A stretch of DNA of 64,000 bases from NCBI RefSeq assembly GCF_024972735.1, contig NZ_CP087723.1:2542001-2606000 (forward strand). The letters run 5' to 3'. The DNA comes from Halalkaliarchaeum sp. AArc-CO (lineage in GTDB: Archaea; Halobacteriota; Halobacteria; Halobacteriales; Haloferacaceae). The notes below the pieces were generated by a model. The model did no database searches. It was not told the origin of the DNA and was given only the letters and a program-made list of their open reading frames with translations. Each line of letters opens with the position of its first letter. Position 1 is the stretch's first letter. This document shows, one piece after another, positions 1 to 64,000 of the stretch. A program made the position numbers and the translations under genes.

Positions 1-176
1 CAGCGACAGACGGGAGGGAAATTCTCGGCGCAGACTCGAAAATGGGTTCACACTCGCCCACGGGAGATATGGTATTTTCCACCCCACGACACACGTTTTA
101 GCTACCATCTCGTCACCGCTCAGTCCGGCGGTTTCCCGTTGGTTTTTTTAGCTATGCGTCGATTCGATTTCTCCGT

Positions 177-269
177 ATGGCCCAGGAAACTCCCGCAGCT
201 TCGGATCACGGCGAACAGGACGAAAACGGACTGATCGCCAAAATGACGCGGCTTCTGCGCCTCGACTGA
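177..269 (+). CDS. Small hypothetical protein, 30 aa
   Basis: An ATG-started reading frame of 30 codons encodes an acidic N-terminal half and a short cationic/hydrophobic C-terminal helix (LIAKMTRLLRLD). I do not recognise a family. The reason for calling it is context: a strong GC-rich hairpin followed by a T-run starts six bases after the stop codon, as expected for the end of a short transcript, and no other gene lies between position 1 and the insertion sequence at 394. The upstream T-rich stretch (about 145-155) may be promoter sequence. It could also be a small RNA rather than a protein gene. Confidence 0.35.
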   Translation: MAQETPAASDHGEQDENGLIAKMTRLLRLD

Positions 270-274
270 TCCAA

Positions 275-310
275 GTCGGGGGAGAGTGGCCCCCCGACAT
301 TGCGGTTTTT
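275..310 (+). terminator. Hairpin terminator after the 30-aa gene
   Basis: A perfect 8-bp inverted repeat (275-282 with 291-298, GTCGGGGG/CCCCCGAC, 8-nt loop) is followed by a short T-run at about 305-309. This would end a transcript coming from the 177-269 gene. Confidence 0.5.
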
Positions 311-395
311 CGGTCGAACGGCACTATTCAGATTACACCCTCGGATGCATTGAAATGACTGTGAACACCTCGAGAGCTCCTCAACCCCTTTCATA

Positions 396-418
396 GTGTT
401 TAAGGAAGATATTTACCG
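396..418 (+). repeat. Left terminal inverted repeat of the IS630 element
   Basis: The sequence starts GTGTTTA and ends TTTACCG. Its reverse complement is matched imperfectly by 1491-1513; the outer 7 and the inner 7 bases are identical between ends. Confidence 0.75.
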
Positions 419-439
419 ATAGACGTAGTAGAGTGGGTA

Positions 440-949
440 ATGGGTCGGCTCGACGAGGTTTCGCTTGAGGAACTCTACGAACTCAAAGAGGAGATTGATC
501 AGGGAAAGCCGCGAGAACGTGTTCTCGCGGCGATCGGGCGCAAGCAGGGCGACCAACTCGATACGTTGGCTGAGCGGCATGGCGTCGTTGAGAAAACGAT
601 CCGCAACTGGCTCGATCGGTTCGAGGAAGAACCGATCGAGCAAGCTCCCTACGACGCTCCTCGACCGGGGGGTCCAGCAAAGATCGAGGGAGAAGAACGC
701 CAACAGCTGTTCGAACAGTTGCAACAGCCGCCAACCGAACTCGGCTACGACCAACAAGCGTGGTCAGCGAAGCTCTTGCTTCATCACGTCAAAGAGGAGT
801 ATGACGTCGAATACCACGAGAACTACGCCTACGAGTTGTTGAGAGAGGCCGGGCTGTCCTTGCGGACAGCACGGCCTCAACACCACGAGGCTGACCCCGA
901 GGAGAAGGCCGAGTTCCAGGAGACAGTCGAAAAAAACGGCCCGAACTGA
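440..949 (+). CDS. IS630 transposase, N-terminal HTH part (ORF A)
   Basis: This 169-aa frame encodes the DNA-binding part of an IS630-type transposase. A helix-turn-helix is readable around residues 35-55 (TLAERHGVVEKTIRNWLDRF), followed by a Pro/Gly-rich linker and a second helical segment. There is no DDE catalytic core in this frame. The catalytic part continues in the -1 frame beginning at 937. The last codons before the stop contain the heptamer A AAA AAC in the zero frame, so a ribosomal -1 shift would join the two parts into a full-length transposase of about 355 residues. If no shift occurs the protein would be a DNA-binding-only fragment. Confidence 0.8.
   Translation: MGRLDEVSLEELYELKEEIDQGKPRERVLAAIGRKQGDQLDTLAERHGVVEKTIRNWLDRFEEEPIEQAPYDAPRPGGPAKIEGEERQQLFEQLQQPPTELGYDQQAWSAKLLLHHVKEEYDVEYHENYAYELLREAGLSLRTARPQHHEADPEEKAEFQETVEKNGPN
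931..937 (+). other. Putative -1 frameshift slippery heptamer A AAA AAC
   Basis: In the ORF A frame the codons read GAA AAA AAC, giving the canonical X XXY YYZ heptamer A AAA AAC at 931-937. Slipping back one base puts the ribosome in the frame of the DDE domain, which is open from the slip site to 1509. Confidence 0.6.
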
Positions 950-1509
950 GCGAGAAAACCGTCGTTGTCGTCGATCAATTCACCAAACACGTCGGAACTG
1001 TCCAGCGGCGTGGCTGGTACCCAATCGGTTCAGATCCGACGATAGAGACGTCAACGTCCTGGGAGTCGGTGACAGTGCTGGGCGCTGTCACCGACGACGG
1101 TGACAGCTTCTACTGCTGGACAGAGGAGAACTTGACCAGATTCCACGGGATTCGGTTGTTAGAGGCATTGAAAGACAAGTTTGGCGAGGAGTTAGTGGTG
1201 TTTCTGGATCGAGCGGGCTACTTCTACGCGAGGGATCTCTGGGAACACGTGAGCGGAAAGCGCGAGACCGAAACTGTCGGAGACAGTTCGGTCTCGTGCG
1301 TGCGCGGTGACGATCTCGAAGTGTGGTACTTCCCATCGAAACTCCCCGAATTGAACGCTGTCGAAGGGTGCTGGGACCAACTGCAGGAGTGGTTCAAGTA
1401 CCGCCTTATGCCAGATCTCTTGACGCTGAAAGACTACATTCCGCGAGGACTGAGCGCGATCACCGAACCGAACATCTGGCCGTATCTTACCGGTAAAGAT
1501 TCGAACTAA
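937..1509 (+). CDS. IS630 transposase, DDE catalytic part (ORF B)
   Basis: This frame is open from the slip site and has no convincing start codon of its own at the beginning of the domain; GTG at 1069 would miss the first catalytic Asp. The three catalytic acids of the DDE superfamily are all visible: the first Asp in VVVVDQF, the second in VVFLDRAGYF, and the Glu in LPELNAVEGCW. The domain therefore appears intact and the element could be active if translated as a fusion with ORF A. The C-terminus ends a few bases before the right inverted repeat, as is usual for compact IS elements. Confidence 0.8.
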   Translation, partial: RPELSEKTVVVVDQFTKHVGTVQRRGWYPIGSDPTIETSTSWESVTVLGAVTDDGDSFYCWTEENLTRFHGIRLLEALKDKFGEELVVFLDRAGYFYARDLWEHVSGKRETETVGDSSVSCVRGDDLEVWYFPSKLPELNAVEGCWDQLQEWFKYRLMPDLLTLKDYIPRGLSAITEPNIWPYLTGKDSN

Positions 1510-1513
1510 ACAC
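1491..1513 (-). repeat. Right terminal inverted repeat of the IS630 element
   Basis: Reverse complement begins GTGTTTA and reaches TTTACCG at the inner end, matching the left end. The TA at 1514-1515 is the right target copy. Confidence 0.75.
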
Positions 1514-1547
1514 TATCAGTCCCACCCGCGTCAGTTGCTCACCCGGC

Positions 1548-1700
1548 ATGGGCGGGACTGAAAGGGGCCGCCCTCGCAGCCAGCCCCGCCGACGCAAGCA
1601 CCGCAGGCGAACGCCGAGGAGCGCAGCGAGCGCGAACGCGCTCGAACGGCTCCCGCTGGGAGCCGTGAGAGGCGCGGCGGCTGCGAGGGCGGGGGCTTTC
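1548..1700. repeat. Structured GC-rich non-coding element next to the IS
   Basis: An outer inverted repeat (GCCCTCGCAGCC near 1570-1581 with GGCTGCGAGGGC near 1678-1689) encloses a perfect 9-bp hairpin at 1646-1654/1658-1666 (ACGGCTCCC/GGGAGCCGT). No credible gene occupies it. Sequences of this look (a GGGCGGGACTGAAAGGGGC lead-in followed by GAGCGCAGCGAGCGCG) are, in my recollection, common in haloarchaeal intergenic DNA, so it is probably a dispersed repeat or the remnant of an element's end. It could instead be a structured RNA. Confidence 0.4.
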
Positions 1701-1783
1701 GAGGTGGTCTTCGTTCTCGCGAGAGTACTCAAGGTATTATCTCAACACTACCCGCGGTTCGACCCCGCGACTCAAAAACCCCC

Positions 1784-1969
1784 TCACGCGATCTCGTATC
1801 GAACGACCGACTCCGTCTCGCACTCCGGACACTCCGACACCTCTTCGTCAAGGGTCCGCCCGCATCGACGACACTCGTAAACCACCGCCGTTTGCTCCCG
1901 TCGCCCGAACCAGTCCCCGCTCGTGAGCCCTCCCATGGGAGAAGCCACACGTCCGCCACGGATAAACAT
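1784..1969 (-). CDS. Small zinc-finger protein, 61 aa
   Basis: The C-terminal half has two CxxC pairs (CRRCG around residue 33 and CPEC around residue 48), a typical single zinc-ribbon of the small zinc-finger proteins abundant in haloarchaea. The first 30 residues are Gly-rich and basic. ATG at 1969 is used here; an ATG at 1936 would give 50 aa and keep both Cys pairs. It is transcribed divergently from the Doc-like gene at 2102. A TATA-like TTTATAAG lies at 2008-2015 on the shared intergenic stretch. Function unknown. Confidence 0.65.
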   Translation of the reverse strand: MFIRGGRVASPMGGLTSGDWFGRREQTAVVYECRRCGRTLDEEVSECPECETESVVRYEIA

Positions 1970-2007
1970 GGGTGACTGTTCATCCCCGCGCAGTACCCCG
2001 TTCCGCG

Positions 2008-2074
2008 TTTATAAGTGACGATACATGCCTCTGCTGTACAACAGAGAACCGCTCAGAGGACGACAACACTTATA
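2008..2074. promoter_or_regulatory. Divergent promoter with near-perfect 18-bp palindrome
   Basis: TATA-like TTTATAAG at 2008-2015 can serve the leftward zinc-finger gene, and CTTATA at 2069-2074 lies 28-33 nt before the ATG of the rightward Doc-like gene. Between them is an 18-bp near-palindrome at 2029-2046 (CTCTGCTGTACAACAGAG, one mismatched pair), well placed to be an operator. Confidence 0.5.
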
Positions 2075-2101
2075 CTGCCGATTCGACAACTGAAGCCCCG
2101 A

Positions 2102-2605
2102 ATGAGTGATCCGGCGGATCCAGATGGCCCACGCATCACGGATCTGTCGTCGATCGAACCCGAGAACTTCAAGTTCCGGAACACGGAGTTCCTGAAAAGC
2201 GACGCACACCCCTACGACAATCCACGGGACAGGACGTTCTCGGAACAGCGGGCGGATGTCTGGCGGGTGAGAAACGGCGACATCGAGCGGGTTCTCGAGG
2301 AGTTTCCGACCGATCGACCGCTCCCGGAGCAGTGCGCGCTCTGGATGCACGCTGTCGTCGGCAAACACTTCTTCGAGGACGCGAATCACCGCACTGCAAT
2401 CGCAGTGTTGCGGAAACTCCTCCGGGACAACGGTATCGACGTCGGGGAGTGGCCGACCGACCGAGTGAAAAGGGCTCGTGACGAGTCTCACGAGGTTCGA
2501 TCGGAGATACCGTCCGTACATCTCGACACACTGTACGAGAAAGACGAACTCTACCGCGTCTGGCTCCGGTTCTTCACCGACGTCCTTCCGGACGAATACT
2601 GCTAG
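2102..2605 (+). CDS. Doc/Fic-fold protein, 167 aa
   Basis: The central segment HFFEDANHRTA (H89 to A99) matches the Doc form of the Fic motif (HxFxDANKRT), in which the His is catalytic and the acidic residue binds metal. Doc-type proteins phosphorylate EF-Tu, and true Fic proteins AMPylate targets; the lack of the GNGRxxR ending favours a Doc-like activity. The ATG at 2102 was preferred over the upstream GTG at 2015 because a TATA box lies 28-33 nt before it. No Phd-like antitoxin gene is adjacent; the neighbours are a divergent zinc-finger gene and a convergent 32-codon acidic frame. A toxin role is inference from the motif. Confidence 0.6.
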   Translation: MSDPADPDGPRITDLSSIEPENFKFRNTEFLKSDAHPYDNPRDRTFSEQRADVWRVRNGDIERVLEEFPTDRPLPEQCALWMHAVVGKHFFEDANHRTAIAVLRKLLRDNGIDVGEWPTDRVKRARDESHEVRSEIPSVHLDTLYEKDELYRVWLRFFTDVLPDEYC

Positions 2606-2608
2606 CGA

Positions 2609-2707
2609 CTACTCGTCGGACTCGTCACTGTCGTCGGCGAGAGCCTTGTACAGCTCCTCGTTTTCCTCGACGTCCTCCGCCATGTCTTTCTCGCTCTCCC
2701 AGTTCAT
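2609..2707 (-). CDS. Very small acidic protein, 32 aa
   Basis: An ATG-started frame of 32 codons, extremely acidic (ends DDSDESDE) with a likely amphipathic helix in the middle. It converges on the Doc-like gene with 3 bases between stops. AT-rich sequence just upstream (about 2712-2740 on this strand) could be a promoter. No family recognised. It could be a chance frame, but the composition is like haloarchaeal proteins. Confidence 0.35.
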   Translation of the reverse strand: MNWESEKDMAEDVEENEELYKALADDSDESDE

Positions 2708-2793
2708 ACTGTACAGAGAATAGACGGCAATAGCGGTAAAGGTTTCCACTCGACACGTATCGACGATATTCGGACGAACAGTCGCAAGACGGA

Positions 2794-3648
2794 CTACGTC
2801 GCCCCAGAATCCTTCGAGAGAGTTCCTTCCAGAACTTGTCCGTCACTGCTCCCCCAATTATTGGGGATCTGTTCTTCATCGAGGTCGTATTCAGGATGGA
2901 CATACGTGACATCCAGTTCCGGGAAGTAGATCGCGACGATCCGACCGCCGTTTCCGCTTTCGGTTCCGTTCTGGTTTTCCATCCCGGAGAGCTGTCCACG
3001 GACCTTTTCGCCCGTGTCCAACTGCAGAGTGCCGCTTGTCGGTCGCCGTTCGAGATCCCCGGCGTCGAAACTGTTCTTCGAACCCGGCGGCAGAACGATC
3101 ACCTCGGCGTCGATCGTCTGCCCGCCGGGAGACACTTCGGCGTTCCCGCCGCCCTTGAACGTCACGCTCTCGACCGCCGGCGTCGGCTCCGGATTGTCCA
3201 GGTCGATCGTTCGCGTCGCCTCGATACTCACGCCCTCGCCCCAGGCCTCGATGTCGAGGGTCACTTCGAACGTTCCGTAGTCCTCGACGTTGACCGCGAC
3301 GTCCTGGTCCTCGCCGGTGCCGATCTCGGATCCGTTATCGTCAGTGTCGAGCCTGACCGAAGTTCGGTCGGCGCTGCCCTGGATCTCGACAGTCAGATCC
3401 GTCGTAAGCTGGTTCTCGACGGTGATCGTCGCGGGCGCCGGAAACGCCTCGTCGGCGCCGTACAGCCCTACCCCGTCCTCGTCGTCGCTGTCGCGACCCG
3501 TCAGCGCCAGATACGCGTTCGCGTCGTCCGCGACGGAGACGTGCACCCCGCGCTCGACCTGCGCCGACGAGAACGCACCCGAACCGACGAGCGTGCCGCT
3601 CCCGGCGACGGCGGCACCCCCGTACAGCAGGAGTTTTCGGCGTTTCAT
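2794..3648 (-). CDS. Tat-exported DUF1102-like surface protein, 284 aa
   Basis: The N-terminus has a twin-arginine-like signal (MKRRKLLLYGG followed by a small hydrophobic stretch) and then SGAFSSAQVERGVHVSV, VADDANAYLAL, a pattern I associate with the haloarchaeal DUF1102 family of secreted or surface proteins. The rest is acidic, beta-rich and Thr/Gly-rich, with no catalytic motif. The start at 3648 was chosen because it places the twin-Arg motif at the N-terminus; an in-frame upstream ATG at 3720 would add 24 unlike residues. Likely location is the outer face of the membrane. The neighbouring halolysin is also Tat-type. Confidence 0.65.
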   Translation of the reverse strand: MKRRKLLLYGGAAVAGSGTLVGSGAFSSAQVERGVHVSVADDANAYLALTGRDSDDEDGVGLYGADEAFPAPATITVENQLTTDLTVEIQGSADRTSVRLDTDDNGSEIGTGEDQDVAVNVEDYGTFEVTLDIEAWGEGVSIEATRTIDLDNPEPTPAVESVTFKGGGNAEVSPGGQTIDAEVIVLPPGSKNSFDAGDLERRPTSGTLQLDTGEKVRGQLSGMENQNGTESGNGGRIVAIYFPELDVTYVHPEYDLDEEQIPNNWGSSDGQVLEGTLSKDSGAT

Positions 3649-4211
3649 ACTCACCCCGGTCGGTCGCGACAGCCCCCAGCCGAGTGTCTCTTCAGGTTCG
3701 AATAGGACACCGTTCCACATCGTATTGGGGTGCCTGAAACGGTAAGGCCCCTGTTAGAAATCGGCTCTCGAGATCGAGACCGAGTTCAGGGTCGCCCTGA
3801 AACCGGGAGAGAGATGCGAAAACGGCTATTCCAAAAGACGTCGTTTCCCGTCTCGAGCCTCGTCTCGCTCTCGACGTAACCGGGGCAACGAACATGTCCC
3901 CCACAAGTATGTCGGCTTGTCGGCGTCCGAACACATTCAATTGGTCGAGTTCGGCCTGAACTCGACAACCCGGAACGGATGCACCAACTCGCCAGAGACG
4001 GTCCGGACACAGTCGACCGTCGACCCGAGCAGCAGGTGATCATTCGTCCTTTACTCACCGATAGTTGGGCTTTCTCGAACGTGGTTTTTGAACCTCACGA
4101 GAAACAGTAGATCGAGAACACGGCAGTCACCAATCCCGCATCGAGAGTATGAGGTGAATATTCATATGATAGTAGTCCTAGGTATCCACCGCCCTCACGA
4201 GGGTAGTTACC
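3649..4211. other. Intergenic stretch before the protease, with a hairpin
   Basis: No credible gene is seen in about 560 bp. It holds a perfect 9-bp hairpin (GTCGAGTTC 3944-3952 / GAACTCGAC 3958-3966), a 10-bp palindrome TGAATATTCA at 4155-4164, and AT-rich sequence at 4155-4175 that may be the protease promoter. A short repeat CCCT/AGGG lies just before the start codon (about 4192-4204). Confidence 0.4.
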
Positions 4212-5846
4212 ATGAGACTAGATAGACGCTCACTTCTGAAAGGTATCGGTGTGGCAGGACTCTCCCTTTCGTTCGCGGGACAGGCGACCGCGAGCGACGG
4301 CCGAGCGCAGTACATCGTGATTCCGAGCGGAAACGGCACCGCACGGAGACTGGAACGAGAGGGATTCGAAATCAGGCAGGTACTCGCGGAAGGCGACGTG
4401 CTCGTCGTCCACGGTCCCGAAGGCGAGGGGGAAACCCTCCGGGGACTCGGCGGCGTGCAGGAAGCCGCCCGGGACGTGCGGTTCGAACTGGAGGAACCTG
4501 CACGGACCGAACTGGTCGAAGATCACGGGGAGACTGGCGGCGTCAAGTCGGACTGGTACGAGAACCTGTGGGACAAACAGAACAGTGAGACGGTGGCAGC
4601 GAACGATATCGCGACCGGTGAAGGTACCCAGATCGGAATCATCGACACCGGTATCGATTACTCGCATCCGGATCTCACTCCGAACCTGGATGAAGACGCG
4701 GGACGATTGTTCAAGTTTGGAGAGGTGCTGTCCGGAGAAGGTGAAGACATTGTCGTCAACGATCCGGGAGAAGATCCGATCCAGCGCGTCGATCAGAACG
4801 TCGCCTCTGACGTGCAGGGCCACGGTACCCACGTCGCCGGAATCGCCGCGGCGGATCCCGAGGCAGGATTCAATGGTTTCGGAACCGGCGTTCAGGGCGT
4901 CGCGCCCGGAGCAGACCTCCACTCGTATCGAGTATTCTGGTGGGAGGATGTCAGTGACGAAGACGAGGACCCCGATTGGAACTTGACCACCACGTCGGCA
5001 GACATCTGGAATGCGATTGAGTATGGAGCGGAACAAGGTGTCGACGCTGTGAACCTCAGTCTCGGAACACCGCCCTTCCATCCCCGAGTCCATCGAGACG
5101 AGGAGCTCAGAACAATAAAACTCGCGTACGAACTGGTCGTTCGCTCGGCCGTCAACCGCGGTACCGTCGTGGTCGCCAGCGCCGGGAACGCCGACACCGA
5201 CCTCCAGCGACAGGGGCTTTTCTCCCTGCCAAACAGTACCAAAGGGGCGATGAGCATCAGCGCGCTTGGTCCGAACGACAAACGGGCCTTCTTCTCGAAC
5301 TACGGAACGAGCGAGATCGACGTTGGTGCGGGCGGGGGTGCGTACGAAACGTCGTTGAAGACCCTCTTCGGAATCCGAGAGTGGGTGTTTGCAGGAGCAC
5401 CGCTCCGGAGAAGCGAACATCCACTCGAGGAAGGGGACGAGGGCGAACTCTGGCTGGACGAGGACGGAAACGTCGTCTTCGATCCGGAGGAAGTCGCAGA
5501 AGTCATCGAATTCGAGAGCCCCGCCTGGCCGTATCCGTTCAATCTCGTGTTCTCGACGACGTCGCCACTCAACGAGGGCGCACCGTACGGCTGGAAGGCC
5601 GGAACGTCGATGTCGGCGCCGAATACGGCAGGCCTCGTCGCGCTCGTGCGCGAACTCGATCCGGACGCCAACCCCTCGCAAGTCGAGAGCTACATCAAGA
5701 AGGGCGCCGAAAGCGGTACCGGGCGGAGCGATCCCGTTCTCGGTGCTGGACGGATAAACGCGCTCAACACGGTCGAAGAAATAGACGGGTCAGGAGGCGG
5801 TAGCGACAGTGGAAATGGTTCCGGAAACGCCGGCGGACCGCCATAA
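4212..5846 (+). CDS. Halolysin-like subtilisin family serine protease (S8), 544 aa
   Basis: A Tat signal (RRSLLKG at residues 5-11 then a hydrophobic segment ending near AGQATAS) shows export in folded form. A propeptide-like region follows to about residue 115. The catalytic triad is complete: D145 in IIDTGID, H204 in GHGTHVAG, S466 in GTSMSAPN, with oxyanion Asn326 in ASAGN. The C-terminal 20 residues are a Gly/Ser/Asn-rich tail; there is no pre-peptidase C-terminal domain as in classical halolysins. An insertion of about 90 residues between N326 and S466 is longer than in subtilisin. Secreted or cell-surface proteolysis is the likely role. Confidence 0.9.
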   Translation: MRLDRRSLLKGIGVAGLSLSFAGQATASDGRAQYIVIPSGNGTARRLEREGFEIRQVLAEGDVLVVHGPEGEGETLRGLGGVQEAARDVRFELEEPARTELVEDHGETGGVKSDWYENLWDKQNSETVAANDIATGEGTQIGIIDTGIDYSHPDLTPNLDEDAGRLFKFGEVLSGEGEDIVVNDPGEDPIQRVDQNVASDVQGHGTHVAGIAAADPEAGFNGFGTGVQGVAPGADLHSYRVFWWEDVSDEDEDPDWNLTTTSADIWNAIEYGAEQGVDAVNLSLGTPPFHPRVHRDEELRTIKLAYELVVRSAVNRGTVVVASAGNADTDLQRQGLFSLPNSTKGAMSISALGPNDKRAFFSNYGTSEIDVGAGGGAYETSLKTLFGIREWVFAGAPLRRSEHPLEEGDEGELWLDEDGNVVFDPEEVAEVIEFESPAWPYPFNLVFSTTSPLNEGAPYGWKAGTSMSAPNTAGLVALVRELDPDANPSQVESYIKKGAESGTGRSDPVLGAGRINALNTVEEIDGSGGGSDSGNGSGNAGGPP

Positions 5847-5939
5847 TAACGTTCGGAACCCTATCGATTTCCATTCGATAGTCTAAAATTGAGACGCGAG
5901 TTCGAAACCCGTATCCGACGCGGGTTCTCCCTACCGGAC

Positions 5940-6263
5940 ATGGGGCTCGACGACCTCACGGACGACATCACCGCTGAATATGGCGACCTCGACGACGAAT
6001 ATCCCCTCGAACTCGACCGCGAGACGAAAAACGAACTCGCGATGCTCGCCGCCGTCTTCGACAGCACGGACACCGACGAGCTGATCCGGCGCGGGATCCA
6101 TGCCCTCTTCCGGTCGACGGTCGACACCGGCGACCTCGACTTTCACCTCCGGCAGTCGTACGACGTCACCTACGACGAGTATCTCGCCGGCATGACCTAC
6201 GACGAGATGACCGGCGCCGACCAGTTCCCCCAGCGGGACGACGAACGCCGGTATCAGATGTAG
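5940..6263 (+). CDS. Conserved hypothetical haloarchaeal protein, 107 aa
   Basis: An acidic protein with a helical middle section (LAMLAAVFDSTDTDELIRRG) and a Tyr-rich C-terminal block with repeated YDVTYDEY / MTYDEMTG. No signal peptide or membrane segment. I recall similar haloarchaeal hypothetical proteins but no function. The ATG at 5940 was preferred over a TTG at 5889 in the same frame because the added N-terminus is basic and unlike the rest. It follows the protease by 93 bp on the same strand and may share its transcript. Confidence 0.6.
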   Translation: MGLDDLTDDITAEYGDLDDEYPLELDRETKNELAMLAAVFDSTDTDELIRRGIHALFRSTVDTGDLDFHLRQSYDVTYDEYLAGMTYDEMTGADQFPQRDDERRYQM

Positions 6264-6374
6264 TCCGGTGCGGGGGACTCGATCGGGGGCTTTTAAGTTG
6301 CGATGGTTGCGGGGTCGTGTATTGCAGGTGGGTGGTTCGGGAAGGGTATCCACCCATGGGATACGTGAAATAAT

Positions 6375-6404
6375 GGCCTTGTTGAACCCCTCAACCGCTG
6401 ACAG
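6375..6404 (+). repeat. Left inverted end of the vapBC cassette
   Basis: Begins GGCCTTGTTGAACCCCT and ends CTGACAG. Aligns gap-free with the reverse complement of 7240-7269 at 22 of 30 positions. Confidence 0.6.
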
Positions 6405-6452
6405 GTTACAGCAGTCCTGGTGAACACGACCGAAAATAGCCCCATAAGACTC

Positions 6453-6458
6453 TTTATC
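6453..6458 (+). promoter_or_regulatory. TATA box of vapBC
   Basis: TTTATC lies 22-27 nt before the vapB ATG in an AT-rich stretch (6445-6479), which fits a leaderless haloarchaeal promoter. It lies inside the cassette, so the module would carry its own promoter when moved. Confidence 0.55.
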
Positions 6459-6479
6459 CCATATATCCCAATATATCTC

Positions 6480-6728
6480 ATGGTCAAAACTATTCGAGTC
6501 TCAGAGGAGTACCACGAGTGGCTCAGCGCCCACAAGGAGGGCGACGAGACGATGGAGGAGACGCTCCGCCGGATGACGCGTGGCCCTCATCCGAGCGACG
6601 TTGCCGGCCTCCTGACCGAACAAGAAGCCGATAACGCCAAGGAAGCGGTGAACCGTCTGCGCAGGGGTGACCGCGATCGGCTTGATGCCGCCCGCAGCGC
6701 CTTCGAAAGCGAGGACGCGGGGGAATGA
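6480..6728 (+). CDS. vapB: VapB-type antitoxin, 82 aa
   Basis: A short acidic protein beginning MVKTIRVSEEYHEWLSAHK, a beta strand plus helix arrangement like ribbon-helix-helix/VapB antitoxins of haloarchaea, followed by TMEETLRRM, and a charged C-terminal part that would wrap the toxin. The ATG at 6480 is chosen over an in-frame alternative at 6420 because the TATA box lies just before it. The stop overlaps the vapC start by 4 bases (ATGA). Expected to neutralise VapC and repress the shared promoter. Confidence 0.75.
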   Translation: MVKTIRVSEEYHEWLSAHKEGDETMEETLRRMTRGPHPSDVAGLLTEQEADNAKEAVNRLRRGDRDRLDAARSAFESEDAGE

Positions 6729-7120
6729 TTATCGATTCCTCGTATCTCTTCGACCTGATGGCTGAGGACCCGGACGCGTTCTCGAAGGGCACGGAACTCG
6801 TCGAGAACGGCGAGATGCAGTGGTTACCGACTCCGGTGGTCGCTGAGGCCTACTACGGCGTCGCCACGGCTCGCAGTAACACCACGGAACAGGAGGTACG
6901 CAATCGCATCCTCGGGTACCCCCGCATCGATGTTGACGAAGAGATCGCGCGGAAAGCCGGTGAACTACTCGCGGCGGCAGATGACCGTGTGGGAGGGAAC
7001 GCCGGCGTCGGGGCGAACGACGGGTACATCGCCGCAATGGCCGATGTCCTTGACGACGCGGTCCTAACGGACAATGTCGAAGACTTCGAGGCTCTCGGTG
7101 CGACTGTCGAAACCTATTGA
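6725..7120 (+). CDS. vapC: VapC-type PIN-domain ribonuclease toxin, 131 aa
   Basis: The PIN-domain acidic residues are all in place: D4 in MIIDSSYL, E41 in VAEAYYG, D99 in GANDGYIAA and D116 in LTDNVEDF, so the nuclease is probably active. Length is normal for VapC. It overlaps vapB by ATGA, the usual coupling of the pair. VapC toxins cleave tRNA or rRNA; the target here cannot be told. The pair sits within inverted repeats without a transposase (6375-7269). Confidence 0.85.
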   Translation: MIIDSSYLFDLMAEDPDAFSKGTELVENGEMQWLPTPVVAEAYYGVATARSNTTEQEVRNRILGYPRIDVDEEIARKAGELLAAADDRVGGNAGVGANDGYIAAMADVLDDAVLTDNVEDFEALGATVETY

Positions 7121-7202
7121 ATCCCACACGTACAAAAACAGGATTCACCTCGCTTTTTCGACGACTTCGGGCGACAACCTGGTCAGATGTATTGGAGTTA
7201 GA

Positions 7203-7233
7203 CCTGCTGACTACAGTCTCTATATTCAGCAGG
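7203..7233 (+). terminator. Hairpin after vapC
   Basis: An 8-bp perfect inverted repeat, CCTGCTGA (7203-7210) with TCAGCAGG (7226-7233), 83 bp past the vapC stop and just inside the right cassette end. It may end the vapBC transcript or be a subterminal transposase site. Confidence 0.35.
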
Positions 7234-7239
7234 CCGGTT

Positions 7240-7269
7240 CTGTCAGTTGCGTAGGGTTTCAACAGCGCC
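7240..7269 (-). repeat. Right inverted end of the vapBC cassette
   Basis: Reverse complement starts GGCGCTGTTGAAACCCT and ends CTGACAG, pairing with 6375-6404. The flanking GAAATGAT at 7270-7277 is the putative target copy. Confidence 0.6.
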
Positions 7270-7310
7270 GAAATGATGTAATCCCCATGGGGGAACTCGG
7301 TCGACAACGG

Positions 7311-8291
7311 TCACGACCACAGCGCGTACATGTCGTCTCTCGGGACCTCGGTCAGGAGGTCGCCGTCGATATCGACGCCGGCGTCCTCTCCGTCCTCGAC
7401 ACCCTCGACGCGACCGATCTCGGCGGCCTCGATCCCCGCCTCGTCGGCGGCCCGAAGCGCCTCGTCGACGGCCTCTTCGGGTACAGACGCGAGCAGGGCC
7501 CCGGAGCCGAACGTTCGGAGGGGATCGACCCCGAGCGCGTCCCCCAGTGCCGCCGTCTCCTCCCGGACGAGGATGTCCTCCCGCGACACGACACACCGGA
7601 CCTCCCCTGCAAGCGCGAGTTCGACGAGCCCCGCCAGCACACCGCCTTCTGTCGGGTCGTGCATCGCGGTCGCGAACGGCCCCACGGCGTCGGCGTCCGG
7701 GACGACGCTGAGCCAGTCGAAGAAGCCGGCAGCGCGGTCGATCGTCGCCTCGTCGACGACCCCCGAAAGCTCAGCCCGGAAGTCAGTCGCCATGATACCG
7801 GTCGCCTCGACGCCGGCGCCCTTCGTAAGCAGGAGCCTGTCGCCCGGCTCGGCGCTACCGGTCGCGACGTAGCGGTCGGTCAACCCCATGGCAGTCATCG
7901 CGAGCATGGGGCGATCCAGCTGCTCGGAGCGTTCGGTGTGGCCGCCGACGATGGTGGCGCCGACCTCCCGGGCCGCCGAATCGAGCTGGGCGGTCACCCG
8001 GTCGAGTTTCTCGACGGCGTTCGCTTCGGGAAGCAGAATCGTGCTCGTGAGCCACCGCGGGTGTGCCCCGGAGGCGGCGACGTCGTTGCAGGCGACGTGG
8101 ACCGCGATCGTGCCGACGTGCTCGGCGGCCAGCGAACAGGGATCGGCGTTGATCACCAGTATCTCGTCACCTATCGGAACGGCGGCGGTGTCCTCGCCGA
8201 ACGCCGCACCCTGAATCAGATCGGGCGCGGGTGCGCCGGTGCGTCCGTACACCAGCCGCGAGATGGTCTCGGGGTCGAGTTTTCCGGTCAC
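7311..8291 (-). CDS. AIR synthase-related / HypE-like protein, 326 aa
   Basis: The N-terminal half has the AIR-synthase/HypE fold features: GAAFGEDTAAV, the HVACNDVAASGAHPRW segment and IVGGHTE; the C-terminal half has the LTKGAGVEATGI and DPTEGG elements, typical of HypE-like proteins. HypE matures hydrogenase cofactors, but many haloarchaea carry this homologue without hydrogenase, so the substrate is unknown. The GTG at 8291 (MTGKLDPETISRL) is preferred because it starts at the conserved region; a TTG at 8423 would add 44 poorly conserved residues. No hyp genes are nearby. Confidence 0.7.
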   Translation of the reverse strand: MTGKLDPETISRLVYGRTGAPAPDLIQGAAFGEDTAAVPIGDEILVINADPCSLAAEHVGTIAVHVACNDVAASGAHPRWLTSTILLPEANAVEKLDRVTAQLDSAAREVGATIVGGHTERSEQLDRPMLAMTAMGLTDRYVATGSAEPGDRLLLTKGAGVEATGIMATDFRAELSGVVDEATIDRAAGFFDWLSVVPDADAVGPFATAMHDPTEGGVLAGLVELALAGEVRCVVSREDILVREETAALGDALGVDPLRTFGSGALLASVPEEAVDEALRAADEAGIEAAEIGRVEGVEDGEDAGVDIDGDLLTEVPRDDMYALWS

Positions 8292-8446
8292 AGTCCGGTC
8301 ACTGCCGTTCGGTTCGACGCGCACTGAAAAGGACTCTTCGACTTCGCTGTCCCCGGTAGTCCCCGGACTCGTCGTCTCATTGAACCGTGTGACTTCGTCT
8401 GGAAAAGCCTGAATGTCTCTCAATCGAATAGGTTTCCGGACGGCCG

Positions 8447-9787
8447 CTAGCTCACGTCCCGGACCGCCTTCTGCAGCAGGTCACACCCGATTTCGATCTC
8501 GCGTTCCGTCACGTCCAGCGGCGGCAGGATCCGGAGCACCTTGTACCCACAGGAGAGCGTCAACAGTCCCCGCGCGAACGCGGCCTCGTGGACGTCGTCG
8601 CGCAGTTGTTTGGACTCGAACTCGACGGCGAGCATTAACCCCTTTCCGCGGACGTCCTCGACGCCCGCGAGGTCGGCGTCCCGCATCGTCTCGAGGAACT
8701 GTCGGCCCCTCGTCCGGGCGTTCGAGAGCAGGTCGTACTCCTCGATCGCGTCGAACGTGAGCGCCCCCTGTGCCGACGAGAGGATGTCGCCGGCGCCCCA
8801 CGTCGAGGAGAGCCGGCTCCGTTCGCCGGGGAACACCTCCGATCGGGAGATCGTCGCGCCGACTCGCAGCGCCTTCGCGCTCGCGATGACGTCCGGTTCG
8901 ATCGCGTAGTGATCCGCACCCCACATCTTCCCGGTGCGGCCCAGCCCCGACTGAATCTCGTCGGCGACCAGCGTGATGTCGTACTCGTCGGTGAGCGCGG
9001 CAATCTCGTCCGCGAACGCGTCGCTGGGGAAGCGGTAGCCGCCCTCTCCCTGGATCGGCTCCAGGATGAGATACGCGATCTCCTCGGGATTTATATACCC
9101 CCGGTCGGGGTGAAGCTTCTCGCGAAGTCGGGAGACGCCGTCGACGAAGAAGCCACACGAACACGTCTCGGCCGTACAGTCGCGGTCCTGACAGAACGGA
9201 ACGTCGTGGATCGACGAGATTTCCGGGAACCGACGCCGGTACACCTCCTTCGATCGGTTGAGCGACAGCGCACCTAGCGTCCGACCGTGGAAGGCACCCT
9301 GGAAGGTGATCCCGTACTTCGCGCCGTCGGCGTGATCGTAAGAGATCTTGAGCGCGTTTTCGACCGCCTCCGCCCCGGAGTTCGAGAGGAACACCGTGTC
9401 CATGTCGTAGTGGTCGGTGGCGTCGGTGAGCCGCTCCATCAGCCCCGAGGGGCCGGGGATCCCCTCGCCCGGCGTCTCGCCGCCGGCGACGTAGAAGTCC
9501 TGGCCCGCGATCTTCAGCGGATCAACCAAATCGAACTCCCGGAGAGGCTCCATGATTTTCGGATTGTTGTACCCGAGGGGGGCGGCGGCGACGTGACTCG
9601 TGAAATCCAGGAGGACGTTGCCGTCGACGTCGGTACAGAACGGTCCTTCGGCCGGCTTCGTGCGGTCCCACACGAACTCGTAGACGTACGTGCTGGGGGC
9701 GGCGAACTCGTGGTGGTACTCCACCCACTCCTCGGCTCGCTTTCCCGGCAACTCGTCGACCTGGGGCTCGGCAGTGTCCCGATCCAT
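8447..9787 (-). CDS. Class III PLP-dependent aminotransferase, 446 aa
   Basis: The sequence has the class III (omega) aminotransferase pattern: FLSNSGAEAVENALK, FHGRTLGALSL, LVADEIQSGLGRTGKMW with the conserved Asp for the PLP pyridine nitrogen, and IASAKALRVGA with the Schiff-base Lys. The segment after the Lys ends in LSSTWGAGD, which is like lysine 6-aminotransferases and some GABA/ornithine aminotransferases. Substrate is therefore undecided. ATG at 9787 fits the family start; a longer in-frame opening up to 9898 is not conserved in type. Runs in the same direction as the HypE-like gene. Confidence 0.75.
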   Translation of the reverse strand: MDRDTAEPQVDELPGKRAEEWVEYHHEFAAPSTYVYEFVWDRTKPAEGPFCTDVDGNVLLDFTSHVAAAPLGYNNPKIMEPLREFDLVDPLKIAGQDFYVAGGETPGEGIPGPSGLMERLTDATDHYDMDTVFLSNSGAEAVENALKISYDHADGAKYGITFQGAFHGRTLGALSLNRSKEVYRRRFPEISSIHDVPFCQDRDCTAETCSCGFFVDGVSRLREKLHPDRGYINPEEIAYLILEPIQGEGGYRFPSDAFADEIAALTDEYDITLVADEIQSGLGRTGKMWGADHYAIEPDVIASAKALRVGATISRSEVFPGERSRLSSTWGAGDILSSAQGALTFDAIEEYDLLSNARTRGRQFLETMRDADLAGVEDVRGKGLMLAVEFESKQLRDDVHEAAFARGLLTLSCGYKVLRILPPLDVTEREIEIGCDLLQKAVRDVS

Positions 9788-9897
9788 ACGTGTACCCACC
9801 ACCAGCGGGATGTTAAATCCGCCCGATTCGTTTCGGATCGGGAAAATATTGCGAGACCGGCACAGGGGACCTCCTCCCGAACACCCGTCTGTCGACA

Positions 9898-11199
9898 TCA
9901 GACCGCGATGATCAGAACGGTTCCGACCCCGGCGACGAGGAGGGTGATCCCGCTCCAGAGCGCGACCCGCCGGGCGAACTCCCGGGGACCGCCGGTCGCA
10001 AGCGCCGCCTTGACGACGATACTTGCGGCTGTCGCCAGCAGGATCGCGACGACCGTCTCCGTCGTGGTGATAGTACCCCCACGGAACAGCAGCACCGCCG
10101 AGGTAGTCACACCCGCCGAGGAGACGAGCCCGGAGATCAGCGCGCTCGCGTACAGACCGCTGGTTCCGAACTGCGCTTCCGCGACCGACGATCCCGCCAG
10201 GATGAACAGGAACACCGAGCCGAACGCCAGCGCGTTCTTCAGCGAGAACGGACTTTCGAGTTCCATCTCGATCTCGGCCGACCAGTCGGCGACGACGTAC
10301 GCGACGAGGATGCTCCCGACGACGATGATCCCCAGCGGGACGACCGCGTCGATCAACAGCGGACCGGCGGCACCGAAGGTGAACACCAGCGCGAGCGCCA
10401 GGTTTCGCAGCGCCATCGCGGCGTTTGCCAGCAGTACACCCGCGACGCCGTACTGGATCCCCTCGGGCTGCTGGCGGACGTGATCCAACATTGCGCCGAC
10501 GACCGCCGCCGACGAAGCGAGCCCGCCGAAGAAGCCGGTGACGGCGATCCCGCGACCGCCGTACGAACGAACGAGCGCGTAGTTCACGATCCCGATCCCT
10601 GCGACCGACACGACGAGCAGCCAGGCGATCCGTGGCTCCAGGGGCACGCCCAGAAACTCCATCTGTCCCGGCGGCAACAGCGGATAAATCACGAACGCGA
10701 GGATGGCAAATTCCGTCGTCGAGCGGAGCTCCCGCCTGGAGAGGTTGCCGGCGAGTCCGTGGAGTTCACGTTTGAGCACCAGTAGCGCCGACGACACCAC
10801 GGCGACGGTGATCCCCTCGAGAATGAATCCGAGAGCGACGAGTACACCGACCCCGTAGGCGACCATGAGCGAAACCGCCGTCGTGAGCGCCAGCGGGTCC
10901 TCGCCGTTCGAGTCGACGTTGGTGAGTCCCTCGACGGACAACAGCGCCCCGATCACGATCACGAGAAGCCCGCCGACGACCGGGAGCAGTTCTCCGATGG
11001 CACCGTCGGTCGCAACGACGGTGAACACCGCACCCAGGATCGCGGTCAAGGAGAACGTTCGAATGCCGGCCGCCTTGTCGGACCACTCCCGTTCGAGCCC
11101 GAGAAACAGCCCCAGTGCTGCCGCCAGCCCGATACGGACCACGGGCTCTTCGAAGGGCACCCCGAAGAACACCTGGGCGGGCGTTACGACGATACTCAT
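9898..11199 (-). CDS. MgtC/SapB plus DUF4010 membrane protein, 433 aa
   Basis: The N-terminal ~130 residues match the MgtC/SapB domain (LGLFLGLEREW, AAGIRTFSLTAILGA), a multi-helix membrane domain. The remainder is a longer run of about nine membrane helices, matching DUF4010. The role of the combined protein is not known; MgtC proteins act in magnesium stress in bacteria. ATG at 11199 is preferred over 11229. An AT-rich divergent promoter (11224-11253) separates it from the AI-2E-type gene. Confidence 0.75.
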   Translation of the reverse strand: MSIVVTPAQVFFGVPFEEPVVRIGLAAALGLFLGLEREWSDKAAGIRTFSLTAILGAVFTVVATDGAIGELLPVVGGLLVIVIGALLSVEGLTNVDSNGEDPLALTTAVSLMVAYGVGVLVALGFILEGITVAVVSSALLVLKRELHGLAGNLSRRELRSTTEFAILAFVIYPLLPPGQMEFLGVPLEPRIAWLLVVSVAGIGIVNYALVRSYGGRGIAVTGFFGGLASSAAVVGAMLDHVRQQPEGIQYGVAGVLLANAAMALRNLALALVFTFGAAGPLLIDAVVPLGIIVVGSILVAYVVADWSAEIEMELESPFSLKNALAFGSVFLFILAGSSVAEAQFGTSGLYASALISGLVSSAGVTTSAVLLFRGGTITTTETVVAILLATAASIVVKAALATGGPREFARRVALWSGITLLVAGVGTVLIIAV

Positions 11200-11223
11200 C
11201 TCGGGTGGAGAGAGGATCTCCGG

Positions 11224-11253
11224 ATACATATATTGTACTATATAGAAATATAT
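11224..11253. promoter_or_regulatory. AT-rich divergent promoter region
   Basis: The stretch is almost entirely A/T. ATATATGTAT read leftward (11224-11233) is 25-34 nt before the MgtC-type ATG at 11199, a good leaderless position. The rightward gene may use the CTTTTGCA at about 11303-11310. Confidence 0.45.
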
Positions 11254-11332
11254 ACTGAATTCGGTGTGTTCGGATCCGAACGGACGATGGTGTGCCGGCA
11301 GTCTTTTGCATCACGTGGCCGCCACAGTGTGT

Positions 11333-12607
11333 ATGTCACGGCTGCAGGGAGCATCGACGCCGTCGGAGTACGGCTGGCTCGCGTTCGGTCTCCTGCTTTT
11401 CGCCCTCATCGGCTACGTGGTCGCTTCCTTCGTCGGGGTCTTCGTGTTCGGTCTTTTCCTGTACTACGCGACGCGGCCGGTGTACCGCCGGATCGTCGTC
11501 CGAACCGGACATCCGACCGTCGCAGCCGCAGTCGCACTCCTCGTGCTCGCGCTGCCGGCGATCCTCGTGGTCGGCTACGCGGTCGCGATCGCGATCCGCG
11601 AGATCCAGGAACTCCGGGAGATTCCCGGCGTAGATCTCGGTGCGTACCCCGAACTGGGGCGCCTCCTCGAAGAGATCGACGATCCGGGTGCGCTGCTGGA
11701 CAGACTGGGGGAAGAGCTACTTACGGGCGATCTCCCGGTACGGCTCCTGGAGTCGCTCACCTCGGTCGCCGACACCGCCCTGGTGCTGGCGGTGGCGCTG
11801 ATCCAGCTGTTCGTGATGGTGGTGCTGGCGTTTTACCTCCTCCGAGACGATCGAAAGCTGGTCGCATGGGTGCTCGAGACGTTCGACGACGAGGAGGGGA
11901 CCCTGCGGGCGTACCTCCGTGCGGTCGACTACGATCTCCGGTCGATCTTCTTCGGCAACATCCTCAACGCGTTCATCACCGGCGCGATCGCCGCGATCGT
12001 CTTCTCCGGACTGAACGGGTTCGCTCCCGCCGGCGTTGCGATCCCCGCGGCGGCGCTTCTGGGACTGATCGCCGGCGTCGCCAGCCTCATTCCCGTCGTG
12101 GGCATGAAGCTGGTGTACGTTCCGGTGGCGATCTATCTGGGGCTCCGGGCGGCGTTCCTAGTCGGAACGGAGACGCTGTGGTTCGTGGGGCTGTTTCTCG
12201 TCGTCTCGTTCGTGTTCGTCGACAGCATTCCAGACCTGATCTTGCGACCGTACGTCTCCGGACGGAGCCTCCACGTCGGGGCAGTGATGCTGGCGTACAC
12301 GCTCGGCCCGCTGCTTTTCGGCTGGTACGGGCTGTTCCTGCTGCCGATACTGCTGGTACTCGTCGTCCAGTTTGCGAGGATCGTTCTACCCACGAAACTC
12401 GGCGAGGATTCCCCCGAACCGCCCCCCGTGGATCCGTACGTCGTCTCCGCAGCCGACATCGGACGAGAGGAACCCGGAGACACCGCCGGAGGCGCCGGTT
12501 CGGAAGCGGTTCCTGATGACGAGAGCTCTGGCGACGGAACAGCCGACGACGGGGACGAAATCGACGACGGCGAAGGGTCCGAAGAAAACAGCAATACCGA
12601 AGAGTAG
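11333..12607 (+). CDS. AI-2E family transporter (PerM-like), 424 aa
   Basis: About eight membrane helices in the arrangement of the AI-2E/PerM (UPF0118) family, with a soluble segment (EIQELREIPG...) after helix 3 and the conserved FFGNILNAFITG segment. The last ~70 residues are a soluble, very acidic tail ending EENSNTEE. Family members export small molecules or act in Na+/H+ exchange; the substrate here is unknown. ATG at 11333 gives the normal N-terminus (MSRLQGAS). Confidence 0.75.
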   Translation: MSRLQGASTPSEYGWLAFGLLLFALIGYVVASFVGVFVFGLFLYYATRPVYRRIVVRTGHPTVAAAVALLVLALPAILVVGYAVAIAIREIQELREIPGVDLGAYPELGRLLEEIDDPGALLDRLGEELLTGDLPVRLLESLTSVADTALVLAVALIQLFVMVVLAFYLLRDDRKLVAWVLETFDDEEGTLRAYLRAVDYDLRSIFFGNILNAFITGAIAAIVFSGLNGFAPAGVAIPAAALLGLIAGVASLIPVVGMKLVYVPVAIYLGLRAAFLVGTETLWFVGLFLVVSFVFVDSIPDLILRPYVSGRSLHVGAVMLAYTLGPLLFGWYGLFLLPILLVLVVQFARIVLPTKLGEDSPEPPPVDPYVVSAADIGREEPGDTAGGAGSEAVPDDESSGDGTADDGDEIDDGEGSEENSNTEE

Positions 12608-12660
12608 CCGGGCGATCGGGAGTTGACTGCCGATCGGGTCGATTCGAGCGTTCGAGTCGG

Positions 12661-12933
12661 TTAGTCGATGTACTGCGCTTCCCACTCCTGACGCGCCTCG
12701 ATCTCCCGTCGACCGCGGCGCGTCAGCGTGTAGTAGTTGGTCCGGCGGTCGCGTTGGCCCTTCTCGACGAGGCCTTTGTCGACGAGTGTGTCGAGGTTGG
12801 GGTACAGCCGCCCGTGGTGGATCTCCTTTTCGTAGTAGTTCTCCAGTTCCTCTTTGATGGCGAGTCCGTGCGGTTCGTCGAGTCCCGCGATGACGTACAG
12901 CAGGTCTCGCTGAAAGCCTGTCAGATCGTACAT
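12661..12933 (-). CDS. PadR-family transcriptional regulator, 90 aa
   Basis: A single winged-helix domain with the PadR pattern: FQRDLLYVIAGLDEPHGLAIKEEL, HHGRLYPNLDTLVDKGLVEKG and YYTLTRRGRREI. The short length (no C-terminal dimer arm) fits haloarchaeal PadR proteins. Converges with the AI-2E gene. An AT-rich upstream region of about 150 bp holds possible operator repeats, so autoregulation is plausible. Confidence 0.85.
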   Translation of the reverse strand: MYDLTGFQRDLLYVIAGLDEPHGLAIKEELENYYEKEIHHGRLYPNLDTLVDKGLVEKGQRDRRTNYYTLTRRGRREIEARQEWEAQYID

Positions 12934-12935
12934 CG

Positions 12936-13009
12936 GTTATATCCAGCTATAGATACAATATCGCATATCAATAAAGATGTCGACTCGGATTTGAGTATAG
13001 CCAGGTAAC
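12936..13009. promoter_or_regulatory. AT-rich PadR upstream region with related inverted blocks
   Basis: GTTATATCCAGCTATA at 12936-12951 and, inverted, TATAGCCAGGTAAC at 12996-13009 share GTTA and GCTATA ends. The spacing and position just before the padR start suggest a regulator site. The match is short, so this is a weak call. Confidence 0.25.
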
Positions 13010-13152
13010 TGTGGATAGAGTGGTGCTACTGCTGTGTTATCGAAATAGAGATTCATGTAAAACAGATATACTATCGGCAGAAAGGTTGGCCACTCCAGAG
13101 TGAATCTCTCCGAGAGCATGAATTTATCTTGTCGCAGATCCACCATTCAGAC

Positions 13153-13428
13153 ATGCCCGAAGAAGTGATCTTCTCGACGGAACGGCGCACAGAGCGGTCC
13201 GAGATCGCGGCGATGCTCAGATCGGTTGCCGACAAACTCGAGACCGGCGAGCCGGTGACGCTTGCGGCCGGCGACCAGTCGGTCACCCTCGAGGTACCGC
13301 CGCGGCCGACCTTCGAGGTCAAGGCGGAACGAGAAACCGGAAGCGGTCCCGCCGAGTTGAGCGTCGAGTTCGAACTGGAGTGGCCGGAAGGCGCTCCCGA
13401 GACGGACGAGTCGCTCTCCATCGAGTGA
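13153..13428 (+). CDS. amphi-Trp domain protein, 91 aa
   Basis: The whole protein fits the small amphi-Trp domain family frequent in haloarchaea: an N-terminal MPEEVIFSTERR helix region, LRSVADKLETGEPVTL, and a beta-rich end with AELSVEFELEWPEG. No function is established that I know of. ATG at 13153 is supported by a TATA-like AATTTATC at 13121-13128, 25-32 nt upstream. Confidence 0.75.
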   Translation: MPEEVIFSTERRTERSEIAAMLRSVADKLETGEPVTLAAGDQSVTLEVPPRPTFEVKAERETGSGPAELSVEFELEWPEGAPETDESLSIE

Positions 13429-13450
13429 TCGATCGTTCGAAAAGGTAGCA

Positions 13451-13594
13451 AGCCGCGAAAGATCGCGGCTGTGCCGCCCTAAATTGGTCCCCGCTGACGC
13501 TTCGGCCCTCCAAGCGAAGCGTCACCCGATTCTACCGATGGGATCGACTTAAAGATGTCGCCAGTGTTCGACGGCTGGGAACCCCGAAGGGGTT
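13451..13594. terminator. Cluster of three hairpins between two genes
   Basis: Three perfect inverted repeats in 144 bp: AGCCGCGA/TCGCGGCT (13451-13458/13463-13470), TGACGCTTCG/CGAAGCGTCA (13495-13504/13515-13524), and AACCCC/GGGGTT (13580-13585/13589-13594) followed by TTG. They lie between the amphi-Trp gene and the convergent 48-aa gene. The first or last could terminate transcription; the group could also be a structured RNA. Confidence 0.4.
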
Positions 13595-13688
13595 TTGAAC
13601 CGACTGGTATCCGATCCGCGGCCAACCAGTATCCGACCGACGACCGGCCATCCCGTTCAGTGTCGAAGGGCAGTGTCGGATGTCGCCG

Positions 13689-13835
13689 CTAGATGTACTC
13701 CTCTTCGAGCACCCATCCCAGCGCCCGTTTGTAGTATGTGAACATCTGTCTGACCCCTTCGTGACGCATCTCCTCGCTTTCGAGTTGCTCTTCGAGAAAC
13801 TCGTACTGCTCCCTGATCTCGTCTTCCTCGCGCAT
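13689..13835 (-). CDS. Small conserved-looking protein, 48 aa
   Basis: A 48-codon ATG frame encoding an acidic helix (EEDEIREQYEFLEEQLES) followed by RQMFTYYKRALGWVLEEEYI, an aromatic helix. The composition and length fit a real haloarchaeal small protein, perhaps a protein-protein adaptor. No family recognised. It converges on the amphi-Trp gene across a hairpin cluster and is divergent from the HTH_10 regulator at 13960. Confidence 0.55.
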   Translation of the reverse strand: MREEDEIREQYEFLEEQLESEEMRHEGVRQMFTYYKRALGWVLEEEYI

Positions 13836-13930
13836 ACGCCGATTCGGGGCGGGAGTCAGTTCAAGTTTCCCCGGCGGCCACGACGCCCCGGTCTCGGCTG
13901 GTTCTCAGCCAGTAAGAACAAAGAGACGTG

Positions 13931-13938
13931 GCTTAAGT
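13931..13938 (+). promoter_or_regulatory. TATA-like box of the Cys-rich HTH_10 gene
   Basis: GCTTAAGT lies 22-29 nt before the ATG at 13960, the distance expected for a leaderless transcript. Confidence 0.4.
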
Positions 13939-13959
13939 CGCGAAGACGTAGGGTGCATC

Positions 13960-14643
13960 ATGAGTGGCGCCCCCCAGCTGGCCCGCGATGAAACCACCAC
14001 GGAGGCGGGAGAGGAACCACCGTCGATGGAAAACAGGAGACTCCGCGTCGAACTCGAGATCGAACGTGGCGGACCGTGTACCATGGATTACGCCGACGGC
14101 AACATCGTCGACATCGACGTTCGGTTCGACGACGGAGACTGCCAGTGTGACATCGGCGTTCAGAAACAAACCGAGGACGGTGAACAGACCGAAACCAAAT
14201 ACTTCTCGAGCAGTATCTGCGATCACTGTCCCGGAATCGTCTTCGTCAAGTACGGCTGTATCCCGCGGTACCTTCGGATCGGCGACGGATCGTTCGTGAT
14301 GGAGACGTACGTCCCGGACACCGAAACAGTCTCCTCGATCGTAAGCGACGTGCGCGAACGGTGCAATCGGGTTGTCGTCCGGTCGATCACCTCCACGGAG
14401 CGGCTCGAATACCCCGAAACTTGCACGATCGACGTCTCGGCACTGACGCCAAAGCAGCGCGAGGCGGTCCATCGGGCCAAACAGGCCGGCTACTACGATC
14501 CGGACACGAAAGTCCCCCTCGAGGAGCTGGCGACGGAGATGAGCATCTCCAAGTCTGCGCTCTCCCAGCGACTGCAGCGTGCTGAGGCGAACGTCATCCG
14601 ACAGCTTTCCTGCGGGTGTGACTGCTGGAACGAAGAACGCTAG
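13960..14643 (+). CDS. Cys-rich HTH_10 (bacterio-opsin activator type) regulator, 227 aa
   Basis: The C-terminal part is a clear HTH_10 domain: LTPKQREAVHRAKQAGYYDPDT then LATEMSISKSALSQRLQRAE. The N-terminal sensor domain lacks a recognised PAS or GAF motif. The protein holds 11 Cys, including CQC, ICDHC and a terminal CGCDC, far more than usual for a haloarchaeal protein, which suggests metal or redox sensing (inference). A second HTH_10 gene follows in the same direction, 78 bp downstream. Confidence 0.8.
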   Translation: MSGAPQLARDETTTEAGEEPPSMENRRLRVELEIERGGPCTMDYADGNIVDIDVRFDDGDCQCDIGVQKQTEDGEQTETKYFSSSICDHCPGIVFVKYGCIPRYLRIGDGSFVMETYVPDTETVSSIVSDVRERCNRVVVRSITSTERLEYPETCTIDVSALTPKQREAVHRAKQAGYYDPDTKVPLEELATEMSISKSALSQRLQRAEANVIRQLSCGCDCWNEER

Positions 14644-14721
14644 ACGACCTCGACGGAACACCCCGTCCGTTACTTAAAGCCTTCATAAGTCCGGAGTGTC
14701 ACCTATCGTCGGTCGGTCCGT

Positions 14722-15234
14722 ATGAACGACTATGAGAACAGACGATCTCCGTACCGAGCGTGGTACCGCGGCCTCGGAACGCGAGAGGCAAAAACGATCC
14801 CGAACGGCCACGTCAACTGCCGACTGCCGTCAGAGAGCCGAACAATGAGTGGTAAATCGTCACCGTTCGAGATGACCGTCTCCGTGCCGAACCGCGAGGC
14901 GGGCCAAAAAATTTTCCAGTATCTCACCGGCGCTGTCGACGACGTGACGTTTACCGTCGACTCGCTCGGAGAAACCGGACCCAGACCGTGCACCCTCAGC
15001 GTGGACGAGGTCACCGCCAAACAGATGGAAGCGGCGAGACTGGCCGTTCGAATGGGATACTATCAGAAACCGAAGGAAGCCGATCTGGGTGACGTCGCCG
15101 ACGAACTCGGCGTGAGCAAGTCGGCCGTCTCTCAGCGACTCAGAGCCCTCGAACGCAAGATGATGATAGAGCTAATCGACTCATGTGTCGAAGAAAACCG
15201 CAATCAGTCAGTGTCGCCGCGAGGCGACGATTGA
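14722..15234 (+). CDS. HTH_10 transcriptional regulator, 170 aa
   Basis: The C-terminal half is an HTH_10 domain (VTAKQMEAARLAVRMGYYQ, then VADELGVSKSAVSQRLRALE). The N-terminal ~90 residues are a short sensor or dimerisation segment. ATG at 14722 is used; an internal ATG at 14845 (MSGKSSPFEM) is possible and would remove a basic, atypical N-terminus. TATA-like CATAAG at 14684-14689 is 33-38 nt before 14722, giving some support to the longer form. Converges with cspA, 8 bp between stops. Confidence 0.75.
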   Translation: MNDYENRRSPYRAWYRGLGTREAKTIPNGHVNCRLPSESRTMSGKSSPFEMTVSVPNREAGQKIFQYLTGAVDDVTFTVDSLGETGPRPCTLSVDEVTAKQMEAARLAVRMGYYQKPKEADLGDVADELGVSKSAVSQRLRALERKMMIELIDSCVEENRNQSVSPRGDD

Positions 15235-15242
15235 AACCGTGA

Positions 15243-15437
15243 TTAAACGCGAACGACGTTCGTTGCGCGCGGGCCCTTGGGGGCCTGTTCGATATCGAAT
15301 TCGATCTCCTGTCCCTCCGTCAGATCTTCGCCGCCGACATCCTCCATGTGGAAGAAAACGTCGTCGTCGGAGTCCTCAGTCGCGATGAAGCCGTAACCGC
15401 CTGTGTCGTTGAAGAAATCAACCGTGCCGTTTGCCAT
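15243..15437 (-). CDS. cspA: Cold shock protein CspA-type, 64 aa
   Basis: A full-length single cold-shock domain with both RNA-binding motifs: GYGFI (residues 14-18, RNP1) and VFFHM (27-31, RNP2). It binds single-stranded RNA/DNA as a chaperone. The start is well supported by a TATA-like box read leftward at 15463-15470, 26-33 nt upstream. An AT palindrome further upstream (15526-15545) may be part of its control region. Confidence 0.92.
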   Translation of the reverse strand: MANGTVDFFNDTGGYGFIATEDSDDDVFFHMEDVGGEDLTEGQEIEFDIEQAPKGPRATNVVRV

Positions 15438-15462
15438 TGCGAATAGAGGAAGGCCGGTGATA

Positions 15463-15470
15463 CTGATAAG
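15463..15470 (-). promoter_or_regulatory. TATA box of cspA
   Basis: Read on the minus strand the sequence is CTTATCAG, 26-33 nt before the cspA ATG. Confidence 0.5.
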
Positions 15471-15525
15471 GGTTCCGCATTCGTTTTCTAACTGCCCTTT
15501 CTTTCGGACGAGTATCCACTAAACA

Positions 15526-15545
15526 GGATATTTTAATTTATATCC
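15526..15545. repeat. AT-rich 20-bp palindrome upstream of cspA
   Basis: GGATAT (15526-15531) and ATATCC (15540-15545) flank TTTAATTT. It lies about 90 bp before cspA and 106 bp past the end of the acyl-CoA dehydrogenase gene. It could be a regulator site or a weak terminator. Confidence 0.3.
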
Positions 15546-15651
15546 ACCCAGACGTTGGACTCTCGGTCTCAAACCCGTCCGGGCGGTCACCGAACTGCAC
15601 GAGTTCCGTGGTTCTGCGAATTTCTCCGTTTCCTGTCCGGGTTTCGGTCGA

Positions 15652-17562
15652 CTATGCCGCCAATCGATCGGGATCGACGCTGTCGTACCGGACGATCGCG
15701 TCGAAATACGCCATCGGGATCGCCTCGCCGGTCGTGATCCCCCGGGCGTGTGGCTCCGAAAACGTCTTTCTGACGAAGAGGCGGGCGACGACTGCCTCCC
15801 GTGCGTCCCCCCGTTCCGCCAGCGATCGCTGAGCACGCGACAGCAGCAGGGCAGCGGTGAGCACATCGTACACGTATTCGGTCACTTCCTTCGCTTCGTG
15901 TTGGGCGTAGTCGTCGTCCCCGGTCGCAAGCGTCACGAGCGCCTCCTTGAGCGCCCGGAACTCCTCGCGTACTGTCGCGACCTGCGCCTCCAGGATCGGG
16001 TGGTCGACGTCGTCGAGATAGCCCTCGACGAGCGGGAGCAGTTCCTCGTGGGCGCGTTCCGTCTCCATCGCCCGGAGAACGTCGAGCGAGAGGATGTTGG
16101 CCGTCCCCTCCCAGATGGGAAGCGCCTGGACGTCGCGGTAGAGCCGATGGGTGACGAACTCGCGGACGTACCCGTTGCCGCCCTGGATCTCCATCGCGTA
16201 GGAGGCGGTGTCGACGGCGGCGCGGGTGGTCACGTGTTTCGACACCGGCACGAGGAGCCGCATGAGCCGGAACGCGCGGTCGTCCTCGTGGTCGCGCTCG
16301 TACCGGTCGAACCACCGGGCGGCCTCCATCGCAAACGCGAGCGTCGCCTCGTGGGTGACCGCCATTTCGACGAGATCGCGCTGTAACAGCGGGAACTCCG
16401 CGATCGGCTGTCCGAACGCCTCCCTGTTTGCGGCGTGGATCTTGCTCTCAAGGAGGAGCCGGCCGATGATCCCGACCGCGCCCACGGAGTTCGTGATCCG
16501 CTCCCAGTTCAGCATCGTGGTCATGTATTTGAACCCCCGCTCGGGCTCCCCGACGAGGTATCCGATGGTCCCGTCGAACTCCACCTCGCCCGTGGGGACG
16601 CTTTCGGTGCCCAGCTTGTCTTTGAGCCGGCGGTAGCGCTGCTGGTTCAACTCGCCGTTCGGGAGCTCGTGGGGGACCAGAAACAGCGACAGCCCCGCCG
16701 TTCCCTCGGGGGCCTCCGGGCGGCGGGCGAGCGCAAGCGTCCCCTGGGCGTCGATGTTCGAGCAGAACCACTTGTCGCCGGTCAACTCGTACGTCCGGGC
16801 CTCGATCGGGTCGTCGGCTCCGACCTCCCCGCCGTCGCCGTGGACGGCCCGTCCGTCCTCGTCGCCCGAGGCCGTCTTCCCCTCCCCGTTCGCGGTTCCC
16901 TCCTCGACGTCTTCTCCGGTCGCCTCGCCCCCGGCGGCCCCCGTTGCATCCCGTGGAATGCCGACGGGGTTCGCGACCGTTTCGGTGGCCCCGACGTCGC
17001 TCCCGCCCTGTTCTTCGGTCAGGAACATTCCCCCTTCGATGACCTCCTCGTACTCTCGGGCGGTGAGCCCCTCGAAGTACTCCCCGTAGTGGTTCCCGTG
17101 ATCGTGATTCCGGAGCACCAGTGCCGCCCCCACCGTCATCGACTGCGAACAGACCAGACCGGTGTCGACGTACGACAGCAGCAATTGCATCGTCAGCGTG
17201 TGGATCAGCCCCAGCGGTTCGTCCCGCCCCGGCGGCGCTTCGAAGGCGTCGGCGAGAATCCCGCGCTCGTAAATCAACTCCTCGTTCTCGAACTGTTTTG
17301 GGTGATACCGAACCTCGTTTAACAGGTCGCCGTGTTTGTCGTACGTCCGAAGTTCCGGGCCGTGCTCGTCGATCACGTCGGCGTTGTCCGCGATCGTGAG
17401 TCCGACCACCTCCCCGAACTCGTCGAGGCGTTCGGTTGCCCACTCGAACTCCTCGTCCGGATACACCCGGCGTGCCGCCGTCTGCAGTGCCGGGTTCAAT
17501 CGCCAGTAGTTGACGTGTCTCCCCTCCTCGAATTCGGCGTACTCGAACGGTGGACCATCCAT
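15652..17562 (-). CDS. AidB-like acyl-CoA dehydrogenase, 636 aa
   Basis: Long-form acyl-CoA dehydrogenase related to AidB: an N-terminal all-alpha part with Tyr/Arg-rich RHVNYWRLNP, the flavin/substrate segments GGMFLTEEQGGSDVGAT and GDKWFCSNIDA, then RITNSVGAVGIIGR and the C-terminal IQGGNGYVREFVTHRLYRD, PIWEGTANI. A ~45-residue Gly/Glu/Asp low-complexity insertion sits between the flavin motif and the beta-domain (about residues 207-255). Likely role is acyl-CoA oxidation or alkyl-damage-related; substrate unknown. AT-rich sequence precedes the start (17563-17600). Confidence 0.8.
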   Translation of the reverse strand: MDGPPFEYAEFEEGRHVNYWRLNPALQTAARRVYPDEEFEWATERLDEFGEVVGLTIADNADVIDEHGPELRTYDKHGDLLNEVRYHPKQFENEELIYERGILADAFEAPPGRDEPLGLIHTLTMQLLLSYVDTGLVCSQSMTVGAALVLRNHDHGNHYGEYFEGLTAREYEEVIEGGMFLTEEQGGSDVGATETVANPVGIPRDATGAAGGEATGEDVEEGTANGEGKTASGDEDGRAVHGDGGEVGADDPIEARTYELTGDKWFCSNIDAQGTLALARRPEAPEGTAGLSLFLVPHELPNGELNQQRYRRLKDKLGTESVPTGEVEFDGTIGYLVGEPERGFKYMTTMLNWERITNSVGAVGIIGRLLLESKIHAANREAFGQPIAEFPLLQRDLVEMAVTHEATLAFAMEAARWFDRYERDHEDDRAFRLMRLLVPVSKHVTTRAAVDTASYAMEIQGGNGYVREFVTHRLYRDVQALPIWEGTANILSLDVLRAMETERAHEELLPLVEGYLDDVDHPILEAQVATVREEFRALKEALVTLATGDDDYAQHEAKEVTEYVYDVLTAALLLSRAQRSLAERGDAREAVVARLFVRKTFSEPHARGITTGEAIPMAYFDAIVRYDSVDPDRLAA

Positions 17563-17788
17563 GTGTTACAATAACAACACACACAGTGGTGATGAATATT
17601 GCTGAATTCCTGGAACGTTCCCCCTCGTTTATCCGGATCCGACCTGGGATTCTGGATCGCGGCAGAGCGCGAGGTCAGTCGATCGGGTATCGTACTCACC
17701 GGGACTCCCGAAAACCGCAGCCGGCAGGATCGGTTCGCTCCTTTCGACAGGTATTGCGTTCACGGCTTACTTGGTTCGCCGTTCACGT

Positions 17789-17990
17789 CTCCGAGGCCTC
17801 ACCTCCTCGGCAGAAAATGTGTTCACGGCTCCGAGGCCTCACCTCCTCGGCAGAAAATGTGTTCACGGCTCCGAGGCCTCACCTCCTCGGCAGAAATGTG
17901 TTCACGGCTCCGAGGCCTCACTTCGTTCGGCAGAAATGTGTTCACGGCTCACTTCGTTCGCCGTTCACATCTCCGAGGCCTCACTTCGTT
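17789..17990. repeat. 40-bp tandem repeat, about 4.5 copies
   Basis: Unit: CTCCGAGGCCTCACCTCCTC followed by GGCAGAAAATGTGTTCACGG. Copies at 17789-17828, 17829-17868 and 17869-17907 (one base shorter) are almost identical; a diverged copy starts at 17908, and partial copies with ACTTCGTTCGG continue to about 17990. Each full unit contains a CCGAGG/CCTCGG hairpin. No spacers, so not a CRISPR array. It leads directly into the tRNA-Gly palindrome. Confidence 0.7.
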
Positions 17991-18000
17991 CGGCCTCGCT

Positions 18001-18060
18001 TGCGCCGGCCGGGAGTCCCGCGAGTGAACGGAGTGAACGAGTGGGACTACGGCCGGCGCA
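18001..18060. repeat. Palindrome copying the tRNA-Gly 3' end
   Basis: Arms 18001-18019 and 18043-18060 are near-perfect inverted copies (TGCGCCGGCC at the tips, AGTCCC/GGGACT inside). The first 14 bases, TGCGCCGGCCGGGA, are identical to the tRNA-Gly 3' end at 18098-18111. The loop contains GAGTGAACGGAGTGAACG. Confidence 0.65.
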
Positions 18061-18097
18061 CGAACGAAGCGAGCGGCGAAGCCGCGAGCGAAGTGAG

Positions 18098-18168
18098 TGC
18101 GCCGGCCGGGATTTGAACCCGGGCCATGAGCTTGGAAGGCTCAGGTCCTACCACTAGACCACCGGCGC
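18098..18168 (-). tRNA. tRNA-Gly (anticodon TCC)
   Basis: On the minus strand the sequence folds as a tRNA: acceptor GCGCCGG with CCGGCGC plus A discriminator, D-arm GTGGTCTAGTGGTAGGAC, anticodon arm GAGC-CTTCCAA-GCTC with anticodon TCC, and T-arm with GGTTCAAATCC. CCA is not encoded. It lies between the GNAT gene and the palindromic/tandem repeat block; the repeats are on its 3' side. Confidence 0.93.
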
Positions 18169-18236
18169 TCACGTACAACCAGCCGGTCGCGGTTTAAGGG
18201 TGTTACTCTTTCCGGTTCCGCCCCCGATAACGGGCG

Positions 18237-18815
18237 TCAACCGCGTGGATCGTACTTATAAGTGGCCTCGTCGGGGTCGATGCCGAAGTCTTCCGGGGTC
18301 TCTTCGGGACCCTCATCCTCGGCGTCGCGCTCTGCAGCCGACTTGAACCGCTCGCGGAGCCGGTCGGGCATCTCGAACCCGTCGACGTCGATCCGGAGCG
18401 GCTGCACCTCGTCGCTCACCGTCTCGCGCTTTTCGCTGATTCGCTCGGCGATCGGCGCCGGGAGCTCCCCGGGATCCGCGAACTCGAAGCCGAACTGGAC
18501 GAGATACTCCGGCTGATCCGTAAGCGAGTAGACTTCCTCGAACCCTTCGTCGCCGGCTTTCTGGAGGAGCCGCTCGATCACGTGGGCGCCGACGCCCTGG
18601 TCGCGCCAGCCGTCGAGTACGCCGATCCCCGTGATCTCGCAGGCGTCGGGTTCCTTGTGGATCCGGATCCGCCCGAACCCCGCCCTGTCGTTGGACTCCT
18701 CGTCGACCGCGATGACGTAATCGCGCGACCGGAACGCGGCGTCGTCCAGGCCCATCGCCTCGATGTGGTCCAGAAGCCAGACCTCCTCCCGGTTTCGCGC
18801 ATCGCGGACGTACAT
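18237..18815 (-). CDS. GNAT family N-acetyltransferase, 192 aa
   Basis: The acetyl-CoA binding motif appears as TGIGVLDGWRDQGVGAHVIERLL (residues about 62-84), followed by a typical last strand with YLVQFGFEF. An extra ~70-residue acidic C-terminal part follows the domain. Substrate cannot be told; small-molecule or protein N-acetylation is possible. Single-gene unit next to tRNA-Gly. ATG at 18815 fits the family. Confidence 0.8.
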   Translation of the reverse strand: MYVRDARNREEVWLLDHIEAMGLDDAAFRSRDYVIAVDEESNDRAGFGRIRIHKEPDACEITGIGVLDGWRDQGVGAHVIERLLQKAGDEGFEEVYSLTDQPEYLVQFGFEFADPGELPAPIAERISEKRETVSDEVQPLRIDVDGFEMPDRLRERFKSAAERDAEDEGPEETPEDFGIDPDEATYKYDPRG

Positions 18816-18894
18816 GGTACACCTAACTCCCCCACGGGAGAAATCGTTTGTGGGACTCGAACCGTCGACCCCCGCCGTCCCACCCCGGCCGAGG

Positions 18895-20043
18895 CTACTC
18901 GAGTACGCCCCTGGCGATAATCTCCTTTTGAATCTCCGTGGTTCCCTCGTATATTTCGGTGATTTTGGCGTCGCGATAGAGGCGCTCGACGTCGAATTCG
19001 GTGGTGTAGCCGTAGCCGCCGTGGATCTGGACCGCCTCGTTCGTGACCGCCATCGCGGTCTCGCTGGCGTGGTACTTCGCCATCGACGCCGCGACCCGGT
19101 TGTCCTCGCCGGCGTCCGCCTGCCGGGCCGCCTCCCGGACCAGCAGCCGCGAGGCGGCGATCCGGGTCGCCATCTCGGAGAACTTGTGCCGGATCGCCTG
19201 GATGTCCGCGATCGGACCGCCGAACTGCTCGCGTTCCCCCGCGTACTCCTGCGCTTCGTCGAACGCCGCCTGTGCCAGCCCCACCGACTGGGCGGCGATG
19301 CCGATCCGACCGCCCGTGAGAATCCGGAACGCCGCCGACAGCCCCTTCCCCTCTTCTGTGAGTCGGTTCTCGGCCGGGATCCGCGCCCCGTCGAACCCCA
19401 GCGATGTCGTGTCCGAAGCGCGCAACCCGAGCTTCTCCTCTTTCTTGCCGACGGTCACCCCCGGCGTGTCGCCGGGGACCAGGAACTGCGTGACGCTTCC
19501 GGGGTCGTCCCGGTCGGTCTTCGCGAAGACGACGTACACCCCCGCCCGCTCGCCGTTGGTGATCCACATCTTCTCGCCGTCGAGGACGTACTCGTCACCG
19601 TCTCGTCGGGCGACTGTCGACATCTCGGCGGGGTTGGAGCCGGCGTGGGGCTCCGAGAGCGCGAACGCGCCGACCGGCCGGCCGTCGACCATCTCGGGGA
19701 GCCACCGCTCGCGCTGGGCCTCGGTGCCGAACGTCGCGATACAGGAGGTCGCCAGACAGTGAACCGACAGTGCGGTCGCGACCGCCAGCTGCCCGTAGGC
19801 CACGCCCTCGTTGACGACGCTGTAGGTGAGGCGGTCGGCGTCGAACCCGCCGTACTCCTCGGGGACTGTCAACCCGGTGAGATCCAGCTCGGCGAGCCCG
19901 TCCCAGACGTCCTCGGGAAACGTCTCGGTCGCGTCGGCCTCCCGGGCGCCCGGCCGGATCTCCTCGGACGCGAACTCGAAAACCAGGTCCCGGATCGCCC
20001 GCTGTTCGTCGGTGAGCGCCGAGTCGCTGGGTGGCAGTGACAT
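18895..20043 (-). CDS. Acyl-CoA dehydrogenase, 382 aa
   Basis: Normal-length short/medium-chain type acyl-CoA dehydrogenase. It shows FALSEPHAGSNPAEM, DGEKMWITNG, the REQFGGPIADIQAI segment, IHGGYGYTTEF and the catalytic Glu E366 in EIYEGTTEIQ. It would dehydrogenate acyl-CoA with FAD and pass electrons to ETF. Not adjacent to other beta-oxidation genes; the AlaX gene follows 62 bp upstream in the same direction and is probably independent. Confidence 0.88.
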   Translation of the reverse strand: MSLPPSDSALTDEQRAIRDLVFEFASEEIRPGAREADATETFPEDVWDGLAELDLTGLTVPEEYGGFDADRLTYSVVNEGVAYGQLAVATALSVHCLATSCIATFGTEAQRERWLPEMVDGRPVGAFALSEPHAGSNPAEMSTVARRDGDEYVLDGEKMWITNGERAGVYVVFAKTDRDDPGSVTQFLVPGDTPGVTVGKKEEKLGLRASDTTSLGFDGARIPAENRLTEEGKGLSAAFRILTGGRIGIAAQSVGLAQAAFDEAQEYAGEREQFGGPIADIQAIRHKFSEMATRIAASRLLVREAARQADAGEDNRVAASMAKYHASETAMAVTNEAVQIHGGYGYTTEFDVERLYRDAKITEIYEGTTEIQKEIIARGVLE

Positions 20044-20105
20044 GGGCGCCGTTTCGCTCCGGCGAAGAAAAAACTCACTCCCCGAACGCAGACTCCGATC
20101 TCAGG

Positions 20106-21395
20106 TCACTCGCCGCGCAGCCAGGCGAGGACGTCCTCCGGGTCGGCGTCGAGGCCGCCCCCCTGAGCGAACGTCGGACCGCCACCCCCGCCCCCGCCGA
20201 ACCGATCGGTGATCTCCTCGACGACGTCGCCAGCTGCGGGAGTGCCGTCGGTCGCCACCACGACGAACGGCGCGTCGCCGTCGCCGACGACCGCCGCGAC
20301 GTCCGGGGCGTCGTCCCCGCCTGTGATCCGTGCCTGGAGCCGGTCGCCGACCTCGTTGGGACCGAACCCGTCGACCGCGCCGATTCGCCACCGGTCGCCG
20401 TCCCGATCGATCGTCTCGAGCGACGAGAGCCGGGCGTCGAGCACGTCCCCTTTCAGCGACTCGAGTTCGTCCGAAAGCGCCTGGTTCTCTTCGCTGAGCC
20501 GGGCGACCGCCTCCGGCAGTTCCTCGACCCCGACGTCGACCTCCCGGGCGGCAGACAGCGCTGCCCGATGGACCGTCGCGTCCCGCTGGATCCCAACGGG
20601 CCCGACCGCGAACTCGATTCGTGTGAGCCCCTCGCCGGGATTCGACCGCGAGAGCACCTCTACTGGCCCGATTTCGGCTGTGTTCGACACGTGGGTCCCT
20701 CCACAGGCGGCGGCGTCCCACGCCGAGCCGTCGAGCGCGAGCGCCTCGACTGCCTCCTCGGGGTCGACATCGCCGAGGTTCCCCTGCGTGTCGCCGCCGA
20801 CGGTGACGATCCGGACGGTGTCGGCACCGGCCATGACACCCTCCTCGGTTTTGGTGTTGAACGCCACCGACTCGTGGTCGCGGGCGGTCTCCACGTCGAC
20901 TTCACCCCACGACACCGGAAGCGAGTCCCACACCGCCCGGTTGGTCAACCGCTCGAGTTCGACGAGCGCCTCGTCGTCGACGTCGGAGGGCGTCGCGAAG
21001 TCGACCCGAACCTTCCTGTCGTCGATGTCGAAGCCACCGTATCCCAGGTCGTCAAACAGCCGCCGCCCGGCGCCGTACAGCACGTGACTCGCCGTGTGGG
21101 CGCGCATACAGTACGTGCGGAACGTGTCGTCGACGATACATTCGACCTCCTGGCCGGGCTCGAAGGTGGATGCGAGACCGTCCTCCGGTGAGGCGACACC
21201 GTGGTGAACCTCGCCGTCGACGTCCCGGACGTCGGTCACTTCGGTTCCGTCGATGAAGCCCCGGTCGGCGGGCTGGCCGCCGGAGGCGGCATAAAAGTAC
21301 GTCTCGTCCAGCACGACCGCGTCGTCGGTGACGCGGTCGACGGTGGCGGAGAACGATCGAACCGACGGGTCTTCGGGTGCGCGAGAGCCGGTCAT
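20106..21395 (-). CDS. alaX: Alanyl-tRNA editing protein AlaX-L, 429 aa
   Basis: Free-standing editing enzyme that deacylates Ser-tRNA(Ala). The zinc ligands HTASH (near residue 100) and CGGTH (near 234) of the editing domain are intact, with the YFYAASGGQPADRG glycine-rich motif at the N-terminus. The second half is a coiled coil and a DHHA1-type domain ending in a GGGGGGGPTFAQGG motif, as in long AlaX and the AlaRS C-terminal part. No AlaRS aminoacylation domain. Confidence 0.85.
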   Translation of the reverse strand: MTGSRAPEDPSVRSFSATVDRVTDDAVVLDETYFYAASGGQPADRGFIDGTEVTDVRDVDGEVHHGVASPEDGLASTFEPGQEVECIVDDTFRTYCMRAHTASHVLYGAGRRLFDDLGYGGFDIDDRKVRVDFATPSDVDDEALVELERLTNRAVWDSLPVSWGEVDVETARDHESVAFNTKTEEGVMAGADTVRIVTVGGDTQGNLGDVDPEEAVEALALDGSAWDAAACGGTHVSNTAEIGPVEVLSRSNPGEGLTRIEFAVGPVGIQRDATVHRAALSAAREVDVGVEELPEAVARLSEENQALSDELESLKGDVLDARLSSLETIDRDGDRWRIGAVDGFGPNEVGDRLQARITGGDDAPDVAAVVGDGDAPFVVVATDGTPAAGDVVEEITDRFGGGGGGGPTFAQGGGLDADPEDVLAWLRGE

Positions 21396-21494
21396 GTCCG
21401 TCGGAACGTGGTCCGGTTCGATAAAACTGTCCGCGATGGCGGTACCTGCCGGAGCCCGGCGCTGCTTCCGACGGGACCCGGCGGGACGAGACGG

Positions 21495-22016
21495 CTACTC
21501 GTCGACCAGTTCCACGTCGAGGTGTTCTTCGACCGCGCGGACGACGGACCCGCCGACGTTCGCGCGGGCGGCACGGCCCTGTTCGATCGCCAGGAGGTCG
21601 TCCTCGTCGACGTCGAGCTCTGCGGCGAGTTCTTCGATGCGGAGCCCGGCGTCCTGCCTGGCGCGCTCGGCGCGCTCGCCGTAGTCGGAGAGGAGATACG
21701 GCAGCCGGTCTTTCTCGTAATCAGTGCCCTCCTTTTCCCAGTGGCTCGAATCGCCCTTGCCGGCGTCGTACATTTTGGCCGCCCGCTGGGCCGCCCGCTT
21801 CTTCCGGCTGGGCCCGTCGTCGTCCCGAGAGCCTTCCCGCTCGTGTTTCTTTTCGGTCTGCTTGCGGTTGCTGCCGTGCGGTTCACAGTCGCGACACACC
21901 AGAAGCTCCGCGCCGGCGACGTTGGCGAGTCGGAGATTCCCCGTCTCCCGCCCGCACAGTTCGCAGGCGTCGCCGTCGCCGCCGCCGCCACCCCCGCCCG
22001 TGGAATACTTGGCCAT
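21495..22016 (-). CDS. Archaeal multiprotein bridging factor 1 (aMBF1), 173 aa
   Basis: N-terminal zinc ribbon with CELCG and CRDC pairs, a Lys/Arg-rich linker, and a C-terminal XRE-type HTH (YGERAERARQDAGLRIEELAAEL...LLAIEQG). This is the domain order of archaeal MBF1, a ribosome- and transcription-associated factor. The HTH-CBS regulator gene is divergent 98 bp away. Confidence 0.85.
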   Translation of the reverse strand: MAKYSTGGGGGGGDGDACELCGRETGNLRLANVAGAELLVCRDCEPHGSNRKQTEKKHEREGSRDDDGPSRKKRAAQRAAKMYDAGKGDSSHWEKEGTDYEKDRLPYLLSDYGERAERARQDAGLRIEELAAELDVDEDDLLAIEQGRAARANVGGSVVRAVEEHLDVELVDE

Positions 22017-22084
22017 GTGTCGGGGTACGCGCCCGTCCTTTTAAAGGGTCGGTCGCCGGACACGGCGACACCGCAGCCCAAACC

Positions 22085-22092
22085 CTTATCAA
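22085..22092 (+). promoter_or_regulatory. TATA box of the HTH-CBS gene
   Basis: CTTATCAA at 22085-22092 is 23-30 nt before the ATG at 22115, in an AT-rich stretch otherwise flanked by GC-rich DNA. Confidence 0.5.
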
Positions 22093-22114
22093 TAACTCCT
22101 GGTTATTTACGGAC

Positions 22115-22654
22115 ATGGAACTGCCGACGCCGCAGGACTTGCGCGAGCGGCGGACCGAGCTCGAACTCACCCAGAGCGAACTCGCAGACGCCGCCGGAGT
22201 TTCACAGCCGCTCATCGCCCGGATCGAAGGCGGAGACGTCGACCCACGACTGTCGACGCTCCGACGGATCGTGGCCGCCCTCGACGAGGCGGAAGGGGAG
22301 GTCGTTCGTGCAAAGGACCTGATGCACGAGTCCGTGGTGAGCGTCGAGCCGGACGACGCCGTAAGCGAGGCAGTCGACCTGATGGAGCGGGAGGCGTACT
22401 CCCAGCTGCCGGTGTTGCAAAACGGCGTGCCGGTCGGTTCGATCAGCCAGAGCGACGTCATCCACGCCGGCGGGAACGTCGGAAACGAACCCGTAAGCGA
22501 GATTATGAGCGAATCGTTCCCGACGGTGTCACAGGACGTGACCGTCGACGAGATTCGCAACCTGCTGGACCACTACAAGGCGGTCGTCGTCACCGAGGGG
22601 GGCGAAGCCGTCGGAATCATCACCGAGGCCGACATTGCCGCCCACCTCTCGTGA
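22115..22654 (+). CDS. XRE-HTH plus CBS-pair regulator, 179 aa
   Basis: An N-terminal XRE-type HTH (RRTELELTQSELADAAGVSQ, ARIEGG) is joined to two CBS domains (VKDLMHESVVSVEPDD... and VSEIMSESFPTVSQDV...). CBS pairs bind adenine nucleotides, so this may sense energy state. Its stop overlaps a GTG that could begin the next gene (GTGA), consistent with an operon. Confidence 0.85.
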   Translation: MELPTPQDLRERRTELELTQSELADAAGVSQPLIARIEGGDVDPRLSTLRRIVAALDEAEGEVVRAKDLMHESVVSVEPDDAVSEAVDLMEREAYSQLPVLQNGVPVGSISQSDVIHAGGNVGNEPVSEIMSESFPTVSQDVTVDEIRNLLDHYKAVVVTEGGEAVGIITEADIAAHLS

Positions 22655-22671
22655 GCGACTCCTCGAGACCA

Positions 22672-23136
22672 ATGACACGCGACAGCCCGACTGCGACGGT
22701 GACGGTCCGGGGCGACCGGACGATACTGCTTTCGAACACGCCCACAGTGCGCGAGAAGTACGGCTGGGAGTCCCGACGGTTTACGATCCACTGTCACACC
22801 GGCCGGATCGTCACCGGCCGCTGGGCCGGCGTTCCGCTCGGACCCGTAATCGAGGCGGCAGGGTTCCCGGACGACACGACACACGTGCTGGCGACAGGAG
22901 GGGACGGCCACCGGGCGTGCATCGAGATCGGGCCGACGCTGGACGGTCTGGTCGGCTTCGTCTGTGCGGAGATCGATCGAGGCCACGACGACGAGTTCGA
23001 CGACGACTGGCAGGATACCCCCCGGCTGCTCGCACCCGACATCGACTCCGCCCGGACGGTCCGGGACGTAGTGGCGATCACCGCGCTGTCGCTGACGTCC
23101 GGAGAGGACCCGGAGACGTACGAGGCAATTACCTGA
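22672..23136 (+). CDS. Small protein resembling the sulfite-oxidase Mo-binding fold, 154 aa
   Basis: The segment RFTIHCHTGRIVTGRWAGVPLGPVIEAAG followed by HVLATGGDGHRACIEI looks like the core of the oxidoreductase molybdopterin-binding fold (W.G.PL.. and .DG.), but the protein is half the usual length and no Cys ligand position can be confirmed. Start at ATG 22672; an in-frame GTG at 22651 overlaps the stop of the upstream HTH-CBS gene, so the two are probably cotranscribed. The assignment is tentative. Confidence 0.5.
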   Translation: MTRDSPTATVTVRGDRTILLSNTPTVREKYGWESRRFTIHCHTGRIVTGRWAGVPLGPVIEAAGFPDDTTHVLATGGDGHRACIEIGPTLDGLVGFVCAEIDRGHDDEFDDDWQDTPRLLAPDIDSARTVRDVVAITALSLTSGEDPETYEAIT

Positions 23137-23201
23137 GTGACGGCCCGGACGAGCGGTCGATCACCTGAGCGACTTATCCGTCCAGCGCCCGTAGTTTCCG
23201 C

Positions 23202-23657
23202 ATGGACGATCCGGGGGCAGAGGAGAGATCCGAGGAACGGACAGTCCTCATCTACGACGGCGAGTGTCCGTACTGTTCGATCGCGGCGACGGCAGTCCGC
23301 CGGCTCGATGACGTCGCGGTGGTCTCGTGGTACGACGATGACGCCCAAGAGTTCCTGGCGGCGCAGTTCGGGGAGGCGCCCTTCGCGATGGTGCTCGTCG
23401 ACGCCGACGAGGGCCGCGTCTACGCGGGCCGGGCTGCGGCCCGGGAGCTCGCCGACCGGGCGGGCACCCCCAACCTGGTCGGATCGCTGCTTCGGGACAA
23501 CTACGAGCGGATCGCCTCCGCTGTCGGTCGCGCCAGCGGCCGCGACCGCGAGGCGGATCCGTATCACGAGGAGTACCGGATCGAGGAGCCGGCGGCGCAG
23601 CAGTTCGACGCGCTCGCGGCCGCCGCACGCGAGGCGATGCCGGAGGAACTACGGTAG
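23202..23657 (+). CDS. DCC family thiol-disulfide oxidoreductase (DUF393), 151 aa
   Basis: The N-terminal signature IYDGECPYCSIAATAVRRLD contains the D-x-E-CxxC motif of the DCC family, in a thioredoxin-like fold. The rest is Arg/Glu/Ala-rich, ordinary for the family in haloarchaea. It is probably a cytoplasmic redox protein with unknown partner. Same strand as the DUF123 gene 20 bp downstream. Confidence 0.8.
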   Translation: MDDPGAEERSEERTVLIYDGECPYCSIAATAVRRLDDVAVVSWYDDDAQEFLAAQFGEAPFAMVLVDADEGRVYAGRAAARELADRAGTPNLVGSLLRDNYERIASAVGRASGRDREADPYHEEYRIEEPAAQQFDALAAAAREAMPEELR

Positions 23658-23677
23658 CGCGGGACCGACCGTCGACG

Positions 23678-24154
23678 ATGACCGGACGGAGTCGGACGGA
23701 GGGGAAACTTCCGTCGAACGGAACGTACACGCTCCTCGTCGACGTCGACGATCGGTTCGAGACCGACGTCGGCGCGCTGGGCGAGCAGCGGTTCGACGCG
23801 CCCGTCTACTGTTACACGGGAAGCGCGTTCGGCACGGGCGGGTTCAGCCGGATCGACAGACATCGACGGCTCGCCGAGGGCGAGAGCGACGCACGGCACT
23901 GGCACGTCGATTACCTGCTCGGCCATCCCGCGACGTCGCTTTCGGCAGTCGTCAAAGCCCACGGCGAGGACGTCGAGTGCACCGTCGCCGGCCGGCTCGG
24001 CGACGGACCGATTCCCGGGTTCGGGGCGTCCGACTGCGACTGCCCGAGCCACCTCGTCTCCCGGGAGGATTTCGACGCCGCGCGCCGAGAAGTGCAAACA
24101 GTCCACGCCGAAGCCGTCGATGCTGCAGCCGTCACTGTCGAGCGATTCGAGTGA
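23678..24154 (+). CDS. DUF123 GIY-YIG-like nuclease family protein, 158 aa
   Basis: Pattern of the DUF123 family: NGTYTLLVDVDD, PVYCYTGSAFGTGGFSRIDRH and HWHVDYLLGH, with CDCPSHL near the C-terminus. The family is related to GIY-YIG endonucleases and is found fused to or near endonuclease III in some archaea. Activity has not been inferred here from more than fold resemblance. Follows the DCC gene with 20 bp spacing. Confidence 0.75.
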   Translation: MTGRSRTEGKLPSNGTYTLLVDVDDRFETDVGALGEQRFDAPVYCYTGSAFGTGGFSRIDRHRRLAEGESDARHWHVDYLLGHPATSLSAVVKAHGEDVECTVAGRLGDGPIPGFGASDCDCPSHLVSREDFDAARREVQTVHAEAVDAAAVTVERFE

Positions 24155-24453
24155 TACCTGAAAACTACCGACGCGACCGGGAGTCGGGCACACAGCCCGG
24201 CCGGTCGGCGCTTGGAGACGCGATCGTCCGGGCAAACGATCGCACGCCGGGAACGACAGGGCGGTCGGGCAGAACGTCCCGTCGTCGACTGCCGGATGTC
24301 AGAGGCACCCCGGCATCGGTGAAGATGGTATTCTTCGTATTTACGTTATCTGTTGCAGGTCGGATCAGACCGTGAAACTACTACTAAACTGTTTCCGTTC
24401 ATTTATATTTAGTAACCGTATTCGAGGCGAGATATATACCTCACTTCCGGGCG
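24155..24453. other. Intergenic stretch, no gene seen
   Basis: About 300 bp between convergent genes. The right half (24375-24440) is AT-rich with TATATT and ATATATA stretches and could be promoter DNA, but neither flanking gene starts here. No hairpin terminator was recognised. Confidence 0.3.
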
Positions 24454-25029
24454 CTACTCGTACAGCGAACAGACGAACGGTCCCAGCGCCCCGGCGACCG
24501 CCTGCGAGAGCGCCTCGGCGCGGTCGACCCGGCCGCCGGTGAACACACCCGCAGCGCCCTGTTTTTTGGCGATTTCGCTGGTTCCCAGGACGTCGTCCAT
24601 CACCGGCCCCAGCTCCTCACCGGCGTCGATCCGGTCGGCAATCCCCGTCGGGAGTGCGATGCTGGGTCCGGTCCCGGTTCCGATTCGGTCGCCGTCCGTG
24701 ACGGCGGCCCACATGATCAGGAACGGTTCCTCGCGGTCGCTCGGACCGTCTCCGTCTCTCTTCGAACCTGCCGAACCGTCCGGGAACCGCGCCACGCCGC
24801 CCTCGATTCCGACCGCGAGGTCGTACTCGCCGGCCGCGTACGCCCGCTCGGCGCGGACCTCCGCACCGGTGCGCGTCTCCGCGTGGCTGGTCGGCTGTTC
24901 GTCGACGCCGGAGTCGACGTCGACCCGTTCGACGACGGCCCCGTCGCCGAAGCCGTCCGCGTCGCTTTTCATCGCCAGCTGTACCGCCCGGCGTTTCACG
25001 GGATTCCTGCTCCCGACGGCGACTCGCAT
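24454..25029 (-). CDS. DUF84 inosine/xanthosine triphosphatase-like protein, 191 aa
   Basis: The N-terminus MRVAVGSRNPVKRRAVQLA and the middle segments GAEVRAERAY, DLAVGIEGGV, DVLGTSEIAKKQGAAGVFTGG match the YjjX/DUF84 family, which hydrolyses non-canonical purine NTPs. A 15-residue acidic insertion lies between GIEGGV and FLIMWAAV. The frame stays open far upstream, but only the part from ATG 25029 has the family N-terminus. The next gene upstream is a BtuF-like protein, 26 bp away. Confidence 0.8.
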   Translation of the reverse strand: MRVAVGSRNPVKRRAVQLAMKSDADGFGDGAVVERVDVDSGVDEQPTSHAETRTGAEVRAERAYAAGEYDLAVGIEGGVARFPDGSAGSKRDGDGPSDREEPFLIMWAAVTDGDRIGTGTGPSIALPTGIADRIDAGEELGPVMDDVLGTSEIAKKQGAAGVFTGGRVDRAEALSQAVAGALGPFVCSLYE

Positions 25030-25055
25030 GTCGGAGAGACTGTCTGGAACCCCGT

Positions 25056-25802
25056 TCAGTCTTGCGGATGCAGTCGATCGGACAGCAGTTCGATGCCGTC
25101 GAGCAGGCGCGGACTCGATTGATTCAACAGAGAATCGTCGACGACGTGGATTTCGGGATCGACGTCCCATTCCCTGCCCGCGATCCGGTCGGGCGAGACG
25201 CGATCGCCGTGCCCGCAGACGTGCAACACCGCGTGATCGGGAGCCGCGTTCTCGACGGCCGCCTGCTGGATCTCCCGCGATCGCTCTCCGGGTGCAACGA
25301 AGGGATACCGGCCGCCCGCAGCACGGACCGCGTCCGGGACCCAGTTGCCTGCCGCCATCGGCGGATCCGACCACTCCTCGCAGTAGACGACGGGGCGGTC
25401 CCGTCCGGCGACCCGCCGTTTTCCCTCCTCGAGACGCTCTCGGCACGTACGGGCGAGTCGCGTTCCTGCGTCGGTTTCGCCGAGTGCCCTGCCGAGCGCT
25501 TCGAACCCGTCGATCACCTCCTCGAGTCGGGCGGGTTCCCGATGGACGACGTCGTATCCACGATCGCGAAGTTCGTCCCGGATCTCCCGCTGGAGTTCGT
25601 CGCTCGTACAGACGACCGCGGGACCGATATCGCGGAGGCGGTCGTACGACGGGTTCAGCCAGCCACCGACCCGCGTGACGTCGGCCGTCTCCGCATCGAT
25701 CGAACAGTGTGTGGTCACGCCCGCGAGGCGATCTGTCAGGCCCATCGCCGCGATCGTCGCGGTCGCGCTCGGCGCCAGCGAGACGATCGGTTCCACGGTC
25801 AT
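25056..25802 (-). CDS. BtuF/TroA-like binding-protein fold, cytoplasmic form, 248 aa
   Basis: The domain pattern SLAPSATATIAAMGLTDRLAGVT, VGGWLNPSYDRL and CEEWSDPPMAAGNWVPDAVRAAGG is that of cobalamin-type periplasmic binding proteins (TroA/BtuF superfamily). There is no Tat or Sec signal and no lipobox, unlike true binding proteins, so it is likely a cytoplasmic member. Cobalamin or a related ligand is a guess. Same direction as the DUF84 gene. Confidence 0.65.
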   Translation of the reverse strand: MTVEPIVSLAPSATATIAAMGLTDRLAGVTTHCSIDAETADVTRVGGWLNPSYDRLRDIGPAVVCTSDELQREIRDELRDRGYDVVHREPARLEEVIDGFEALGRALGETDAGTRLARTCRERLEEGKRRVAGRDRPVVYCEEWSDPPMAAGNWVPDAVRAAGGRYPFVAPGERSREIQQAAVENAAPDHAVLHVCGHGDRVSPDRIAGREWDVDPEIHVVDDSLLNQSSPRLLDGIELLSDRLHPQD

Positions 25803-25866
25803 CGTCTTGTGATAGTGGTGAGAGTTTATAAACCGGTGTGGACGGCATGGATCGTCTGGATATGGG

Positions 25867-25975
25867 ATCGGCTCGGAGACGGCTCGGCTCCGGGACGACG
25901 TGGCTCAGGGACGGCTCGGCCCCGGGACGACGTAGCTCGGAGACGGCTCGGCTCCGGGACGACGTGGCTCGGGCG
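25867..25975. repeat. 32-bp tandem repeat, about 3.4 copies
   Basis: Unit CGGCTCGGCTCCGGGACGAC then GTGGCTCAGGGA, copies at 25880-25911, 25912-25943 and 25944-25975, preceded by a partial copy at 25867-25879. The period is not a multiple of three, so it is not a coding repeat. It leads into the tRNA-Val palindrome (25965-26053). Confidence 0.65.
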
Positions 25976-26053
25976 GATTCGAACCTCACTCGCTCCCGTT
26001 CGCTCGCTTCGCTCGCTCACCTCCCGCTCGCTGGTTCGAATCCGCCCGAGCCA
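25965..26053. repeat. Palindrome with perfect 21-bp arms copying the tRNA-Val 3' end
   Basis: 25965-25985 and 26033-26053 are exact inverted copies of TGGCTCGGGCGGATTCGAAC plus C. The same sequence, with one extra G, is the 3' end (T-arm and acceptor) of tRNA-Val at 26209-26230. The loop is rich in GTTCGCTCGCTTCGCTCGCT. Confidence 0.7.
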
Positions 26054-26089
26054 ATTTCTGGGACGAACGAAGTGAGTCGCAGAACTGTA

Positions 26090-26172
26090 TGCGAGGGCGG
26101 TTGAGCCCTGAAAGACGCAGCGTCGAGTGAAACGAGACGACCGTCTTTCTCCGGTTCGAATCCGCCTCGCAG
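26090..26172. repeat. Second, degenerate tRNA-3'-end-like palindrome
   Basis: Left arm 26090-26118 (TGCGAGGGCGG...GAAAGACG) and right arm 26143-26172 (CGTCTTTC...GGTTCGAATCCGCCTCGCA) are imperfect inverted copies. The right arm contains GGTTCGAATCC, a tRNA T-arm core, followed by a CCTCGCA-like acceptor end, so it resembles the 3' end of a tRNA that is not encoded here. Confidence 0.45.
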
Positions 26173-26208
26173 AAATACTCGGCCCTCGCTGACGCTCGGG
26201 CACTCGTA

Positions 26209-26281
26209 TGGGCTCGGGCGGATTCGAACCGCCGATCTCGTCCTTGTAAGGGACGCGTCATAACCACTAGACCACGAGCCC
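26209..26281 (-). tRNA. tRNA-Val (anticodon TAC)
   Basis: On the minus strand: acceptor GGGCTCG paired with CGAGCCC plus A, D-arm TGGTCTAGTGGTTATGAC, anticodon arm GTCC-CTTACAA-GGAC with anticodon TAC, and T-arm GGCGGTTCGAATCCGCC. CCA is not encoded. Its 3' side borders two palindromes and a tandem repeat. Confidence 0.93.
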
Positions 26282-26375
26282 GCATTCGAACCCACCCGCC
26301 CCGAGCGAATAACGCTTTCCTTCTGGAGCGAAACCGGACGACACGCTCATACGTCGGTCGCCCCACGATTCCCCC

Positions 26376-26888
26376 GTGAACGAACGGGCCCTCGGTGCTG
26401 CCGTTGTCGTCGTCCTCCTCGTCGCAGGGATAGCGGTCGGGATGAGTCTCGGGCTGCACGAGCGGGGCGACTACGAGTGGACCACAGTCACGATCGAGAA
26501 CGCCGACAGCGGGGACCGGCTCGCCACTGTCGACGCCCGAATCGCCGACACCCGAGAAAAACGCTACACTGGGCTCTCGAACACCGACGACCTCGCTCCC
26601 GACGAGGGGATGTGGTTCGTCCACGACGAGCCGGGCACGTACGACTACATCATGCGAGACATGTCGTTCCCGATCGACATCGTCTTCGTCGACGAGAACG
26701 GGACGATCACGACGATCCACGAGGCACCCGTCGAAGAGGACCAGTCGTCGCTCACCACCTACACCGGCTACGGACAGTACGTCCTCGAAGTGAATCTCGG
26801 ATTCACCGACGAACACGGCATCGAAGAGGGCGATCTGGTAGTCGAACCGATCCACTCCCCCGCCGACGACCGCGACGAGACCACCTGA
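26376..26888 (+). CDS. Membrane-anchored DUF192 protein, 170 aa
   Basis: GTG start, an N-terminal membrane segment (AAVVVVLLVAGIAVGMSLGL) and then a DUF192 domain: REKRYTGLSNTDDLAPDEGMWFVHDE, YIMRDMSFPIDIVFVDENGTI. The membrane-anchored, outward-facing topology is the usual one for archaeal DUF192. Function unknown. The rhomboid gene follows 43 bp downstream. Confidence 0.82.
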   Translation: MNERALGAAVVVVLLVAGIAVGMSLGLHERGDYEWTTVTIENADSGDRLATVDARIADTREKRYTGLSNTDDLAPDEGMWFVHDEPGTYDYIMRDMSFPIDIVFVDENGTITTIHEAPVEEDQSSLTTYTGYGQYVLEVNLGFTDEHGIEEGDLVVEPIHSPADDRDETT

Positions 26889-26931
26889 CGCGACCGACCC
26901 CTTCAAGGGAACGGGGCGACACAGTCGGGGT

Positions 26932-28650
26932 ATGGTTCCGGAGTGGCTCCCGCTCCAGCGGCTCGCGGTCGTCGCTGCCGGCCTCCTCGCGTTCGCCATC
27001 GTGTACGCGATCGACCGACCGCAGGGAGCGTGGGGTCGAAAACTCCGCTCCCGGTTGTTGTTCGGGATCCCGTGGGGCACGCTCGTTTCCCTCGGGGGGG
27101 TCCTCCTCGTGTACCTGTTCGTCCAGGGCGGTGCCGAAAACTGGTACAATCCGGTGGTGGTGCCGTTCCGGGCGTGGTCGTACTTCTACCCGCTGGGGAT
27201 GGTGACGGCGGGCTTTTCCCACGCGAGTGCGGGCCACCTGATCGGCAACCTGCTGGGTGCACTGGTGCTGGGCACGCTCGCGGAGTACGCCTGGGGCCAC
27301 TTCCCCCAGTCGAGAGGCTCCTCGTCGTTCGAATCGTGGAAAACGAACCCGTACGTCCGTGCGTTCCTGATCGTCCCCGGGGCGGTTCTCGTCGCCGGAC
27401 TGCTCTCGTCGCTTTTCGCCGTCGGTCCGGTGATCGGCTTTTCGGGCGTGGTCTTCGCATTCGGGGGATTCGCGCTGGCCTTCTACCCGCTGGGGACGAT
27501 CGTCGCCCTGGCGGCGAGTACGCTCGTCCGACTGGTGTACAACGCGATGCGACATCCGGAACTCGTCGCCAGTGCAGATTGGGTGTATCAAACACCCTCG
27601 TGGGCGACGATCGCGATCCAGGGCCACGCGCTCGGGCTGTTCGTGGGACTTCTCGTCGGATTGTACCTCCGACGCCGTCGGGGTGATCTCCCCTCGGCGC
27701 TCCGGCTCGGGACCGGCGTGTTACTGTACGGCGCGACGCGGTCGTTGTGGGCGGTGTACTGGTACCGCGGCGGCGAGACGTACGTGCTCTACCGGGCGAT
27801 CGGCCTGGCGCTCGTGATTCTGCTCGCGACGCTCGTGGTCCTCGCCGGAGCCACTCGCGACGAACCGCTGTCGATTCCGTCGCTTCCGACACCCTCGTCG
27901 CTTCCGTTCCTCTCGTCGTCTCCGTTCCGCCTCTCGCTCCCCTCGATCCCGGTGTCGAACCCGATCGCGGGCGTGTCGCCGGCGGCGATCGGCTTCGTAC
28001 TCCTCCTCGTGGGCGCGGCGATGATCGCCGGGCCGGCGATCCCGGTGAACCTCGTCACCGCCGACGAGGAGCCGCTTCCGGGCGATCCGATCGAGGTGCG
28101 TGACTACCAAGTGACCTACGCAGAGGGTGTCACCGACGGGATGGTCGACGTGATCGACGTCGATCTGTTCGGCGAAACCACCGCCGTCGAGACCTCGGGA
28201 GTAATCGTGAAGAGCCAGGAGCGACACCTCTGGACCACTGCAGCCTCGAAGAATCGCCTGCAAGGCTCCGGGCAGGAACAGATCGGGCTCGGCGGGCTCG
28301 GCTGGCGCGACTCGGTGACCGCCCACCGGACGGGCTGGCAGGTCGTCGGCGGGGACCGCGTCTACCGGGTGGAGCTCGAACACGACGGGGACCGCCGTGT
28401 CGCGTTTACCTCGACGGGATCCCACGCCCAGCCACGCGTGGACGGGCGGAACGTCACGGTCGTCTCCTGGGAGGACGGGTTCCACCTGCTTGTCGCCCAC
28501 GACGGCGGGATCGAGACGGTGCAGATCCCCGAGCAAAACGAATCGGTCGACGCGATGGGCGTGCAGTTCGTCCGCGAAGAGGACGACCTGTTCGCAGAAC
28601 GCGGCGAAACGCGGGTTCGAATCGCCGCAAAGGAGACGTACCGGCGCTGA
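26932..28650 (+). CDS. Rhomboid family intramembrane serine protease, 572 aa
   Basis: Multi-span membrane protein with the rhomboid catalytic dyad: S171 in GFSGVVFAFGG and H232 in QGHALGLFVG, plus H102 and N106 in the GHLIGNLLG segment that shape the oxyanion site. Further helices follow to about residue 370. The last ~200 residues are a soluble beta-rich domain with no recognised family. It would cleave membrane-embedded segments of client proteins. Converges with secD. Confidence 0.8.
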   Translation: MVPEWLPLQRLAVVAAGLLAFAIVYAIDRPQGAWGRKLRSRLLFGIPWGTLVSLGGVLLVYLFVQGGAENWYNPVVVPFRAWSYFYPLGMVTAGFSHASAGHLIGNLLGALVLGTLAEYAWGHFPQSRGSSSFESWKTNPYVRAFLIVPGAVLVAGLLSSLFAVGPVIGFSGVVFAFGGFALAFYPLGTIVALAASTLVRLVYNAMRHPELVASADWVYQTPSWATIAIQGHALGLFVGLLVGLYLRRRRGDLPSALRLGTGVLLYGATRSLWAVYWYRGGETYVLYRAIGLALVILLATLVVLAGATRDEPLSIPSLPTPSSLPFLSSSPFRLSLPSIPVSNPIAGVSPAAIGFVLLLVGAAMIAGPAIPVNLVTADEEPLPGDPIEVRDYQVTYAEGVTDGMVDVIDVDLFGETTAVETSGVIVKSQERHLWTTAASKNRLQGSGQEQIGLGGLGWRDSVTAHRTGWQVVGGDRVYRVELEHDGDRRVAFTSTGSHAQPRVDGRNVTVVSWEDGFHLLVAHDGGIETVQIPEQNESVDAMGVQFVREEDDLFAERGETRVRIAAKETYRR

Positions 28651-28676
28651 ACCGAATCCGGGAGCGACGGCCGCGT

Positions 28677-30272
28677 TCAGCGATGGGTGAGACCCCGCCG
28701 GAGGATGTCCCCGTACGCGGGCCGGGTGATCAGCACACCGACCAGCACGCCCAGGATGGTGAAGATCGCGAAGCCGGAGAGGTCACCCAGCGAGAGAATC
28801 ATCAGCGGTGACATCGCGATGATCGTGGTCGCGGCGGCGGCGCCGATCACCCAGAACGCTCGCCTGAACCGCGAGTCGAACACCTTCCTGGATTTCACCT
28901 CGCCCTCGCTCATCACCTCGTCGGCGATAATCACGAGGTCGTCCACCCCCGTACCGACCACGGCGATGAAGCCGGCGACGACTGCCAGATCCACCGGATA
29001 CTGAACCAGCGCGGCAAACCCGAGCAGGATGTACACTTCCGAGAACGCGGTCACCGTCATCGGGAGCGCGACCTTCGGGTTCCGGTAGCGGAGGAACACC
29101 ATGCCTGCGACCGCAATCACAGCGAGGGCCCCGATGATCACGCCGAACAGCCGGAAGTTCTCACCCTGTGTCGGAGAGATGAACGACGAGGTTCCCTGTT
29201 CGATCCCCAACTGGGCCGGGATCGCACCCGCGCGGAGGTTCAACGAGATGCGCTGGGCGTCCTGGAAGTCGGTCGCCATCAGCCGGAAGCCGGGATCGTT
29301 CGCCCACGAGCCTTCACGCATACTCTCTGCAAGTCCCGGCTGCATCCCGAACGCGTTGACGACCTCGCCGTCGACGACGAGCAGGAGGCACGGGTCCTGG
29401 GTCTCGCCGACGCCGTCGTCACTGAAGTAGGTACACTGCGACCCGCCCGGTTGCGCGACGCCCAATTCTGCGGCGGCGTCCTGGAACCGCTCGGCCGCCG
29501 GGTTGCCTTCTTCGTTGACGACTGACACCGGCACGTACGGCCGGTCCGATTCGTCGCGCTGGGCGGTCCCGATGTTCTCGAAGTCGTCCTGCACCAGCAC
29601 GGAGCGTTCGGTCGAGTAGCCGTCCTCGGCCTCATCGTCGGGGTAGTAGATGTCGATCCGGACCGTCCCGCGCTCCTCGATGAGTTCGATGACGTCGCTT
29701 CTGTCCTCGCCCGGCACCTCGATCAGCAGGAAGTGTTCGCCTGCGCCGGGGTCGAACACCTGGCGGACGCTCCCGCCCGAGAGTCCGGCCTCGTTGATCT
29801 TCCCGTCGATCACCCGGATCGCTGCGTCACGGGTTTCGTCGGTGACGCCCGGCGAGATCGAATCGTACTGGTAGCCGGCTGCCTCGAGCGCGACCGCGAA
29901 CTCCTCTTCGGTGACGCCAGCGTCTGTCACCTCGACCTCGCCCCCGTCCTCGGTGCGTTGTTCGACGTTGACGTCGGTCGAGTCGGTGTCCGGCAATTCG
30001 TTCGCGACGTTCTGGGCGACCTGTGAGGGGGTGTCACCCCCGAATTCGACGCCGTCGGCGACGAACCCGAGAAGCGGCGCACGGATCCGCGTCCCGCCCG
30101 CGAGATCCAGCCCGTACTGGAGGTTCGTCAGCCCTTCGGACGCCTGCTGTTCGACGTCGTCACCCTCGACGACGTCGGGAGATTCCGGTGCCATCGTCGG
30201 CGAGAACAGCGCGAACGTCGCTGCGAGTATGAAAACGGCGAGCAGCAGCAGTCGCCAGTTCTCCTTGATCAT
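28677..30272 (-). CDS. secD: Protein-export membrane protein SecD, 531 aa
   Basis: First SecDF partner: N-terminal membrane helix with LQYGLDLAGGTRIRAPLLG, the periplasmic P1-type region, and the C-terminal five-helix block with VVGTGVDDLVIIADE. SecDF uses the ion gradient to help Sec translocation. It overlaps secF by 4 bases (ATGA) downstream of it, so secF-secD is one operon. Confidence 0.93.
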   Translation of the reverse strand: MIKENWRLLLLAVFILAATFALFSPTMAPESPDVVEGDDVEQQASEGLTNLQYGLDLAGGTRIRAPLLGFVADGVEFGGDTPSQVAQNVANELPDTDSTDVNVEQRTEDGGEVEVTDAGVTEEEFAVALEAAGYQYDSISPGVTDETRDAAIRVIDGKINEAGLSGGSVRQVFDPGAGEHFLLIEVPGEDRSDVIELIEERGTVRIDIYYPDDEAEDGYSTERSVLVQDDFENIGTAQRDESDRPYVPVSVVNEEGNPAAERFQDAAAELGVAQPGGSQCTYFSDDGVGETQDPCLLLVVDGEVVNAFGMQPGLAESMREGSWANDPGFRLMATDFQDAQRISLNLRAGAIPAQLGIEQGTSSFISPTQGENFRLFGVIIGALAVIAVAGMVFLRYRNPKVALPMTVTAFSEVYILLGFAALVQYPVDLAVVAGFIAVVGTGVDDLVIIADEVMSEGEVKSRKVFDSRFRRAFWVIGAAAATTIIAMSPLMILSLGDLSGFAIFTILGVLVGVLITRPAYGDILRRGLTHR

Positions 30273-31141
30273 CGTTTTACCCCCCGGAACTTGTACCAGC
30301 GAAGCAGCGTCACGTTCATCAGATAGGTGTTCATCAGGTCCGCGAACAGCCCGACGACCAGGATAATCCCGATGTCACGGAGCAGATCCACCCCGAGAAT
30401 CGTCGCGGCGATCGCCATCACCGTCATCGCGGCGATAGAGGTGATCGTCATCGTCACGCCGGTGCGCATCGCCCGGTGAACCGACTCGTAGAAGTCACCG
30501 GTCCGGCGGAGCACGCTGTTGTTCAACAGGATGTCGGAGTCGACGCTGTACCCGATCAACATCAGGAGTGCCGCAACCGTCCCCAGCGTCAGATCGATCC
30601 CGAGAAGATTCATCATCGCAATCGGGATCACGATGTCGGAAAACGCCGAAGCGACGACTGCCACCGAGGGGATGAACGTCCGGAACAGCGCGAACACCAG
30701 CACCGCCATCCCGAGGAACGCGATGCCGACGCCGGTGACCGCGAGTTGACGGGTGTCTGCCCCGAAGCTCTCGCTCACTTCGTCTAACCCGCGTAACTCG
30801 AAGCCGGCGGCTTCAACCTCCGATTCGATCGTCGACGCGTCGGTGACGCCGGCGCGGAACGTCACCACGTACACGTCGTCGCCGGGGATCGACCGGATCG
30901 TGTCGGGCTCCGCCGAGAACGCCTCCTCGATCGCCGCGTCGGGATCCTCGACGTCGTCCATGGCGATCCGCACCTCCGTCCCCCCCGTAAACTCCAGCCC
31001 GTAGTTCGCGGGGGCGCCGGTCAGCAGATACCAGCCACCGACGATCAAAAGCGCGAGCGCGAGAACAGCGAGCGGAACCACCAGGAGCTGGCGGTTCGAA
31101 TACTCGGTGTAATCGACCTCCGGTACCCGCAGTTCGACCAT
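30269..31141 (-). CDS. secF: Protein-export membrane protein SecF, 290 aa
   Basis: Shows NYGLEFTGGTEVRIAMDD after the first helix, and the six-helix block with LIGYSVDSDILLNNSVLR and the SIAAMTVMAIAATILG tail. Shorter than SecD, as is normal. In this operon secF precedes secD. ATG at 31141 fits the family start (MVELRVPEVDYTEYSNRQ). Confidence 0.93.
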   Translation of the reverse strand: MVELRVPEVDYTEYSNRQLLVVPLAVLALALLIVGGWYLLTGAPANYGLEFTGGTEVRIAMDDVEDPDAAIEEAFSAEPDTIRSIPGDDVYVVTFRAGVTDASTIESEVEAAGFELRGLDEVSESFGADTRQLAVTGVGIAFLGMAVLVFALFRTFIPSVAVVASAFSDIVIPIAMMNLLGIDLTLGTVAALLMLIGYSVDSDILLNNSVLRRTGDFYESVHRAMRTGVTMTITSIAAMTVMAIAATILGVDLLRDIGIILVVGLFADLMNTYLMNVTLLRWYKFRGVKR

Positions 31142-31200
31142 AAACGCGTCTGCGAGTTCGCATTGAATAAGCCTTCTCGTTTTCCGGCGACACGGCCGCG

Positions 31201-32037
31201 TTATCGGCTATTGGCGGCGTGTCCGTAGACGAACTCTCGCAACAGTTTCCCGGCCAGCGCCGCCGCCTGGCCGTCGTCGCGATCGTTCACCTCGACGACG
31301 TCGAATCCGTCGGACCGGGGCGCCACCGCTCGGACCGCGTCCCGCATCTCGCGGGGCGTCAGGCCGAACGGCTCCATCGTTCCCGTCCCCGGCGCGTATC
31401 CGGGATCCGCGCCGTCGATGTCCACCGAGAGGTAGACGGAGTCGACCTCCGCGAGTTCGTGTTCCCCCGCGTCCATCGCCGTGATCCACTGCCGGGTCTC
31501 TTCGGGAGACACGACGGTCACGTCGTCCGCCTCGGCGCGATCCCACTCCTCGGGAGAGCCGGTTCTCGCGCCGACGACGACGAGCCGGTCGGCGTGCCCC
31601 TCCTCGAGCGCCCGGCGACAGACGCAGGCGTGGCTCCACTCGTCGCCGGCGTACGCGTCACGGAGATCCAGGTGAGCGTCGAGGACGACGAGAACGTCCG
31701 GCTCGACGGCGGCGACGCCCGCGTACGTAACCGTATGCTCCCCGCCCACAACGAGCGGCACCGCGTCCTCCCAGACGACGTCCCGCAGGGTCCCCTCGAG
31801 GAACTCGAGGTAGTCGGGGACGTCAGACCACGCGTGGACATCGCCGGCGTCGTGCACCGAGAGATCAGTGAAAAACTGGTCCGTCCGCCGGTCGTAGTCG
31901 TCGTACGTCTCCGCAAAGCGGCGGATCCGGTCGGGACCGAAGCGGGTCCCGGGCTGAAAGGTCGTCGTCGCGTCCAGGGGCGCACCGACGATCGCGTACT
32001 CCGCCGCCTCGCGGTCGGCCGACGCGCCGGGGAACAT
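31201..32037 (-). CDS. speB: Agmatinase / arginase-family ureohydrolase, 278 aa
   Basis: All manganese ligands of the family are visible: H101 in GGEHTV, D120, H122 and D124 in VLDAHLDLRDAY, D206 and D208 in SVDIDGADPGYAPGTGT. The reaction would be agmatine to putrescine and urea. Its start overlaps the eIF5A stop by one base, so the two are cotranscribed. In Haloferax volcanii the equivalent neighbour was reported to be needed for the deoxyhypusine pathway, so a role in eIF5A modification is the best guess. Confidence 0.85.
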   Translation of the reverse strand: MFPGASADREAAEYAIVGAPLDATTTFQPGTRFGPDRIRRFAETYDDYDRRTDQFFTDLSVHDAGDVHAWSDVPDYLEFLEGTLRDVVWEDAVPLVVGGEHTVTYAGVAAVEPDVLVVLDAHLDLRDAYAGDEWSHACVCRRALEEGHADRLVVVGARTGSPEEWDRAEADDVTVVSPEETRQWITAMDAGEHELAEVDSVYLSVDIDGADPGYAPGTGTMEPFGLTPREMRDAVRAVAPRSDGFDVVEVNDRDDGQAAALAGKLLREFVYGHAANSR

Positions 32038-32414
32038 TATCCGACGATCTTCCGCTGGTCCTCGTACTCGAGGTACTCGATGGTGTCGTCCGAGGAGAAC
32101 GATTCGTCCTCGGGTATCCGCATGGTGAACGTCTCGTAGGTGTCCAGGTCCATCACCTGGGCGTCGTCGCCAGTCACCGAGACGACCTGCCCCTGCTTCC
32201 GCTCGATGATCGGCACCCACACCTTCGCGTCGACCGGCTGGGAGAACGATCGCTTCTTGCCATCGAAGACGCCACGTCCCTCGACTCTGGCCTTCGCACT
32301 GCCGTGTTTTCCGGGCTTTGCGGTGCTGTAGGCGTTGATCTTGCAGGGTGTGTCGTCCATCATCACGTAGCTGCCTTCCTGGAGATCGCGAACCTGCTTT
32401 TGCTCTTTCGGCAT
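32037..32414 (-). CDS. eif5a: Translation factor aIF5A, 125 aa
   Basis: Two-domain aIF5A with the hypusination loop KPGKHGSAK; the modified residue would be K36. The OB-fold half follows with [21 protein letters not shown]. Start at ATG 32414 fits the family ([18 protein letters not shown]). It helps translation of hard peptide sequences. Operon with agmatinase immediately downstream. Confidence 0.93.
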
Positions 32415-32499
32415 ACACCGTCGTTTTGCCGGCGGTAGTATAAACGGTTTGATCGTCGACGTGCGGGCCCCTCCGTCGACTTTCGGCACTGTTCGTCGC

Positions 32500-32736
32500 C
32501 TACAGTTCGGGTTCGTACTCCTCGTCGTCGCCTTCGGGGAGCAGATTTCCTGTCCGGAGATAGCTCGTCGCCATCAGCGCCAGGAATCCGGCAGCGATCG
32601 CGACGATCGTCCGGCCGGGAAACTCCAGACCGACGGCGTTACCCGCGAGGTTCACGACGATCAACGTGACCGCACCCGCCCCGAGCGCGATCGACTCCTC
32701 CGAAAGGTCGTCGAATCGGTCCGGGAAGAGGCTCAT
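32500..32736 (-). CDS. Small membrane protein, 78 aa
   Basis: Two membrane-spanning segments ([17 protein letters not shown] and [17 protein letters not shown]) with an acidic C-terminal tail ([11 protein letters not shown]). It overlaps the end of the upstream aminotransferase gene by 4 bases (ATGA), so it is probably in the same transcript. Function unknown. Confidence 0.6.
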
Positions 32737-33818
32737 TGGGGCTCCCCGCGGTTCACGATCGCCTTCGAGACGTGCGAGAGTCCACGCTCCAGTTCGGAGG
32801 TGGGAAGCCCGAACCCGATCCGGAAGTAGTCGTCGTGACCGAACAGCTCCCCGGGGGCGAGCACGACGCCCTCCTGTTCGACGACGGTTCGACAGAAGTC
32901 GGTGCTCGACTCGAACCCGTCCGGGACGGTGACGAAGCCGTTGACCCCGACCGGATCGTACCAGGAGAGACCGTGGCGATCGATCCAGTCGGCGACGATC
33001 TCCCGGTTTTCGGCGGCGAGTTCGCGGTTCTCCGACAGGATCTCCGCCTCCCGTCGACCCAGCGCCTGTTTTGCGACGTGCTGGCCGAACAGCGACGGCG
33101 AGATGGTGGTGTAGTCCTTCCAGTTCCAGGCGGCGTCGATCACCGATCGATCGCCGACGAGCCAGCCGAACCGCAGACCCGCCAGCCCGTACGCCTTCGT
33201 GAGGCTCGTCGTCGACAGGCCGTACTCGCCCATGCTCGCAGCCGGGGGCAGCGGGTCCTCGGCGAGCAGCCGATACACTTCATCACACAGCAGGTACGCG
33301 TCGTGTGCGGCGGCAACGTCGTACAGTTGCTGGATGATCTCCTCGCCGTGATACCGTCCCGTCGGGTTGTTCGGGTTGTTCACGACGACGACCGCGGTGT
33401 CGTCGGTGATCGCCTCCCGGACCGCGTCGACGTCGAGTGCCCACCGCGGTGGCTCGAGTGGGACCGTCGTTACCGAACCGAACGCCTCCGGAACCGAGTA
33501 CAGCGCCTGGTAGGTCGGCGTCACCACGACAGCGTGGTCGCCGCCGTCGCCCCCCAGAAGCGAGAGGAACGCTAGAACGTTCGCCTCCTGGGTCCCGCAG
33601 GTGAAAAGGACCTCCTCGGCCGATCGATCGTAGCGTTCCCCCACCCGGGCACGGAGCTCCGGATCGCCGTTCGTGGGGATCACATAGCCCAACTCGCCCG
33701 GATCGAGATCGAACCGGGAGGCGGAAAGCGACCGGATCCCGCTTTCGGCGAGCATGATCTCGGCGTCGTGTTCGTACTCCGCGAACCAGCGTTCGAGGCC
33801 GAACGGGGCAATGTCCAT
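32733..33818 (-). CDS. Class I/II PLP-dependent aminotransferase, 361 aa
   Basis: Fold type I aminotransferase with NNPNNPTGRY, the CDEVYRLLA segment (D179) and Schiff-base Lys K208 in TTSLTKAYGLAGLRFGW. Somewhat shorter than AspB-type proteins. The substrate is not identifiable; aspartate or aromatic amino acids are possible. Overlaps the small membrane protein by 4 bases. Confidence 0.8.
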   Translation of the reverse strand: MDIAPFGLERWFAEYEHDAEIMLAESGIRSLSASRFDLDPGELGYVIPTNGDPELRARVGERYDRSAEEVLFTCGTQEANVLAFLSLLGGDGGDHAVVVTPTYQALYSVPEAFGSVTTVPLEPPRWALDVDAVREAITDDTAVVVVNNPNNPTGRYHGEEIIQQLYDVAAAHDAYLLCDEVYRLLAEDPLPPAASMGEYGLSTTSLTKAYGLAGLRFGWLVGDRSVIDAAWNWKDYTTISPSLFGQHVAKQALGRREAEILSENRELAAENREIVADWIDRHGLSWYDPVGVNGFVTVPDGFESSTDFCRTVVEQEGVVLAPGELFGHDDYFRIGFGLPTSELERGLSHVSKAIVNRGEPQ

Positions 33819-33842
33819 ACGGACGTGTGTGCGGAGACGAGG

Positions 33843-35546
33843 TTAATTCGTTCGGGACTGGCCGCAGTCGGCGGAAGCGTCCCCGTCGGCGACCGGGAGC
33901 GAGAGGGTGACGACGGTACCTCGCGGCTCGTTGTCCCCGATAGAGAGCTCGCCGGCCGAGAGCGACGCAGTCCACTGTACAAGCCACAGCCCGAGACCGC
34001 TGCCGTGGACCAGATCCGTCTCCGCCCGGGAGCTCAGGATCTTCCGTTCCGGCTCCGGGATTCCGGGACCGTCGTCGGCGATCCGGATGGAGATCAGTTC
34101 GCCGTCGGGTTCGACTCGAACCGTCACCCGGGGCGAGGAACAGTCGTGATGTTCGACCGCGTTCTCGATCAGTTCCGCGACTGCCAGCTCGAACAGCTCC
34201 AGGTCGACGACGCTCACCCGGTCATCGGGGTCGGCACGTTCCGGGAGTTCGACCGCGATATCCGCGTGCGGATACCGCCCCCTGGCGTCGGAAACGACGC
34301 GATCCACGACGTCGGTCGCCGACGCCTCCACCGCGCTGTCGCGACCCTGGAGCGTTTGCTCGACGTGGCGCGCCTTCTCGGAGAACTCGACGACTCGCCT
34401 CGAACTCTCGATTGCAGTTTCGACGTGCTCGACGCTGCCCCCTGTCGACCGACGCTCCAGCAGCTCCAGGTGTCCGAGAACGACGTTCAGTTCGTTGCGG
34501 ACGTTGTGTCGGAGGATCCGGTTGAGCACGCTGATCCGCTGTTCGTGCTCGGTGACGTCGGTGACGTCCTGGAGATAGACGATCCGCCCGATCTCGCGGT
34601 CTCGCCCGTCGGTCAGTGGCGTCGATCGCGGACGGAACCGACGTTCCTCCCCCCCGTTTTCGACGACGAGCTCGCCGCCGTCGGAGACGACGTTCGACGA
34701 CAGGAGCTCGTCTGCGGGCTGTCCGACGGTGATCCCGTCGAAGATGCGTCCGGCGACCGGATTGAAGTCCCTGACCTCGCCGTCGGGACCGACGACCACG
34801 ACCCCATCCTCGAGCGCTTCGACGAGCCGGTCCCGGGCGACCGGCCGGAGCGACAGCAAGTCGAAGTAAAACAGCGCCAGCGCGAACACCAGCCCGGAGA
34901 CGGCCAGTGCCGTGGTGGTGAGATCGACCGTCGGCTCGGGCCCCATTCCGAAGTTCATCGCGACGTTCGTCGCCAGGGGGACGAAGGCGGCGACGAACAG
35001 CAACACCGCCTGCTTGCGATAGACGGATCCCGATCGGGCGATCGCGATGGCGTACACCACCAGACCCAGAACCGTAATCGAGTACAGATAGCCGAGGCTG
35101 ATCCAGTACAGCGGGCCGAACTCCGGGACCAGAACCGTCGCGCCACCGACCGTCGCGATCGAAAGCGACTCCCAGAACAGACCGTGAGACGGGTTCGTCC
35201 ACACCGCTGTGACCGTAATTGCGGGGACGATCGAAAGAAGCGCGTAGGACCGTCGGGAGAGCCACCGCTCGTAGCCGGCATAGCGGAGCGCCACGACGAG
35301 ATACGCCACGGGCGCGAGAACGGTTCCGGGGTAGCGGAGCTGGTGCCAGAACGTGACTTGCTCGACAGTAGCATAGCCGAGCGCAACGCCGTGGGGGAGA
35401 GCCCACGCTGCGGCCGCGAACATCAACGCTGCCAGCGGCCAGGCCATCGGATCCGGCCGCTGCCGGAGCGCTGCGAACCCGACTGCGAGCGCCACGACCG
35501 AACTCCCGAACACGACGGCCGAGAGCGCCGAAACGGTCCATCCCAT
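33843..35546 (-). CDS. Histidine kinase with 7TM N-terminal sensor, 567 aa
   Basis: Seven membrane helices at the N-terminus (to about residue 220), a PAS-like segment (LEDGVVVVGPDGEVRDFNPVAGRIF), a phosphoacceptor region with H347 in ILRHNVRNELNVVLGHLELL, and an ATPase domain with NAVEHHD, DDGPGIP and GSGLGLWLV. It is a membrane sensor; signal unknown. No response regulator is adjacent. Convergent with nothing close; follows the aminotransferase gene 25 bp away on the same strand. Confidence 0.88.
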   Translation of the reverse strand: MGWTVSALSAVVFGSSVVALAVGFAALRQRPDPMAWPLAALMFAAAAWALPHGVALGYATVEQVTFWHQLRYPGTVLAPVAYLVVALRYAGYERWLSRRSYALLSIVPAITVTAVWTNPSHGLFWESLSIATVGGATVLVPEFGPLYWISLGYLYSITVLGLVVYAIAIARSGSVYRKQAVLLFVAAFVPLATNVAMNFGMGPEPTVDLTTTALAVSGLVFALALFYFDLLSLRPVARDRLVEALEDGVVVVGPDGEVRDFNPVAGRIFDGITVGQPADELLSSNVVSDGGELVVENGGEERRFRPRSTPLTDGRDREIGRIVYLQDVTDVTEHEQRISVLNRILRHNVRNELNVVLGHLELLERRSTGGSVEHVETAIESSRRVVEFSEKARHVEQTLQGRDSAVEASATDVVDRVVSDARGRYPHADIAVELPERADPDDRVSVVDLELFELAVAELIENAVEHHDCSSPRVTVRVEPDGELISIRIADDGPGIPEPERKILSSRAETDLVHGSGLGLWLVQWTASLSAGELSIGDNEPRGTVVTLSLPVADGDASADCGQSRTN

Positions 35547-35634
35547 CGATGTTGGGTTTATTTCTCCGAAGACGTGTAATAATTGTTTTTAACTCTCGAT
35601 TGACACGTGTTGCGCGTTCGAGCAGCTCCGTCCG

Positions 35635-36270
35635 CTATCGGGACCTCGGAGATTCCACGGCGTCGACGTCGGAGAGATACCGGTCCGGGACGTAGGGCCG
35701 AACCGTTGTCGGAAGCAGATCCGCGACGACCGGTGCCAGATCGGCGAGTCGACGCCGGAGAAGCGTGTACGCGAGTGCAATGACGAGAGCAGCGATTACG
35801 ATCAACTGGAGCGTCGTATCGACGGCATAGAGAAGTGGGAGAGCAAGCGCCGCCGACAGCACGAGGTCTTCCGGGGAGCCGTCGTAGCGGATCGCCCGGC
35901 GGGGCGGGATCCACCGCCCCCGGAAGTGGTCGTAGACCGCCCGCGTCGAGTTCCCCTCCCAGGGTCGCAGTTCGAGCCCGCTCCCGAACACGTCACTGAC
36001 AGCGTGCAGGGCAGCCCCCAGGAGGAACAGCGCCACCGCGACCGTCACCGCCGACGGGAAGACGACCGCCGAAAGCGCCGCGGGGACGGCAGCGACGCTG
36101 TAGTACACGGGGTAATGCAGCGTCTTCCGGTGGCCGGCGTACATGTCCAGGTCGGGGACGATTCCCCCGAGCAACCCGGCCACGAGCCCGACGGGCGCTA
36201 GCTCCGGCGCGACCGCGAAAAGCGGCAGCGCCAGCGCCATCCCGGCGAGCGCGTGGGTTGGAAGCATCAT
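35635..36270 (-). CDS. Membrane-bound metal-dependent hydrolase-like protein (DUF457/YdjM-type), 211 aa
   Basis: Begins MMLPTHALAGMALAL and has GGIVPDLDMYAGHRKTLHYPVYY then ALHAVSDVFGSG, the His/Asp pattern of the DUF457 family, in a protein with four or five membrane segments. The short soluble C-terminal part is Arg-rich. Activity is uncertain; the family is named for predicted metal binding. ATG at 36270 is used; 36267 is an equally possible second Met. Confidence 0.7.
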   Translation of the reverse strand: MMLPTHALAGMALALPLFAVAPELAPVGLVAGLLGGIVPDLDMYAGHRKTLHYPVYYSVAAVPAALSAVVFPSAVTVAVALFLLGAALHAVSDVFGSGLELRPWEGNSTRAVYDHFRGRWIPPRRAIRYDGSPEDLVLSAALALPLLYAVDTTLQLIVIAALVIALAYTLLRRRLADLAPVVADLLPTTVRPYVPDRYLSDVDAVESPRSR

Positions 36271-36400
36271 CCTGTCGTATCTATGGCGACACGTATTTAT
36301 CAGGGTGTCGAATGTGACTGTAATTCACACGCAGAGTAAGCGACGAAACGGGCTCGACACCCCCAACGGTTAGGAAATCCCCCCACGTCGATGCGAACGT

Positions 36401-37705
36401 ATGGCGGCGACAGACAGGCTCGGGGGAACGCTGCTGGAGAGCCGGCACAATGCGGCCCTCTTTTGGATACTCGTCGGCGTACTGGCCGTCTTCGCCATCG
36501 AACGTGTCGCGATCGCGGGGGACGTCCGGACGGGGGTGTTGGCAGCGGTGCTCGTCGCGATCGCGGTGGTTCCGCCAGTCGCCTTCCGGGATCCGACGGT
36601 GACGCTCCCGTGGGAGCTGATCGGGATCGCCTGTCTGCCGCTCGTGTGGGAGCTCCTCGTGGGCGTGCCGTTCCGGACCGACGTCGTGCCCTACGTGGCC
36701 GTCGCCGTCGTTTCCCTATTGCTCGCTGTCGAACTGCACGCGTTCACGCCGGTCCGGATGACCCACCGGTTCGCGATCGCGTTCGTGACGCTCGCGACGA
36801 TGGCTGCCGCCGCAGTGTACAACGTCGGCCAGTGGCTCTCAGACGTGCTGTTCGGGACCGCGTTCCTGCTGGACGGCCGCAATCCAGACGTCGTGAACGC
36901 GGTCGTGATGATCGAATTCGCCTACGCGACGATCGCAGGGGTACTCGCCGGGGTCGCGTTCGCGTTTTTCTTCGAGCGTCGCGTCTCTCCCGCGAGCGAA
37001 CGGACGTACGTTCCCCCGTACTCGGCGGCCGAGGAACGCGAGCGTCGGGCGGCCGTCGAGGGAAAGACCCTCGCCCGGCGGCTGCACCTGTCGGAACGAA
37101 CGCAGCGTCGACTGACCCGGGGGATGCAGATCGTCCTGGGGGTCGTGCTCGCGTACGGGCTCTGGACGTTGCACTTGCCGACGATCGCCAACGCTGCAGT
37201 CGCACTCGCGATTACGTTCGTGCCGGCACTGCTCGAACGCGATCTCGAGCTGCCGATGGATCCCGGCCTGGTGCTGTGGATCACGGCCGCGGTGTTCCTC
37301 CACGCCCTGGGGTCGGCTGGGCTGTACGACGCAGTCGGGCCGTGGGATCACCTGACCCACGCCCTCTCGGCGTCGGTCGTCGCCGCCGCCGGCTACGCGG
37401 GGTTCCGGGCCATCCACCTCCACACCGACGCAGTGCACCTCCCGCCGACGTTCATGGGGCTGTTGATCGCGGTGTTCGTCCTCGCGGCGGGGGTCGTCTG
37501 GGAGCTGCTCGAGTTCGCCATCGACCAGTTCGCGATCCGGGCGGGCATCCCCGCCGTGCTCGCCCAGCACGGGATCGGCGACACCATGGTGGATCTGCTT
37601 TTCAACCTCGTCGGCGCGTTCGTCACGGCGGTCTGGGGAACGGTGTATCTCGCCGACGTAGCCGACTCGATGTCCGAGCGGTTCGAGGAGTGGGGAAAGC
37701 GGTGA
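36401..37705 (+). CDS. Polytopic membrane protein, YjdF/DUF2238-like, 434 aa
   Basis: About twelve membrane segments in two halves, joined by a charged cytoplasmic linker (EERERRAAVEGKTLARRLHL). The second half has VGPWDHLTHALSASVVAAAGYAG and VWELLEFAID, resembling the YjdF/DUF2238 pattern; the first half may be a diverged copy. Function unknown. Transcribed divergently from the DUF457-type gene across 130 bp. Confidence 0.6.
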   Translation: MAATDRLGGTLLESRHNAALFWILVGVLAVFAIERVAIAGDVRTGVLAAVLVAIAVVPPVAFRDPTVTLPWELIGIACLPLVWELLVGVPFRTDVVPYVAVAVVSLLLAVELHAFTPVRMTHRFAIAFVTLATMAAAAVYNVGQWLSDVLFGTAFLLDGRNPDVVNAVVMIEFAYATIAGVLAGVAFAFFFERRVSPASERTYVPPYSAAEERERRAAVEGKTLARRLHLSERTQRRLTRGMQIVLGVVLAYGLWTLHLPTIANAAVALAITFVPALLERDLELPMDPGLVLWITAAVFLHALGSAGLYDAVGPWDHLTHALSASVVAAAGYAGFRAIHLHTDAVHLPPTFMGLLIAVFVLAAGVVWELLEFAIDQFAIRAGIPAVLAQHGIGDTMVDLLFNLVGAFVTAVWGTVYLADVADSMSERFEEWGKR

Positions 37706-37893
37706 CTACACTCGGACGTCCAACAAAGTGATTCTGGCGACGTCCGACAGGACCGAGACGCCCTAAAAGCCCGGCAGGCGGCCACCATGAAATGGACCAC
37801 GGGACAGGCAAACCCGACGTTGGAGACGAGACGAGCGACCAGGTTCGCGGGCGGCCCTCAGCGGAGCAAACCCGGGTTGCACGGAGGGAATCC

Positions 37894-37899
37894 TTTTTA
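37894..37899 (+). promoter_or_regulatory. TATA-like box of the hybrid kinase gene
   Basis: TTTTTA lies 26-31 nt before the ATG at 37925 in otherwise GC-rich DNA. Confidence 0.4.
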
Positions 37900-37924
37900 A
37901 GCTGGCCGGGTGGAGTAAGGTGCA

Positions 37925-40321
37925 ATGGATGGGCCGATCCGGGTTCTCCACGTCGACGACGAACCCGACTTCGCCGAGGTTGCCGCCGAGTTTCTGCGAC
38001 GGCGGGACGGACGGTTCGAGATGATGATCGAAACCGATCCCGCGGCGGCTCTCGAACGGCTGTCCGAGGAGAACGTCGACTGTGTCGTCTCGGATTACGA
38101 GATGCCGAGCCTCGACGGGCTCGAGTTGCTCGAGCGCATCCGCGAGCAGTATCCCGACTTGCCGTTCGTGCTGTACACCAGCGAGGGGAGCGAACAGCTC
38201 GCCAGCGAGGCGATCTCGGCTGGCGTGACCGACTACCTCCAGAAGGAGTCGGGGACCGGCCAGTACGCGATCCTCGCCAATCGGATCGAAAACGCCGTCG
38301 AGCAGTACCGGGCGCGCCGGATCCTCTCGGAACGCACCCGCCAGCTGGAGCGTCTCTACGGCAACCTTCCCGGAATAGTGTACCGATGTAAAAACGAGCC
38401 CGGATGGCCGATGGAACATCTCGGCGGGGCCGTCGAGGAGCTCACCGGCTACGCCGCCGCCGCGATCGAGTCGGGGGCGGTGAGCTGGGGCGACGAGGTG
38501 GTCCATCCCGACGACAGCGAGGAGACGTGGGAGGACATACAGGGAGAACTCGACGAAGGGGACTCCTTCGAGACGACCTATCGGATCGTGACGAAGGAAG
38601 GCGAAACGAAGTGGATGTGGGAACAGGGAACCGCGGTGAGTGTCGATGACAGTGCCAGGGCGAGCGACGGCGGAGTGGTCGACGGCGGTCGGGAGGGTGG
38701 CGACACCGGAGGCGAATCCCTCCTCCTCGAGGGGTTCATCACCGACGTCACCGACCAGCGCCAACACGAACGAAAGCTCCAGCGGGCGTTCGACGAAGTT
38801 GAAGGGATCCTGGAGGGGTTGAACGACGCGGTCTTCCTCCACGACCTGGACGGAACGATGCTGTACGTCAACGACGCGGCGGTAGACCGACTGGGGTATT
38901 CCCGGGAGGAACTGCTGGAGATGACACCCAGAGAGTACGCCGTCTCGATAGGCGACGACGAGTATCAGCGGCGGCTCGAGGAACTGAAATCGGAGGGTTC
39001 GCTCGTGTTCGAGACCGTCCACCTGACCGACGACGGCGAGCGCATCCCCGCCGAGATCAACGCCACGATCACGACGTATCGGGGCGAACAGGCCGTGCTC
39101 AGCGTGGCCCGGGACGTCACCGAACAGAAGCGACGGGAAGCCGAACGACGGCGGCGGAACGCCAGGATCACGGCACTGCACGACGTGGCGACCGAGATCG
39201 GAACCAGCGAAACACGGGAGGAGGTGTACGAGGAGGTCGTGAACGCGGCCGAGGACATCCTCTCGTTCGACATCGCCATCGCCGACGCGGCCGAGGGCGA
39301 CACGCTGCTCCCGATGGCCGTCTCCTCGGAGATTTCGACCGACCAGTACTACGACGAAACCGACGTCGACGCCGACGACAACCTCGCGGCGAGAGCCTAC
39401 CGGACCGGCGAGTCCTCGGTGGTCGAGGACCTGATGACGCGCGACGCCGCACCCGCCGACACGGCGTTCCGGTCGGCGATCACGGTCCCGATCGGCGATC
39501 ACGGCGTCTTTCAGGCGGTTTCGACGACCCCGGGCTCGTTCGACGACGACGATCTCGAACTGGTGGAACTGCTCGTGGCACACGCCACCTCCCGGCTCGA
39601 ACAGCTCGATCGGACACGGCGTCTCCGCCGGCGGACCCAGCAGCTCAAGCGCCAGAACGAACGGCTCGACGAGTTCGCCTCGATCGTCTCCCACGACCTC
39701 CGGAACCCCCTGAGCGTGGCCAGCGGCCGGCTCGATCTCGCTCGGGAGGAGTGTGATAGCCCGCACCTCGAGGACGTTTCCCGGGCACTCGACCGCAGCG
39801 AGGCGCTGATCGAGGACCTCCTGACGCTCGCCCGGAAGGGAACCGGAGTCGACGAACTCGAACCCGTCGACCTCGGGGAGATCGCCGAGGGATGCTGGAC
39901 CAACGTCGAGACCGACGACGCGACCGTCCGCGTCGAAACCGGTCTCACGGTTCGAGCCGACGAGAGCCGCCTCCGACAGCTGCTCGAGAACCTCTTTCGC
40001 AACGCCGTGGAGCACGGCTCCACGAGCAGTCAGCCGGGTGCTGACGACGCGGCGGAACACGGCGATGGGAGCGTGACAGTGATCGTCGGCGACCTCGAGA
40101 CCGGCGACGGCTTCTACGTCGAGGACGACGGACCGGGGATCCCGAGCGGAGAGCACGAACGAGTGTTCGAAACCGGCTACACGACCGCGAACGACGGGAC
40201 CGGACTCGGACTGTCGATCGTCCGGCGGATCGCCGAGGCCCACGGCTGGGAGATCACCGCGACCGACGGCGAGACCGGCGGGGCTCGCTTCGAGGTGTCC
40301 GGCGTCGAAACCGCAGACTGA
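37925..40321 (+). CDS. Receiver-PAS-PAS-GAF histidine kinase, 798 aa
   Basis: Domain order: receiver (residues 1-120, with VDDEP at the N-terminus and phosphoacceptor D57 in VVSDYEMP), PAS (about 150-280, GIVYRCKNEP), PAS (about 295-410, LNDAVFLHDLDG), GAF (about 410-560, HDVATEIGTSETREEVYEE), HisKA with H590 in VSHDLRNPLSVASG, and ATPase with NAVEHG, DDGPGIP and GTGLGLSIV. It lacks membrane helices, so it would sense cytoplasmic signals. The receiver at the N-terminus is like other haloarchaeal hybrid kinases. Confidence 0.9.
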   Translation: MDGPIRVLHVDDEPDFAEVAAEFLRRRDGRFEMMIETDPAAALERLSEENVDCVVSDYEMPSLDGLELLERIREQYPDLPFVLYTSEGSEQLASEAISAGVTDYLQKESGTGQYAILANRIENAVEQYRARRILSERTRQLERLYGNLPGIVYRCKNEPGWPMEHLGGAVEELTGYAAAAIESGAVSWGDEVVHPDDSEETWEDIQGELDEGDSFETTYRIVTKEGETKWMWEQGTAVSVDDSARASDGGVVDGGREGGDTGGESLLLEGFITDVTDQRQHERKLQRAFDEVEGILEGLNDAVFLHDLDGTMLYVNDAAVDRLGYSREELLEMTPREYAVSIGDDEYQRRLEELKSEGSLVFETVHLTDDGERIPAEINATITTYRGEQAVLSVARDVTEQKRREAERRRRNARITALHDVATEIGTSETREEVYEEVVNAAEDILSFDIAIADAAEGDTLLPMAVSSEISTDQYYDETDVDADDNLAARAYRTGESSVVEDLMTRDAAPADTAFRSAITVPIGDHGVFQAVSTTPGSFDDDDLELVELLVAHATSRLEQLDRTRRLRRRTQQLKRQNERLDEFASIVSHDLRNPLSVASGRLDLAREECDSPHLEDVSRALDRSEALIEDLLTLARKGTGVDELEPVDLGEIAEGCWTNVETDDATVRVETGLTVRADESRLRQLLENLFRNAVEHGSTSSQPGADDAAEHGDGSVTVIVGDLETGDGFYVEDDGPGIPSGEHERVFETGYTTANDGTGLGLSIVRRIAEAHGWEITATDGETGGARFEVSGVETAD

Positions 40322-40450
40322 GCCCCGGAAACGTTAGGCCGGTTCGCTCCGTACCCGACGTATGGACTGGCGTGACGTACCATGCGACCGCTCCCGTGAC
40401 CTCTCGCAAGACATATCCGACGAGAGACACGAAAACTGGTAGCGAATAGC

Positions 40451-41422
<972 letters not shown>

Positions 41423-41455
41423 TCCGGCCTCCGACCGACAGCGCAACCGACCGGA

Positions 41456-42559
41456 ATGCTCCCAGACCGCTTCACCCCCGAGATCCGACCCACCCGCCGC
41501 GGGAGAAGCGTCGTCGCCGTCTGCCTGTTCGCGGCGGCGATGGCGTGGATCGCGGGGCCGCGCGCGCTCAACGCCGTCGTCGCCCCTGGAATCGTCGGGC
41601 TCGCGGCCGCCTACCTCCAGCTTCGCGGTCTCGAGGCGCCGCGGGTCGTTCGCGACCTCCCACCGGACGCTCACGTCGGCACGACCCACGAGCTTCGGCT
41701 GCGGTTTGCCGACGCCGGCGAGGCGGCCGCTGGCCTCTCGGATCCGTTCCTCGCCCGGATCACCGAACGCGTCGACGACGGGCTCGAACTCGAACAGCCC
41801 GCCGTCGAGGCCACGGTCGGCACGGGGGAGGTCCGGTTCGACGTGACGTACCGCCGTCGCGGCGAGCGGTCGCTCGGACCGACGGAGCTGGTCGCGACCG
41901 ACGTGTTCGGGCTGCTGTCCCGGGAGTTCGACTGCGAACCCGTCGACAGCGTGCTCGTGTATCCGGAGCGGCATCCGATCCCGGAGCAGTTCCGGTTCGG
42001 ACTGTACGACCACGAGGACGTCGGCACGAGCCGCCAGCGGGACGAGTTCGACCAGCTTCGCGAGTACGAGGAGGGGGACTCGCTCCGGGACATCCACTGG
42101 CCCGCCACCGCACGGAAGGACGAGTTGATCGTAAAGGAGTTCGTGGCCGACGTGCAGGGGCCCAGCGTCTCGATCAGCGTCGGCGGTCGAGGGGCCGACC
42201 GAAACGCGACGGCGGCGACCAGCGTCGCGCTCGCGCTGCTGGAGGACGGGCTTCCGGTCGCTCTCTCTGCGCCGAACGGGCGCGTCGAGACGTTCCCCGG
42301 CGGCGACCCACGCCAACTCCTCGAGCTCCTGACGCGACTTCCCCGCGGGGAGGTTCCCGATCCGGACGCAGACGTCGTGATCGAGGGGACACACAGGCGG
42401 ACGCAGATCAGAACAGACGGAGAGACACACCGGTTCGACCAGCTCCGCGAGGCGGTCGCCCCCGGATCCGTCGACGACCGAACCGAAAAACCGGCAGAAA
42501 TGCGAACCGGGAAACCGACTCCCGGAGCCGTGCCGGCAGCCGACGGGGGTGAACAATGA
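41456..42559 (+). CDS. DUF58 protein, 367 aa
   Basis: Two N-terminal membrane segments (RGRSVVAVCLFAAAMAWIAG...) and then the DUF58 signature LREYEEGDSLRDIHWPATARKDELIVKEF, in a VWA-like fold. The last ~40 residues are poorly structured. Middle member of the MoxR-DUF58-transglutaminase operon; its stop overlaps the next start by 4 bases (ATGA). Confidence 0.85.
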   Translation: MLPDRFTPEIRPTRRGRSVVAVCLFAAAMAWIAGPRALNAVVAPGIVGLAAAYLQLRGLEAPRVVRDLPPDAHVGTTHELRLRFADAGEAAAGLSDPFLARITERVDDGLELEQPAVEATVGTGEVRFDVTYRRRGERSLGPTELVATDVFGLLSREFDCEPVDSVLVYPERHPIPEQFRFGLYDHEDVGTSRQRDEFDQLREYEEGDSLRDIHWPATARKDELIVKEFVADVQGPSVSISVGGRGADRNATAATSVALALLEDGLPVALSAPNGRVETFPGGDPRQLLELLTRLPRGEVPDPDADVVIEGTHRRTQIRTDGETHRFDQLREAVAPGSVDDRTEKPAEMRTGKPTPGAVPAADGGEQ

Positions 42560-44862
42560 CGGACCCGCTCGCCGACCGATCGGAACGGGTGCGGCGGTGC
42601 CTCCGGCGGGGAGTCGACGCGGTCCTCGACCCGCAGCCGTTCGCGATCGAACCGCCGTTCGTCGGGGTGTTGCTGGTGCTTTCGGCCGCGCTGTGGGAGT
42701 TTTACGGCGTCGTCGACGTTGTCGGCGGCGTCCCGCAGTTCCTCGTGACGGTGGCAGCGACCGTCGTCGTCGCCGTCGTGGCTGCAAGGGTGATCTCTCC
42801 CCGGGCCGGGCTGTGGATCGGCACCGGGCTGTTCGCCGTCGGAAGCGCCGTGTACCTGCTGGCCGTGCCTGCGAGCCAGCGCGCGTTGTTCACGCTCCCG
42901 CAGCTCGTGTTCGACACCGTCTCCTTGCTCTCCGGACTCTCGGTGCTCCGGCTTGCAGAGCCGACCTCGTGGGTGCTCTCGATGGCGCCGGTTCCGGCGT
43001 TCCTCGCGGTGTACGCCGGGCTCCGGGGGCGGTACACGCTCGCGCTGATCGCGCCGGGGGGTGCCCTCGGGTTTTTCGTCCTCACGGGCGATGCGGGTAC
43101 GGCGGTGACGCTTTTGGGCACCCTGGGGGTCGCGCTCGCGTTCGGGCTGGACAGCCTCTCGGTTCCCGGCGGGCTCGAGACCAAGCGAGGGACCCTCGGC
43201 GCCGTGCTCCTCGCGATGCTTCTGGTGACGAGCACCCTGACGGTCGTACCCGGCGGCGCGGCGGGACCGTTCGTGGTGGACCGGGGAACCAGCGGGCTGG
43301 AGTCGACGCTGTCGGCCGACGAGGAGGAACTGACGATCGTCGGATCGGTCCGACTCTCACAGGAGGTTCGCTTTACCGTCGAAAGCGACGAGCCGGCACA
43401 GTGGCGCACGGGCATCTACGACGAGTACACCGGCGACGGGTGGACGCGAAGCGGGGAGACGACGCTGTACGACGGTGAGCTCGACGGACCGCCCGGCCCC
43501 ACCGAACGCGTCACCCAGGACGTGACCGCCCGAACGGAGATGGGCGTGTTCCCGGCGGCCGCACAACCGGTCGCTCTCGAAGGACCTACCGCACAAAACG
43601 CCCGAGTGACCGATCTCGGCGGCATCCACCCCTCGGTGACGATCCGGGACGGCGAGACCGTCCGGATCGAGAGCGAACGGCTGCGATCCGAGCCCGAGGA
43701 ACTTCGAAACGCCAGCACGGACTACCCCGAAGAGATCGAAGCGAAATACACCGACCTTCCCGAAAGCACACCCGATCGCGTCGGCGAACTGACGGCGGAG
43801 ATCGTCGACGAGGCCGACGCCGACAACCCGTACGACGCCGCGGTTGCCATCGAGCAATACCTCGAAGAGAACAAGCGCTACTCGCTGACTGTCGAACGTC
43901 CCTCCGGGGACGTCGCCGACGCGTTCCTCTTCGAGATGGACGCCGGCTACTGTACCTACTACGCGACGACCATGACGGCGATGCTACGCTCACAGGACGT
44001 CCCTGCGCGGTTCGTCACCGGCTACACGACCGGCGAGCGGATCGGCGAACACGAGTGGGCGGTTCGGGGACAGAACGCCCACGCCTGGGTCGAGGTGTAC
44101 GTTCCCGAACACGGCTGGGTCGAATTCGACCCGACCCCGAGCGATCCCCGCGACAGCGTCAGGGACGCCAGGCTGGTCGAAGCCCGCCAGGGTGGCGTCG
44201 AGGGCGTCGACGTCGAGGGATCCGGTCCCGAGGAGTGGACGCCCGACGACGACATCGACGGCGAGATCGACGACGACATCGACGACCCGGCTGAAACCGA
44301 GCCCGGCGACGATCCCGAAGTCGACGACGTCCTCGATCCGGACGCCGACGATCCCGCCGACGCCGGCGGCGTCCAGCCCGTCTCGGGCGTCGATCAACGC
44401 GAGTTCGAGGACGTCGGTGCGGCACCCGGACTCGACGAACCCGGCGACGAGGAGCGGACACTCCCATCGCGTGACGACGTCGGATACGGCGCCTTGCTGC
44501 TGTTCGGGGTCGCCGTCGCGATCCGTCATCGGGGATGGGATCGCCGGGCGTACCGGGGAGTGTGGCTTCGATATCCGGTCCGGCGGCGTGATCCCGAAAC
44601 CGACGTCCATCGGGCGTTCGCCCGGCTCGAGTACCTGCTCGGCCGTCGGTACCGTCCCCGGCGCCGAACCGAAACGCCCCGGACGTATCTGACCGCGATG
44701 CGGCTCCGGGGTGCCGACGAACGGATCGAGGAGGTGTTCGACGCATACGAGCGGGCACGATACCGCGGTGACGTGTCCCGGGCGGAGGCCGACGCCGCGA
44801 TCGAGACGGTCGAAGAACTCGCGTGGGAGTCGACGCCGGTGATTCGACGGCTCCGACGGTGA
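42556..44862 (+). CDS. Transglutaminase-like membrane protein (DUF3488/TgpA type), 768 aa
   Basis: Several N-terminal membrane helices (residues ~40-240), an extracytoplasmic domain, then the transglutaminase core with the full triad C466 (DAGYCTYYAT), H509 (QNAHAWVEVY) and D525 (EFDPTPSD). A long acidic linker (about residues 555-640) precedes one more membrane segment and a C-terminal DUF4129-like part. It would be a papain-like fold protein at the cell surface. Last gene of the MoxR operon. Confidence 0.85.
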   Translation: MTDPLADRSERVRRCLRRGVDAVLDPQPFAIEPPFVGVLLVLSAALWEFYGVVDVVGGVPQFLVTVAATVVVAVVAARVISPRAGLWIGTGLFAVGSAVYLLAVPASQRALFTLPQLVFDTVSLLSGLSVLRLAEPTSWVLSMAPVPAFLAVYAGLRGRYTLALIAPGGALGFFVLTGDAGTAVTLLGTLGVALAFGLDSLSVPGGLETKRGTLGAVLLAMLLVTSTLTVVPGGAAGPFVVDRGTSGLESTLSADEEELTIVGSVRLSQEVRFTVESDEPAQWRTGIYDEYTGDGWTRSGETTLYDGELDGPPGPTERVTQDVTARTEMGVFPAAAQPVALEGPTAQNARVTDLGGIHPSVTIRDGETVRIESERLRSEPEELRNASTDYPEEIEAKYTDLPESTPDRVGELTAEIVDEADADNPYDAAVAIEQYLEENKRYSLTVERPSGDVADAFLFEMDAGYCTYYATTMTAMLRSQDVPARFVTGYTTGERIGEHEWAVRGQNAHAWVEVYVPEHGWVEFDPTPSDPRDSVRDARLVEARQGGVEGVDVEGSGPEEWTPDDDIDGEIDDDIDDPAETEPGDDPEVDDVLDPDADDPADAGGVQPVSGVDQREFEDVGAAPGLDEPGDEERTLPSRDDVGYGALLLFGVAVAIRHRGWDRRAYRGVWLRYPVRRRDPETDVHRAFARLEYLLGRRYRPRRRTETPRTYLTAMRLRGADERIEEVFDAYERARYRGDVSRAEADAAIETVEELAWESTPVIRRLRR

Positions 44863-45204
<342 letters not shown>

Positions 45205-45234
45205 TCGCACTGTAGCACACCCACACTCGAGCCG

Positions 45235-45240
45235 TTTTTT
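45235..45240 (+). terminator. T-run after the SUI1 gene
   Basis: Six T's 31 bp past the SUI1 stop, the simple U-tract terminator of archaea. Confidence 0.35.
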
Positions 45241-45349
45241 CGGTCGTCGCGTCGGAGAGCCGACGGTGAAGCAATCGCCCAGAACGATCTGTCGATCCGT
45301 TCGTCGGCGGACCGACGGGTACAGGTGGCTCCCGTCCCTCCCTGCGCAC

Positions 45350-46573
45350 ATGAGTGAAATCGACGTCGAGCCGGTCGATCGCGTCGAGGAGAGCAAGGAG
45401 TCCGACCGGGACGACGTTGCGAAACCGGTCGGCGAGTCGGAACCGATCGGCGAGTCAGAACAGGACAGAGAGAGAGACGAGGAACTCGACGTGGAGCCGA
45501 CGACGGAACTGCCGGCCGGCGTCGACGCCCCGGAGTACGTGCTGTACGGCGGCAAGGGTGGCGTCGGGAAGACGACGATGGCAGCCGCGACGGCGCTGTC
45601 GTCGGCCGCCGGCGGGACTGCGACGCTCGTGGTGTCGACGGATCCGGCTCACTCGCTTTCCGACACGTTCGGCGTCGAGATCCCGTCGGAACCGACCCGC
45701 ATCCGCGAGGACGTGCCGCTGTACGCCGCCGAGATCGACCCCGACGCCGCGATGGAGGCCGGGCTGTTCGGCGGCGGCGCGTTCGGGGGCGGCGGGGGCA
45801 GAGAGGACGACGGATTCGGCCAGGGAGACGCGTTCGCGGGTGCCGGCGGGGGCGGCAACCCGCTGGAGGAGCTCCTCGGCGGGGAGGGGCTCGATCCGCT
45901 TTTGGGCGGGACGATGCCGGGAGCCGACGAGGCCGCGGCGATGCAGCAGCTACTCGAGCATCTCGACGACCCCCGCTTCGACCGGGTCGTCGTCGACACC
46001 GCCCCGACGGGGCACACGCTGCGGCTGCTGCAGCTGCCGGAGATCATGGACTCGATGGTCGGAAAGATGCTGACGCTCCGACGGCGGCTCTCGGGGATGA
46101 TGGAGGGGTTCAAGGGGATGTTCGGCGGCGGCGATGAACCGGTCGGCAACGAGGTCGATCTCGAACAGCTCCGCGAGCGAATCGAACGCCTGCGCGCCGT
46201 GTTGCGCGATCCCGACCGCACCGACTTCAGGGTCGTGTTGATCCCCGAGGAGATGAGCGTCGTGGAGTCCGAGCGCCTCGTCGCGCGCCTCGAGGAGTTC
46301 GGGATTCCGGTCGGGACGATCGTGGTCAACAGGGTGATGGAAGCGCCCGACAGGGTCGCCGGTGGGGATCGTGACCTCGACGACGACTGGCTGCTCGCAC
46401 CGAACCACGAGAACTGCGCGTTCTGCCGGCGGCGTTGGGAGGTCCAGCAGGCTGCCCTGCGCCGGGCGACAGAGCTGTTCCGCGGCCGGGACGTGAAACG
46501 CGTCCCCCTTCTGGCCGGCGAAGTCAGAGGCGACGCCGCGTTGCGCGTGGTCGCCGCCTGCCTCGACGAATGA
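45350..46573 (+). CDS. ArsA/Get3-family ATPase, 407 aa
   Basis: Deviant Walker A GGKGGVGKTTMAAA, the ArsA switch DPAHSLSDTFG, the DTAPTGHTLRLL signature and a CAFCRRRW motif near the C-terminus like the Get3 zinc-binding pair. A Gly-rich linker (about residues 145-175) replaces the usual switch II loop region; it may be variable. Get3-type proteins deliver tail-anchored membrane proteins; ArsA drives arsenite export, but no ars genes are here. ATG at 45350 is used; the in-frame GTG upstream adds a basic N-terminus. Confidence 0.85.
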   Translation: MSEIDVEPVDRVEESKESDRDDVAKPVGESEPIGESEQDRERDEELDVEPTTELPAGVDAPEYVLYGGKGGVGKTTMAAATALSSAAGGTATLVVSTDPAHSLSDTFGVEIPSEPTRIREDVPLYAAEIDPDAAMEAGLFGGGAFGGGGGREDDGFGQGDAFAGAGGGGNPLEELLGGEGLDPLLGGTMPGADEAAAMQQLLEHLDDPRFDRVVVDTAPTGHTLRLLQLPEIMDSMVGKMLTLRRRLSGMMEGFKGMFGGGDEPVGNEVDLEQLRERIERLRAVLRDPDRTDFRVVLIPEEMSVVESERLVARLEEFGIPVGTIVVNRVMEAPDRVAGGDRDLDDDWLLAPNHENCAFCRRRWEVQQAALRRATELFRGRDVKRVPLLAGEVRGDAALRVVAACLDE

Positions 46574-46596
46574 GATAGCCGTCCCGCCGCCCCCGA

Positions 46597-47421
46597 CTAC
46601 CCCACGAACCGGACGACCAGCTCGGTGAGTCGGTCGCGGACCGCGTCCGGGAGGAACCGCGCGAGCAGCGTCCCCTGTGCGACCGGCCCGACCGGATATC
46701 TGGCCCGGGGTTTCGTCGCGCTGGCGGCGTTGACGATGTCTTCGGCGACCCGCCCCGGCGAAACGGCGCCCGGACTCTCGCCGCCGAGCAGCCCGGTGTC
46801 CTCCCAGATCGCGTAGAACGGTTCGTACGCCTCGGTCCGATCGAGTCGAGAGATCTCCTCGTCCGCGCGGCGGCCGAACTGGGTTTCGACCGGGCCGGGC
46901 TGGATCACGACGACGTCGATCCCGTGAGCCCGGACCTCGTTTCTGAGCGCGTCGCTCATCGCCTCCAGAGCGAACTTCGATCCCGCGTAGATCCCCCCGA
47001 TCGGGTACGACAGCCGCCCCGACACGCTCGAGACGTTGAGTATCGTTCCCTCGCCCTCCCGGCGCATGTGGGGCAACACCGCACGACACAGTCTGTGGAC
47101 GCCGTGAACGTTGATCTCGTACTGGCGTTTGGCGTCCTCGACGGTGACGTCCTCGACCGGTCCGAACTGGGCGTAGCCGGCGTTGTTTACCAGACAGTCG
47201 ATGCGACCCTCCTCGTCGAGTATTCGGTTGACGACGCGGTCGACGTCCTCGTCGTCGGTGACGTCCAGCGTCGCGAGCTCGCAGCCGCGTTCCCCGAGCG
47301 TCTCGATGTCGGCCGGGTTGCGCGCCGTCGCGTACACCGTCCATCCCTCTTCGAGGAACGCGATCGCCGTCGCTCGCCCGATCCCCGACGAACAGCCGGT
47401 GATGAGAACCGTCTCCTGCAC
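46597..47421 (-). CDS. Short-chain dehydrogenase/reductase, 274 aa
   Basis: Classical SDR: TGCSSGIG (residues 8-15), NNAG (79-82), and the Y145/K149 catalytic pair in YAGSKF with Ser in NVSSVSG. The C-terminal part is Pro/Arg-rich and ends in LTELVVRFVG. The GTG at 47421 (MQETVLITG) is chosen; the frame open to 47553 adds a basic stretch unlike the family. Substrate unknown. Confidence 0.82.
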   Translation of the reverse strand: MQETVLITGCSSGIGRATAIAFLEEGWTVYATARNPADIETLGERGCELATLDVTDDEDVDRVVNRILDEEGRIDCLVNNAGYAQFGPVEDVTVEDAKRQYEINVHGVHRLCRAVLPHMRREGEGTILNVSSVSGRLSYPIGGIYAGSKFALEAMSDALRNEVRAHGIDVVVIQPGPVETQFGRRADEEISRLDRTEAYEPFYAIWEDTGLLGGESPGAVSPGRVAEDIVNAASATKPRARYPVGPVAQGTLLARFLPDAVRDRLTELVVRFVG

Positions 47422-47520
47422 ACCGGAGGAATCGACCGGAAGGGGTATAATACCTGCCGCTCGCCGATGACCCCCGACGTCAGGACTCCCGTCCGGTCGC
47501 CAGCGAGTGCGTTTGCGGGA

Positions 47521-47528
47521 AATATTAA
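47521..47528 (+). promoter_or_regulatory. TATA box of the first small membrane protein
   Basis: AATATTAA is 29-36 nt before the ATG at 47557. Confidence 0.5.
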
Positions 47529-47556
47529 TGTCGCCGTCACCCGACAGTAGCAACTG

Positions 47557-47907
47557 ATGGCTGATCAGTCGAGCGAAACGACAACCGCGAATGAGGACAC
47601 TCGGTTCAGCGGGGGTATGGAGACCATCAAGTCGGGGCTTGTGGGAGTCGGAACACTTCTGTTCGTGGTGGTGTTTTTCCCGGTGCTCGTGCTGGGGAGC
47701 GGCGCCGTACTAGTGTTCCTGACGTGGCCCCTGTTCCTCGGTGCGTTTCTGGAGTACGGATACTTCCCTGGATCCGGACTCTCCGGGAACGAGCCCGTGA
47801 GCACGATGTGGTATCTGGTGACGGTCGTGTGGCTGCTCGCGTTGACTGTGGGACCGTTCCTGTCGAAACGATACGGCGGGGTTCGGCTGCTCTCGACGGC
47901 AGGGTAG
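47557..47907 (+). CDS. Small membrane protein, paralogue A, 116 aa
   Basis: Two strong hydrophobic segments: VGTLLFVVVFFPVLVLGSGA and the WYLVTVVWLLALTVGPFL segment, joined by a loop containing PLFLGAFLEYGYFPG. The second copy at 47967 has the same order and the shared core FVVVFFPVLVLGS. No family recognised. The N-terminal 25 residues are soluble. Confidence 0.65.
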   Translation: MADQSSETTTANEDTRFSGGMETIKSGLVGVGTLLFVVVFFPVLVLGSGAVLVFLTWPLFLGAFLEYGYFPGSGLSGNEPVSTMWYLVTVVWLLALTVGPFLSKRYGGVRLLSTAG

Positions 47908-47936
47908 CTCCCGAAACTCCGGAAGGACGGAGGAAA

Positions 47937-47948
47937 CTTAATATATAT
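47937..47948 (+). promoter_or_regulatory. TATA-rich promoter of the second small membrane protein
   Basis: CTTAATATATAT is 19-30 nt before the ATG at 47967; the whole interval 47937-47966 is AT-rich, so the second copy has its own promoter. Confidence 0.5.
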
Positions 47949-47966
47949 TAAAATCTAATATATGTT

Positions 47967-48353
47967 ATGTATTCTGACGTCGACGAAGGCTCCGGGAAGC
48001 GACGAGCGAAGGGAAGCGACGGTGTCGTCGGGGCGATCAAATCGGGTGCCGTCGGCTTCGGGTCGCTGGCGTTCGTGGTCGTGTTTTTCCCGGTGCTCGT
48101 CCTGGGCAGCGCCGCGATACTGCTGTTTCTGCTGTGGCCGCTGTTCCTGGGAGCCCATCTGCAGTATGGCTACGTGCCCGGAACGAACGTGCGTGGACGG
48201 GAAACCGTCACCGCCGTCTGGTACCTGGCGACGTTCGTGTGGCTGGTCGGACTGGCGGTCGTTCCCCTGGCAGTCAGACGCTACTGGGAGTCACTCCAGC
48301 TTCGACGGGTCCGCTCGGTCACCGCCCGCCCGTTCCAGCCGCGCGCCCGCTAG
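47967..48353 (+). CDS. Small membrane protein, paralogue B, 128 aa
   Basis: Same layout as the 47557 gene: a basic N-terminus, FVVVFFPVLVLGSAAILLFLLWPLFLGA, a loop with YGYVPGTN, and WYLATFVWLVGLAVVPLAV. It has a longer, Arg-rich C-terminus. The two genes are a tandem duplication with independent promoters. Function unknown; about 10 bp converge with nurA. Confidence 0.65.
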   Translation: MYSDVDEGSGKRRAKGSDGVVGAIKSGAVGFGSLAFVVVFFPVLVLGSAAILLFLLWPLFLGAHLQYGYVPGTNVRGRETVTAVWYLATFVWLVGLAVVPLAVRRYWESLQLRRVRSVTARPFQPRAR

Positions 48354-48359
48354 GTCGGT

Positions 48360-49601
48360 TCAAAACTCCGTGACGTCCCAGCGGACGTCGTCGTAGGTGT
48401 GGAGCTGTTCGCTGTCGAACTGTTCTTCGAACTTTCGGCGGAGGGCGGCCTTCTCGCCGGTGCTGATCCGGGCCAGCTCGTCCGCCTTCGCAACCGCCTG
48501 CGGCGGTCCCCGGGCCGCGGCGACGTCCCCGACGATCTGATCGGTAAGCGCCGCCCGGACGTCGGGATCGCGCGTAAACGCCGCCGGCGCCTCGATCTTG
48601 TACAGGACGTCGTGACGGGGATCGTACAGCACGAAAAACGTCACCTCGTATGCGTCCGCCGGAAGCCGGCGATCGATTCCGAGCGCGTCGCCGTCGACCG
48701 AAAACGGCTCGTCGGCCCCGCCCCGCGAGCGGAACCAGCTGGTGAACGTGAGCACGTCCCTGTCGCGGTCTCCGTCCGTCCGTCGCTCCAGAAGCCGAGT
48801 GAATAAGCCGGCGTCGTCGGCCCACGGCGCCTCCACACCCTTCCCCGAGAGCGTCCGGACGATCCCGCGGCTGCTCGGGTTCTTCACGAACCCGACGAGC
48901 GGGACATCCCGCTCGAGGAACTCCTCGACCAGCCTGACGTAGTTTTCCACCACCGCCCGGGGTTTGGCCTCGCGGGCGAGCTCTCCGAGCTCGGGGTCGC
49001 GGTCCTCCCAGGTCAGCAGCTCCTTCGGGTAGATCGGCCCGTCGAGGATCAGGAGATCGGTGACCGTGTTCGCGTGCGTGAGCGCGTGGTCGCTTTCGGC
49101 CAGATACAGCGCCAGCGCGTGGACGACCCCCTCGGCGTACCGGTTCACCTTCGGGACGTGCAACACCCGGCGACGGCTGTAGCCGCCGTCGTAGGTCACC
49201 CACTCGAGGTCGTGGTCGACGGTCGTGTCGGCGGTGTGGACCGTCGCGACGAGGCTCCGCGAGCGGTGGAGGTCGAGATCGCTGGGCGTCGCGGCCATCG
49301 CAGCCTGCGCCACGTCGAGAACCAGCCCGTTCTTGAACGTCGTGGGATTGATCGTTCCAGAATCCAGCCCGTGAACCGGCTCGAAGGGACGGTCAGCGAG
49401 TGCGGCGTCGTCGATCGACACCGCATGGAGCTGCTGTTCGTCGACTGGTTCACAGACGATCCGCCCGCCGCGGCGCAGCGGGGAGAGCCACTCGGCCCAC
49501 ACCGTGGCCGCGAGGTCGTCGTGGTCGGCGTCGTCGACGTCCTCGGCGATCGCGCCTGCCAGTCGGGCGATGTTGTCGACGTGGATGGGATCGAGCGTCA
49601 C
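48360..49601 (-). CDS. nurA: NurA nuclease domain protein, 413 aa
   Basis: Matches the NurA family: VHGLDSGTINP with the first metal-binding Asp and LLILDGPIYPKEL with the second, plus GFVKNPSSR and a SWFRSRGG segment. NurA works with the HerA ATPase in DNA end resection; no herA is in this window. GTG start at 49601. Convergent with paralogue B. Confidence 0.85.
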   Translation of the reverse strand: MTLDPIHVDNIARLAGAIAEDVDDADHDDLAATVWAEWLSPLRRGGRIVCEPVDEQQLHAVSIDDAALADRPFEPVHGLDSGTINPTTFKNGLVLDVAQAAMAATPSDLDLHRSRSLVATVHTADTTVDHDLEWVTYDGGYSRRRVLHVPKVNRYAEGVVHALALYLAESDHALTHANTVTDLLILDGPIYPKELLTWEDRDPELGELAREAKPRAVVENYVRLVEEFLERDVPLVGFVKNPSSRGIVRTLSGKGVEAPWADDAGLFTRLLERRTDGDRDRDVLTFTSWFRSRGGADEPFSVDGDALGIDRRLPADAYEVTFFVLYDPRHDVLYKIEAPAAFTRDPDVRAALTDQIVGDVAAARGPPQAVAKADELARISTGEKAALRRKFEEQFDSEQLHTYDDVRWDVTEF

Positions 49602-49646
49602 GATCGAAGGAGAGATCGGCGGTGACTAAAAGCGTCGGGTCCCGAC

Positions 49647-50987
49647 TCACTCACCGACCCTGACGTTCCTGCCGACGGCCGGCCCGAACGTCTCCGCGCC
49701 GGTCTCGGGATCCCGGGTGTACACGACTGTCCCCCGGACGACTGTGAGTTCCGGAAACACGCCCTGCAGTCCCTCGAACGGGGTCCACCCCGCCTTCGAG
49801 TGGAGCGCACCCGCCTCGATCTCCCGCGGACGGTCGAGATCGACGAGCACCAGATCCGCGTCGCGGCCCGGTTCGATCTTCCCTTTCCGAGGGATATCAA
49901 ACACCTTCGCGGGGGTGGCTGCCACGAGATCCCGAACACGTTCGAGTTCGAGTTGTTCCTGCCGAACGGATTCGAGAAGCAGCGGCAGCATCGTTTCTAC
50001 GCCCGGCACTCCGCTGGGCGCCTCCAGAAGCGAGCGGGTTTTCTCCTCGACAGTGTGGGGGGCGTGATCGGTGGCGACCACATCGACCGTCCCGTCGGCG
50101 AGGCGTTCGAACAGCGCCGCCCTACGCTCCTCGGACCGCAACGGCGGGTTCATCCGGCCGAACGTCCCCAGCCGGGGGAGGTCCTCCCGGGAGAGAAACA
50201 GGTGATGGGGCGTCACCTCGCAGGTCACACCGGCGTCGACGGCGGCGTCGACCCCCTCTGGCGTGGAGGTGTGGGCGAGGTGTACCGTCGCGTCGGCGTC
50301 GGCGGCGACCCCGACCGCGCGCTGGATCGCGTCGATCTCCGCCTCCGCCGTCCGGTAGGCGCTCCAGGCGTCGGCAGGGGCCGACCGGCCCACCGGAACG
50401 GAGGCTCCCTCGTCTGCACCGTCCTCGAGCGACTCGATCCCCGACTCGTCGAACAGGTCGGCGTTCTCGGCGTGGACGGTGACGGTCACGCCGGCATCCC
50501 GGGCACGTTCGACCGCGTCCGCAAACCGATCGGCGTCGATTCCCATCTCGCCCGTCGAATCCGCCAGGAACACCTCCCCGAGCGCGAAGATCGGCCGATC
50601 GAACAGCGCGTCGGGATCCCAGTCGGGCGTGACGCCGCCGTTGATGCCGTAATCGACCAGCGACGCCTCCGCGAGGGTGGCTTTCGCATCGAACCCCTCG
50701 CCGGTCGTCGTCGCCGGGTCGGTGTTGGGCTGGTCGACTACGGTAGTGACGCCCCCGGCGGCGGCCGACCGCGATCCCGTCTTCCAGGTCTCCTTGTGAG
50801 AGAATCCGGGCTCCCGGAAGTGGACGTGGACGTCGACGGCACCCGGAAACAGCAGTCGACCGTCAGCGGGGATCACCCGCTCGTCGGCGGCGGGCGTCAG
50901 GCCGCGTTCGACCGCCGCGATCCGTTCGCCTTCGATCTTGACGTCCCGGACGCGCCCGTCGACGAGCGCCGCGTCGGTGATCAGCAT
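49647..50987 (-). CDS. pyrC: Dihydroorotase, 446 aa
   Basis: Amidohydrolase with the dihydroorotase signature DVHVHFREPGFSHKETWKTG (metal His pair), and later LAHTSTPEG, PHHLFLSRED and TDHAPHTVEEK. It makes dihydroorotate in pyrimidine synthesis. It does not sit with other pyr genes. Start at ATG 50987. Confidence 0.92.
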   Translation of the reverse strand: MLITDAALVDGRVRDVKIEGERIAAVERGLTPAADERVIPADGRLLFPGAVDVHVHFREPGFSHKETWKTGSRSAAAGGVTTVVDQPNTDPATTTGEGFDAKATLAEASLVDYGINGGVTPDWDPDALFDRPIFALGEVFLADSTGEMGIDADRFADAVERARDAGVTVTVHAENADLFDESGIESLEDGADEGASVPVGRSAPADAWSAYRTAEAEIDAIQRAVGVAADADATVHLAHTSTPEGVDAAVDAGVTCEVTPHHLFLSREDLPRLGTFGRMNPPLRSEERRAALFERLADGTVDVVATDHAPHTVEEKTRSLLEAPSGVPGVETMLPLLLESVRQEQLELERVRDLVAATPAKVFDIPRKGKIEPGRDADLVLVDLDRPREIEAGALHSKAGWTPFEGLQGVFPELTVVRGTVVYTRDPETGAETFGPAVGRNVRVGE

Positions 50988-51058
50988 GGGTCCAGATACC
51001 GCCGGCTACAAGGTAAAGCGTCCGGATCGAACCACGGCCGTGGCCAGCCCGCCGATGG

Positions 51059-51065
51059 TTTTATT
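51059..51065 (+). promoter_or_regulatory. TATA box of the ferredoxin gene
   Basis: TTTTATT is 24-30 nt before the ATG at 51089. Confidence 0.45.
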
Positions 51066-51088
51066 CGAACCGGTTCCCGTGTACGTCC

Positions 51089-51601
51089 ATGGCAAGCGGG
51101 GAGGGATCGCAGCCACCGTACCGCGTCGAGTTCGTCCGCGACGACGGGAGCGTGGACACAGTCGAGACGACGGGCGAGCGGTCGCTTCTGGAGATCGCCG
51201 ACCGGAACGCGATCGACATGCGCCACGGCTGCAGGAAGGGCAAATGCGTGAGCTGTACCGGTCTGCTGCTGTCGGGCGACGTGCGGTATCGAACTGAACC
51301 GGCCGCGCTCACCGACCGGCTCCGTCAGTGTGGATTCGTCCTGCTGTGTGTCGCAACTCCCGAGGACGACTGTCGCATCGAGGTCGGCCAGAGCGTGCTG
51401 GCGACCGCGTTCCCTGGGCTGTGGAGCTCCGAAGGACACGCCGGCGTTCCACAGCTGGAGATCGCCCGAACGGAGCTGACCCGGCTCGAGACTGTGGGAG
51501 CCGATCCCGCCGAATTCGATCACCTCGAGGGATCGCTCGAACCGTACGAAAACCTCCAGAAGATCAGAGAAGCCTACCGGAACGCTCGCGACCGCCGGTG
51601 A
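51089..51601 (+). CDS. Plant-type 2Fe-2S ferredoxin, 170 aa
   Basis: The cluster ligands are in HGCRKGKCVSCTG (CxxxxxCxxC-type spacing with the fourth Cys in FVLLCVATP). The fold region is residues ~10-105; the C-terminal 65 residues are an extra helical part ending in basic residues. A soluble electron carrier, partner unknown. Confidence 0.82.
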   Translation: MASGEGSQPPYRVEFVRDDGSVDTVETTGERSLLEIADRNAIDMRHGCRKGKCVSCTGLLLSGDVRYRTEPAALTDRLRQCGFVLLCVATPEDDCRIEVGQSVLATAFPGLWSSEGHAGVPQLEIARTELTRLETVGADPAEFDHLEGSLEPYENLQKIREAYRNARDRR

Positions 51602-51662
51602 CCGGGACTCTCGATCCCGACGCTCCCGCTGTCAACAGGTGGAGGATCACCGACCACGTGTG

Positions 51663-51668
51663 TTTATA
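51663..51668 (+). promoter_or_regulatory. TATA box of the 69-aa gene
   Basis: TTTATA is 26-31 nt before the ATG at 51694. Confidence 0.5.
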
Positions 51669-51693
51669 CCACACTAGACCGTTGTACGCTCGT

Positions 51694-51903
51694 ATGTCGA
51701 CTGAAACCCTCGAGTGTCGAACCTGTGGCGACGCCTGTGCCGACGGCGTGACCGTCGTCGAAAAGGATCCGCCGGGACAGTTGATCATGATGTGTGACCA
51801 CACGACGGTTACGTTCGAGTTGTCGGAGTACGACGCCGATCATCTGCCGCCGGACGCGGAGCTTCCCGACGAATGGGTGCGGGAAGCCGCCGCCGAGTCG
51901 TAG
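51694..51903 (+). CDS. Small Cys-containing protein, 69 aa
   Basis: Four Cys in the N-terminal half: CRTCGDAC and a fourth in MMCDHTT, perhaps a metal or redox site, followed by an acidic C-terminal half. Transcribed from its own TATA box. No family recognised. Close to the ferredoxin, but not overlapping. Confidence 0.6.
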   Translation: MSTETLECRTCGDACADGVTVVEKDPPGQLIMMCDHTTVTFELSEYDADHLPPDAELPDEWVREAAAES

Positions 51904-51957
51904 CCGTTCCGGTCCGACCGGATCCGAACACCGCCCAGAACTGACGGGGGGAACACG

Positions 51958-51965
51958 CTTATTAG
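51958..51965 (+). promoter_or_regulatory. TATA box of the TrkA-like gene
   Basis: CTTATTAG is 23-30 nt before the ATG at 51988. Confidence 0.45.
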
Positions 51966-51987
51966 GTGCTGAGCCGACCTGTGTCAC

Positions 51988-52638
51988 ATGTCCGAAACGG
52001 GGCACATTGTCATTGCGGGAGGCGGCCGCGTCGGTCGACGCGTCGCGTCTCGCTTCGCCGACGGAGGAGTGGAGGTTACAGTGATCGAACGAAACCCGGA
52101 CGGGGTTCCCAACACCGAGGAGGGTATCGAGTACGTCGAGGGCGACGCGACTCGCCCGTCGATACTTCGCCAGGCGGTGACCGACGAAACGACCAGGCTC
52201 GGCGCGCTGACCGACCGTGGCGATACGAACCTGGCGATCTGTATGGCTGCAAAGCAGCTGTACCCCGACATCCGAACTGTCGCCCGGATCGCCGAGGAGG
52301 AGGGTGACGAATACACCGAGTACGTCGACGACGTCTTCTTCCCGGAGCGAGCCAGCATCAAGGCGGCAGTCAACGCCCTCGCGGGCAGCGACGTCCGAAC
52401 GCTCGAGGGAGTCACCGGCGACATCGAGGTGTTCGACGTTCGGGTCGACTACGAAGCGCCGGCGGCCGGCGAGGTCGTCGCCGACGCGCTCCCGGAGGGG
52501 TCGGTGGTGATCTCCCAGGCCGACGGCGACGTCACCGTTCAGCACTCGACGAAGCTGGTGGGCGGCCGGCGGTACCTCGTCGCCGCCGACAGGGAGGTCG
52601 CCGGCGAAGTGCTCCAGCAGCTGCAGGGAGAAAACTAG
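51988..52638 (+). CDS. TrkA-type NAD-binding protein (RCK_N plus TrkA_C), 216 aa
   Basis: N-terminal Rossmann segment HIVIAGGGRVGRRVASRFADGG, then the YVEGDATRPSILRQA segment, and a TrkA_C-like end (SVVISQADGDVTVQHST). TrkA proteins gate potassium uptake by NAD(H) binding. No TrkH is adjacent. It overlaps the carboxypeptidase stop by 4 bases (convergent). Confidence 0.82.
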   Translation: MSETGHIVIAGGGRVGRRVASRFADGGVEVTVIERNPDGVPNTEEGIEYVEGDATRPSILRQAVTDETTRLGALTDRGDTNLAICMAAKQLYPDIRTVARIAEEEGDEYTEYVDDVFFPERASIKAAVNALAGSDVRTLEGVTGDIEVFDVRVDYEAPAAGEVVADALPEGSVVISQADGDVTVQHSTKLVGGRRYLVAADREVAGEVLQQLQGEN

Positions 52639-54149
52639 ATCCCGTACAGCTCGCCGTATTTCTCTTCGACGTACTCGGTGAAGTAATCGGCGACGAAGTC
52701 TTCGCCGGTCGCTTCGATTACGAGGTCGTTCGTCCGATACTGCTTGCCGTGGGCGTGGACGTTCTCCGAGAGCCACTCGTGGAGGGGATCGAATTCGCCC
52801 TCGCGGATCTTCCCCTCCAGGTCGTCGATCTCCTCGGCAGCTGCGGCAAACAGCTGGGCGGCCATAACCGACCCCAGCGAGTAGGTCGGGAAGTAGCCGA
52901 AGTTGCCGTGACTCCAGTGGATGTCCTGTAGACAGCCCTCCGAATCCGACTCCGGCCGGATTCCGAGGTACTCCTCGTATTTGTCGTTCCACACCTCGGG
53001 AACGTCAGCGGCCTCGAGGTCGCCCCGGACGAGGTCGCGCTCGATCTCGAAACGGATCACGATGTGGAGGTGATAGGTGAGTTCGTCCGCTTCGACCCGG
53101 ATGAGGTTGTCCTCGTACACCTGGTTTGCCGCCTCGTAGGCCTCCTGTGGCGTACCGTCGAACTCGGGGAAGTAGTCGTTCACGATCGGCGAAAGCAGCT
53201 CCCAGAACGATCGGGACCGACCGACGTGGTTCTCCCAGAGCCGCGATTGCGATTCGTGGACCGAGAGGTCCCGCGATTCGCCCAGCGGCGTCCCGAACTC
53301 CGACTGTGGGAGCCCGAGGTTGTACTGGGCGTGGCCGAACTCGTGGATCGTCGAGGTCATCGCGCCCACCGGATCCGACTCGTCGAACCGGGTGGTGACC
53401 CGACAGTCGAACTGGTTGCCCGACGTGAACGGATGCGAGGAGGTGTCGAGCCGGCCGCGGTCCCAGTCGTAGCCGATCACCGAGAGGATCTCCCGGGAGA
53501 GCTCCTCCTGGACGTCGGCGTCCCACTCGCCTTCGAAGGTGTCGGTCGCCAGGTCGGCGTCCGACTCCCTGATCGCGTCGATCATCGGCACCAGCGTCTC
53601 CCGGAGTTCCGCGAGGATCTCCTCGGCCCGTTCGAGGGACAACCACGGTTCGTACTCCTCGAACAGCACCTCGTAGGGGCCCCGGTCGGGATCGATCTGT
53701 TCGGCGTACTCCCGCTTCAGTTCGACGTGTTTCTCGAGATACGGTTCGAACGTCTCGAAGTCGTCGGTTTCCTTCGCCTCCTCCCAGGCGGGTAACGCCT
53801 CGGAGGCGGTCTCGGAGATTTCTTCGACGAGCTCGCGGGGCACCGCAGCGGCGCGCTCGTGCTCCCGTCGGATCTCCCTGACGCTTGCGGCCTGTTTGTC
53901 GTCCAGATCCGCGCCCTCGAGCTCCGACAGCAGAGAGCCGATCTCGTCGTCGGTGAGCAGTTCGTGCCGCAGCGACGCCAGCGTGGAGAGCTGCTTCGAT
54001 CGGGCGGGCGTCCCCTTTTCGGGCATCATTACCTGCTGATCCCACGAGAGGACGCCGCTGGCGGTGCCGAGATACGAGATGCGCTCGTACCGATCCAGAA
54101 GCGCCGCGTAAGCCTCCGGCGCGTCGGTCGATGTGGCTTCGGTTGCCAT
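52635..54149 (-). CDS. M32-family carboxypeptidase, 504 aa
   Basis: Zinc motif HEFGH at residues 269-273 with the third ligand Glu in SVHESQSRLWEN, and the conserved SWDQQVMMP and DIHWSHGNFGYFPTYSLG segments. Length and domain order are normal for thermophilic carboxypeptidase Taq/Pfu-type enzymes. It removes C-terminal amino acids from peptides in the cytoplasm. Confidence 0.9.
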   Translation of the reverse strand: MATEATSTDAPEAYAALLDRYERISYLGTASGVLSWDQQVMMPEKGTPARSKQLSTLASLRHELLTDDEIGSLLSELEGADLDDKQAASVREIRREHERAAAVPRELVEEISETASEALPAWEEAKETDDFETFEPYLEKHVELKREYAEQIDPDRGPYEVLFEEYEPWLSLERAEEILAELRETLVPMIDAIRESDADLATDTFEGEWDADVQEELSREILSVIGYDWDRGRLDTSSHPFTSGNQFDCRVTTRFDESDPVGAMTSTIHEFGHAQYNLGLPQSEFGTPLGESRDLSVHESQSRLWENHVGRSRSFWELLSPIVNDYFPEFDGTPQEAYEAANQVYEDNLIRVEADELTYHLHIVIRFEIERDLVRGDLEAADVPEVWNDKYEEYLGIRPESDSEGCLQDIHWSHGNFGYFPTYSLGSVMAAQLFAAAAEEIDDLEGKIREGEFDPLHEWLSENVHAHGKQYRTNDLVIEATGEDFVADYFTEYVEEKYGELYGI

Positions 54150-54208
54150 ACACGCGCCTTGTCGCGCCCGGGTAAAGAACCGACTGCTTTCCCGGTCGGA
54201 TTGCCGGC

Positions 54209-55438
54209 TTACGCTTCTGAGATCTGTCGACAGACCCGCTGTGCAGCCCGGCGGTAGATGCGGTAACACCGCGTGAGGACGTCGATCGAGACGCTCTCGG
54301 TGTCGGTGTGGGCTTCCCCGGGTTCGGCGGGGCCACAGACGACACAGGCCGTCCCGGCGGCGGCGAGCCACCCGGCGTCGGTGGCGTGGGGTTTGGTGAC
54401 GTGTTCGGGCGCCCCCGACTGCGCCTTGCGGGCGGCCTCGAGCACCACCTCTGCGAACGCGTCGTCCGAACACGCCATCGGAGGGAGGTCCTGTTCGAGC
54501 TCGAGGTCGACACCCGGGAGTTCACTCGCGCGTTCGAGGTCGGCCCGCTCGCCGGGCACCGTGCGCTCGTCGACGGAGATCTCACAGCGCTCGGGGATCA
54601 CGTTCCAGGCGCTCCCGCCCTCGATCTCTGTGACAGCCAGGCTCCCTCGCAGTTGATCCCCGAACACCGCCGCCTCCGGAAAGGGCAGCTCGCGGACGAC
54701 GTCGACTGCGTCGCTCGCCCGGTAGATCGCGTTTTTTCCCCGTTCGGGCTCGCTGGCATGGGCGGCCTTCCCCCGGACGTGGAGCGTGCTCGCTCGGCGC
54801 CCCTTGTGCGCGATCGCGACGTCAGTCACCCCCGCCTTCGAGTAGTTCGTCGACCCCTCGGCCACCACCGCGTAATCGGGGACGAACCCGCCGTCGATCG
54901 CGGCGCGTGCGCCCTCGCCCCCCGTCTCCTCGCCGACGAACGACGCGAACGCGAGGTCCGGAGCCTCCAGTGGCGCCTCCGAGGCGTTCCCACCGAGGTC
55001 GGCATCCCGGAACGCGAGCAGACAGGCGGCGACTGCACCCTTCATGTCGGCGGTCCCACGGCCGTACAGCCGCCCGTTGCGTCGGTCGACTGCGTAGCTG
55101 TCGGCGTTTTCGACGGTCCCCACTGCGATCTGCGACTCGCCCGGCGGCACGACGTCGTGATGCCCCACGAGCGCGAACGTCGGTCGCCCGTCGTCCCGGA
55201 CGTCGGCCGGTTCGGATACTCCGGGAGGCGATCGGCGAGCGAGAACGTTTCCGGCGTCGTCTCGTTCGACGACAGCCCCGGTTTCCCGCCGAAGCCAGCG
55301 CTCGATCGCGTCGCCCGCCGCCGTCTCGTCGGCGTGGCTGGGAATCTCGACGAGCTGCCGCGTCAGCGAAACGAGTTCCGCTCCGATCGATCCGTCGTGG
55401 GACACCCCGTTTCCGTCGGGCTCCGGTGTATCGTCCAT
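54209..55438 (-). CDS. M20-family metallopeptidase (ArgE/DapE/ACY1-like), 409 aa
   Basis: Metal ligands visible in ALVGHHDVVPPG, GRGTADMKGAVAA, FASFVGEETGGEG and CGPAEPGEAHT. The family removes acyl groups from amino acids or cleaves small peptides. Neither argE nor dapE neighbours are here, so the substrate is open. Adjacent to the M32 gene on the same strand, 59 bp apart, both peptide-processing. Confidence 0.82.
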   Translation of the reverse strand: MDDTPEPDGNGVSHDGSIGAELVSLTRQLVEIPSHADETAAGDAIERWLRRETGAVVERDDAGNVLARRSPPGVSEPADVRDDGRPTFALVGHHDVVPPGESQIAVGTVENADSYAVDRRNGRLYGRGTADMKGAVAACLLAFRDADLGGNASEAPLEAPDLAFASFVGEETGGEGARAAIDGGFVPDYAVVAEGSTNYSKAGVTDVAIAHKGRRASTLHVRGKAAHASEPERGKNAIYRASDAVDVVRELPFPEAAVFGDQLRGSLAVTEIEGGSAWNVIPERCEISVDERTVPGERADLERASELPGVDLELEQDLPPMACSDDAFAEVVLEAARKAQSGAPEHVTKPHATDAGWLAAAGTACVVCGPAEPGEAHTDTESVSIDVLTRCYRIYRRAAQRVCRQISEA

Positions 55439-55630
55439 GGGGACGCTGGGACCTGCCGGCTCTTGGGTGTTGGCGTCAGCGTTCTATTCGGAAGAGAGGC
55501 AGAAACGGACCCTAATATCAGCACTGAATATCAGATACCCACTCTGTCAGACGTTATTCACATGACTGATAATCGAGCACGAATGTTTATACCCGTTGGC
55601 GTTCTTCTGGTAATAACAGGCCGATAGAAC

Positions 55631-57490
55631 GTGACAGAGACACCAGTCGTCCTCGTAGTCGCAGAGGACGATCCGCCCGACGATCTTCTCGGGGCGCTTG
55701 CAAGGGAGTGGACCGTCGCCCTCGGCCATCCCGACGAGATCGACACGTCGCCGGACGCGGACTGTCTCGTCTGTTGTGACCCGTTGAGCCGGGCGTGGGC
55801 CGCGACGGCGGCTCCGTCGGTTCCGACCGTCGCCTGCGGCGACGCTCCGGCGACGCGGGGGGCCGCCGCAGTCGGGAGTGAGGGCGATCCGGTTGGTCGT
55901 TTGGACGGCGTCTCCGTCCAGGGTGGTGATTCACCCTGCTCGCCGGATCGGATCCTCGAGGAGGTTCGGGAGAAACTGTCCGACGTGGAGTCGACGGGCG
56001 AGGAACACGAGCGGCGGGTCACCGAACTGCACGAGGGCGTTACGGAGTTCCCGTCGCTTCACCGGCCACAGCGAGTGTTCGAGCAGACCGTCGAGATCGC
56101 CGAACGCGTCCTCGAGTTCGACCGCTGTGCCGCGATGCGCCACCACGACGGCGTGCTCGTTCCGGTGGCGGAGTCGGGAGACGCCGAGATCGGCGACGCC
56201 AGACCCATGTCCGTCGACGAGGGGGTCGGAGGCTGGTCGTTCAAAACCGGGAACTCCCGGCTCATCGACGAGGTGGACGCCGAACACGACGCGAACCCCT
56301 CGAAGGCGGAGTTCAGCTCCGGACTCAGCGTCCCGATCGGGGACCACGGGGTTTTCCAGGCGGTGTCCGCCGAGCCGGCGGCCTTCGACGAGCGGGATCT
56401 CGAGCTGGCGGAGCTTCTCGCGGCCCACGCCGGCGAGACGCTCGCGCGGATCGAAACCACCGCCGAGCTGCGAACCGAGCGCGACCGTCTCCAGTCGCTG
56501 TTCGAGAACGTGCCCGACCCGGCGATTGCCTTCGAAATGGTCGACGGCAACCCGGTCTTCCGGCGGGTCAACGCCGCCTTCGAGGAGGTGTTCGGCTACG
56601 AAAGCGAGACGGTCCTCGGGAAGAACGTCGACGAGTACGTCCTGCCGGAGGACGAGGAGAAACGAAAGCGGGGCGAACTGTTCAATCGGCGGCTTCGCGA
56701 GGGGAAAAACGTCTCGGCGGAGGTGGTCCGCCGAACCGTAAACGGCTCTCGTCACTTCATTCTGCAGGTGATCCCGCTGGAGCTCGGCTCGCACAACGTC
56801 TCGGGGTTCGCCATCTACACCGACATCACCGAACAGCAGGAACGGGAGGAGACGCTCCGAAAGCAGAACGAGCGGCTCGACGAGTTCGCCTCCATCATCT
56901 CACACGACCTCCGGAACCCGCTTTCGGTCGCGACGGGCTTTCTGGAACTCGCTCGCGAAACCGGCGACGACGATCACTTCGATCGGGCCGCCAGGGCACT
57001 TGACGACATGCAGGAGTTCCTCGACGACCTGCTCCAGCTGGCCCGAGAGGGTCGACTCGTCGGCGAACTGGAGGAAACGGAGCTGGAAACGGTGGCGAGA
57101 CGGGCGTGGGCGAACGTCGCCACGGATGGGGCAACCCTCGAGTTCGAGTCGGGCTGTTCGGTCGCGCTGGATCGGGCACGTGCGACGGAGCTGTTCGAGA
57201 ACCTGTTTATCAACGCGGTCGAACACGGAGGGGAAGACGTCACCGTCCGGGTGGGGCCGCTTTCCTGCGCCTCGGGCGATCCGTCGGGGTTTTACGTCGA
57301 AGACAACGGGCCGGGAATTCCCGAAACCGACCGCGACCGCGTGTTCGAATCCGGCTACACGACCGACGAGGCGGGCACCGGCCTCGGGCTCGCGATCGTC
57401 CAGCGGATCGCCGAGGCACACGGCTGGACGGTCGAAACAACCGACGGCGCCTGCGGCGGCGCACGGTTCGAGTTCTCCTTCGAGGAGTGA
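55631..57490 (+). CDS. GAF-PAS histidine kinase with degenerate N-terminal domain, 619 aa
   Basis: N-terminal ~120 residues start like a receiver (VVLVVAEDDPPDDLL) but lack a clear phosphoacceptor Asp in the right place. Then GAF (about 140-275), PAS (about 290-405, FENVPDPAIAFEMVDG), HisKA with H425 in ISHDLRNPLSVATG, and ATPase with NAVEHGG, EDNGPGIP and GTGLGLAIV. GTG start at 55631; TATA-like GTTTATAC at 55585-55592. Cytoplasmic sensor kinase. Confidence 0.85.
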   Translation: MTETPVVLVVAEDDPPDDLLGALAREWTVALGHPDEIDTSPDADCLVCCDPLSRAWAATAAPSVPTVACGDAPATRGAAAVGSEGDPVGRLDGVSVQGGDSPCSPDRILEEVREKLSDVESTGEEHERRVTELHEGVTEFPSLHRPQRVFEQTVEIAERVLEFDRCAAMRHHDGVLVPVAESGDAEIGDARPMSVDEGVGGWSFKTGNSRLIDEVDAEHDANPSKAEFSSGLSVPIGDHGVFQAVSAEPAAFDERDLELAELLAAHAGETLARIETTAELRTERDRLQSLFENVPDPAIAFEMVDGNPVFRRVNAAFEEVFGYESETVLGKNVDEYVLPEDEEKRKRGELFNRRLREGKNVSAEVVRRTVNGSRHFILQVIPLELGSHNVSGFAIYTDITEQQEREETLRKQNERLDEFASIISHDLRNPLSVATGFLELARETGDDDHFDRAARALDDMQEFLDDLLQLAREGRLVGELEETELETVARRAWANVATDGATLEFESGCSVALDRARATELFENLFINAVEHGGEDVTVRVGPLSCASGDPSGFYVEDNGPGIPETDRDRVFESGYTTDEAGTGLGLAIVQRIAEAHGWTVETTDGACGGARFEFSFEE

Positions 57491-57533
57491 CGCCGACGAC
57501 GCGGATCGGAGACCACGACCGAGGAGGGACTCC

Positions 57534-58565
57534 TCACCCGTCGAGCGACTCGACGACCGATTCGATGCGGTCGACCGCCTCCTTTACGTCCGCCCGGGAG
57601 ACGTCCAGATGCGTGCAAAGCCGGGTGGTGTACTCGTCGAATGCGCCGGCACCGACGCCAGCGTCCTCGCAGGCGGCGACCAGCTTTTCGGCGGTCGTCC
57701 CCAGTTCGCTCGAGTCGACGACGACGATGTTCGTCTCGGGTTCGGGGGCGCAAAGCCCCTCGATCTCGTCGATCCCGGCCGCGAGCAGGCGGGCGTTCTC
57801 GTGGTCGGTGGCGAGCCGATCGACGTTCTCGAGTGCGACCAGCCCGGGTGCGGCGATCACGCCCGCCTGACGCATCCCTCCGCCGAACAGCTTGCGGATC
57901 CGGCGTGCCTGTTCGACGAACTCCTCGGGGCCGGCGAGCATCGAGCCCACCGGTGCGCCGAGCCCTTTCGAGAGGCAAAACATCACCGAATCGACGTTCT
58001 CGACCAGTTCGTCGGCCGGCGTGTCGAGGGCGACGCTCGCGTTGAACAGCCGTGCGCCGTCGAGGTGGACCGGAACCCCAAGCTCGCCGGCGGCCTCTGC
58101 AGCGGCGTCGACGTGCGCTTTCGGGACGGCGATCCCGCCCCGGTAGTTGTGTGTGTTCTCCAGACACAGCAGCCCGGTCCCGGGCCGGTGGAGGCTCTCT
58201 TCGACGTACGCCTCCCGCACCTGCTCGGGCGTGGGAACGCACCGATCGCCGGCGTCGACCAGCCGGGACTGGACTGCCGACAGTTGCGCGGCACCGGCGA
58301 CCTCCCAGCGGTGGATATGTGACTCCTGTTCGAGGAGGAGTTCCTCGCCGCGGTCGGTGTGGACCCGGATCGCGATCTGGTTGCCCATCGTTCCCGACGG
58401 GACGTACAGCGCCGCCTCGGTGCCGACGAGGTCGGCCGCGCGCCGCTCGAGTTCGTTCACCGTGGGGTCACCCCGATAGACGTCGTCTCCGACGTCGGCG
58501 TCGCGGGCCGCCTCGCGCATCCGATCCGAGGGTGTCGTGACCGTGTCAGAACGGAGATCGATCAT
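57534..58565 (-). CDS. ltaE: L-threonine aldolase, 343 aa
   Basis: PLP-dependent aldolase with LRSDTVTTPSDRMREA, VPSGTMGNQIAI, the ENTHNYRGGI and LDGARLFNAS segments, and Schiff-base Lys K200 in CLSKGLGAPVGSML. It splits threonine to glycine and acetaldehyde. Start at ATG 58565 (MIDLRSDTVTTP) is the family start. Confidence 0.9.
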   Translation of the reverse strand: MIDLRSDTVTTPSDRMREAARDADVGDDVYRGDPTVNELERRAADLVGTEAALYVPSGTMGNQIAIRVHTDRGEELLLEQESHIHRWEVAGAAQLSAVQSRLVDAGDRCVPTPEQVREAYVEESLHRPGTGLLCLENTHNYRGGIAVPKAHVDAAAEAAGELGVPVHLDGARLFNASVALDTPADELVENVDSVMFCLSKGLGAPVGSMLAGPEEFVEQARRIRKLFGGGMRQAGVIAAPGLVALENVDRLATDHENARLLAAGIDEIEGLCAPEPETNIVVVDSSELGTTAEKLVAACEDAGVGAGAFDEYTTRLCTHLDVSRADVKEAVDRIESVVESLDG

Positions 58566-58633
58566 CGTCGGAACCGACGGTCGGCCCAAGGATATAAGAT
58601 ACGGTACCCGACGGCTGTGGGGCCGTTGCTCGC

Positions 58634-59356
58634 TCACCGCACGTACATCCAGTCGCTCGCGCCGTACTCGGGGAGATGAATGCGGTGGGCTGCAGGGCGG
58701 GCCTGGATCTGCCGCAGCTCGATCCGGGCGTCGAACGCCGAGGCGAACGGGAGTTCCCGTGCCCGTTCGTCCGACATCGCGACGTGGAAATGCCCCATCC
58801 CGTCGGCCTCCCGGACCGAACTCGTGACGTCGGTCACGAACTCCGAAACTGTCGAGGTCGGGTATCGCTCGAGAAGCGGCCCCAGCGAGTCGACGCCGAC
58901 CCGGAGCTGTGCCGGCTCGAGCTCGCGCCCCGACAGGCAGTCTGCCATCCTGTTTTCCAGCTGTGCACGGAGCTCCACGAGCGGATCCTCCCCCTCCGGC
59001 GGCGGGAACTCTCCGGGATCCGGATCGTCGCCGTCGAGTTCGTCACGGTAGTCGATCAGATGCGTCTCGTCGTCGAGGATCGAGACGCCGCCGGGGAACT
59101 TCACGGCAAGCGCGTCGACGTCGTCGCGGATCATCACGAGGATCCGGTACCGCTCTTCCCGGGGTGAGCCGAGCAGCCGGGCGGTGATCAGATCGACGGC
59201 GGGACCGCCCGTGCTCTTCGTCACCAGCACGTTACAGCCCCGCTGTTTGATCCGCTGGAGTCGACGGGAGAGCTCCTCGTCGAGTTCCTCGTCTACGTCG
59301 TCGTAATCCTCGTCGTCGTCGACGGCGGGGTCGCCCGCACTGTCGCCGGAGACCAT
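58634..59356 (-). CDS. DUF7504-like haloarchaeal protein, 240 aa
   Basis: An acidic N-terminus (DDDEDYDDVDEELDEE), a segment CNVLVTKSTGGPAVDLITARLLG that looks like a decayed P-loop of RecA-like proteins, followed by a helical part with YPTSTVSEFVTDVTSSVREADGMGHFH. This resembles DUF7504-type proteins of haloarchaea, whose role is unknown. A strong TATA box (read leftward, 59379-59388) precedes it. Confidence 0.55.
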   Translation of the reverse strand: MVSGDSAGDPAVDDDEDYDDVDEELDEELSRRLQRIKQRGCNVLVTKSTGGPAVDLITARLLGSPREERYRILVMIRDDVDALAVKFPGGVSILDDETHLIDYRDELDGDDPDPGEFPPPEGEDPLVELRAQLENRMADCLSGRELEPAQLRVGVDSLGPLLERYPTSTVSEFVTDVTSSVREADGMGHFHVAMSDERARELPFASAFDARIELRQIQARPAAHRIHLPEYGASDWMYVR

Positions 59357-59378
59357 TTCGTTCGGATTAGTTCGACAA

Positions 59379-59388
59379 TTTATATAAT
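59379..59388 (-). promoter_or_regulatory. TATA box of the DUF7504-like gene
   Basis: Read leftward the sequence is ATTATATAAA, 23-32 nt before the ATG at 59356, a very strong match to the haloarchaeal TATA box. Confidence 0.6.
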
Positions 59389-59456
59389 AGTTGAGGATTT
59401 ATCGAGGATCGCGGCGGATCGAACCGATAAAGGCGCTCGCGTTCGAGTATCGGGCA

Positions 59457-60416
59457 ATGACGATCAGCCTCGGTACCGCAAGCGCGGCACCCGGCGAACT
59501 CGACACCGGCCGCCTCGCGGTCGGAGAGGCGCGGGACGGGAGTCCGGTTCGGCTCCCGGTCTGTGTGGTAAACGGCGCCTCCGACGGGAAGACGCTGTAC
59601 GTGCAGGCCGTAAGCGACGGTGACGAGCTCAACGGTCTCGGCGTGTTGACGCGGGTCGTGCCGCAGCTCGACCCCTCGTCGATGTCCGGAGCGGTTCTCG
59701 TGGTCGGGATCGTGAACCACTACGGGTTCCAGGTCGCAAAACACCGCAACCCGATCGACGACACGAAGCTGAACCGGACCTACCCCGGCGACGAACACGG
59801 CTCGACGAGCGAACGCATCGCCGCTGCGACGTTCGACGCCGCGAAGGACGCGGATCTCATCGTCGACCTCCACCAGGGATCGACCAGTCGCATGATAAAC
59901 GAGGTTCGGGTTCGCTGTGGTCGGCGTCACCGGATGCACGCCGACTGTCTCCACCTCGCGAAGGTGTTCGGCTGCGGCCACGTCTTCGACCAGAAGGGAC
60001 CGGACGGACAGCTCGCGCGTGTCGGCCCCGACGAGGGGATCCCGACGATCGATCCCGAACTGGGCGGGAGCGTCGGCTGGGACGAAACCTCCGTCCAGAA
60101 GGGGGTCGAGGGGCTGTTCAACGTGTTGCAGTACTACGGCTTCATCGACGGGAACGCCGATCTGAATCCCCAGACCCGCGCCAGGGGCTTCGACCAGTAC
60201 GGTTCGCCGGTCGGGGGGCTCGTTCACTTCCGAAAGGACCTCGGTGACAGAGTAGCCGCCGGCGACGTGCTGTTCCGCGTGACCGGCCCGTTCGGGGAGG
60301 AGAAAACCCGGGTGACCGCCGAAAGCGACGGGATCTTCTGGCGGAGTCGTCGCCTGCCGCAGGTCGCGACCGGCGAGTACGTCTGTTCCGTGGGGACGGA
60401 CGTCGACGAGTACTGA
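59457..60416 (+). CDS. Succinylglutamate desuccinylase/aspartoacylase-family protein, 319 aa
   Basis: The metal-binding part has VSDGDELNGLGVL (where the usual HGNE is replaced) and VDLHQGSTSR, and the RTYPGDEHGS segment; the C-terminal beta domain ends with EYVCSVGTD. The first zinc-His is not evident (VSDGDE instead of HGDE), so the exact active site should be viewed with caution. The substrate cannot be told. The threonine synthase gene starts 13 bp after it. Confidence 0.72.
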   Translation: MTISLGTASAAPGELDTGRLAVGEARDGSPVRLPVCVVNGASDGKTLYVQAVSDGDELNGLGVLTRVVPQLDPSSMSGAVLVVGIVNHYGFQVAKHRNPIDDTKLNRTYPGDEHGSTSERIAAATFDAAKDADLIVDLHQGSTSRMINEVRVRCGRRHRMHADCLHLAKVFGCGHVFDQKGPDGQLARVGPDEGIPTIDPELGGSVGWDETSVQKGVEGLFNVLQYYGFIDGNADLNPQTRARGFDQYGSPVGGLVHFRKDLGDRVAAGDVLFRVTGPFGEEKTRVTAESDGIFWRSRRLPQVATGEYVCSVGTDVDEY

Positions 60417-60429
60417 TGGATAGACACTG

Positions 60430-61608
60430 ATGAGTGGTGACCACGCCCCGGAATCCGACACCGGAACGCCGACACCGAGACCGCTCAGCTGCCCCGCCTG
60501 CGGACAGAGCTATCCGGACCGGTGGCGGTGTGACTGTGGATCCCCGCTCCGGTTCGACTGGCAACCGACCGGCCTCGGGAGCGACCCGCCGGATCCGGCG
60601 ACGTTCGACGCCCGGGACGGACTGTGGAGCTTCGCCGACCTCCTTGCAGTCGGTGACGATCCGACAGACCGGATCAGCCTCGGGGAGGGACTGACGCCGC
60701 TCGTGGACGCCGATCGTCGATCCTCCCGAACTGACCAGCCCGCGTGGAACGCCACGTTCAAGCTGGAGTACGTCTTCCCGACGGGTTCGTTCAAGGACCG
60801 GGGCGCAACGACGACGCTGACCCGGGCCCGAGAGCTGGGTGTCGACCGGATCGTCGAGGACTCCTCGGGCAACGCCGGCGCCGCGATCGCGACGTACGCC
60901 GCCCGTGCCGGGATGGACGCCGAGATCTACGTTCCAGCCGCGGCCACGGAGTCGAAGCTCCGCGCGATCGAGCGCGCCGGCGCGACGGCGGTTCGGGTGG
61001 AAGGCAGCCGGGGCGAGGTCACCGACGCCTGTATCGAGGCAGTCGAATCGGGCGACGCCTGGTACGCGAGCCACGCCTACAACCCGGCCTTCTTCGAAGG
61101 GACCGCGACGGTCGCCTACGAGATCGCCCTCCAGCGAGACTGGACCGTTCCCGACGCCGTTGTCGTTCCGCTGGGCCACGGGACGCTGTTTCTGGGCGCG
61201 TATCTGGGGTTCGAACGGCTCCGGGAGGCGGGCTGGATCGATCGTCTCCCGCGACTGCTGGGCGCGCAGGCTGCCGGCGTCGCACCGGTGGTCCGACAGC
61301 GTCACGGCGAGGCGGCCGCCGCGCCGGGCGATGGTGAACACAACGACGCCGCCGACGGCATCCAGATCGCCGATCCGGCCCAGTTGGAGTGGATCCGCGA
61401 GGCGATTGAGGAGACGAACGGCGACGCGATCGCGGTCTCGCGATCGGCAACCGAACGGGAACTCGACCGGCTCCACGCCGCGGGCTTTTACACCGAGCCG
61501 ACGTGTGCCGTCGCACCCGCGGCGCTGCGGGAGTACCGGAGCCGCGGCGTCCTGGCGCCCGACGACGACGTGGTCGTGCCGCTGACTGGCAGCGGGCTGA
61601 AAAAGTGA
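60430..61608 (+). CDS. thrC: Threonine synthase-like PLP enzyme, 392 aa
   Basis: An N-terminal zinc ribbon (CPACG and CDCGSPL) then the fold type II core with Schiff-base Lys in PTGSFKDRGATTTL, EDSSGNAGAAIATYAA and GHGTLFLGAYLGF. It would convert phosphohomoserine to threonine. Some paralogues of this group have other substrates, so the symbol is moderately supported. Probably cotranscribed with the AspA-type gene. Confidence 0.75.
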   Translation: MSGDHAPESDTGTPTPRPLSCPACGQSYPDRWRCDCGSPLRFDWQPTGLGSDPPDPATFDARDGLWSFADLLAVGDDPTDRISLGEGLTPLVDADRRSSRTDQPAWNATFKLEYVFPTGSFKDRGATTTLTRARELGVDRIVEDSSGNAGAAIATYAARAGMDAEIYVPAAATESKLRAIERAGATAVRVEGSRGEVTDACIEAVESGDAWYASHAYNPAFFEGTATVAYEIALQRDWTVPDAVVVPLGHGTLFLGAYLGFERLREAGWIDRLPRLLGAQAAGVAPVVRQRHGEAAAAPGDGEHNDAADGIQIADPAQLEWIREAIEETNGDAIAVSRSATERELDRLHAAGFYTEPTCAVAPAALREYRSRGVLAPDDDVVVPLTGSGLKK

Positions 61609-61633
61609 GGCGCCGACTGCAGAACGGTCGTTT

Positions 61634-62605
61634 TCAGGCCTCGCCCGGTTCCGTGCCCCGCTCGCGGATGACCTCCCGAATCTCCTCGGGGTCGTCCATG
61701 CCGGCGAGCTCCTCACACGAGACCAGCGCCGTTCCGTCGACGGACTCCTTGCGGGCGTCCGACTCCGTGAAGTACACCGACTGCGTTCGGGTGACTCGGC
61801 CGATCGAAGACATCAGCCGGGCGCGCTTCTCGGCGCTTTTGGTGAACTCCGAGTGACCCGTGAGCACCCGCATCCGCTGTTCGGCGACGTCCTCGCCGAC
61901 CGCCTTGAACGGCGCCCGCTGCGTCGGGTGGACGGTGAAGCCGGCGCGGGACAGCACTGCGACCACGTGGTGGTCGTCCGGATCCGCTTCCGGGGCCTCG
62001 GGCGTCGGCTCGGCGTCGCGGACCTCGTCGGCCCCTTCGAGCACGTCCACCGGGTTCGAGAACGGTCTGTCGAACAGGTCCTCCAGTTCGGCGGCGACCT
62101 CGATGGAGGCGTTCATCCCGTCCTCGTACTTCGACACCGTGCGCCGGGAGACGCCGAGCTCGTTGGCGAGCTTCCCCAGCGACCAGCCGCGCTGTTCCCG
62201 TTCGTCCGCGAGCACGTCGCCGTCGATGCTGACGTACAGCCCACCCGGCGCCGCGTAGATGAGTGGCGGGACCTTCTCGACGAACAGGTCGTAGGCGGTG
62301 TCCGGGTGAATGACCGGTACCCCGTGTCTGAAATACACCACGCCCGGTTTCAGCTCCTCGTTTCGGGTCCGGAGCCCGAGCAGGATCGGGGTCGCCTCGA
62401 GGTACTGCCCGAGCCGCCGCATCTCCTCGCCGGTGCCGGCGTCCAGCGCGTCGACGTTGCCCAGGATCTTCAAAAGCAGGAGGTCCTCCCCCCGCCGCGC
62501 AGCGATATCGAAACTCTTCGGACGGACGGCACACCGGTCGCTGACGAGGAACCCGGCGTCCTCGAGCATGGCGACCACGTTCTCGACGAGCGCCATCCGT
62601 GACAT
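61634..62605 (-). CDS. COG1395-type HTH transcriptional regulator, 323 aa
   Basis: A central XRE-type HTH ([37 protein letters not shown]) is flanked by an N-terminal restriction-fold-like domain ([21 protein letters not shown]) and a C-terminal domain. This is the layout of the archaeal COG1395 family of predicted regulators. TATA-like ATATATG read leftward about 24-31 nt upstream of the ATG at 62605. Confidence 0.82.
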
Positions 62606-62702
62606 ACTGAAATATAAGTGACTTCCAGCATATATGTGTTGTGGGAATTTCGGAATACCGGTATTACGCCGTCTGGCGGTTTTACGTTCGGCGTCCGGGT
62701 CG

Positions 62703-62709
62703 TTTATAT
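62703..62709 (+). promoter_or_regulatory. TATA-like box before tiaS
   Basis: TTTATAT lies 56-62 nt before the GTG at 62765; the distance implies a short leader, so this is less certain than the leaderless boxes. Confidence 0.35.
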
Positions 62710-62764
62710 TGAACCGCAGGACGTCCGCGAAACCCCCTTATCCGTCCGCCGATTACGGCCGCCA

Positions 62765-64000
62765 GTGACGCAGTCGACAGCGACGATCGTGGGCGTCGAC
62801 GACACCGACTCCCGGGAACGCGGGATGTGTACGACCTACCTCGCGGCACGGCTCGAAGAGCGCATCGAGGCGGCCGGCGGCGAGGTCCGGCGGCAGCTAC
62901 TGGTCCGGCTCAACCCGGCAGTCCCACACAAAACCCGGGGAAACGCGGCGCTCGCGCTGCACGCCGACGTCGATCCCGACCTGGCGCTGGAGCTGGTTCG
63001 CGAGGAGCTGTCCGGGCTGGCAATTGCGGACGATCCACGAACGTCCCCGGGAGCGGTCGTGGCCGACGTCGAGCCGGCTGCGATCCCGGAAGACGTCGCA
63101 ACGTTCGCCCGGAACGCGTTGCGGGAGTTTCACGACCTCTCGGAGGCGATCGACCTGATCGAGCGACGCGGCTGGGAACAGGAGGCGTTCGGCGGAGGAA
63201 CGCCAGCGGCGACCGGAGCCGACGACGTCGTGGGACGGGGACGCATCGGCGCGCTGGCGGCGGTCGGCGCCTGGCGGGCGTTCGACGACTGGACGACGGA
63301 ACACGTCGCCTACCGGGAGTTCGACCGGTGTGGCACGCCCCGGGAGGTCGACGTCGACAGCGTCTTCGACGCCGCCGACTGGGGCTACCCGACCGTCTGG
63401 GACACCGTCGACCGGGCGGAAGGGGAGGCGGTTTGCGTCCCGAACGCGCCGGGACCGATCCTCTATGGCATCCGAGGGGACGATCCCGACGCCTGCCGAG
63501 CGGTCGCCGATCGGATCGACGCCGAGCCCGTCGAACGGACGGCGACGTTTCTGACCAACCAGGGGACCGACGCCCACCTCGCGCCCGGGGAGATCGGATC
63601 GCTCCGGGACGGGGCGGGCTACCGGGTCGAGGGAACCGTCGCGAGCCCGCCGGAGACGCGTCGCGGGGGACACGTGTTCTTCGAACTCGCCCGTCCCAGG
63701 GATTCCGGGATGGAGACCCCCCCGACCGTCACCTGTGCGGCCTTCGAGCCGACGAAACGGTTCCGGGAGCGCGTCCGGGCGCTCCGGTCCGGGGATCAGA
63801 TCACCGCCTGTGGGGAGCACACCGACGGCACACTCAAGCTCGAGAAGTTCGCCGTCAGGGAACTGGTCGAAACCGAGCGGGTCAACCCGACCTGCCCCGA
63901 CTGTGGCCGGTCGATGTCCTCCGCCGGACAAAACCAGGGGTACCGGTGTCGGGACTGCGGGACCGCCGCCGAACGGAAACGGCCGAAACCGATCGATCGA
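62765..64000 (+). CDS. tiaS: tRNA(Ile2) 2-agmatinylcytidine synthetase TiaS, partial
   Basis: GTG start then VGVDDTDSRERGMCTTYLA, the kinase-like N-terminal signature of TiaS; VRLNPAVPHKTRGNAALAL follows. The C-terminal zinc ribbon CPDCGRSMSS...CRDCG is reached at the right edge, after which the frame is still open, so only a few tens of residues are probably missing. TiaS joins agmatine to C34 of tRNA-Ile(CAU), changing its codon reading. 412 codons are within the window. Confidence 0.88.
   Translation, partial: MTQSTATIVGVDDTDSRERGMCTTYLAARLEERIEAAGGEVRRQLLVRLNPAVPHKTRGNAALALHADVDPDLALELVREELSGLAIADDPRTSPGAVVADVEPAAIPEDVATFARNALREFHDLSEAIDLIERRGWEQEAFGGGTPAATGADDVVGRGRIGALAAVGAWRAFDDWTTEHVAYREFDRCGTPREVDVDSVFDAADWGYPTVWDTVDRAEGEAVCVPNAPGPILYGIRGDDPDACRAVADRIDAEPVERTATFLTNQGTDAHLAPGEIGSLRDGAGYRVEGTVASPPETRRGGHVFFELARPRDSGMETPPTVTCAAFEPTKRFRERVRALRSGDQITACGEHTDGTLKLEKFAVRELVETERVNPTCPDCGRSMSSAGQNQGYRCRDCGTAAERKRPKPIDR

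Follow-up and report, generated by a model that had tools for sequence, protein, structure and literature searches.

Transposase-less elements that carry a passenger gene are known as mobile insertion cassettes (MICs), the type being MIC231 of Bacillus cereus (PMC6542083, PMC3129680), and an insertion sequence (IS) with a passenger gene is termed a transporter IS (tIS; PMC3129680, describing ISsaga, and PMC7986276, an IS6 review). In Haloquadratum, the ISH2-type HqIRS32 (~520 bp) holds a non-transposase ORF and is the only coding one among five MITE families (PMC3119063), and type II toxin-antitoxin pairs, PIN pairs included, have been described as passengers of Tn3-family transposons (PMC7157771).

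Here, we analysed a 64-kb stretch of haloarchaeal DNA (64,000 nucleotides, hereafter the window) and found a vapBC unit that is very probably a non-autonomous transposon, namely a MIC that has IS5-type L and R ends and carries a complete vapBC operon together with its promoter. Like the MICs described, it has IS-type ends, a passenger and no transposase, and movement in trans is expected of it; the haloarchaeal family to which it belongs is distinguished by archaeal, IS5-type ends in asymmetric fixed pairs, with a different gene in nearly every one of 81 elements. Eighteen transposase-bearing members of this family are of the tIS kind, from which the window element differs in lacking a transposase and in having R where they have a T end. 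HqIRS32 is likewise a transposase-less haloarchaeal element with inverted ends and one ORF, but its cargo is not vapBC, a separation drawn from its published description. Tn3-family elements also carry toxin-antitoxin pairs, PIN among them, but encode a transposase and a resolvase, whereas the window unit is archaeal, has no transposase and carries the pair and nothing else. We found no account of a haloarchaeal family of cassettes with IS5-type ends in the literature searched, ISfinder and TnCentral lying outside that search.

The unit spans 895 bp (6375-7269), and its outer 30 bp pair at 22/30 as an inverted repeat (Table 1). It contains only vapB and vapC, a two-gene operon joined by an ATGA overlap, and no transposase gene. 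Both tips match GGCYYTGTTGAAAYCCT at 16/17 positions. The left end shares ~74-87% identity with the ends of other elements and was classified as L, and the right end, at ~73-86% identity over up to ~65 bp, as R; scored against the census consensus described below, they reach 50 (L) and 58 (R), making an L-R pair. A subterminal hairpin of -12.8 kcal/mol lies at the right end. Reading and measurement thereby confirm the structure given in the original prediction, that of a transposase-less segment with inverted ends, near-identical 8-bp flanks, vapB, vapC and a hairpin. The imperfect duplication and repeats indicate that the window copy is old.

Table 1. Coordinates of the features of the vapBC unit in the window and of three other elements with exact target duplications
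Feature	Location	Strand	Remark
Left target duplication GAAATAAT	6367..6374	.	Pairs 7/8 with 7270-7277
L-type cassette end, tip GGCCTTGTTGAA	6375..6432	+	First 30 bp form the inverted repeat
Upstream/promoter segment, A+T-rich, candidate TATA and operator	6433..6479	+	Promoter role inferred from sequence
vapB antitoxin, 82 aa	6480..6728	+	VAPB_antitox E 1.7e-4, below Pfam cut-off
vapC PIN-domain toxin, 131 aa	6725..7120	+	PIN E 2.4e-8, above cut-off
Spacer between vapC and right end	7121..7203	.	Matches neither free vapBC loci nor ends
R-type cassette end, tip GGCGCTGTTGAA	7204..7269	-	Subterminal hairpin ~7203-7233
Right target duplication GAAATGAT	7270..7277	.	Read and measured
Element with exact duplication GAAAATCC	L062 2938-4154		
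Element with exact duplication AAGAACTC	L065 2419-3119		
Element with exact duplication GCTTTCAC	L072 3013-3475		

VapC matches PF01850 and holds the acidic residues of the PIN RNase set (D4, E41, D99 and D116, assigned by eye); its upstream partner matches the antitoxin family weakly, and a PDB sequence search with VapC returned nothing at E 0.01. Pairwise dN/dS values, which take both branches together and not the cassette branch alone, were 0.06-0.19 for VapB against relatives and, where computable, 0.06-0.11 for VapC; both are free of stops and differ from the free copies mainly at synonymous sites. A second stretch related to the vapB region of the unit, at 72% identity, lies elsewhere in the same genome (C2:1113566-1113713).

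A search of 197 relatives with the whole unit returned two separate sets of matches. One covers the operon only (query ~67-758, window 6433-7124), at 66-90% DNA identity where most of the operon is covered and with the same operon layout; the other covers the ends only (query ~1-66 and ~830-911) and comes from many other genomes. When 392 genomes of the order were searched, the strong vapBC relatives all began at query position 67 or later and stopped by 758; about 30 relatives of the window vapBC are without the ends, and no second vapBC cassette was found. The vapBC homology begins at 6433, ~59 bp inside the left end, and includes the promoter segment, which is common to the vapBC loci L033-L035, themselves without cassette ends. 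Cassette tips were found beside free vapBC at 0 of 34 fetched loci, and none at the plasmid locus L438, in flanks of mostly ~1.5 kb. Ends and cargo thus have separate histories, vapBC having been packaged between the ends, once only in the data searched. Other haloarchaea do carry vapBC without the ends (L033-L046, L438), which supports the cassette reading. Because no second copy of a vapBC cassette was found, the case for movement of the window unit rests on its duplication and on its family. In a separate observation, the vapBC homologue of genome G029 is split inside vapC by ~357 bp (L044 1144-1500), and the family tips are absent there.

Other copies of the ends, which the original prediction had proposed to look for in haloarchaeal genomes, were found around dozens of other cargos, and in the fetched loci end pairs bound unrelated genes with exact 8-bp duplications (Table 1). 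A rule-based scan of the loci fetched by then, requiring two convergent tips close to GGCYYTGTTGAAAYCCT, gave 130 pairs, 59 of which had 8-bp flanks matching at 7/8 or 8/8 (50 of the 59 exactly); twelve shifted registers gave 0 or 1 flank match, and other widths were only near chance. With loci added later, the census comprises 81 distinct elements, all with 8-bp duplications, several at 7/8 like the window copy: 63 are transposase-less (124-4402 bp, median 684) and 18 transposase-bearing (1266-3325 bp), proportions that hold for this sample and are not population estimates, as the loci were fetched non-randomly by similarity to the window ends, one motif, transposase similarity or neighbouring tips. 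Almost no cargo, as called by simple ORF rules, is shared between elements. We also observed MITEs of 124-125 bp that have the family tips and perfect 8-bp duplications but differ in their interiors (L429 109-233, L430 114-237, L431 112-235, L432 115-238 and L433 3516-3640); as candidates for fused L and R ends they were rejected, for their tips agree and their interiors do not.

Of 197 haloarchaeal genomes, 141 contain the 17-base tip motif, one of them with as many as 32 occurrences, and the reversed pattern had no match in any genome listed. A longer pattern matched at least 119 stretches among 84,980 species genomes, and the 80 titles among the matches listed were haloarchaeal, the exceptions being a single MAG labelled Thermoplasmata and records of uncultured archaea. 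Viral contigs gave 65 matches with one clear element, L325 on an IMG/VR contig, and the named haloarchaeal plasmids L435-L437 held single tips only.

When the ends were classed by the 75 bp inside each tip, transposase-less elements fell into L-R pairs (n=28, the window included), H1-H2 pairs (n=21) and exceptions or unclassified pairs (n=14), and transposase-bearing elements into H2-T1 (n=6), L-T2 (n=4), L-T1 (n=3) and partly unclassified pairs (n=5), the T end adjoining the transposase. The window unit, being an L-R pair without a transposase, is consistent with the family rule for transposase-less elements (L-R or H1-H2), a rule that has exceptions. The 18 transposase-bearing elements encode homologues of one transposase group, and the two of these enzymes that were tested belong to the IS5 family by NCBIfam NF033579 (210 and 216 bits against a curated cut-off of 140), one also matching DDE_Tnp_1 in Pfam. 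One end, L or H2, is common to transposase-less and transposase-bearing elements, and this sharing is our chief reason for supposing that both kinds are moved by the IS5 enzyme.

Two elements, L079 and L080, share 98% identity and a phosphate-transporter gene (PHO4, tested in L079) but lie at unrelated sites within different perfect duplications (GATCTGGC and TATGGGTC), and L080 is without 414 bp of the transposase. Compared with each other, they show recent transposition of this type of element and a first step of transposase loss, although the deletion in L080 may have followed insertion. No recent transposase-less cassette was seen at two sites. The empty site that had been anticipated in a related strain was recovered in part: in the congener G001 the two flanking genes are adjacent at the orthologous place, with no insert, but a base-exact empty site was not found there, the intergenic DNA having diverged. 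For another cassette, L195, a search for its empty site in 52 genomes of the genus recovered the left flank and cargo homologues without ends, and the right flank was not contiguous among the matches listed.

Three other explanations of the window unit were weighed. That its ends derive from the IS6 family, with vapBC in place of the transposase, was the reading of the original prediction, and IS6 elements do make 8-bp duplications, measure ~800 bp and have tips with GG and cTGTt (PMC7986276). We consider this origin scarcely credible and rejected IS6 as the source: haloarchaeal IS6 (PF13610) loci for which both ends and the duplication could be resolved have the tips GGCACTGTCTAGTTAAG or GGYRGTGTTCAGATAAG, and PF13610 (DDE_Tnp_IS240) has 0 matches in the home genome and none in the element. 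The transposase-bearing elements bounded by GGCYYTGTTGAAAYCCT-type tips instead encode the IS5-family enzymes, so that the ends are IS5-type and not IS6-type; the agreement in length with an ordinary IS6 element is a coincidence, given that family members span 124 to 4402 bp. What stands of the original interpretation is thus a transposase-less mobile cassette carrying vapBC, with IS5-type ends replacing IS6 ones.

It is also very unlikely that a chromosomal vapBC came to lie by chance between two IS scars, or within a decayed IS, and was never mobile as a unit. The repeats pair at only 22/30, the flanks at 7/8, and the copy is single, all of which such a history would accommodate. Yet of the 37.9 million ways to place 30-bp arms in the 64-kb window (span 600-1199 bp), 70 reached a 22/30 arm match and the vapBC unit alone combined it with 8-bp flanks of at least 7/8, where ~0.03 would be expected by chance (70 x 3.8e-4). 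The L-R pair fits the family rule, the vapBC homology starts just inside the L end, and the congener is without the unit, each of which speaks against coincidence. An improbable alternative is that vapBC began as passenger in an IS5 element with its own transposase, that the transposase half was lost after insertion, and that the unit never moved in trans. Each of the 18 transposase-bearing members is longer than its transposase by at least 400 bp, several with a clear passenger ORF, and a transposase deletion is seen in L080; but transposase-bearing elements have a T-type end, whereas the R end of the window unit is that of transposase-less cassettes, and nothing recognisable as a transposase remnant was found in 7121-7269. 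A mobile cassette with its own L-R pair of IS5-type ends therefore remains our preferred reading.

As a transposon of this kind, the unit would offer its asymmetric ends, L (~58 bp) and R (~66 bp), with inverted tips close to GGCYYTGTTGAAAYCCT, as substrates to an IS5-family DDE transposase of the 'ALPKSR/ALPKSQ' type that a related element provides in trans, either in a former host or from a passing plasmid. Once bound to the ends, the enzyme would transpose the unit and create the 8-bp target duplication. VapC is predicted to be a PIN RNase that VapB neutralises, a toxin-antitoxin activity that would favour retention of the cassette.

At present, the window copy has probably lost its mobility. 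DDE_Tnp_1 occurs at 13 places in the home genome, and no close cognate of the IS5 transposase was found there, the nearest being 40-43% identical (best 43%). As home-genome helpers these enzymes were rejected: where two sets of ends could be resolved, the tips were GGCTCTGTAGTTTCG or GGCTCTATTGAATCG, not cognate by sequence. With no close helper, worn repeats and a congener without the unit, the vapBC unit is probably immobile unless a helper enters. Apart from the unit itself, the genome has a single good tip, at 33103-33119 of contig C1 next to an HNH-endonuclease ORF; remnants of L- and R-type inner sequence lie nearby, and C1 ~31780-33119 (L391 ~178-1517) is probably a second, decayed cassette, whose cargo resembles that of L325. 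Within the window, we also observed an IS630-like transposase with winged-helix domains and DDE_3, split over two ORFs (440-1509), and a 196-aa ORF with a weak Fic/DOC match (2015-2605; E 3.9e-4, just below cut-off).

Forty proteins from the elements, all but one of them cargo candidates, were scanned against protein families. They include Usp, glyoxalase, luciferase-like monooxygenase, two alpha/beta hydrolases, PHO4, a Na/H exchanger (two adjacent ORFs), a sodium/bile-acid symporter, three HalOD1 proteins, AsnC-type and TrmB-type regulators, an archaeal pilin and an HNH endonuclease, and many candidates are without a family. Defence models matched in two elements, L186 (PDC-S31) and L325 (ZorE-like HNH); in L186 (805-2129), ~50 residues of the 281-aa cargo match PDC-S31, a PADLOC candidate defence family. 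In L062, a 331-aa protein shows, by eye only, the HEPN-type motif R-N-P-I-A-H. The cassette L231 (1470-2817) pairs a TrmB/DUF7437 regulator with a 175-aa ORF that is PIN-like by eye and has no family match, possibly a second toxin-antitoxin cassette.

Taken more broadly, it is possible, and only a little short of probable, that a gene-cassette system is widespread in haloarchaea, two fixed IS5-type end pairs repeatedly capturing single host genes, among them stress proteins, transporters, hydrolases, regulators, nucleases and toxin-antitoxin pairs, and spreading them as units that lack a transposase. Such a system would be somewhat like integron cassettes but would work by DDE transposition, and the vapBC unit would be one capture. 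Small cassettes with recognisable ends would provide a concrete vehicle for single-gene exchange among haloarchaea, as well as a route to annotation. The vapBC unit, with an addiction pair as its sole cargo, makes the stabilisation of a non-autonomous element testable, and the end-pair rule makes the question of the helper directly testable in Haloferax or Halorubrum.
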